Under the pieces are notes generated by a model. That model was not told where the DNA came from. It saw only the letters and a program-made list of their open reading frames with translations, and searched no databases. A DNA stretch of 34,723 bases, taken from the NCBI GenBank assembly GCA_020846695.1, contig JADLDM010000198.1:1-34723 (forward strand). The letters are read 5' to 3'. Below are positions 1 through 34,723 of this stretch, one piece after another. The position numbers and the translations under genes are program-made. The stretch's first letter is position 1; each line of letters starts with the position of its first letter. This DNA comes from a bacterium (GTDB lineage Bacteria; Electryoneota; RPQS01).

Positions 1-240
1 GGCTTTGGCGTAGGGGCAGTGGTTGCAGGTGAAGACCACGCACACTCCCTTTTTGCCTGCGAAGTCGGAGAGGGAGACGGACTTGTCATCCACATTGAGC
101 AAAGCGAATGCCGGAGCGGTTGCACCGATTTCGAGCGCGGCAGCGGAGATATTCTGGGGTAGAAGCAGTGCGCCTGCGATAGCGCAAAGTGCAAGAGAAA
201 CAGTGATAAGCAATCGCTTCGTGGAATTCATTTTGTTCAT
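1..240 (-). CDS. Redoxin/thioredoxin-fold protein (AhpC/TSA-like), N-terminal part, truncated by window edge
   Basis: Reverse strand from ATG at 240 reads MNKMNSTKRLLITVSLALCAIAGALLLPQNISAAALEIGATAPAFALLNVDDKSVSLSDFAGKKGVCVVFTCNHCPYAKA: signal peptide plus APAF..L.D and CNHCPYA redoxin motif; frame open to base 1. Not in the ORF track because it is partial. Confidence 0.85.
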   Translation of the reverse strand, partial: MNKMNSTKRLLITVSLALCAIAGALLLPQNISAAALEIGATAPAFALLNVDDKSVSLSDFAGKKGVCVVFTCNHCPYAKA

Positions 241-388
241 CCTGTGTGTTGTGGATTAGCTCGTCGTGTAGTGTTCATCCGCGCATCTTCTGCGCGCTTG
301 CAATATTGAGTGTGAAGTATTATTCTCAAGTTCGAAAGGCCCTGCCAAGTTAAGGGCCGGAAACGACAATATCAACCCCGGAGGGAGC

Positions 389-745
389 ATGCTGCACACC
401 TTTTGTCATGTCGAAATTCCGACTACGGATCTGGCCAAGGCCAAGAACTTCTATGAATCGTTATTTGGTTGGCAGGTGATGCCGATGATGGAGAATTACT
501 GGTACATCACTTTGGCGGGTGAGGCCAAGGGGCAATCGGGCGGACTGGTGAAGGTGGATGCAGTCAAGGATTCCGATGCGCAGGCCTATGTGGAAGTGGA
601 AGAAGTTACGGCTACGTTGAAGAAGGCCGAATCGCTCGGCGCAAAAGTGATTGACGAAAAGCGCGCGCTGCCCAATGACATGGGTTTCATCGGCATGTTC
701 CAGACGGAAGACGGATTCAAGCTGGGATTGTTCTCGACGAAGTAG
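389..745 (+). CDS. VOC family protein (glyoxalase/bleomycin-resistance-like)
   Basis: 118 aa, FCHVEIPTTDLAKAKNFYESLFGWQV...GGLV...YVEVEEV; GGAGGG ribosome-binding site just upstream. Confidence 0.88.
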   Translation: MLHTFCHVEIPTTDLAKAKNFYESLFGWQVMPMMENYWYITLAGEAKGQSGGLVKVDAVKDSDAQAYVEVEEVTATLKKAESLGAKVIDEKRALPNDMGFIGMFQTEDGFKLGLFSTK

Positions 746-747
746 CC

Positions 748-773
748 AGAGCGCACGCAGTGCGGCACTACAT
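748..773 (+). repeat. Dispersed repeat A, copy 1 (AGAGCGCACGCAGTGCGGCACTACAT)
   Basis: Same 25-mer at 1550-1574 (+) and, with one substitution, at 31315-31339 (-). Confidence 0.85.
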
Positions 774-784
774 CAGCCCCTAAC

Positions 785-1159
785 ATGGTCGTCAAGAAAT
801 TTACAGATTGTGAAGAATTCATCGCGGGTGACGGCACGATTCTCCGCGAATTACTGCATCCTGACAAAGAGCCGCTCGAGTTAAGGTATTCACTCGCTCA
901 CGCGAAGCTCAAGGTTGGCGAGACGTCGTATCTTCACACACTGAGTGTGTCCGAAGTCTACTACATCTTAAGAGGGAAGGGGCTCATGGAGGTAAACGCG
1001 GAAAGGGCCGAGGTGGGTCCCGGCGACACGATCTATATTCCGCCGGGTGCGAAACAGCGGATTACGAGCCTGGGGCCGGAGGAGTTGGAGTTCTTATGTA
1101 TCGTGGATCCGGCGTGGAAAGCGGCAGACGAGCGGGTGCTCGGAGGGGATGGGGGCTGA
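785..1159 (+). CDS. Cupin domain protein
   Basis: 124 aa; LHTLSVSEVYYILRGKGLMEVNAERAEVGPGDTIYIPPGAKQRITSLGPEELEFLCIVDPAW is a classic cupin-2 pattern. Confidence 0.88.
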   Translation: MVVKKFTDCEEFIAGDGTILRELLHPDKEPLELRYSLAHAKLKVGETSYLHTLSVSEVYYILRGKGLMEVNAERAEVGPGDTIYIPPGAKQRITSLGPEELEFLCIVDPAWKAADERVLGGDGG

Positions 1160-1461
1160 GGGATGGGGGATGGAACCTGAGATTTGGGACCTGAGACCTG
1201 TGCTGATCAGTGCCTATAAGATAACACAATAGGTTAGAAACATCAAGAGAACGCCGTTCAAATAATACAGCAGTTTACGAAAATAGTTCTAAAAACGGAG
1301 GCGAGCTGAACGGTTTGCTTTTGTTTTTTGTGGAGATGGGGGGAGGAGGCAGGGGGAGAATTTCTCTGATTCGCATGGTTGTATTCCAATTTTCGTAAGG
1401 CGAGCGTATATTGTATGGTGGAAATGGCGACAGGAAAGTCGTCATCCATCGTCCCAAGGTC

Positions 1462-1542
1462 GTCATCCTGAAGGTCGTGTGTGAGATGGTCGGATATCTC
1501 CGGAGGGGTCCTTCACATCGCCAAGCCTACGTTCAGGATGAC
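1462..1542. repeat. Inverted-repeat-bounded element (repeat E, copy 1): GTCATCCTGAA ... TTCAGGATGAC
   Basis: 11-bp perfect inverted repeat bounding 81 bp; related ends (TTCTGTCATCCT/AGGATGACAGAA) recur at 31395-31514. Confidence 0.6.
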
Positions 1543-1549
1543 AGAATTG

Positions 1550-1574
1550 AGAGCGCACGCAGTGCGGCACTACA
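1550..1574 (+). repeat. Dispersed repeat A, copy 2
   Basis: AGAGCGCACGCAGTGCGGCACTACA, identical to the core of 748-772. Confidence 0.85.
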
Positions 1575-1605
1575 AGAGGGATACGGATTGCGGCGGAGCA
1601 TATCG

Positions 1606-1630
1606 GCAGCCACAGGGGCAGCCGCTACAA
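1606..1630 (+). repeat. Dispersed repeat B, copy 1 (GCAGCCACAGGGGCAGCCGCTACAA)
   Basis: Near-identical copies at 6647-6671, 7884-7908 and 12574-12598. Confidence 0.85.
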
Positions 1631-1804
1631 TTCCCGCTCGGCGAAAAGAGTCTTTCTCTTTTCTAGCAGCGACCTCCTGGTCGCTGATCAAATCCGCGCG
1701 ACCGGGAGCCTTGCAGGACAGAGTTGCGACAAGAAGGGATTGAATAATTTCGCCGTTGTGGCTCTCCAGAGCCGCAACGTCTGTTGCATTGCCGGTGTGG
1801 ACAC

Positions 1805-1851
1805 CCACAACGGCGGGGAGAGCGGGCACAGCTTGCTGTGCCCCTACGATA
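1805..1851 (+). repeat. Dispersed repeat C, copy 1 (47 nt, contains GGGCACAG-CTTG-CTGTGCCC hairpin)
   Basis: Aligns without gaps to 4161-4207 (37/47 by eye), with compensatory changes in the hairpin stem. Confidence 0.8.
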
Positions 1852-1870
1852 CGATAGGAACGCACATTTT

Positions 1871-1895
1871 CGATATTCATTTTTCAGATTTCAAT
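1871..1895 (-). repeat. Short repeat G, copy 1 (reverse orientation)
   Basis: Reverse complement ATTGAAATCTGAAAAATGAATATCG matches 21/25 of ATTGAAAATCGAAAAATGAAAATCG at 4019-4043. Confidence 0.55.
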
Positions 1896-1915
1896 TTTTT
1901 TCGGGGATTCCGCAC

Positions 1916-4063
1916 ATGACACGTCTCATCACTCTCCTCATCGCCTTCCTGCTCGCTCAGAGCGCGTTTGCACAAGCACCGGATACACTGTGGACACGGA
2001 CGTATGGTGGAAGTGGATTCGATCAAGGCACCGATCTTCTGGTTAGGCAAGGGGGAGGATACCTACTGTCGGGGTCTTCCTCTTTGGTAGGACAATCAAA
2101 TATCAATTTCTGGGCTGTTGCAACTGACCTGAACGGACAGGTTGTTTGGGACAAGAGATTTGGTGGCAGCAACATTGAATGGTGTCACGCTGTGTGTGAG
2201 GCCAACGATAGTGAGTACCTTCTTGCTGGATATACTAGATCATTTGGAGCGCAGGGTGCTGACGGATGGGTAGTGAAAGTTAATGCTAGTGGTGACAGCG
2301 TTTGGAGCGCTAGGTTCGGAGGGATTTCTGACGACCTGTTCACAACGGTAATTAAGGCAAACGATGGCGGGTACATTCTGGCGGGTGGGACAACTTCGTA
2401 CGGCGCGGGAGCATACGACTTCTACGTTGTGAAGATTAACTCGCTTGGATCCGTCGTATGGACCAAAACGTACGGCGGCGGAAGCACAGAAGTTTGTTAT
2501 TCGGCTTGCCAAGAGTCGAATGGCAACTTGATATTTGCTGGTGTGACTTATTCATTTGGGTCGGGTGGACAGGATTTTTGGGTATTGAAGACTACGGCTA
2601 ATGGGGATAGCATTTGGAGCCGCACCCTAGGCGGTTCTTACCACGAGCAGTGTGAGACTGTTCGACTTTCTGATGAAGGCGATGTCATTGCTTCGGGATA
2701 CACAACCTCATTCGCAAGTGGGCAAGAAGACTTCTGGCTAACAGCGCTCTCCTCCGATGGGGACAGTCTATGGAGCAAGAGTCATGGAATGTATAACGGC
2801 GAAGTGTGTAATTCCATAGTGCCTTCTTCAGATGGCGGCTATCTACTGGCAGGATTTACAACTTCGATTGGAGCGGGTAATGGCGACTTTTGGATTCTTA
2901 AGACTGACGATATAGGCGACAGTCTTTGGAGCAAGACCATTGGTGTACCCGCAGCAGACGATTGTTATGGAGCATTACAGTTGCCCGACGGAGGCTATTT
3001 GTTAGTGGGATACACTAATTATGACGGCGGGAACGTGAGCGACATGTGGCTCGTGAAGACTCAGCCTGATCCAGCGCATTCTAGGGTCATTCAACCAAAT
3101 GGAACAGAGTTTCTCACCATACTTTCAAATTACAATGTTGCTTGGACTGGCCCTCGGTTTGATGGTGGTGTTACAATTGCTCTCAATCGCCGCTACCCGG
3201 TCGGTTTGTGGGAAGTGATTACGGATTCGACGGAAAATGACGGGGAGTATGCGTGGTTTGTGACGGATCCGCTTTCGGATAGTTGCAGGATTAGGATTTG
3301 CGCGGTGCAGGATACATTCTGTGATATTTCGGATGGGAATTTTTCGATTGTTAGTTCGCAGGGGTATTTGGCTTTGGTGAGATCGAGTGCGCCGAATAGT
3401 CCGGTCTTGAATTGGAACGCGGGGGTAACGGAATGTCCTGCTTCAAAGCAAGAGTGGTTCAGACTGAAAAATTTTGGAAGTGAGGCGGTGGTTGTGTTTC
3501 AACCCTTGGAGCCCCCTTCGGGGGAGTTCTATCGTTCTACAGCTTGCGGGAGCTTCTTTGCGCTTGCTCCGAATCAGATGAGTGCGTGTTCACTTTCTCT
3601 TTCATTCCAGCCGACTTCGGATGGAATGAAATTGGACACACTCAGTGTGCAGACGGATGCGGTGAATGGAGTGGGCGGCTATGTGAAGATTCCGCTATCA
3701 GGAGAACAGATTTCCACACCGGCGTCGCCGGAAGTGGGGATCCTGCCGCAGGACGAAGATGTGACGCTCTATTGGTCTGTGGTGGATACGTCGCTGGGAG
3801 GCTGTGCGGTGTCAGTCCAGCGCTATCTGGTTTTCTATTCGCCGAGCGAAGCGGGACCTTTTTACTATCACGGCTGGACGGCGGGGACGAGCTATACGCA
3901 CGTCGGAGTGGTCACCTACGCGCAGAGTCAATTCTATCAGGTTGTGGCGACGGATGTGCCTGCGGCGGTGTTGGCGAATTTGCGGGAAGGGATGGAGATG
4001 GGAGAGGCGATGGGGAAAATTGAAAATCGAAAAATGAAAATCGAAATGACAGAGAAGAATTGA
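1916..4063 (+). CDS. Secreted seven-repeat beta-propeller-like protein with C-terminal Ig/ASH-like and FN3-like regions
   Basis: Preferred ATG at 1916 gives signal peptide MTRLITLLIAFLLAQSAFAQA; then seven in-register ~52-aa repeats (SLWSKTxGG..xxC...DGGYLLAGYTTSFGAGxxDFWVLKTxxxGD). The ORF-track start at 1784 runs through repeat C. Confidence 0.85.
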   Translation: MTRLITLLIAFLLAQSAFAQAPDTLWTRTYGGSGFDQGTDLLVRQGGGYLLSGSSSLVGQSNINFWAVATDLNGQVVWDKRFGGSNIEWCHAVCEANDSEYLLAGYTRSFGAQGADGWVVKVNASGDSVWSARFGGISDDLFTTVIKANDGGYILAGGTTSYGAGAYDFYVVKINSLGSVVWTKTYGGGSTEVCYSACQESNGNLIFAGVTYSFGSGGQDFWVLKTTANGDSIWSRTLGGSYHEQCETVRLSDEGDVIASGYTTSFASGQEDFWLTALSSDGDSLWSKSHGMYNGEVCNSIVPSSDGGYLLAGFTTSIGAGNGDFWILKTDDIGDSLWSKTIGVPAADDCYGALQLPDGGYLLVGYTNYDGGNVSDMWLVKTQPDPAHSRVIQPNGTEFLTILSNYNVAWTGPRFDGGVTIALNRRYPVGLWEVITDSTENDGEYAWFVTDPLSDSCRIRICAVQDTFCDISDGNFSIVSSQGYLALVRSSAPNSPVLNWNAGVTECPASKQEWFRLKNFGSEAVVVFQPLEPPSGEFYRSTACGSFFALAPNQMSACSLSLSFQPTSDGMKLDTLSVQTDAVNGVGGYVKIPLSGEQISTPASPEVGILPQDEDVTLYWSVVDTSLGGCAVSVQRYLVFYSPSEAGPFYYHGWTAGTSYTHVGVVTYAQSQFYQVVATDVPAAVLANLREGMEMGEAMGKIENRKMKIEMTEKN
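4019..4043 (+). repeat. Short repeat G, copy 2
   Basis: ATTGAAAATCGAAAAATGAAAATCG; lies inside the 3' end of the propeller CDS. Confidence 0.5.
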
Positions 4064-4065
4064 GA

Positions 4066-4103
4066 ACCCCCTTCTCATTCCCCCGCTGAAGCGAGGGAAG
4101 GGC
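4066..4103 (+). repeat. Dispersed hairpin repeat D, copy 1 (directly after stop codon)
   Basis: TTCCC-c-CGCT-GA-AGCG-a-GGGAA (4078-4099); same topology as 10721-10762 and 12481-12524. Confidence 0.65.
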
Positions 4104-4160
4104 GGATTTTGAGAGAGACATTGCGGTCCCTTCACTGCCTTCGAGGGCAAGTCTGGAGAG

Positions 4161-4207
4161 CCACAACGGCGGTGAAAACGGACACAATGTATTGTGTCCC
4201 TACGATA
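4161..4207 (+). repeat. Dispersed repeat C, copy 2 (GGACACAA-TGTA-TTGTGTCC hairpin)
   Basis: Gap-free alignment with 1805-1851. Confidence 0.8.
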
Positions 4208-4307
4208 GGGACATCACAACAGAACCGAGATTACGGGCGGGTGAAGAACCTGCTCTTTTTTGTTAGTGAAATAATATCATAGATTTAGAATCACCGGAAA
4301 TTGAAAT

Positions 4308-4347
4308 TTGCCGGACTCCGAGGGAATTCCTATATTATAGATTCCCT
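4308..4347 (+). promoter_or_regulatory. Putative sigma70-like promoter of the aconitase gene with overlapping inverted repeat
   Basis: TTGCCG (4308) - 17 nt - TATATT (4331); 7-bp inverted repeat AGGGAAT (4321-4327)/ATTCCCT (4341-4347) flanks the -10. Confidence 0.5.
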
Positions 4348-4370
4348 AACCGATAAGGAAATTTAGACCC

Positions 4371-6632
4371 ATGATTCGCGTTGAATCCACGCCGGAATTT
4401 GTGGCGGCTGCGTACCTGAAGATGGAAGAGCGGATTGCAGTCGCTCGGAAGAAGCTCGGGCGCCCGCTGTCGCTTGCTGAGAAGATTATTTTAGGACACT
4501 TGGATGATCCCAAGACCGATGACCTGACACCGGGAACGAGCTATTTGCAGCTCAGGCCCGATCGAGTTGCGATGCAGGATGCGACGGCGCAGATGGCCTT
4601 GTTGCAATTCATGTCGGCGGGTTTGAAGAGTGTCGCGGTGCCGACGACGGTGCATTGCGATCACCTGATTCAGGCGCGGCTTGGCGCCGATGACGATCTC
4701 AAGAATGCGGTCGTGACGAACAAAGAGGTGTACGATTTTCTCAGATCGGTATCGCAGAAATACAATATCGGTTTTTGGAAACCGGGCGCGGGAATTATTC
4801 ATCAGGTTGTGCTGGAGCAATACGCATTTCCCGGCGGGATGATGATCGGCACGGATTCGCACACGCCGAATGCGGGCGGGCTTGCGATGTTTGCCTCCGG
4901 TGTGGGCGGCGCGGATGCGGTGGATGTGATGGCCGGATTGCCGTGGGAGGTTTTGTATCCGCAGCGCATCGGTGTGCATCTGAAAGGAAAGATGAGCGGA
5001 TGGGCCGCGCCGAAAGATATTATTCTCGTTTTGCTCGGCATTCTTACCGTAAAGGGCGGAACGAATGCGGTGATCGAATATTTCGGTGAAGGCGCCGCGG
5101 CGGTTTCGGCAACCGGTAAGGGGACGATTTGCAATATGGGCGCGGAACTCGGCGCAACGACGTCGGTCTTCCCATATGATTCCGCGATGGAGCGCTACCT
5201 GAATGCAACGGAGAGAACCGCGCTTTCAGACCTTGCCAACAAGCACAAACATCTGCTGACGGCAGACGAAGAAGTGTTGAAATCACCGGAGAAGTATTTT
5301 GACAAGGTGATAGAGATTGATCTGAGCAAGTTGGAGCCTTATGTTGTCGGTCCGCATTCACCGGATGCGGCGCGTCCGATTTCTGAATTGAAGAAGGCCG
5401 CACAGGAGAATGGCTGGCCTGTGAATTTGACGAGCGCGCTGATCGGCTCCTGTACGAATTCCTCCTATGAAGATATTTGCCGCGCGGCGGATATTGCGGA
5501 TCAGGTTTCGGCAAAGGGCAAGAAGGCCGCGATTCAACTGTGGGTCACACCGGGCAGCGAGCAGATTTTTCAGACCATCAAGCGCGACGGTCAGATGCAG
5601 AGATTGGAAAAGGTCGGCGCGACGGTATTGGCGAATGCTTGCGGGCCGTGCATCGGACAGTGGCGGCGCGATGACATGAATCCCGATCAGGCCAATTCGA
5701 TCATCTCATCCTACAACAGAAATTTTCCCGGAAGAAATGACGGCTCGCCGAATACGCTTTCATTCCTGACGAGTCCTGAGATCACCGTTGCGTATGCGAT
5801 GGCCGGAACGCTCGCATTTGATCCGTTAAATGATGAGATTCCGGGAATGGGTTTCAAGTTGAAGGCTCCCGCTCCCGCACCCGACCTTCCCGCGAACGGC
5901 TACATCAAGGATGAGACCGGATATCTTGCTCCCGCGACGGGTGACGTGGAAGTGATTGTGAAGCCTGAATCGGATCGTTTGCAGAAGCTCGATCCCTTCG
6001 CGAAGTGGGACGGCAAGGACTATCTTGATCTACCACTGCTTGTGAAGGCCAAGGGGAAGTGCACAACGGATCACATTTCGCCTGCGGGAAAGTGGCTGAA
6101 GTATCGCGGGCATTTGGATAATATCTCGAACAACATGTTTGAAGGCGCGATCAATGCATTCGATGGTGAGCGCGGAGTGGTGACGCATCCTTTGAGCGGT
6201 GAGAAGAAGATCTCGATCTCGAAAGCGGCGCGGGATGTGAAGGCTGCGGGGTTGAAGTGGGTTGCGGTGGGCGATGAGAATTACGGTGAAGGCTCGTCAC
6301 GCGAACACGCAGCGATGTCACCGAGGTTTTTGGGCTGCGGCGCGGTGATCACACGGAGTTTCGCGCGTATTCACCAGAGCAATCTGAAGAAGCAAGGCAT
6401 TTTGCCATTGACATTTCAGAATCCCGCGGACTATGAAAAGATTCAGGAAGGCGATAAGATTTCGCTTCTGGGTCTTGCGGAACTTTCACCGGGTAAGCCC
6501 GTGAAGATGATTGCCAAGCACGCGAACGGAACATCCGACGAGATGCTGCTCAACCAGACACTGAATGCAGAACAGATTGCGTGGTTCAGAGCGGGGAGCG
6601 CGCTGAATTTGTTGAGGGAGAAGGCGAAGTAG
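4371..6632 (+). CDS. acn: Aconitate hydratase (mitochondrial-type)
   Basis: 753 aa; [90 protein letters not shown]. Confidence 0.97.
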
Positions 6633-6646
6633 GGACATGACGATCT

Positions 6647-6671
6647 GCAGCCACAGGGGCAGCAGCTACAA
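6647..6671 (+). repeat. Dispersed repeat B, copy 2
   Basis: GCAGCCACAGGGGCAGCAGCTACAA. Confidence 0.85.
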
Positions 6672-6681
6672 CCAAGATTGA

Positions 6682-6707
6682 AAAAGCCCTGCGAAAGCGG
6701 GGCTTTT
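6682..6707. terminator. Bidirectional intrinsic terminator between convergent acn and alr
   Basis: AAAAGCCCTGC-GAAA-GCGGGGCTTTT: 11-bp stem (one T.G) with GNRA loop and A/T tracts on both sides. Confidence 0.85.
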
Positions 6708-7822
6708 CATTCGGAGAATGTTCGCGAGGGTTTTCGTTGCGTGAGCCAGGTGGTGAGTTCGTAGGGCAGCGCGCCGATCAGCGGAGCGAGTTCATAGAGA
6801 TAAAGTGTGCGGCCATTTTGCTTTCCCCAGAAGACAACTTCGGAATCAAGATCGGGTCTTGTTCGCGAGAAGAGATAGGAAGAGTTCTTTGACATCACGC
6901 CGACGAGTGGGCACGACTTGCCATTCAAGAGAACACTTGCTTGATTGACAATCGAGCGAGGATAGCCGGTTGAGAATCCAAGATTGATTTCGGCACCGAA
7001 ACCGTCATAGGGCGCGCGAAAGAAATGCGGAGTGGGATAGCCCTGTCCCTTTTTCAAGGGTCGCACGCTGATCACTTTGCCGTGCAAGGTCATCACGGGT
7101 TCAAGCGGAAGAAGCGAGGCCACGTCGCGCGAAGGAGGTTGACCGTAGAGCGCGATTCCGGTTCGCACAAGATTGCCGGGGACTTCGGGAAGCGCGACGG
7201 CTGCCGCGGAGTTTGCAAGGTGCGTGTATTTCGGTTGAATGCCAAGCGAATTTGCAAGCTCTATAATCCGGGTGAAGATTTCGATTTGCATAAGTCCCTT
7301 GTCGCGATCCTTGGGACCTGAATAGGCAAGATGCGAATAGATCGCTTCAATTTGCAAGTGTTTCATCCGCGCGATATTTTTGAGAGTCTCTTCAGCGCGT
7401 GTGTGATGAATCCCGACGCGGCCCAAACCGGTATCGAATTTCAGATGTGTGGCAATCGGCTTTCCGAGTTGGCGCGAGACGGACTCCAGATACTCGACTT
7501 TGTACCATGACGTTGCTGCACAGGCAAGATCATATTCAAGAAAGTGCTTGATAGGTTTGCCGACCCAATCCGTCATCACGAGAATCGGTTTGCTGATGCC
7601 GGACTTGCGAAGTTGAATTCCCTCGTCAGGCGAACTCACTCCAAAGCCCGCACAACCCTCTCTGTCGAGAGTTTTGGAGCACTCAATCAATCCGTGGCCG
7701 TATGCATTCCACTTGACGACGGCGAGCACGCCTTTGGGTGCAACGCGCGATTGCAGTGCGCGGAAGTTTGATTTCAGCGCATCGAGGTCAATGCGGATGT
7801 GTTCGGAGAGGTCGAGGATCAC
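6707..7822 (-). CDS. alr: Alanine racemase family protein (divergent)
   Basis: 371 aa; VVKWNAYGHG (PLP Lys), HLKFDTGLGRVGI, HLANSAAA, VRTGIALYG; MDQ region reads VGVMSKNSS. Confidence 0.87.
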   Translation of the reverse strand: MILDLSEHIRIDLDALKSNFRALQSRVAPKGVLAVVKWNAYGHGLIECSKTLDREGCAGFGVSSPDEGIQLRKSGISKPILVMTDWVGKPIKHFLEYDLACAATSWYKVEYLESVSRQLGKPIATHLKFDTGLGRVGIHHTRAEETLKNIARMKHLQIEAIYSHLAYSGPKDRDKGLMQIEIFTRIIELANSLGIQPKYTHLANSAAAVALPEVPGNLVRTGIALYGQPPSRDVASLLPLEPVMTLHGKVISVRPLKKGQGYPTPHFFRAPYDGFGAEINLGFSTGYPRSIVNQASVLLNGKSCPLVGVMSKNSSYLFSRTRPDLDSEVVFWGKQNGRTLYLYELAPLIGALPYELTTWLTQRKPSRTFSE

Positions 7823-7883
7823 GAGAAAAGAGGCGGGGGTACCGCCTCAGAAAAAACAAAAATCGAAAACAGAAACCAGATCC

Positions 7884-7908
7884 GCAGCCACGGGGGCAGC
7901 GGCTACAA
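7884..7908 (+). repeat. Dispersed repeat B, copy 3
   Basis: GCAGCCACGGGGGCAGCGGCTACAA. Confidence 0.85.
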
Positions 7909-7916
7909 CCAAGGCG

Positions 7917-8534
7917 CTAGTAGTTGACGTTGTTTTTTGCGCCGGAGAGTTTGGCGAGTTCGCGCTGAGCAAAGACCGAGGCATCGGTTCCGGCGAATTG
8001 CGGATCGGTAAGCATGGCTTCGAGAGCTTTAATGCGCTCATTCTTGTCTTTGTGAGCCATTGCGCGATCAAACTCGGAGCGCGCGAGTTCATTACGCGCA
8101 AGTTGTCCGGCCTGCGTATTTTGGAAATCGCGCGCGCATTCGGTAATGCGTCCCGCGTCGTAGAGCGCCTGTGCGGCTTTTTCGCGGGCTTGAATTGAAG
8201 CGGGAGTGTCCGCGAAGTTCTTCAGGATTTCGTCAATCTGTCCCGCATCAAGCAGCTGTTGCGCCTTGCGATTCTTGGCTTCGCGGACGGAAGGTGTGTC
8301 TGCATACTCCTTCAAGACGCGATCAATTTCGCCGTCATTCAGAAGTTTCGCGGCGAGCGCGGCGCGAGCCTGCTGCGCGACGGGTTCATCCGGATATTTC
8401 GCGATGACCTCTTCGTATTTTCCGTCATCGTAGAGATTCTTTGCTCGCTCCGCAGGAGTTGCGCATGCCGAAATCAGCAGCGCCACTAACAGCGCGAGGA
8501 GCATCAAGAGTCTTTGAGCGTGATTCCGCGTCAT
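7917..8534 (-). CDS. Lipoprotein with four ~30-aa TPR-like helical repeats (paralog of the neighbouring gene)
   Basis: Lipobox LLISAC; repeats AKNLYDDGKYEEVIAKYPDEP.../LAAKLLNDGEIDRVLKEYADTP.../AQQLLDAGQIDEILKNFADTP.../AQALYDAGRITECARDFQNTQ; start overlaps upstream stop (TGATG). Confidence 0.82.
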   Translation of the reverse strand: MTRNHAQRLLMLLALLVALLISACATPAERAKNLYDDGKYEEVIAKYPDEPVAQQARAALAAKLLNDGEIDRVLKEYADTPSVREAKNRKAQQLLDAGQIDEILKNFADTPASIQAREKAAQALYDAGRITECARDFQNTQAGQLARNELARSEFDRAMAHKDKNERIKALEAMLTDPQFAGTDASVFAQRELAKLSGAKNNVNY

Positions 8535-9187
8535 CAGTTCTTCGTGGGCGTGGGCGGCTGCGTGGTTTTCTTCAAGGATTCTGCCTTCTTCTTCAAGTCG
8601 GCAGGCTGACGGATTTCGCGGAGCAGATTGGCGGCGTCTTTGTAGATCGGCGATTGCGTGTAGTCCTTCATGATCTTTTCAAGCGCAGCGATCTGCTTCT
8701 CACCCTTCATTTTCTTAGCGGCCTCAAACGCTTCGGCGGCGCGCGCGTCCTTGACCTGCTTCGCGGATTCAGACTCGGGATAGGTTGCTATGAGCGAGTC
8801 GAACATGCCCTGGTTATAGAGTTCAGTCGCGAGCTTGTTTTCGGCGCTCTTAGCCATCTCGGACTTGGGGAAGAGATCAATGACAGCGCGGAAGTTTCCG
8901 GCTGCGATGAGTTGCTGCGCTTTGGCTTGCTGCGCCTGATAGGCAGCGCGTGTGTCGGCAAAGTCTTTCAGGACTTCGTCGTATTTGCCTTGCTTGACGA
9001 GGTCTTCGGCGAGCATGGCGCGTGCGCGCTGGGCGATCTGGAGGTCGGCGTATTTTTCGATGACTTCCTGGTACTTTCCTTGGGCAAATAGCTTTTGCGC
9101 GGCGGACTCGCGATCGCCGCATCCGATCATGAGGATCAGGGCAAGGGCGGCGATGGTGGACAGAAAGATTACAAACGGGCGGGACAT
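8534..9187 (-). CDS. Lipoprotein with four ~30-aa TPR-like helical repeats
   Basis: Start at 9187 preferred (AGGAGC RBS, MSRPFVIFLSTIAALALILMIGCGD lipobox); repeats AQKLFAQGKYQEVIEKYADLQ.../LAEDLVKQGKYDEVLKDFADTR... Confidence 0.82.
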   Translation of the reverse strand: MSRPFVIFLSTIAALALILMIGCGDRESAAQKLFAQGKYQEVIEKYADLQIAQRARAMLAEDLVKQGKYDEVLKDFADTRAAYQAQQAKAQQLIAAGNFRAVIDLFPKSEMAKSAENKLATELYNQGMFDSLIATYPESESAKQVKDARAAEAFEAAKKMKGEKQIAALEKIMKDYTQSPIYKDAANLLREIRQPADLKKKAESLKKTTQPPTPTKN

Positions 9188-9295
9188 GTGGCTCCTCTTG
9201 AGGTCTGCTTTCTCCATTTAACTCAAAAAGTTAGCGATTTGACATGGGATTGTCAAGGCCGTGGTGAGGTCTATTCATTAGAACGCGTCAGGGAG

Positions 9296-9324
9296 TTGAC
9301 AGTTCCCTCGGTTGGTGTTATATT
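9296..9324 (+). promoter_or_regulatory. Putative sigma70-like promoter
   Basis: TTGACA (9296-9301) - 17 nt - TATATT (9319-9324), upstream of the 9398 CDS. Confidence 0.6.
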
Positions 9325-9397
9325 ATTTGATATATCAAGCGGTTAGTTGGAGAGCGATGCAGCATCATGAAATGGAATGCCAAAGGATGAACAGGCC

Positions 9398-10717
9398 ATG
9401 ACGAAGTGGATTGCATGTGTATTGGGTTTAGCTGCGGCGGTGTTCGCGCAGGGCGGGACGCAGAGTTCGCAGGAGGCGGACTCTCTTGCGCGGCTGTTGT
9501 TTGGCGATGAGAAGACGGAGGAGCGGGCGACAGAGTTGTTCCAGCACGGACAAGAGGATTTTCAGGCCGGGGATGAGTTCTTGCGAGACGCGAACTCGAT
9601 GCGCGCGACGGGAGTGGACACGACGATGAAGGCGCGTGGAGGCGTAATCGGATTTCTGGGCCAACAGTTTGGCGATACCGCGAAGTCTTCGCGCGAGGCG
9701 GACACCCGCAAGCGCGCGATGTCTGCTTTTGAAAAAGCGGCGAAGAATTTTGAGAAGGCGCTTGCCAAGCAGCCTGAGATGAAGGAAATTCAGCTTTGGC
9801 TTGTGGCGGCGTATGACCGTATGGAGAATTGGGAGAAGGCGCTTCCGCTCTATCGCGAGATTCTGAACGAGCGGCAGGGTGACGAGGGGTTGTGGTTCAG
9901 CTACGGCTATGCGTCGTTTCGCGCGAAGGAATACGACAAGGCTCTGACCGGATTTGACAACGCGATGCGCATTAAGGAGCTTGTGACGGGAACCGCAGAT
10001 TCAATTCCCAATAGCTACAGATTGTACTCGGGCGAAGCTTACATCAAGACCTATCAGGACAAGAATGCGCTTGAGATGTTTCGCGAAGCGCAAGCGCGAT
10101 CGGATTCCGTGCAGGCGCTTGAGATTCAGAAGACGATAGATTGGATTATGTGGGATGAGGGAGGAATCGCGTGCGTGGAATATCGAGACGCGGCCTTCGC
10201 GGCGGAAGAGAAGCAGGACTGGAACGGCGCGCGTGAGGCGTATTTGGGGGGCATTGCTTCCGCGCGCACGATGAAGTCGCGGGATTTTCTAACGTGGCGG
10301 CTCTCGCTTGTGACCTATAACTGGGGGAACAAGACAGAGGGGATCACGCGCTTGCAGGAGGTTTACAACCGGTTGGGAGGCGAGTGCCCGAAGGATTATG
10401 TGGAGAGCTATGGTCAGATGCTCTATGCGTATGGCCAGGAGTTGGTGCGGAGCGGAGATCGGCGAGGGGCGCTGGACTATCTTCTGACGAGCACGAAGGT
10501 TTCGTGGCAGGGGCAGGGCGGCGGCTATGTGGCGATTGCTCAGGTTGCACAGAATGATTTGGCGCAATCCATCGAGAACGCGGAGCGCGCGCTGACCTAT
10601 TCCTTGACCGACGAACAAAAGCAGGCAGCTTACGAGATTCTGGTTTCCTCGCATCGCGCGAAAGGGAACTGGGACGCGATGAAAAAATATCAGGCTCTGT
10701 TGGACGGGATGAAGTAG
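9398..10717 (+). CDS. TPR-containing secreted/periplasmic protein
   Basis: MTKWIACVLGLAAAVFAQG signal peptide from ATG 9398; TPR-like AAYDRMENWEKALPLYREIL, YASFRAKEYDKALTGFDNAMRI. Confidence 0.8.
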   Translation: MTKWIACVLGLAAAVFAQGGTQSSQEADSLARLLFGDEKTEERATELFQHGQEDFQAGDEFLRDANSMRATGVDTTMKARGGVIGFLGQQFGDTAKSSREADTRKRAMSAFEKAAKNFEKALAKQPEMKEIQLWLVAAYDRMENWEKALPLYREILNERQGDEGLWFSYGYASFRAKEYDKALTGFDNAMRIKELVTGTADSIPNSYRLYSGEAYIKTYQDKNALEMFREAQARSDSVQALEIQKTIDWIMWDEGGIACVEYRDAAFAAEEKQDWNGAREAYLGGIASARTMKSRDFLTWRLSLVTYNWGNKTEGITRLQEVYNRLGGECPKDYVESYGQMLYAYGQELVRSGDRRGALDYLLTSTKVSWQGQGGGYVAIAQVAQNDLAQSIENAERALTYSLTDEQKQAAYEILVSSHRAKGNWDAMKKYQALLDGMK

Positions 10718-10720
10718 GAA

Positions 10721-10762
10721 CCTCCATCCCCTGCCCTTCCCCCGTGAACGGAGGAAGGGGGA
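10721..10762 (+). repeat. Dispersed hairpin repeat D, copy 2
   Basis: CCCTTCC-c-CCGT-GA-ACGG-a-GGAAGGG (10734-10759), 3 nt after the stop codon. Confidence 0.7.
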
Positions 10763-10784
10763 ACGACAATATAGGAGACAGGAC

Positions 10785-12479
10785 GTGAAGTTAATGAGAT
10801 GGCTATGGGCGATGATCGCCGTGATGATGACGATGAATGTGTTTGCCGCGGTGGATTACAAGGTGGTGACGCAGCAGAATGTGACGGATTCGCGTGAGAT
10901 TGAGATCCTGCGCGAAGAGTTGTTTTTGGGAAGTGAAACGATTGAGCGGATTCTGATCACGGACATTTTGAATGACGGATTCGATCAGAACGACGCGGCG
11001 GTGCTCTATCCGACGGGCAGAGTGTTGCGCTTGGAACCGATTTCTGAGCGGCTTGATTCGCTCTTGCGCTCCTTCAAGCTGCCGCCGAATACGGAGATCT
11101 ATGAGGGCTTGCGCTATCATTCAGCCTATGATTCGGTATCGGTGCAGAGTCGCGGCGGACGCGCGTTAGGTTATGGGCTGATGGGAGGGCTTCAGCAGCG
11201 ACTTGAATTGGGTTATCGCGGGAAGACAGTCGAAGGCTATTTCAAGTTCTCCGAGAGCGGCGCGCAAGTCAGGCTTTGGAATTTCGATTCGACGCGCGTG
11301 AGCTTTCCTTTACCCGAGTCTCCGCGCAGCGATACGGTGATCGTGTTTCAACATGACACGATCTATGTGCCGGAGATTGTGACGGTGGAGAAGGATCCGA
11401 TTGTGATTCGCGACACGGTGTATCTGCCGAGCGAACTCTTGAAGAAGCCGCGCGGATTGTTTTATCGTGAAGCGCTGGGCATGATGGGCGGCGGTTATTC
11501 AATGGCGAATCGCGAAGCATCGCGAGGACGATTGACGATTGCAGCGGGTAACGAGTGGGATTTCGGCGTGTGGGATCAGTGGGTTTCGGGCAGGCAGGAG
11601 ATTGATTCACGCGTTGGCTTGCGCTTCACCGCCGAGATGGCTCCGTGGAAGAGCGACACGCTTTCGCCGAGATTTCTTTCGACGCAAGCGGAGCTGATGT
11701 ACATTCCGGCGTGGGATCGAGGTCTCTTCGCATTCGCCGGAATCCGAGCATTTTTTAGCGACGATTTGTTCTGGGATCGCGTGCGCGCGGGTTGGGATGA
11801 AGATTTGTACAGTGAGCCCTCGGGACAGGACTTGGCGCACTATGAATTTGCGGTGAAGAGCGGGCTCGACAAACTTGCGCCTTACGGCACGGGCAAGAAC
11901 ATCGGATTTTGGTTGAAGGGCGCGGTTTGGCTCGCCGACAAGTCGGGTTACAATCTCGAATTGGATCGTTCCTTGGCAACGGAGTGGATTCCGGCGCTTG
12001 ATGATACATTGCCGTGGCGATGGGAGCACACGGGCGGTTCGGACATCGCGGGAAACGTCAGCGTTCGGGTAATGCAGCAATTGAATGTCTCCGCCGGAGC
12101 CGGCTTGATGACACTACCGAATCTTGACTACAAATATCCGGTGAACGACGCAGGTGCAGCGCGGGCGGGATTGTTTGCTCTTCGCCAATTTTATCAGACA
12201 ATTTCCCTTCGAGTTACGCCGCTTTCGGCGGATGATTATCAATTGCGTGTCGAGGGCAGCTATCGCAACAACGGCGTCTCGGTGAAGTGGAAGGACGGCG
12301 AAGATAAGGACATCATCGAGGAAATTTTCTATCCGTATTTTGAGGCGCCGCAGATAGACGGCAGCGTGCAATTGGATTACAATATTGTGCAGGTGCGCGC
12401 GGGAGTGAGCGCGTTTATGCCGAAGGACTTGGATGCGCAGATCAGGCCGTGGGGCGGATTGTATTTCATGTTTAAGTAA
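10785..12479 (+). CDS. Putative outer-membrane/beta-barrel envelope protein
   Basis: Signal peptide MKLMRWLWAMIAVMMTMNVFAA; C-terminal half rich in alternating amphipathic segments ending GGLYFMFK. Confidence 0.7.
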   Translation: MKLMRWLWAMIAVMMTMNVFAAVDYKVVTQQNVTDSREIEILREELFLGSETIERILITDILNDGFDQNDAAVLYPTGRVLRLEPISERLDSLLRSFKLPPNTEIYEGLRYHSAYDSVSVQSRGGRALGYGLMGGLQQRLELGYRGKTVEGYFKFSESGAQVRLWNFDSTRVSFPLPESPRSDTVIVFQHDTIYVPEIVTVEKDPIVIRDTVYLPSELLKKPRGLFYREALGMMGGGYSMANREASRGRLTIAAGNEWDFGVWDQWVSGRQEIDSRVGLRFTAEMAPWKSDTLSPRFLSTQAELMYIPAWDRGLFAFAGIRAFFSDDLFWDRVRAGWDEDLYSEPSGQDLAHYEFAVKSGLDKLAPYGTGKNIGFWLKGAVWLADKSGYNLELDRSLATEWIPALDDTLPWRWEHTGGSDIAGNVSVRVMQQLNVSAGAGLMTLPNLDYKYPVNDAGAARAGLFALRQFYQTISLRVTPLSADDYQLRVEGSYRNNGVSVKWKDGEDKDIIEEIFYPYFEAPQIDGSVQLDYNIVQVRAGVSAFMPKDLDAQIRPWGGLYFMFK

Positions 12480-12480
12480 T

Positions 12481-12524
12481 ACCCCTATCCCCTACCCCTT
12501 TCCCCGTGAACGGAGAAAGGGGAA
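12481..12524 (+). repeat. Dispersed hairpin repeat D, copy 3
   Basis: CCCCTTTC-c-CCGT-GA-ACGG-a-GAAAGGGG (12495-12522), directly after the stop codon. Confidence 0.7.
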
Positions 12525-12532
12525 GTGACTGA

Positions 12533-12563
12533 AGAGGCGGCCATGATGGTCGCCTCTTTGATT
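12533..12563 (+). terminator. Intrinsic terminator after the 10785-12479 CDS
   Basis: AGAGGCGGCCA-TGA-TGGTCGCCTCT (11-bp stem, one wobble) followed by TTGATTTT. Confidence 0.65.
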
Positions 12564-12573
12564 TTGAAATTCG

Positions 12574-12598
12574 GCAGCCACAGGGGCAGCCGCTACAA
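12574..12598 (+). repeat. Dispersed repeat B, copy 4
   Basis: GCAGCCACAGGGGCAGCCGCTACAA, abutting the pgl stop codon. Confidence 0.85.
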
Positions 12599-12600
12599 GC

Positions 12601-13323
12601 TTACTCATACAATTCGTCTGCGGCGGCCTCATCGAGAATCCAAATTAAGCGGCCCTCATCAGGATTGACGCGAGTGGCGGGTAGGCGATAATCTTCTTCT
12701 TTCAGAACTTGAAAAACGGTATTTGATTTTTCTTCACCAGTGACGAGGAAGACGCAGGCGCGCGCGGAATTCAAGACGCGCAGCGTGAACGTCAAGCGCT
12801 TCGGGATTGGGTTGTTTGGAATCTCCACTGCTTCAACGAGCGCGCCGGATTCGAGCGCGGAAGTTCCGGGAAAGAGTGAAGCTGTGTGACCATCACTCCC
12901 CATGCCGAGCAGGATGCAATCGAACATCACGGATTCGGGAAGAAAGCGCGAGCGGAGTGTGCGCGCGTAGGACTCGGCGGCATCGTTGAGATTTATCGAA
13001 TCGGCAGGCATGGGAAAGACTTCGCCGACGGGGACTTTCGAGAGCAGGTTGTCGTGCGCGAGTTTATAATTGGAATCGTTGGAGGATTTGGGTACGGCGC
13101 GTTCGTCGCACCAGAAGACTTCCCATTGTGGCCACTCAAATTCATCGCGCCAGTCTTCGGATGCGAGGAGTTCGAAAAGTTCCTTGGGAGTGGATCCGCC
13201 GGACAATGCAATTCGAAAGACGCCGCGTTCGGCAAGCGCTTCTTTTTGCAGTTCGAGAATCACGGATGCGGCTGCATCGGCGACGTCTTCGGGATATTCG
13301 CAGTAGATGATTTCAGGGTTCAT
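12601..13323 (-). CDS. pgl: 6-phosphogluconolactonase (DevB/SOL type)
   Basis: 240 aa; FRIALSGGSTPKELFELLA, VFWCDERAVPKSSNDSNYKLAHDNLL, LGMGSDGHTASLFPGT. Confidence 0.95.
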   Translation of the reverse strand: MNPEIIYCEYPEDVADAAASVILELQKEALAERGVFRIALSGGSTPKELFELLASEDWRDEFEWPQWEVFWCDERAVPKSSNDSNYKLAHDNLLSKVPVGEVFPMPADSINLNDAAESYARTLRSRFLPESVMFDCILLGMGSDGHTASLFPGTSALESGALVEAVEIPNNPIPKRLTFTLRVLNSARACVFLVTGEEKSNTVFQVLKEEDYRLPATRVNPDEGRLIWILDEAAADELYE

Positions 13324-14387
13324 GAGAAGAGCAGTTTGGGGAGCCAGAGTTGTGCGGCGGAGAGCGCAGAGTGCAGACGATTATCGCGGCCCCACGCGTG
13401 AAGTTCGTGAGTGAGCAGAGTTTTTATGTCCTGATCTTTTGCGCGTGCAAGTCGCGTGCGGCCCTGAAATGTCAGAGAGAAGTTGTCGCCATCGCGCATG
13501 ACGGCTGCGGCGTTGCTGTTGTCGAAGAGAAACTCGACGCCTTCACCGGAAGCTCCGCCTTCGGGAATGAACATGATTGAATGATCATTGCTGCATTCGA
13601 CGACGGGTCTTCTGCCTCTTAGCGCGATGCCCTCCATCTTCCATTTCAGAGATCCCGCAATCCACGCGCCGACGAGTAGCGCACCTGCGGTAGTCTTGTC
13701 GCCGGTGGAGTGAATTCTCACTTCGCGCAGTGGCCCAACGTCGGGGCACTCATCGAAGAGTTCGGCGACGGCTCCACGCCAGCCGGAGAGTTCTGCCCAC
13801 AGGAGATCGGAGACAACGCAAGTCTCGGCGGATTGCTGATAGAATTCGATCCACGGCTTCAAGGACGAAGCGGGCGCGTTTTCGTGGACGCTGCACGTGA
13901 TGACGCGCTCAACGGAATCGGCGAGCAAAGCAAGCAGCGGATGTGAAAGCGGGAGCGAGTGATGCCAGATGACTGCGGTTGAGAGACTCCCCAAAGTCAG
14001 TGAGTGAATCAACGAGGAAGCCCGAAGCGTGGCATCGCCGTCTATTTCAAGAGAGATTGCCTCGGAGCAGATTTGTTTGTTCTCGCCTTCAAGCCTGCGG
14101 CAATTTGCCGTAACCCATGCGCGCTCGGCAGGCGGAGCGGCTTCATCAAGCGTGACCAGAATGCTGCGTGTGGGATGTGCAAGCGCGAGTTCGGGGATGA
14201 TGAATTGCCCGTCGGCCTCGTGCGCTCGCGCGCAGAAGTAAACGAGATTGAACGCAGTTGCTCGCGTGACGGATTCGCCGGACGATTCGGCTTCGCGCCA
14301 TAGTTCTTCGAGTTCCTGCTCAATTCTGGCAACATCCACCTGCTCGCGTGGCGCAAGCTGCTCAGGGTAACTCACAGCTTTCTCCAT
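13320..14387 (-). CDS. opcA: OpcA-like glucose-6-phosphate dehydrogenase assembly protein
   Basis: 355 aa between zwf and pgl; IEQELEELWRE, TRATAFNLVYFC, HPTRSILVTLDE, ICSEAISLEIDG, LSTAVIWHHSLPLSHPLLALLADSVERVI are OpcA-like. Confidence 0.83.
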   Translation of the reverse strand: MEKAVSYPEQLAPREQVDVARIEQELEELWREAESSGESVTRATAFNLVYFCARAHEADGQFIIPELALAHPTRSILVTLDEAAPPAERAWVTANCRRLEGENKQICSEAISLEIDGDATLRASSLIHSLTLGSLSTAVIWHHSLPLSHPLLALLADSVERVITCSVHENAPASSLKPWIEFYQQSAETCVVSDLLWAELSGWRGAVAELFDECPDVGPLREVRIHSTGDKTTAGALLVGAWIAGSLKWKMEGIALRGRRPVVECSNDHSIMFIPEGGASGEGVEFLFDNSNAAAVMRDGDNFSLTFQGRTRLARAKDQDIKTLLTHELHAWGRDNRLHSALSAAQLWLPKLLFS

Positions 14388-15880
14388 CTTCTTCCGTCGG
14401 CAGCGAGCATCGCATCAGCTTCGGCCGGCCCCCACGAACCCGCAACATATTGCGGCAGCGGTTCGCTCTTGTCGGAACTCCAATAATTAAGCACTGGTTG
14501 AACGATTCTCCAGCCTTCTTCGACGGAGTCGCGGCGCGCAAAAAGAGTTTGATCTCCAATCATCGCATCGAGCATCAGACGTTCATAGGCATCGGAGATT
14601 CGACCACCGAAGGAAGTTCCATAGCGAAAGTCCATGTCCACGGGCCGCACGTGCAGCGCGTGACCCGGGAGCTTCGCTTCAAACTTCAAGCTGATTCCTT
14701 CGTTCGGTTGAATACGAATGGCGAGCACGTTTTGATCAAGTTTGTCCACGGGCGATTGTGCGAAGACCGTATGCGGGACTTTGCGAAAAACAATCGCGAC
14801 TTCGGTGACGCGCTTGGGCAGCCTCTTGCCGGTTCTAAGGTAGAAGGGCACTCCTGTCCAGCGCCAGTTGTCAATGTGGAGTTTCAGCGCCGAGAATGTT
14901 TCCGTGCGGGAGTTTTTCGACACGCCATTCTCTTCAAGATAACCGGGAACGGCCTTGCCTGTAACCGCGCCTGCCGCGTAATGCGCGCGCACGGCAAGCG
15001 AAGAAATATCTTCGAGCGGTCTGACGGCTTCGAGGACTTTTCGTTTCTCGTCACGGATGGCTTCGGCGGCGAGCGATGCGGGCCGCTCCATGGCGATCAT
15101 GGCGAGGATTTGCAGGAGGTGATTCTGAATCATGTCGCGCAGCGCGCCGGACTCTTCATAGTATTGCGCACGTTCTTCGACACCGAGCGATTCGGCGGCG
15201 GTGATTTGCACATGATCCACGTAATGATGATTCCACACGGGCTCGAAGAGCGTGTTGGCCAATCTCAGCACGAGAATATTCTGCACGGTCTCTTTGCCGA
15301 GATAGTGGTCAATGCGATAGATTTGCTCTTCCTGAAAGACCTCTGCCGCCGCGCGATTGAGTTCGCGTGCGCTTTTGAGATCGCGGCCAAAGGGTTTCTC
15401 GATAATAATTCTGCTCCACGCGCCGGTTTGCGGATTGGCAAGCCCTGCTTGACCCAAGCCGTGAATGGTGGGAGCATATCCGGTCGGCGGAATCGAGAGG
15501 TAAAAGAGATGATTACGCGGTCCGCCTAAGGATGCAAGATCGGCAAGTTGCTTGGAGAGATTTGCAAACGAGGTATCATCGGATACGGTGAAGATACGCG
15601 CAGCGAAGCTCTTGGCAAACTCCTCATCGGGCACGGAGCCGGGGGCGAATTTGCGCGCGCTTTCGATAACGTCGTTACGGAAACTCGTTTCGTCGAGTGG
15701 CCTCCGCGACACGCAGAGGAAGACGGTCTTATCAGAGAGTCTTCCTTCACGCGCGAGGTGCATCAGGCAGGGGAAGAGTTTTCTGCGCGCGAGGTCGCCG
15801 GTTCCGCCGAAGATAATCAGCGCGCAGGGATCGGTGGGGCTGTCGGCCAACATGCCTTCTCTGAAGGGATTGCCGCTCAT
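14372..15880 (-). CDS. zwf: Glucose-6-phosphate 1-dehydrogenase
   Basis: 502 aa; IIFGGTGDLARRKLFPCL, RIDHYLGKETVQNILVLRLANTLFEPVWN, GYYEESGALRDMIQNHLLQ-type motif, RTGKRLPKRVTEVAIVF. Confidence 0.98.
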   Translation of the reverse strand: MSGNPFREGMLADSPTDPCALIIFGGTGDLARRKLFPCLMHLAREGRLSDKTVFLCVSRRPLDETSFRNDVIESARKFAPGSVPDEEFAKSFAARIFTVSDDTSFANLSKQLADLASLGGPRNHLFYLSIPPTGYAPTIHGLGQAGLANPQTGAWSRIIIEKPFGRDLKSARELNRAAAEVFQEEQIYRIDHYLGKETVQNILVLRLANTLFEPVWNHHYVDHVQITAAESLGVEERAQYYEESGALRDMIQNHLLQILAMIAMERPASLAAEAIRDEKRKVLEAVRPLEDISSLAVRAHYAAGAVTGKAVPGYLEENGVSKNSRTETFSALKLHIDNWRWTGVPFYLRTGKRLPKRVTEVAIVFRKVPHTVFAQSPVDKLDQNVLAIRIQPNEGISLKFEAKLPGHALHVRPVDMDFRYGTSFGGRISDAYERLMLDAMIGDQTLFARRDSVEEGWRIVQPVLNYWSSDKSEPLPQYVAGSWGPAEADAMLAADGRRWRKL

Positions 15881-16773
15881 GAAGACTTGATGGCGTGACC
15901 GCCGAATTGATTACGCAGCGCGGAGAGCAATCTCAGTCCGTAGCCTTCTTCGTCGCGCGATGCGAAGCGGGCGAAGAGCGCGGCGGAAATGGTCGGAGCG
16001 GGCACGGCGTAGTCCACGCACTCGTGAACAGTCCAGCGGCCTTCTCCGGAATCGGCCACCCAAGGTTTGACGTTTTCAAGCTTGGGGTCATCTTGCAAAG
16101 CAAGGGTAGCGAGTTCCAGAAGCCATGAGCGCACGACGCTGCCGTTTTCCCAGAGCTTCGAAATTGCGGGAAGATCTAGTGTGAAGGGGCCGCGATGCAT
16201 GAGTTCAAATCCTTCGGCGTAGGATTGCATCATGGCGTATTCAACTCCGTTATGCACCATTTTGACGAAGTGCCCCGCGCCGGTCGGTCCACAGTGCAGA
16301 TAGCCGTTTTCAGGGGCGAGTGTTTTCAGGGCGGGCTCGACCGTTTTGAATGCGGCCTCCGGGCCTCCGACCATCATGCAGTAGCCCACCTGAAGTCCCC
16401 AGATTCCTCCGGAGGTTCCCGCGTCCATGAACTGAATCCCCGAATCCATGAGCCCTTCGGCGCGGCGCATGGAATCGCGGAAGTTGGAATTGCCTCCGTC
16501 AATTAGAATGTCGCCGGAGGAAAGCAGGGGCTTGATCTGTGCGATGGCGTCATCCACGGGTTGGCCTGCGGGGATCATCAGCCAGACCACGCGAGGCGCA
16601 GCGAGCTTCTTAACCAAGTCGGTGAGGTCGGTTGCTCCTTCGGCTCCCTTTTTCACGGCGAGGGCTACCGGCTCGGGCGAGCGGTTCCCGGCGACGACTT
16701 GATGCCCACCTCTGAGCAGTCTTTCGACCATATTTCCGCCCATGCGGCCCAAGCCATAGAATCCGAGCTTCAT
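15877..16773 (-). CDS. gnd: 6-phosphogluconate dehydrogenase, decarboxylating, short YqeC/GndA-like form
   Basis: ATG at 16773 gives MKLGFYGLGRMGGNMVERLLRGGHQVV; MDAGTSGGIWGLQVGYCMMVGG; HFVKMVHNGVEYAMMQSYAEGFE; ~298 aa. ATGA overlap with zwf (15877-15880). Confidence 0.95.
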   Translation of the reverse strand: MKLGFYGLGRMGGNMVERLLRGGHQVVAGNRSPEPVALAVKKGAEGATDLTDLVKKLAAPRVVWLMIPAGQPVDDAIAQIKPLLSSGDILIDGGNSNFRDSMRRAEGLMDSGIQFMDAGTSGGIWGLQVGYCMMVGGPEAAFKTVEPALKTLAPENGYLHCGPTGAGHFVKMVHNGVEYAMMQSYAEGFELMHRGPFTLDLPAISKLWENGSVVRSWLLELATLALQDDPKLENVKPWVADSGEGRWTVHECVDYAVPAPTISAALFARFASRDEEGYGLRLLSALRNQFGGHAIKSS

Positions 16774-16849
16774 TGTAAATCCTTGAAATATATGGTTTTC
16801 ATTATTCGTTAAGAGTGAGGGGCACGAGGCAGTGTCCTCACAGGCGAAG

Positions 16850-16870
16850 ATTGCGCCAATTCGGCGCAAT
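16850..16870. promoter_or_regulatory. Inverted repeat ATTGCGCC-AATTC-GGCGCAAT in the divergent intergenic region (candidate operator)
   Basis: 8-bp perfect inverted repeat between gnd and the membrane-GT operon. Confidence 0.5.
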
Positions 16871-16883
16871 TTCGTGCCGACGG

Positions 16884-16912
16884 TTGAGACTCACAGCAAT
16901 ATAGACTATTAT
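16884..16912 (+). promoter_or_regulatory. Putative promoter of the membrane glycosyltransferase operon
   Basis: TTGAGA - 17 nt - TATTAT, just downstream of the inverted repeat. Confidence 0.45.
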
Positions 16913-16953
16913 ATATCTTCACGGATTGAGATTCAATTGAAGCGGAGATTGTT

Positions 16954-18423
16954 TTGCCGGATTCGTCGCGCACATCGGCCTGGTTGCCGCTGGTTTTGTT
17001 GGTTGGGCTTGGCTTGCGGCTCTATGATTTGAGCGGCGAGAGCCTTTGGCTGGACGAGATCGTTACGGGCAACCGCGTGCATGAATCGCTGCGCAATATC
17101 CTGTTTGGTTGGGATTCCGAGACTCAGGGGCCGATCTACTATCTGTGGGTGAAGTTTTGGGGGCTTGCTTTCGGCACGAGTGAGTTCAGTTTGCGCTTGT
17201 GGTCGGTGATCTTCGGCACGCTGACGATTGCGGCAATTTATCGTTTGGGCAAGCAGCTTTTCAGCAACGCGGCCGCGCTCTTGGCGGCTCTGTTTCTCGC
17301 GGTGCATCCCTATGCGATTCACTATTCACAAGAGGCGCGTCCTTACGCGCTTTTTCTGCTCTTCAGCGTCTTATCATACTCGCTTCTGATTTCGCTCTTG
17401 CGTCAGCATCGCTGGTCGGTTGCGTGGGGATTCATTTTCTCGGCGGCGGGAGCGTTTTATACTCATGTCTTCGGGGCGTTTCTGATTCTAAGTCACGTCT
17501 TGATCTATTATTTGTTTCGCACGAGCGCGAAGTATCGCGGCGCAGGCAGGTATCCGAGGCCGTATTTCTGGACTGCGGTAATTCTTGCGCTGATCTGTCT
17601 TCCGGAGTTTGCTCAGGACGCGTTGGCGGGGTGGGAGAAGATTGGCGGAGGCGGATCGGCAACATGGATTCCCGTGCCGACCTTTCTCGCGCTGATCAAG
17701 CTTCCCCTAAGTTACTTTCTGAATCCGTGGGCGGGACTTGCGATTGTTCCGATTGTAGGCGTGCTCGCTTTGGTGAGGGGTTTGAGTGAGCCCCGCGTGC
17801 GACTGGGGATTTGGTTTCTCGGCATTATCGCGCTCTGCTTCTGGGTTCTGCCGTGGATTGTGTCGTTGACGGTAACGCCGCTTTTTGTCTTACGTTATAC
17901 GATGCCCGGTTTGTTGGTGGTGGTCTTCCTGATGGCGATTGCGGCCGCGAGTTTGCAGGCGATGCCGCGACAGATATTGGTGATCTTTCTGTTAGGCGCG
18001 ACCTGCTGGCCGTTGTGGGATTATTACACAAAGGTGGATAAGGATCCGTGGCGGCAGACGGCAGAGTACATTGCTCCTCGTTGGCAGGAAGGCGACGTGC
18101 TGATCGCGATGCCGCAATTTACTCATTCCTCTGCGGTCTGGTATTTCCCGGCTGACGTGAAAGCATCCGCACCGCATGTGCGCAGCGAGGCGGACTTGCA
18201 GTATGCGCTGGCGCGCGCGGAACGATTGTGGGTTGTGCAGTCCTACGAGATTAAGGGCGAAGTAAGGCGGAGAATTGCCGACGCCGCAGGCAGTTGGGGC
18301 AAAGAGGTGCAATCTTCGGATGTTCTGAGCCCACAACAGGTGAATCCCTATGCGACATGGATTGCGCCGATTCATGTCTCGCTGCGCGAGCGGGTCTCTT
18401 CAGATACAACACTTATTCAATGA
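16954..18423 (+). CDS. GT39/ArnT-like polytopic membrane glycosyltransferase (GT-C type)
   Basis: TTG start; GLRLYDLSGESLWLDEIVT, QGPIYYLWVKFWG, SEFSLRLWSVIFG, HYSQEARPYALFLLFS; multiple hydrophobic helices. Confidence 0.85.
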   Translation: MPDSSRTSAWLPLVLLVGLGLRLYDLSGESLWLDEIVTGNRVHESLRNILFGWDSETQGPIYYLWVKFWGLAFGTSEFSLRLWSVIFGTLTIAAIYRLGKQLFSNAAALLAALFLAVHPYAIHYSQEARPYALFLLFSVLSYSLLISLLRQHRWSVAWGFIFSAAGAFYTHVFGAFLILSHVLIYYLFRTSAKYRGAGRYPRPYFWTAVILALICLPEFAQDALAGWEKIGGGGSATWIPVPTFLALIKLPLSYFLNPWAGLAIVPIVGVLALVRGLSEPRVRLGIWFLGIIALCFWVLPWIVSLTVTPLFVLRYTMPGLLVVVFLMAIAAASLQAMPRQILVIFLLGATCWPLWDYYTKVDKDPWRQTAEYIAPRWQEGDVLIAMPQFTHSSAVWYFPADVKASAPHVRSEADLQYALARAERLWVVQSYEIKGEVRRRIADAAGSWGKEVQSSDVLSPQQVNPYATWIAPIHVSLRERVSSDTTLIQ

Positions 18424-20150
18424 TCTTTTCGATATTGGTATACGCCGCGTCAGCGGCTCTCGCACTTCTCGCGCTGATCGTCCTGGGTTACAAGCCGCGC
18501 ACTGAGATCAACAAGACGTTTCACGCCTACCGCCGGACCCCTGCCTTAAGGAAGACGGTGACGGCGTGGTTTGTTGTGCTGGCCATGACATTCATCGTTG
18601 TTCAGACGCTGCGGTTGCCGTTTTACAAGTACGTGTTCACCGAGCTGACGAAATCGGCGACTCTGTTGCGGACGGGTTGGGAGCCGGTTCATGCGTTGGG
18701 TATGCTGCTTCTACTGCTTTGTGAACTTCTCGTGCTGATGCACTGGCTGGTGTATGTGTATTATTGCTGGCGCGCGACGCACCGGTATGAATTGCCGAAA
18801 GAATTGCCGCTTGTATCGCAACCGGAAGTGCTTGTTGTGATTGCGTGCTGTGATGAAGACCCGGATGTTCTGGAGCGCAGCGTGAGCAGCGTGATGAAGC
18901 AGGACTATCCGAATTACCGCGCGGTGTTGGTGGAAAATTCGCGTGATGAGCGCAAGAAGCATCAGTGCGCAGCGGTTGCGGAGCGGTTCGGGATGCAGGT
19001 TCTGCATATCGCCAATCGCGGACACAAGGCGGGCGCCTTGAATGACGCGATGCTTCAAATTCGCGGCGACGCGAAATATCTTGCAGTCTTCGACGTGGAT
19101 CACGTGGTGAGTAAAGATGCGCTTTCTCAACTCGTGCCTCATTTGGAGGCAGACGATGAAGTTGCTTTTGTGCAGACTCCGCAGCTTTACGCGAATGCGG
19201 AAGAGACGTGGACGACGCGCGCGGCTGCAATGCAGGAGATGCTCCTGTATGATTCGATCATGGAGGCGAAAGGCTCCTACGAGCGCGCGTTGTGCTGCGG
19301 GAGCAATTTTGTGATGCGGATTGAGGCGCTCGAGAGTGTCGGAGGATGGGACGAGGGGACAGTTTCGGAAGATCTGATGACTTCGTTCTTGATCCACAAG
19401 AAGGGCTGGAAATCACTCTATCATCGAGCGGCATTCGCGGTGGGATTGGGACCGAACACGGTTTACGGATATTGGAAGCAGCAGCGCAGATGGGCGACGG
19501 GGAATACGTCGGTTGCCAAGCGGGTCTTCAAGGAGATGTTTGGCATCGGAGGTGTGCGCGCGCCATTCGCATTGAGCGCGGATTATCTTTGGTCGGCGGG
19601 ATATTAATTTGTCAAGCTCGCATTGGCTTATTTGGCGACGGTGCCGATGCTTCTCTTGCTGTTGGTGAGATTCGCGATTGGCGGGCAGACTTGGTATTTG
19701 CAGGAGACGATGCGGCCTGTGGATTGGGTATATCTCTCGGTGTATCCGCTCTATGTTGCGGTGGCGCTGTTTCCCTATGTTCACATGCGCTTGCGAGGGT
19801 ATTCCTTGAGGAATCTCGTTTTGTTGCAGGGACTCCTCGCGAATACGGTTCCCATCTATGTGATTTCAGTGCTGCGCGGGGTCTTTCAGCAGGTGAAGCT
19901 CTTTGTTGTTGTGCCAAAGAAAGCCGTGCAACTCCATCGTCCATTCTGGCGCACTCCGCAGACCTACATCTTCATCGGGTTGCTCATTGTCGGCGGCCTG
20001 CTTTTTCACATGGTGCGGACAGAGCGCGTTGCGCCGTTTGTCTACATTCTGCTCTTCTGGACATTCTTCTATACTCTATCGTTTGCGCACTTTTTCATTT
20101 TCACAATAGAGAGCAGGCGGGTTGTGGAGGCGGAAGCTCGTGGGAAATGA
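18420..20150 (+). pseudogene. Cellulose-synthase-like family 2 glycosyltransferase, interrupted by in-frame TAA at 19605-19607
   Basis: 18420-19607: VVIACCDEDPDVLERSVSSVMKQDYP, DVDH, SEDLMTS, QQRRW; after TAA the same frame continues FVKLALAYLATVPMLLLLLVRF... to 20148-20150 TGA. Start overlaps upstream stop (ATGA). Confidence 0.8.
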
Positions 20151-20157
20151 AGGACGC

Positions 20158-22053
20158 ATGAAGCTGACTCTCGTTGTTCTGCAAGTTTGTGCATGGGCAG
20201 CAGTCGTGTTGTCCGCGCTCGGTTGGGCGATGCCGGATGCGAGGCTGTGGGCCGTGCATGGCTTCGCCTACTTGCCGCTGCCGCTCTCGATAGTAATGTT
20301 TGCGGGGGCGCTTGTATTTCTAACGCCGCCCGGTGCAAGAATCTTTTCATGGATTTCATCCAAAGAGTATCGCCAAGCATCGCCGTGGGTGTTCGCGCTG
20401 ATAGCTCTTGCGCTGTTTTTGACCTTCAGTGTGAAGGGTGAACTCCTGGGCGACGGCGTGTTATGCACGAGCAGATTATCGCACGTCGGCGAAATGCAAA
20501 CCATCGGCTACAAAGTTACCCCGGGAAGATTTATTTCGCAGAAAGAGCCGGGCGAGTTGATTGCTCATGAAGCGACCTTTCTGATCGTATCGGCCATCTG
20601 GGGTCCCGAACGAGCGATTACGCGCGGCGCCGATGCGCAGAAAGAGCACAATGAACGGCTTGAGAAGTTTCGCGCTCTCGCCGCGACGACCTATCGCGTG
20701 CTCTCCGCTTTGGCCGGCGCGCTGGCGGTGTTTGTGCTGATTCGCTTCGCGAGATCAAGCAGGTTTATTCTTTCGCGCTCGCGATTCTGGCTTGCGCTGT
20801 TGTCAAGCGGCGCGTGGCTGATCTTCTTTGGCTACGTGGAAAACTACTCGTGGGTTTCGCTGTTCATGCTTCTTTGTCTGACGAGCGGCGCGCGCGCGGC
20901 GGAACAGGGAAAGAGTTTTCCGACCTTTGCGGTTTTGTGGTTTGTGCTGGCCGCACTCTTTCACTTCGTGGCGATTGTGCTCTTGCCTGCGGTGATTTAT
21001 CTCACCTGGACGATGAAGACCAAGCGCAATGACAAACCGCCGATTTCACTTTGGAAGTGGATGTTGGGATTTGCGATTCTCGGAGTTGCAGGTTATCTGT
21101 GGGTGAAGGGTTGGAAGGGCTGGATTTCGGTGATGCCGCTGCTTCCGCAATGGAGCAAGGACGGCTACGCATTTTTCACATGGAAGCATTTTGCCGATCT
21201 CGGCAATCTTCTGATCTGGAGCGCGCTGCTTTCGATTCCCCTCTTGACCATCCGAGAGCAAAGTGATAAGAGCGCGGGCAAGTCGTTGGCTTCAAACTTC
21301 CTGCTTCTGGCCTCGCTTTGCGGAGGACTGTTTGCACTGGTCTTCAGCCCTAATTTGGGCATGGCTCGCGATTGGGATATTGTCTCCGTGGCGTTGTGGC
21401 CGCTCGCGCTGTTTGCGGCAATCAAGATCGCTTCGCTTGATTTTTCGCTTGCGCAAGCTCATGCCGCGCTCGGAGCGCTGCTTGCAATTCTTCTTCTAAT
21501 ACTTGTTCCCTCGGTGTTGGTTCAGGCTAATGAGCAGAGCGCGGTGATCAGATTCCGTGATCTCTTGGCGCTCGACCGTTCGCGTTCGGCGTATGGTTGG
21601 GAGAACTTGGCAAGCTACTATCAACGGAAGGAGAATCTTGCGGAGCGCATTACTGCATGGCGCGAGGCGGTGACGGTGGAGCGGAATCCGCGCTATCTGG
21701 TGAATCTCGCGACCGCGCTGAAGCTTGCGGATCGAATTGATGAAGCGGACACAGTGGCGATTGCGGCGGCGGCGAAGAACAAGGAGTTTGCTCCACAGCT
21801 ATTTTATTTTTCCGCATTGCAGGCCAAGCGCGGCAGACTGGATCGTAGTCGCGCCTTGGTGGATACGGCGGTGGCTTTGAATCCGGAGATTCGCTTGGGC
21901 AAGGAGATGAAACTCTGGGCCGCGCAAGCCTGGGAGGTGGATTCCATTGCGAGAACCGGTGATGTCGCGGCAGCGCGAGAGCGCGGACGATACTACATGC
22001 GTCAGGACTCAACCAATAGTTATTGGCCGGAGTATTTGGCGAAACTGAAGTAG
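20158..22053 (+). CDS. Polytopic membrane protein with C-terminal TPR-like region
   Basis: ~631 aa from ATG 20158; many TM segments, FFGYVENYSWVSLFMLLCL, then helical repeats AYGWENLASYYQRKENLAERITAWREAVTVERNPRYLVNLATALKLADRIDEAD. Confidence 0.82.
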   Translation: MKLTLVVLQVCAWAAVVLSALGWAMPDARLWAVHGFAYLPLPLSIVMFAGALVFLTPPGARIFSWISSKEYRQASPWVFALIALALFLTFSVKGELLGDGVLCTSRLSHVGEMQTIGYKVTPGRFISQKEPGELIAHEATFLIVSAIWGPERAITRGADAQKEHNERLEKFRALAATTYRVLSALAGALAVFVLIRFARSSRFILSRSRFWLALLSSGAWLIFFGYVENYSWVSLFMLLCLTSGARAAEQGKSFPTFAVLWFVLAALFHFVAIVLLPAVIYLTWTMKTKRNDKPPISLWKWMLGFAILGVAGYLWVKGWKGWISVMPLLPQWSKDGYAFFTWKHFADLGNLLIWSALLSIPLLTIREQSDKSAGKSLASNFLLLASLCGGLFALVFSPNLGMARDWDIVSVALWPLALFAAIKIASLDFSLAQAHAALGALLAILLLILVPSVLVQANEQSAVIRFRDLLALDRSRSAYGWENLASYYQRKENLAERITAWREAVTVERNPRYLVNLATALKLADRIDEADTVAIAAAAKNKEFAPQLFYFSALQAKRGRLDRSRALVDTAVALNPEIRLGKEMKLWAAQAWEVDSIARTGDVAAARERGRYYMRQDSTNSYWPEYLAKLK

Positions 22054-22077
22054 TCTGGTACTTTGCGTGAATGAAAA

Positions 22078-22106
22078 AGCCCCCGGCGATTGCCGAGGGC
22101 TTTTTT
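22078..22106. terminator. Intrinsic terminator between convergent genes
   Basis: AAAAAGCCCCCGGC-GATT-GCCGAGGGCTTTTTT; 10-bp stem with one mismatch, A-tract and T-tract. Confidence 0.85.
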
Positions 22107-22124
22107 GATAAGGAAAAGATCGTC

Positions 22125-23336
22125 TTACTTCAGGAGCATCATCTTGCGGACGGAAGCGAATGTTCCGGCCTTGAGTTCATAGAAGTAAACACCGGCGGAG
22201 AGATTCGCAGCGTCGAACTCGACGGAGTGTGATCCTGCGGACATCGAGCCCTTGATCAACGAGGAGACCTCGCGGCCCGTGACGTCGAACACGCGCAGGC
22301 TGACATCCGAGGCTTCGCCGAGCGTGAACTCGATGCGCGTCGTGGGATTGAAGGGATTCGGGTAGTTCTGATTCAGCGCAAATTCCGTGGGAGTAACGCT
22401 GTTGATTCCGGCGGTGACGGTAATGCTGTTGCCGAGGGCGTTGCGTGAGCCATCCATTTCCACTTCGACCAAGCGATAGACGTAGGTGCGGCCCACTTCA
22501 ACCGAGCGATCCACGAAGTTGTAGGTGTGTCCATTGGGATTGTCGCCCAGACCATTGACACGACCGCGCAACTCCCAGAGCACACCATTCGCGGATTCGA
22601 TATCGTAGGATGCAACGCTGCTTTCGGCTGCGGTTCTCCACGTCAGCGCGACGCCGTCTTCACGTGCTACCCCGCTGAAGGAGAGCAGTTCAACCGCGAG
22701 CTGAATATCGCAATCAGAGCCGACAAGATAGCCGTCATCCGAATTGCCGTTGTCGAAGTTGTTATTGATGAAATCAACAATACTGTTGAGATCGGATATC
22801 GTCGTTCCGAAGGGAAGGCCGCTCAAATCCCCGCCGAGCACATCGTTCGCGAGATCGAGAATTTGCTGAACCGTCAATCCGGAAAACGGATAGGACGGAT
22901 GATGAAACGCGCTCTGGTAGTAAAGACTCGCGAGATCACAGAATCCGGTCACTCCATAGTTTGAGAATCCGACGGAGATTGCGAGCGCGGTAACCTGACC
23001 GGCAAACACGCCATTGGGAATGGTCGTGGGATCGGTGTAGTCTTGCGGAAGAGAAGACGGAGTCTCACCGACGGGCAAGAAGACACGGACGGCATTCGAG
23101 TTCGAGAAGAAAATTGAGTATCCATTGGCGCCCGGGATGCCGATTTCAAGCCCGCTCGGAAAGGCCGATGCGAAATACTGATCGCGAAGGCAGCCGGGAT
23201 TATTCCCGTTGCAGTTGGCGCCCCAACCGCCTTGGGTTTGCGTGCGGCAGCCTTCCGGAACGCAGGGGTTCGGCTGGGCGAAAGCAGAGGAAGTAACGAC
23301 AAGCAATACGGTCAAAATCAGCACAGACCTCTTCAT
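22125..23336 (-). CDS. Secreted protein with T9SS type A sorting domain
   Basis: ATG at 23336: MKRSVLILTVLLVVTSSAFAQ; C-terminus NQNYPNPFNPTTRIEFTLGEASDVSLRVFDVTGREV...GVYFYELKAGTFASVRKMMLLK. Confidence 0.9.
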   Translation of the reverse strand: MKRSVLILTVLLVVTSSAFAQPNPCVPEGCRTQTQGGWGANCNGNNPGCLRDQYFASAFPSGLEIGIPGANGYSIFFSNSNAVRVFLPVGETPSSLPQDYTDPTTIPNGVFAGQVTALAISVGFSNYGVTGFCDLASLYYQSAFHHPSYPFSGLTVQQILDLANDVLGGDLSGLPFGTTISDLNSIVDFINNNFDNGNSDDGYLVGSDCDIQLAVELLSFSGVAREDGVALTWRTAAESSVASYDIESANGVLWELRGRVNGLGDNPNGHTYNFVDRSVEVGRTYVYRLVEVEMDGSRNALGNSITVTAGINSVTPTEFALNQNYPNPFNPTTRIEFTLGEASDVSLRVFDVTGREVSSLIKGSMSAGSHSVEFDAANLSAGVYFYELKAGTFASVRKMMLLK

Positions 23337-23625
23337 CGAGTATCTCCATAAAATTAATGAGCTAAGCAAAGAAGGCGGAATTCGCCCGCATTTCGTTCAT
23401 AATATATACTAAACATAGTCAGAAGTCCAGAGCGTTATGGGTCGTTAGCATACTTGATAAATTTAATCATATTTTAACATTATTATAATAAATCATATAG
23501 AAGATCTGGAATGGAATTCAGCAAGGTAAATAGAAATCTACACATAACGAGTGTGGTGTGGTTTCACTTTCCCGTGAATGACACCAGACCCAACCGTGCA
23601 ATTGACGATTGAGAGAGGCATACTC

Positions 23626-23741
23626 ACAAAGAAAAGCCTCCGCGCTTGCGCATGGAGGCTTTCGTGTGTTGCATCCGGTCGGGAGAAACCGGATGACAGG
23701 GAGGTCGGGAAATTGTTGCCGAACGGCAACCTTCAAATATA
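23626..23741 (-). ncRNA. Putative small structured RNA (speculative)
   Basis: Minus strand: TATATTTG box (23741-23734), then GTTGCCGTTCGGCAAC (23730-23715), CATCCGGT...ACCGGATG (23695-23672), then terminator-like AAAGCCTCC...GGAGGCTTTTCTTT (23662-23629). Confidence 0.3.
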
Positions 23742-23862
23742 CGCTCGTCTCGGACAGTGCGCAAGGAACGACGCACGCCATCCGGGGGAGGGTTCGTAAT
23801 ATAGGTTGTTATTTCACGAAATTTGGAGAATCCCGCGCGGGATTTGAGAGGCACAAGAAGCA

Positions 23863-23886
23863 GCGGCGACCCACAGGGGTCGCCGC
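23863..23886 (-). terminator. Hairpin downstream of the 23911-25590 CDS (possible terminator)
   Basis: GCGGCGACCC-4 nt-GGGTCGCCGC, 10-bp perfect stem; weak T-run. Confidence 0.45.
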
Positions 23887-23910
23887 GATAGTTTCAGAAG
23901 TGCAGACGTA

Positions 23911-25590
23911 CTATTTCATCAGGACGAGCTTCTGCGTGGAGACATTGGCTCCGGCGCGAAGCTGAGCGAAGTAGAGACCTGAAGGCAGTTCAGTCGCATT
24001 GAAGCTGATGCTGTGCGATCCGGCAGTCATCGGGCCATTCACGAGCGTGGCCACTTCCTGTCCGAGCGAGTTGAACACGACGAGCGAGACATTGCTGTTG
24101 TTCGCGAGGTCAAAGCGCAGCGAAGTCGCCGGGTTGAAAGGATTGGGGAATGCGCCATGGAAAGCAAACGACGACGGCAAACCAATCGGCGCGTCGTCGG
24201 CATCGGTTCCTTCAAAGGTGACATGCACGGTAAATTCATCAATGGTTCCAACGTCCGCCGCCTCAGTGTCTTCCACACGAAGCGTCCACGTTCCGTCCGC
24301 GTTGAATCCGTCGAGCGCTTCAAGGTCTTCGGCCGGTTGCCACGACCCAGTGTAAGGAGCGCCACCGGCCGCGTATCCAAACGGAGTCGCTGCTTCATCA
24401 TCAAATCGGCAATTCACCATGTTCGCTCCTGCGGGCACTCCGGTAGGATCCGGCGCCAGCATGACGGTATCCGCCCACGGGGTGATAATCCAAATCACGC
24501 AGTCGGAAACATAGGTGTGCGTGATGTTCACGGTGACATCAATATCCGTGATCAAATGATCATCGGGGATGTTGAGCGTCATGTTTGCGAAGGCTTGATC
24601 TGGAATGTTCACCGGATTCGCGGTTGAAGTATAGCTCTGTTCGCTGAGATTAAGGAAGAGCAATTGCGCGTTAACGACCACGTCTTCTCCGTCGCCGACG
24701 ACCACATTCTCAATGGTCTCGGGTTCGTAGCCGTTCTTCGAGAAATTCAGTGTATAGGTCCCGGCAAAGACGTTAGAGAATTCGTAGTCACCATTCGCGT
24801 CGGTCGTCGTTCTTGCTCCACCTTCGATTTCGACGTTTGCTCCGGAAATCGGCGTACCTGACAGCAATTCGGTCACGGTTCCGCTAATGGTTCCGGGCGT
24901 TCCGGTGAAGTATTCAATCAGAACGTCGTCGAGTTTCAGAATGAACTCATCTACCGAGGTGTAATGGAATGCGACATAGAACGGCGCACCGGAAAACTCG
25001 GAGAGATTATCAGTGTATTGAGTGTAAGCGGAAGGCACATCTACATGCGTGGAAACCAAATTTGTGAAGTCAGCCGGGGCATTTCCTGTGGTCGAGACCC
25101 GTACCTCAAAAGTCTCAAGATAGGCAGGATCTTGCGATGCGGCCCAGTAGGAAAGCTCAATTGTCCCTGTGAGGTTTTGCTGAGGGAGAATCAACCAATC
25201 GTTATTCGCGACCGGCGGGCTGTTGTAAGCATTGGCAACGAACTTGGTGCCGGAGTGCGCCGGAATGCCGGAGAAGACAATCCAACGCGAGAATCCGCCG
25301 AATCCAGTGACGATGCAGGTTCCATTGTCTTGGTCCACCTGCGTCCAGCCCGTCGGCAGCTGACCATTGGAGTAAGCTTCAAAATCCTCGGAAAGCGCTA
25401 TCTCGTCGAGATTGTTGTTCTGGCGAACATACGTTCCTTCACCGGACGTCATCGCTTCGAGCTTTGCCGGGTTCGTGATTGACCCGTCTTTGGCAACCAG
25501 AGACGCGAGCGGTCCTTTGCCGGACGCGAGCGCGGCTCCCGCGATCAGCAAACTTAACAGAAGTGCAAACAGTTTAACATTACGAAACAT
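23911..25590 (-). CDS. Secreted multidomain protein: choice-of-anchor J-like + CarboxypepD_reg-like + proprotein convertase P-domain-like + T9SS tail
   Basis: DFEAYSNGQLPTGWTQVDQDNG...; GTISGTVTELLSGTPISGANVEIEGGARTTTDANGDYEFSNVFAGTYTL; IPDDHLITDIDVTVNITHTYVSDCVIWIITP...GTWTLRVEDTEAADVGTI; FPNPFNPATSLRF...QKLVLMK. Confidence 0.88.
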   Translation of the reverse strand: MFRNVKLFALLLSLLIAGAALASGKGPLASLVAKDGSITNPAKLEAMTSGEGTYVRQNNNLDEIALSEDFEAYSNGQLPTGWTQVDQDNGTCIVTGFGGFSRWIVFSGIPAHSGTKFVANAYNSPPVANNDWLILPQQNLTGTIELSYWAASQDPAYLETFEVRVSTTGNAPADFTNLVSTHVDVPSAYTQYTDNLSEFSGAPFYVAFHYTSVDEFILKLDDVLIEYFTGTPGTISGTVTELLSGTPISGANVEIEGGARTTTDANGDYEFSNVFAGTYTLNFSKNGYEPETIENVVVGDGEDVVVNAQLLFLNLSEQSYTSTANPVNIPDQAFANMTLNIPDDHLITDIDVTVNITHTYVSDCVIWIITPWADTVMLAPDPTGVPAGANMVNCRFDDEAATPFGYAAGGAPYTGSWQPAEDLEALDGFNADGTWTLRVEDTEAADVGTIDEFTVHVTFEGTDADDAPIGLPSSFAFHGAFPNPFNPATSLRFDLANNSNVSLVVFNSLGQEVATLVNGPMTAGSHSISFNATELPSGLYFAQLRAGANVSTQKLVLMK

Positions 25591-25653
25591 TGTGTCTCCT
25601 TACATGGAATTGAAGTGAACCGGGAGGCCCACAGAAAAAATTGAAAAGGAAGG

Positions 25654-27309
25654 CTATTTGATCAAAAGAAGTTTCTGAGTCTGCATGCGGTCATGCGCTT
25701 CCGCCCGGACGAAGTAGAGTCCTGACGCAATAGAATGGGGTTGCCAGTAGAAGTGATGGCTTCCGGCAGTCAGAGTTTCGTCTGAAAGCGTTTCGACGAG
25801 TCTTCCGGTGACATCGAATACTTGAAGTTTGATGCGCGCGGTTTGCGGCACATCGAGAATCAACTGCGCGCTTGAGTTGAACGGGTTGGGAAATGCAGGA
25901 TGAAGCGTCCATTGCGAAACATTGACTGGAGACTCGTCTCCGTCTTGCACGCGCTCAAGCTCGAAATGCAGAATTGCTCCGTTGAACGTGCCGACATCCT
26001 GCGCGGCAGCATCTTCCACCGTGATCACCCAGTCGCCGCCGGACATGCTTGAATCAAAAACCGACAGCACGCTCTCAGGCCGGAATGAACCCGTGTAAGG
26101 CGCGCTCGCGTTTCCGATTGCCGTGGTCGCCTCGTCATCGAAGCGGCAGTTGACCAAATTCTCGCCTTCGGTGTTTGCCGGTGGATTGAACAACGTGGCG
26201 TTGGTTCCACCCGGCGAGTTCAGCGCGATGATCAGGTCGCCAACCCATGAGTGCGTGATGTTGATCGTCATGTCCACATCGAGCACGGGCTGATCGTCAC
26301 CAACGGACATGGTGATTTGGATAGAGGATTGATCTGGTATGTCGAGAGTGTCACCCCTGTAGGATATGTTCCTGAAATCCACACGAGCGACAAGCTGCGC
26401 ATCGCGCGTGGTGGTCTGTCCTTCGACAACGTTTACGTCTTCAATCAGCAGTGTGTCGTAATTGGATTTTGTGAATCGCAGGTCATAGATTCCGCTTGCC
26501 AAACGAGAAAAGCGATAGACTCCCTCACCGTTCGTCAGTGCGCTGATGCCCAAATCGAGAATCTCGACATTTGCATTTGAAATCGCCGCGCCGCTCTGTG
26601 AATTGGTAACCGTTCCTTGAATCGAATAAGCGCCGTTGATTTCAATTCCCCAACTGAGCAGCGTGCCGGTATCAAAGAGAAAGCGGTCCACGACACGCAG
26701 TCTCCACCAATCACCGGTCGTGGTGTGATTCGCGAATATGTTGTTCAGCGATTGCAGTGGAACATAACCTCCCGTGAATGGCGGCTGTCCGTCGTAGATG
26801 CCGAGCCCTGCTTCATCATCAAACCAGCAATCCGTCATGTTTACAATGCTGTCACCGGGAAAGAGATCCACCAATAGAACAGTAGCGGCGCGCACGGTAT
26901 CAATGTAAGCCCACGTCGTGTCCCAGTCCCACGTCGAATCGGTAATCCAACTTGTGTCGCGGCTCACATAGACCGTATCTATGAAGGCCGAGTCATGTTC
27001 AAGCGTGATCCGCAGATCGCGAATCCACGTGTGTTCGATGCTCACACCCACATTAATATCTTCAATTGCGATTCCCGCCGGGATCTGAATTGAATCCACC
27101 AGAGTTCCGCCCGGCCCATCTGGGATGGGAAGCGGAGTGTGGGTGGAGGAATAGACTTCATCCAGCGCGCGATGCGGCGAGCGCAAACTTTGAGCAGGCA
27201 CGCTGACGCCGCAGGATTTCTGCGGAGCCTTACCCTGCTTTCCGAAAGCGGAAAGAGAAATCAAGCTCGCTATGAGCAGGATTGCCCACGGCGCGCGCGA
27301 AGTGAACAT
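25654..27309 (-). CDS. Secreted multidomain protein: two P-domain-like regions flanking a CarboxypepD_reg-like domain, T9SS tail
   Basis: IAIEDINVGVSIEHTWIRDLRITLEHD...DWWRLRVVDRFLFDTGTL; SIQGTVTNSQSGAAISNANVEIL; DVDMTINITHSWVGDLIIALNSPGGT...GDWVITVEDAAAQDVGTF; FPNPFNSSAQLILDV...QKLLLIK. Confidence 0.88.
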   Translation of the reverse strand: MFTSRAPWAILLIASLISLSAFGKQGKAPQKSCGVSVPAQSLRSPHRALDEVYSSTHTPLPIPDGPGGTLVDSIQIPAGIAIEDINVGVSIEHTWIRDLRITLEHDSAFIDTVYVSRDTSWITDSTWDWDTTWAYIDTVRAATVLLVDLFPGDSIVNMTDCWFDDEAGLGIYDGQPPFTGGYVPLQSLNNIFANHTTTGDWWRLRVVDRFLFDTGTLLSWGIEINGAYSIQGTVTNSQSGAAISNANVEILDLGISALTNGEGVYRFSRLASGIYDLRFTKSNYDTLLIEDVNVVEGQTTTRDAQLVARVDFRNISYRGDTLDIPDQSSIQITMSVGDDQPVLDVDMTINITHSWVGDLIIALNSPGGTNATLFNPPANTEGENLVNCRFDDEATTAIGNASAPYTGSFRPESVLSVFDSSMSGGDWVITVEDAAAQDVGTFNGAILHFELERVQDGDESPVNVSQWTLHPAFPNPFNSSAQLILDVPQTARIKLQVFDVTGRLVETLSDETLTAGSHHFYWQPHSIASGLYFVRAEAHDRMQTQKLLLIK

Positions 27310-27315
27310 CGGAGT

Positions 27316-27774
27316 CTATTCTTTGGTGAGGTCTATCGAGTAGGCGATGCGTCCGTCGGAATCGGCATGGAAATGATCGAACAGATACTGCGCGACCATA
27401 TTCATGCTCTCGACGGTGCACTCGACGCGAGTGTGCTTATGTTTCTTGGCCCATTTCACGGCGTGTTCGAAGAGCAGTTTGCCGAAGCCCTTTTCGCGGT
27501 GATTGGGTTTGACGAAGAGATCGAGGACGTGTGGAACATGCCGGGCCTCGATGGTTACGGGCTTTAGAGCAAGGTGGATGAATCCCACCGGCGCGCCGCT
27601 TGAGGTCTTGCCGATGAAGATAATCCCGAAGCGGTCGTTTCCGAGAACTTCCGTAAGGTAGGCGGAATTCCGCTCATCGGACTGCGCCTCATGCTCTTCA
27701 TTTTCGGATTGATATTCGGCCACAAGCTCGAGGAGCTGTGGAAGGTCGTCGGTCTTTGCCGTGCTGACAATCAT
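27316..27774 (-). CDS. GNAT family N-acetyltransferase
   Basis: 152 aa; VLDLFVKPNHREKGFGKLLFEHAVKWAKKHKHTRVECTVESMNMVAQYLFDHF (R-x-x-G-x-G motif A). Confidence 0.9.
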   Translation of the reverse strand: MIVSTAKTDDLPQLLELVAEYQSENEEHEAQSDERNSAYLTEVLGNDRFGIIFIGKTSSGAPVGFIHLALKPVTIEARHVPHVLDLFVKPNHREKGFGKLLFEHAVKWAKKHKHTRVECTVESMNMVAQYLFDHFHADSDGRIAYSIDLTKE

Positions 27775-27891
27775 GCGTTGGTTAGAAGAATAAGAAGAAA
27801 ATCATCGTGGACGCAAATCGGTCCAACAGAACAGCAATTGCGAAAGACGTGCCACACGAGCGCTGGAAAAGCGTCGCTGCTGTCTCCCCTT

Positions 27892-29091
27892 TTAGTTTAT
27901 ATTTTCCAATAGAATAGCCTGCCCCTGTCCGACACCCACGCAGAGCGACGCAATGCCGTATTTTGTGCCCGCATCGCGCATAGAGCGTGCAAGCGTGCCC
28001 AAAATGCGCGCGCCGGACATGCCCAAGGGGTGGCCGATGGCAATCGCGCCGCCCTTGGGATTCACGCGGTCAATCGGCGGGTCCAGTTCGGCGATTACCG
28101 CAAGCGCCTGCACGGCGAAGGCTTCATTGATCTCCCAGAGTCCGATTTCGAATCGGGTCAATCCCGTGCGCGTGAGAAGTTTTTCAACCGCATCCACCGG
28201 GCCGATGCCCATGTAGCGCGGGTCCACACCTGCCGATGCCGTGCCGATGATCTTCGCAAGCGGCTTCAGCGAATGCTCCGTGACAAACTTCTCGGAGCAG
28301 ATCAAGAGCGCCGCCGCACCGTCATTTAACGACGAAGAGTTTCCCGGCGTGACGGTTCCGCCCTTGCGAAAGGCGGGTTTCAATTCGGCGAGCTTTTCAA
28401 GCGTCGTGTCTTTGCGCGGCCCTTCGTCCCTATCAATAATCAGCGGATCGCCTTTTCTCTGCGGAATCTCGACCGGAATAATCTCTTCTATGAAAAGTCC
28501 GCGCTCTTGTGCAGCGACCGCCTTCTGATGAGACTCATAGGCAAACGTGTCCTGCATTTCCCTCGCAATGTTCCACTTTTCGTAGATATTCTCCGCAGTT
28601 TCGCCCATTGAGTCGAGCGGGAACAGCTCCTTCATCTTCGGATTGGGATAGCGCCAGCCCAGCGTCGTGTCCCACGCCGTGAGATTACCAAACGAGAATC
28701 CGTTTTCCAATTTCGGCACGGAAAACGGCGCGCGCGTCATAGATTCCACTCCGCCCGCGAGGTAGCAGTTCCCTTCGCCAGCTTTGATCGCGCGGAATGC
28801 GCAGGCCGCAGCCTCCATGCCCGATGCGCAGAGACGGTTGATCGTTACCGCCGGAACGGAGTGTGGAAATCCCGCCAGCAGCACGGCCATCCGCGCAACG
28901 TTGCGGTTATCTTCTCCGGCCTGATTCGCGCAGCCCATATAGACTTCGTCAATCACTCCCGGGTCGAGCTGGTTCCGCTCGGCGATTTTTTTCAGCACGA
29001 GCGCGGCCATATCATCAGGCCGCACGGACTTCAACACGCCGTTGTGTTTCCCCACCGGCGTACGCAATGCATCAACAAGATAGACGGACAT
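27892..29091 (-). CDS. Acetyl-CoA acyltransferase / thiolase (PcaF/FadA-like)
   Basis: 399 aa; VDALRTPVGKHNG, NRLCASGMEA (nucleophilic Cys), LWEINEAFAVQ, GGAIAIGHPLGMSGARI, ASLCVGVGQGQA. Confidence 0.96.
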   Translation of the reverse strand: MSVYLVDALRTPVGKHNGVLKSVRPDDMAALVLKKIAERNQLDPGVIDEVYMGCANQAGEDNRNVARMAVLLAGFPHSVPAVTINRLCASGMEAAACAFRAIKAGEGNCYLAGGVESMTRAPFSVPKLENGFSFGNLTAWDTTLGWRYPNPKMKELFPLDSMGETAENIYEKWNIAREMQDTFAYESHQKAVAAQERGLFIEEIIPVEIPQRKGDPLIIDRDEGPRKDTTLEKLAELKPAFRKGGTVTPGNSSSLNDGAAALLICSEKFVTEHSLKPLAKIIGTASAGVDPRYMGIGPVDAVEKLLTRTGLTRFEIGLWEINEAFAVQALAVIAELDPPIDRVNPKGGAIAIGHPLGMSGARILGTLARSMRDAGTKYGIASLCVGVGQGQAILLENIN

Positions 29092-29115
29092 TCAGGTTTA
29101 TGTTAATTGAATTGA

Positions 29116-29967
29116 TTACTGGCGAAGCGCTTCCACTGCAAAGCTCATCGGGATTTCGGGCTCGCCGGGAGGAAGCATATAGAGGTGCTCGCCTGAAGGA
29201 ACCATGATACCGAACGGATCGAAGCAGCAGAGCGGGTATTCTTCAAACTTGGTGATGCGCAGATTGTGATTCATCAGCGCGCGGAACACGTCGGCCAAAC
29301 TCCACTGCCATTCGTGCGTGGCATTCACCGTGACGTAGCTCTTATCCGCATAGTCCGGCGCGGGAGGAAGTTCGACGCCTTCTTCGCAATGAAAGTAGCC
29401 GAACTTGCGCGCGATGTTCCCCTCTTCGAGTTCATACATCATAAAAACGGGATGAATCTCCACGATCACGAACCTTCCGTCCGGCTTGAGCAGCTTGGAA
29501 ATCACTTCGCCCCACCTGTTCAAATCCGAAAGCCACGTGATCACACCCCAACTTGTGAACACGATATCATGTTTTTCAACGTGGACTTCATTCAGTTTGA
29601 GCACATCGCTCTCGATAAACTCCACGCGATCGGCAACTCCCGAAAGTTCCGCGAGCTTCCGTGCTTCTTTGATCGCCACAGGTGAAAAGTCCACGCCGAC
29701 GACTTTCGCCGCGCCTTGCCGTGCGATCTCAATCGTGCTCTTCCCGAAGTGGCATTGCAGGTGCAGCACGGACTTTCCGCGCACGTCGCCCAACCATTCC
29801 AGTTCGAGCCGGTCGAGCGCGGTCTTCCCCTCAAGAAAAGCCGGCACATCGTACATCCTGCTCGCAACATGAACAGGCGTGACCTCGTCCCACCATTTGA
29901 GGTTCGGCTCGTGTTCGGGGAAGACCTCGCCTCCGCCTCCGGGCAATGTGGGGCTAAATTTAGTCAT
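29116..29967 (-). CDS. Class I SAM-dependent methyltransferase
   Basis: 283 aa; GKSVLHLQCHFGKSTIEIARQGAAKVVGVDFSPVAIKEARKLAELSGVADRVEFIESDVL. Confidence 0.92.
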   Translation of the reverse strand: MTKFSPTLPGGGGEVFPEHEPNLKWWDEVTPVHVASRMYDVPAFLEGKTALDRLELEWLGDVRGKSVLHLQCHFGKSTIEIARQGAAKVVGVDFSPVAIKEARKLAELSGVADRVEFIESDVLKLNEVHVEKHDIVFTSWGVITWLSDLNRWGEVISKLLKPDGRFVIVEIHPVFMMYELEEGNIARKFGYFHCEEGVELPPAPDYADKSYVTVNATHEWQWSLADVFRALMNHNLRITKFEEYPLCCFDPFGIMVPSGEHLYMLPPGEPEIPMSFAVEALRQ

Positions 29968-30121
29968 CTTATTCCTTTAATGCCATAGCAAAGTAGAGGT
30001 TTTTCTCTCGGGAATCAAGCCTCAACGCACAGCGCTTCATTATTGGAGGACGGCTTCGCTGATGTGCCTTGAGTTTTTCGTAAAGAATGGATTTTCAATA
30101 TCTTATTGTTTACCCCCTTAA

Positions 30122-30150
30122 TTGCAATTTGGTTAGACTCTCCCTATCTT
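30122..30150 (+). promoter_or_regulatory. Putative sigma70-like promoter
   Basis: TTGCAA (30122-30127) - 17 nt - TATCTT (30145-30150), 33 nt upstream of ATG 30184. Confidence 0.4.
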
Positions 30151-30183
30151 GAAAAAATGCCCCACTAACTCTGAAAGACACCC

Positions 30184-31308
30184 ATGAAAGACCCTCGTCA
30201 TAAGAAGCTCGCCGAAGTGCTGGTGCGTCATTCGACGCGCGTGAAGCCCGGCGACAAAGTATTGATCGAAATCAACGATGTTCCGCCGGAATTTACAGCC
30301 GTGCTCTTGCAGGAAGTCTGTGATGCGGGCGGTTTGCCGGTTCTGGAGCACAAGTTCCAGATGCACAATCGCGCAATGTATCTGAATGCTACCGAAGAGC
30401 GCATGAAGCTGATTGCGGACATCGAACTCTACCGCATGAAGCAGATGGATTGCTACATCGCCGTGCGCGGAATTTTCAATTCAAAAGAATTGACCGACGT
30501 GCCGGGTGACAAGATGTCACTATATGAGAAATTTTGGCTGAAGCCCGTGCATCTGAAGCAGCGTGTCGAGGAGACGCGCTGGGTGGTGCTGCGCTTCCCC
30601 TCGCCGCAGATGGCTCAGATGGCCAAGATGTCCTTTGATACCTTCGAAGATTTCTACTATCGCGTCTGCTGCGACGTGGATTGGGAGAAAGCGGAACGCG
30701 CGATGGTTCCCGCCAAGGCTTTCATGGAGAAGACCGACAAGGTTCACATCAAGGGACCGGGTACCGACCTGCAATTCTCGATCAAGGGCATTCCTGCGGT
30801 TCCCTGCGGCGGGCATATGAACATTCCCGATCTGGAAATTTTCACCTCACCCGTGCGCACCTCGGTCAACGGCAAGATCAGCTACAATGCTCCCTCGACC
30901 TATCGCGGCTTCACCCATGAGCACGTCGTGTTGGAATTCAAGGACGGCAAGATTATCGCCGCGACCTCGAATGACACCAAGCGCATCAACGAGATTTTCG
31001 ATACCGATGAAGGCGCGCGCTATGTCGGCGAATTTGCCTTAGGGTTCCATCCCTTCGTGATGAATCCCATGGACGACATTCTGTTTGACGAGAAGATTTG
31101 CGGTTCGTTGCACTTCACTCCGGGCCAGGCCTATGAGAAGGAAGCGGACAACGGCAATCGCAGTCAGATTCACTGGGATTTGGTGCTGATGCAGCGTCCC
31201 GAAAACGGCGGCGGCGAAATCTGGATGGACGGCGTGCTGATCCGCAAGGACGGCAAGTTCCTTCACGAAGCCTTCCTCGCCATGAATCCCGAGAATCTGG
31301 TGAAGTAA
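30184..31308 (+). CDS. M29 (thermophilic metalloprotease)-family aminopeptidase
   Basis: 374 aa; VKPGDKVLIEI, GGHMNIPDLEIFTSPVRTSVNGKISYNAPSTYRG, DEGARYVGEFALGFHPF...ILFDEKICGSLHFTPGQAY, IHWDLV. Confidence 0.88.
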   Translation: MKDPRHKKLAEVLVRHSTRVKPGDKVLIEINDVPPEFTAVLLQEVCDAGGLPVLEHKFQMHNRAMYLNATEERMKLIADIELYRMKQMDCYIAVRGIFNSKELTDVPGDKMSLYEKFWLKPVHLKQRVEETRWVVLRFPSPQMAQMAKMSFDTFEDFYYRVCCDVDWEKAERAMVPAKAFMEKTDKVHIKGPGTDLQFSIKGIPAVPCGGHMNIPDLEIFTSPVRTSVNGKISYNAPSTYRGFTHEHVVLEFKDGKIIAATSNDTKRINEIFDTDEGARYVGEFALGFHPFVMNPMDDILFDEKICGSLHFTPGQAYEKEADNGNRSQIHWDLVLMQRPENGGGEIWMDGVLIRKDGKFLHEAFLAMNPENLVK

Positions 31309-31314
31309 CCATCA

Positions 31315-31339
31315 TGTAGTGCCGCACGGCGTGCGCTCT
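31315..31339 (-). repeat. Dispersed repeat A, copy 3 (reverse orientation)
   Basis: Reverse complement AGAGCGCACGCCGTGCGGCACTACA, 24/25 to copies 1 and 2. Confidence 0.85.
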
Positions 31340-31347
31340 GAGAACTC

Positions 31348-31374
31348 AAGAGGCGACCCAAACGGTCGCCTCTT
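31348..31374 (+). terminator. Hairpin/terminator after the M29 aminopeptidase
   Basis: AAGAGGCGACC-CAAAC-GGTCGCCTCTT, 11-bp perfect stem. Confidence 0.6.
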
Positions 31375-31394
31375 CTGATATCTCCGCTCTGAAT

Positions 31395-31514
31395 TTCTGT
31401 CATCCTATGTAAGGACCTTGTTGCTCACCCGACTCCCATGCATGGTTGTAGACTTTGTTGCAACGGCTCGGGCGATTCGATTCCCGGAATAGATCCTAAC
31501 AAAGGATGACAGAA
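31395..31514. repeat. Inverted-repeat-bounded element (repeat E, copy 2): TTCTGTCATCCT ... AGGATGACAGAA
   Basis: 12-bp perfect inverted repeat bounding 120 bp; related to 1462-1542. Confidence 0.6.
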
Positions 31515-31524
31515 CGTAGCGAGG

Positions 31525-32079
31525 CTACTTCTTCATCTTCTTCCAGTTCTTGTACTGCTCAACTAAATTGCGCACATTTTCGACGTCGGACGTGACTTCT
31601 GTCTTGTAGGTAATCTCGGCAGCATCCGCACCCCATTCGATTACTTCCGAGCTTCCCAATGTGACGGAGTTGCCGTTGTGTTCGAGAATGGTCTCTGAGA
31701 TTGCTCCGGGCAACAAGAGAATCGGCGCGCAATCACATCCGGCCGTGCGGTAGAGACTCGCCGCGCCGAAATCCGTAAAGGTAAATTCGACCTTGCCGCA
31801 GAGCACGCCGTCCTTCTCGAAGAGTTCTTTCTTCGTGTAGGTGTAACCTTCGTTTTCACCTTCGAGGGTTGAGCCTTCGAGATAGTCGGTCACGAGCGTG
31901 CCGAAATCTTTGAAGGACACGTCGCGCTCTTCTTCGTCGCTCGAATGAATGTTGTAGAACAGGATCGAACCGGAGCCGGAGCCGTCGGCATTTAGCTTGA
32001 ACGTGTAGGTCTTATTCTGCACATTCAAACATCCGACTGCAAACATTGCCGCCACGACCAGCAGAAACACTTTCTTCAT
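31525..32079 (-). CDS. Hypothetical lipoprotein
   Basis: 184 aa, MKKVFLLVVAAMFAVGC lipobox. Confidence 0.8.
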   Translation of the reverse strand: MKKVFLLVVAAMFAVGCLNVQNKTYTFKLNADGSGSGSILFYNIHSSDEEERDVSFKDFGTLVTDYLEGSTLEGENEGYTYTKKELFEKDGVLCGKVEFTFTDFGAASLYRTAGCDCAPILLLPGAISETILEHNGNSVTLGSSEVIEWGADAAEITYKTEVTSDVENVRNLVEQYKNWKKMKK

Positions 32080-32136
32080 GTGGAAACCTCGGGAGAGAAA
32101 TTGGGTTGATGATGCTCTGGAAGCTAATGATTCTAC

Positions 32137-32307
32137 TCATCGCTGAGGTGGATTTCTGTCACCCCTGGCTGGTGCCGGCAACGGCGCGGGCGGCGCTTGT
32201 GGTCTAGGAGCATTTGGAGCTGGATTCACGCCCCCCTTCTTGGTTACCCCTTCTTTGATTAGAGTGCCAACTCTCGGAGGTCTCTCACTTCGCATTATTG
32301 TCTTCAT
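32137..32307 (-). CDS. Proline-rich microprotein (56 aa), overlapping the end of the upstream gene
   Basis: MKTIMRSERPPRVGTLIKEGVTKKGGVNPAPNAPRPQAPPAPLPAPARGDRNPPQR from ATG 32307 with AAGGAG a few nt upstream. Confidence 0.55.
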   Translation of the reverse strand: MKTIMRSERPPRVGTLIKEGVTKKGGVNPAPNAPRPQAPPAPLPAPARGDRNPPQR

Positions 32308-32995
32308 TGCCTTTCTCCTTTGCGTCTTTTGGAACGGACACCGCTCTAAACTCGATGAACATATCCTCACTTCTGAAAGGAAGATACAGAGCGGGGAGGT
32401 CATATATTAGTTTGCTGGTAGAACTCTGATACACCTTGACTTGTTCGAGAAATACTTCCTTCTGAGGAAGACCTTCGGAAAAGGCATGAATCCATCCATC
32501 GAAAGTGAGATCATTCTTTGTGTCGCGTATGGTCGCCCAACCGACTCCCCGTGATGTGCTGTTCAATGCATAGCCCCATACGTCATCATCACTGTACTTC
32601 TTGCTAACACGTAGGAATCGCGCTAGGCGAAACACTAAACCGTGACGAATAACCGCAGCCATGATGAAGCCAACAATGATCCCAGACATAGTCGCCCAGA
32701 AAATACTGTTAGAATCAATCGGAATTTGCGCTTCTGGCTTTCCATTCGCTGCCTTCTCAAGAGCCATCCAGAAGCCGCGACCCAGTTCCTGATCGACGAT
32801 CAACCCTGTCTTGAAAAGAACAAACACAACCAAAGACAAGAACAAGTACGACAAGAAACCATTGACAAAAGCAAAGACTACGAAGTAGTAGGCCGGCCGC
32901 TGTTTCTCCGGCGTGAGAGTTTCCACAATAACCGTCGCAATGATGCCCGGCAGAAACAACACAAGTATCTGGATTGTAAATGACGTAAAATCCAC
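32285..32995 (-). CDS. Membrane protein of unknown function with cytosolic C-terminal domain (possibly DUF6338-like)
   Basis: GTG start with GGAGGA RBS; N-terminal TM helices IQILVLFLPGIIATVIVETLTP...; C-terminal GWATIRDTKNDLTFDGWIHAFSEGLPQKEVFLEQVKVYQSSTSKLIYDLPALYLPF. Family name is a tentative recollection. Confidence 0.75.
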   Translation of the reverse strand: MDFTSFTIQILVLFLPGIIATVIVETLTPEKQRPAYYFVVFAFVNGFLSYLFLSLVVFVLFKTGLIVDQELGRGFWMALEKAANGKPEAQIPIDSNSIFWATMSGIIVGFIMAAVIRHGLVFRLARFLRVSKKYSDDDVWGYALNSTSRGVGWATIRDTKNDLTFDGWIHAFSEGLPQKEVFLEQVKVYQSSTSKLIYDLPALYLPFRSEDMFIEFRAVSVPKDAKEKGNEDNNAK

Positions 32996-33017
32996 AACTT
33001 CCTCCGTTAGCTTCTTC

Positions 33018-33782
33018 CTACCTCGCCGCTCTCCTCAAGCTCGGCGTCGCGCGGTATCGTTCCTCGTGGAACCAGTTGAAGAGCGCATCCATCACGGCTT
33101 CCACACGCGCCAGCCCGATGCGCTCGCCCCAATGAAGCGGCCCGTGGGGATAATTTACGCCTAATTTCATGGCAATGTCAATTTCCTCGCGTGGGGCAAC
33201 CCCTTCCTGCAGCGCGTGAAAGGCCTCATTGACCAGACAACAGACCGTGCGCACGAGGACACCCGCTGGCGCATCCCCCACTGCGGCAAGCTTCAGCCCG
33301 AGCGACTCCAAAAGCGACACCGCCGTCGCGCGCATGGTTGAATCCGTTTCTGGCAAAGTCATCACCTCGGCAATCACTGTTTCAGAAAACGGCGGCAGGA
33401 GCGACACACCCACAAAGCGCTCCGCCGCAATTGCATCTGAGGTCAAATCACAAAGCGACGAGGTCAGAGTCAACGTAATTATCGGAGTCTCACCGGGCAG
33501 CGCATCTTCGAGATATTGCAGCGCCTCAAGTTTCGATTGCAAATCCGTTGTGTAGCACTCGAAGGCAATATCGTAATCCTGATCGCCCGCGTGCTCCTCT
33601 TCATCAAGAATCCGAATCTTCGTCAGGCTTCTCCCCTGCTCAATTTCGGAAGCGGACAACAGCAACGTCGGCGTGTGCCCGGCCTGCTTGGCTTTTTCAG
33701 CTAAAGGCAGCGCGTCTTCCAAAGGCCCGACAAATAGCACGCGGTCAATCGGATAGAGTTCGAGATCGTCTTGTGACATCAC
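33018..33782 (-). CDS. 3-hydroxyacyl-CoA dehydrogenase-like protein corresponding to the C-terminal half of PaaH-type enzymes
   Basis: [47 protein letters not shown]...[13 protein letters not shown]-terminal Rossmann-like part lacks GxGxxG. Confidence 0.83.
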
Positions 33783-34645
33783 GCGCCCTCCGGATAGTCG
33801 TAGAACCCGCGTCCCGTTTTTCTGCCGAGATAGCCGGCATCCACCATCTTCTTCTGAATCGGATGCGGACGATAGCGCGCATCATGAAAATATGCTTCCC
33901 ACACTGATTTCGTCGCGGCGTAGTTGATGTCAATTCCGATCAAGTCCATCAATTCAAACGGCCCCATCTTGAAGCCGCCACCTTCGCGCAGGATTTTGTC
34001 AATCGTCGCGTGATCCGCAAGCCCTTCACCCAAACAGCGCAGCGCTTCTCCATAAAATGGCCGCGCGCAGCGATTCACAATAAAACCCGCCGTATCTTTC
34101 GTCACGACGGGCGTCTTATCAAGCTCTTTGGAATAGGCCACAATCTTCTCAATCACGGACTTGTCCGTCTGCTCAGCCGCGACCACTTCAATCAATTTCA
34201 TTCTCGTCGCGGGATTGAAGAAGTGCATCCCGCACACGCGATGCGGAAACCTCGTCGGCGCGGCAATTTGCGTCACGAACAGCGAACTCGTGTTGGTCGC
34301 CAAAATCGCGTCGGAAGAAAGCTCATCATCAAGCTGACGAAACAACTCCACCTTGATATCGAGCGATTCCGACACCGCTTCAATCACCAGCTCTACGCTC
34401 TTCAGCTGATCGAGAGAATTGACCGGATGCACGCGCTTGACAATCGCCTCGGCGTCTTGTTTCGTTAGCTTGCCGAGTTCGACTCCCTTGTGCAGGTCTT
34501 TTTCGATTCTTTGGGGCGCGCGTTTCAGCGCATCAGGATAGGCGTCAAATAGAGTGACAGTGGAACCGGCGGTCGCACAGAGTTGGGCAATGCCCGTTCC
34601 CATGGTGCCCGCGCCGAGCACGGCAACGGAAGTGAAGGTCGGCAT
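33779..34645 (-). CDS. 3-hydroxyacyl-CoA / 3-hydroxybutyryl-CoA dehydrogenase (PaaH/Hbd-like)
   Basis: 288 aa; [84 protein letters not shown] overlap with 33018-33782. Confidence 0.94.
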
Positions 34646-34666
34646 GAAGTTGAGGATAGAATTGAA

Positions 34667-34687
34667 AAGCGGGCGCGAGGCCCGCTT
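34667..34687 (-). terminator. Intrinsic terminator of the gene at the right window edge
   Basis: Minus strand AAGCGGGC-CTCGC-GCCCGCTT followed by TT. Confidence 0.65.
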
Positions 34688-34693
34688 GAAAAA

Positions 34694-34723
34694 TTACTGC
34701 TGTGCGCCGTGTTTCTGCAGGAA
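34694..34723 (-). CDS. C-terminal end of an unidentified minus-strand CDS (partial)
   Basis: Minus strand reads FLQKHGAQQ-stop, followed by a terminator; too short to identify. Confidence 0.4.
   Translation of the reverse strand, partial: FLQKHGAQQ

Follow-up and report, generated by a model that had tools for sequence, protein, structure and literature searches.

An in-frame TAA in a cellulose-synthase-like glycosyltransferase gene of a draft bacterial genome, most likely a base error or a recent nonsense mutation

The window analysed here (a stretch of 34,723 nucleotides, contig 204 of a 2.5 Mb draft genome that comprises 215 contigs and is 81% complete) carries a family 2 glycosyltransferase (GT2) gene at 18420-20150 on the forward strand, a single gene broken by one in-frame TAA. 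We consider that this stop, which occurs in this assembly only, is a consensus base error or a genuine recent nonsense mutation, with a probability of roughly 0.88 for the two together. A consensus error of the draft assembly is about an even bet, and a genuine mutation in the sampled strain is somewhat less probable than that. An assembly artefact in the first case, or a change inside the cell in the second, would have put A at the third base of an invariant tyrosine codon (TAC or TAT) to give TAA. The stop is present in the sequence but ordinary in kind, and most likely does not mark a new type of gene.

The interrupted gene and its surroundings

The codons around the stop read GAT TAT CTT TGG TCG GCG GGA TAT TAA TTT GTC AAG CTC. 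The initial annotation, made from the sequence alone, had described a GT2 frame that is split by the TAA and resumes without a frameshift, and this description holds, as both halves align unbroken to one ortholog. The ATG start of the gene overlaps the TGA of the upstream gene (ATGA, 18420-18423), and the post-stop frame is closed by a TGA at 20148-20150; if unbroken, the gene would encode 576 residues. Five hydrophobic segments were found by hydropathy in the 3' part, which gave no match when searched alone against Pfam. The features of the locus are listed in Table 1, together with the interruptions found elsewhere in the draft genome.

Table 1. Coordinates of the interrupted GT2 gene, its neighbours and further interrupted genes of the draft genome (positions of the L-numbered genes refer to their own loci outside the window)
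Feature	Position	Strand	Description
Upstream neighbour, PMT_2-like membrane glycosyltransferase	16954..18423	+	Conserved; PF13231, E=1.5e-15; collinear in G006 and G010
GT2 5' part	18420..19607	+	ATG to premature TAA, 395 codons; glycosyltransferase domain with DVDH, SED and QQRRW
Premature in-frame TAA	19605..19607	+	Tyr (TAC/TAT) in 8/8 aligned homologs by codon alignment
GT2 3' part	19608..20150	+	180 codons, five predicted membrane helices, TGA end
Downstream neighbour, 631 aa	20158..22053	+	Conserved; collinear in G006 and G010, 44-47% identity
TonB-dependent receptor (L057)	4918	-	TAA; Tyr in 4/5 relatives, Phe in one
Secreted protein (L159)	1501		TAG; Tyr in 9/9
Secreted protein (L181)	8070		TAG; Tyr in 8/9
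gcvPA (L150)	82	-	TAA; Tyr in 9/9
CorC-like gene (L177)	4467	-	TAA; Glu in 8/8
secD (L188)	1771		TAG; variable linker
PEGA-like protein (L205)	2664		TAG; Phe in the single relative compared

The 5' part matches Pfam PF13641 (E=3.4e-27; 96 bits against a cut-off of 27) and also PF13632 and PF00535. The motifs named in the initial annotation are all present in the translation, where DVDH, SED and QQRRW represent the DxD, TED-like and QxxRW motifs, the last at residue 354. The gene shares with processive GT2 enzymes of the BcsA type a GT2 domain in which DxD, SED (replacing TED) and QxxRW lie between membrane helices, and residues 186-413 of the window protein align with BcsA itself (4hg6/5ej1, E=1e-24). 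By comparison with the BcsA sequence, the stop is placed near the start of the post-catalytic membrane segment, so that these helices lie behind the TAA here, whereas they form part of the same polypeptide in the full-length orthologs. The gene differs from cellulose synthases of the CelA/BcsA type in its score against TIGR03030 (134.6 bits, against an equivalog cut-off of 699.1) and from PgaC in its match to TIGR03937 (103 bits, far under the equivalog cut-off). These NCBIfam scores fall too far under the cut-offs to assign a polymer to the enzyme. Judged from its sequence, the locus is one ordinary processive-type, cellulose-synthase-like GT2 gene.

The window is collinear with G006 from the gene at 6707 through the gene that ends at 31308, and with G010 over much of this block. 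In the comparison with G006, all genes of the block that have a counterpart match it in one piece, with the exception of GT2. The 631-aa downstream gene begins 7 bases after GT2 and has no match in Pfam or NCBIfam. The window also encodes secreted proteins at 23911-25590 and 22125-23369 (-) with a C-terminal Por_Secre_tail sorting domain, as in type IX-like secretion; a search with such a tail gives about 100 hits in each genome of the family.

The stop position in orthologous genes

In six relatives (G001, G002, G004, G006, G009 and G010), which represent five other genera of the same family, the GT2 gene is a single stop-free frame of 602-627 aa; in G008 only a fragment at a contig end was recovered. 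Tyrosine, encoded by TAC or TAT, occupies the stop position in all eight aligned loci, which amount to seven distinct genes since L005 and L032 are apparently one gene, and which take in a distant homolog from outside the phylum (G060) that also has tyrosine. The proposal that the lost residue is the second tyrosine of a YY pair, one base away from the observed codon, is therefore borne out, and the ortholog alignment recommended in the initial annotation finds the stop in this assembly alone. As tyrosine is invariant in the relatives, one third-position change explains the stop. A frameshift or paired indels near the site were considered and found unneeded, since one base suffices to turn the YYF of the nearest ortholog, G010, into the Y-stop-F of the window.

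Identity to G010 is 71.8% before the stop and 76.5% after it, and identity to G006 is 70.2% and 74.3%, respectively. With 180 downstream codons 76% and 74% identical to the single-frame gene of two relatives, the split arrangement is not due to chance. At positions where G006 and G010 agree, the window differs at 49/300 before the stop and 26/152 after it; among positions invariant in the aligned orthologs, it is changed at 3/112 and 1/41 (4/153 overall). These substitution counts indicate that the 3' part has not decayed. The similar identity on both sides, with no second lesion, indicates that the stop is recent or not real. Searches found no genomes of the same species and no viral relatives. 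The next-best matches inside the assembly are only 25-26% identical, and it shows no close paralog to replace the gene.

If the stop is genuine, translation would end at residue 395, and the truncated product would keep its catalytic domain along with three hydrophobic segments near the N-terminus, but not the later membrane helices. In BcsA, the helices that follow the catalytic domain help to line the polymer channel. Without them, loss of activity would be expected, and the truncated form is presumably inactive. The initial annotation had listed assembly or sequencing error, recent mutation and a two-polypeptide enzyme formed by reinitiation as options; we keep the first two and drop the third, for reasons given below. 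Like other nonsense-interrupted genes or draft base errors, the locus shows one in-frame stop, intact orthologs and no other lesion, and it departs from such cases only in the excess of tyrosine at the other interrupted sites of the genome, which random error does not predict. A further point against an error is that the stop sits 15 kb inward from both ends of the contig, in sequence whose consensus would be expected to be good. A literature search for premature stops that arise from sequencing error in metagenome-assembled genomes returned nothing.

Other interruptions and alternative readings of the stop

The draft genome was surveyed over 1.39 Mb for same-frame pairs of open reading frames in which a single stop is flanked on either side by sequence that looks coding, and the candidates were then aligned with relatives. 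This yielded eight TAA or TAG interruptions without a counterpart in the relatives, namely GT2 and seven more; many other same-frame pairs were judged by eye to be adjacent genes from their start codons and recognisable N-termini, and the list is thus at least eight. One TGA interruption (L053) falls at a variable position. Three of the eight are found near contig ends, at distances of 82, 337 and 367 bases, whereas the outermost 400 bases of the contigs make up 6.1% of the sampled bases (P about 0.01). secD is essential in well-studied bacteria. The clustering at contig ends, and the fact that secD and gcvPA are among the genes hit, suggest that some of the eight interruptions are consensus errors. 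A lone split gene carries little weight in itself, but it warns of isolated false or recent stops in this draft, including those in secD and gcvPA.

Five of the eight interruptions (GT2, L057, L159, L181 and gcvPA) hit a conserved tyrosine. Weighted by codon usage, tyrosine would be expected to account for 24% of the single-base routes to TAA or TAG, and for 15% under a fourfold excess of transitions, so that the excess has a P value of 0.023 (24%) to 0.003 (15%) in a test that is partly post hoc. Three of the five tyrosine sites were already known when the pattern was formulated, and the secD site was worked out along with the third of them; the four sites resolved later gave two Tyr, one Glu and one Phe (in the relative). 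An error spectrum rich in transversions would raise the expected share of tyrosine and weaken the excess.

The tyrosine excess would be accounted for if UAA and UAG were sometimes read as tyrosine, by a suppressor tRNA-Tyr or by near-cognate pairing of the ordinary tRNA-Tyr, with changes of TAC or TAT to a stop being tolerated; stops at tyrosine positions would then accumulate in functional genes. An anticodon UUA would enable a tRNA-Tyr to read both codons. In yeast, near-cognate decoding of UAA and UAG by tRNA-Tyr has been described (review PMC8482273), and queuosine loss raises readthrough of both codons in Vibrio cholerae (PMC11703503). Beyond the five sites, the sixth, in L205, has Phe opposite it in the one relative compared, and searches of the assembly found no release factor RF1, which would fit such suppression. 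The absence of RF1, however, fits an assembly that is 81% complete; TAG is in use as a stop, RF2 is present, and RF2 is likewise missing from two relatives. At two of the eight sites the residue replaced is clearly other than tyrosine (Glu in the CorC-like gene and a variable linker in secD), and the late framing of the pattern also tells against suppression.

The behaviour of TAA and TAG as terminators weighs on the same side. Among 721 long reading frames, 207 end in TAA and 208 in TAG (29% each), and no excess of a second stop was seen behind these ends. Window genes that end in TAA (for example at 12479, at 12601 on the minus strand and at 31308) align with their relatives right up to the final residue, indicating that TAA terminates here. 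Wholesale recoding of TAA is thereby ruled out, in agreement with the view of the initial annotation that the genome as a whole is not recoded. No tRNA with anticodon TTA or CTA was present among the 26 tRNA matches in this 81% complete assembly, and the single tRNA-Tyr identified carries anticodon GUA. The best candidate for a second tRNA-Tyr, a DNA match at the beginning of contig C29, proved to be a chance match of 18 bases rather than a tRNA. In ciliates that use NCBI table 29, UAA and UAG encode tyrosine. The present genome resembles that code in having TAA or TAG at conserved tyrosine positions in five genes, but differs from it in that these codons normally end more than half of the long frames and no matching tRNA was found. 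Occasional reading of UAA and UAG as tyrosine is accordingly a long shot, and its fuller form, in which both remain ordinary stops and a suppressor tRNA-Tyr is missing from the assembly or decoding is leaky, is no more probable. Were it confirmed, it would provide a natural bacterial example of suppression by tyrosine insertion.

A two-polypeptide enzyme, in which the second half would be made by reinitiation at TTG 19623, GTG 19641 or ATG 19647 and would associate with the first half, is very unlikely. In its favour, the frame after the stop is intact and opens shortly before the first post-catalytic membrane helix. However, no Shine-Dalgarno-like sequence precedes any of the three in-frame starts, translation from any of them would remove part of the first helix behind the stop, and the five predicted C-terminal helices are missing from the first half. 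No ortholog is split, which rules out a two-gene arrangement and disposes of the stable, shared split that the initial annotation had named as the result that would overturn an error or mutation. Programmed, regulated readthrough of the stop as a switch has next to no likelihood: it can draw on the open downstream frame and nothing else, none of the relatives examined has the stop, so that the orthologs already contradict this reading, and the conserved in-frame stops of the family are TGA (for example in a peroxiredoxin) whereas that of GT2 is TAA.

Conserved in-frame TGA codons

Three in-frame TGA codons were observed elsewhere in the same genome (G000), each on the minus strand. In L098 (contig 85, TGA at 7905), a peroxiredoxin gene, the TGA falls at the position of the peroxidatic cysteine (FFYPADFTFV-TGA-ATEF). 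The TGA is kept in G001, G002, G003 and G009, and cysteine is present in G007 and G008. L098 is very likely a selenocysteine peroxiredoxin; a search of the incomplete assembly found no tRNA-Sec above the cut-off.

In L160 (contig 23, TGA at 4903), a membrane protein gene with a ferredoxin-like C-terminus is split by TGA. Its counterparts are separate frames with a TGA in G006 and G010 and one fused frame of 817 aa in G007, and the locus may represent two genes rather than recoding.

In L202 (contig 195, TGA at 6436), the in-frame TGA aligns with a TGA in G003. The matches in G002, G006, G009 and G010 also contain one TGA each. L202 is a candidate for a new selenoprotein family or for another conserved case of TGA readthrough.
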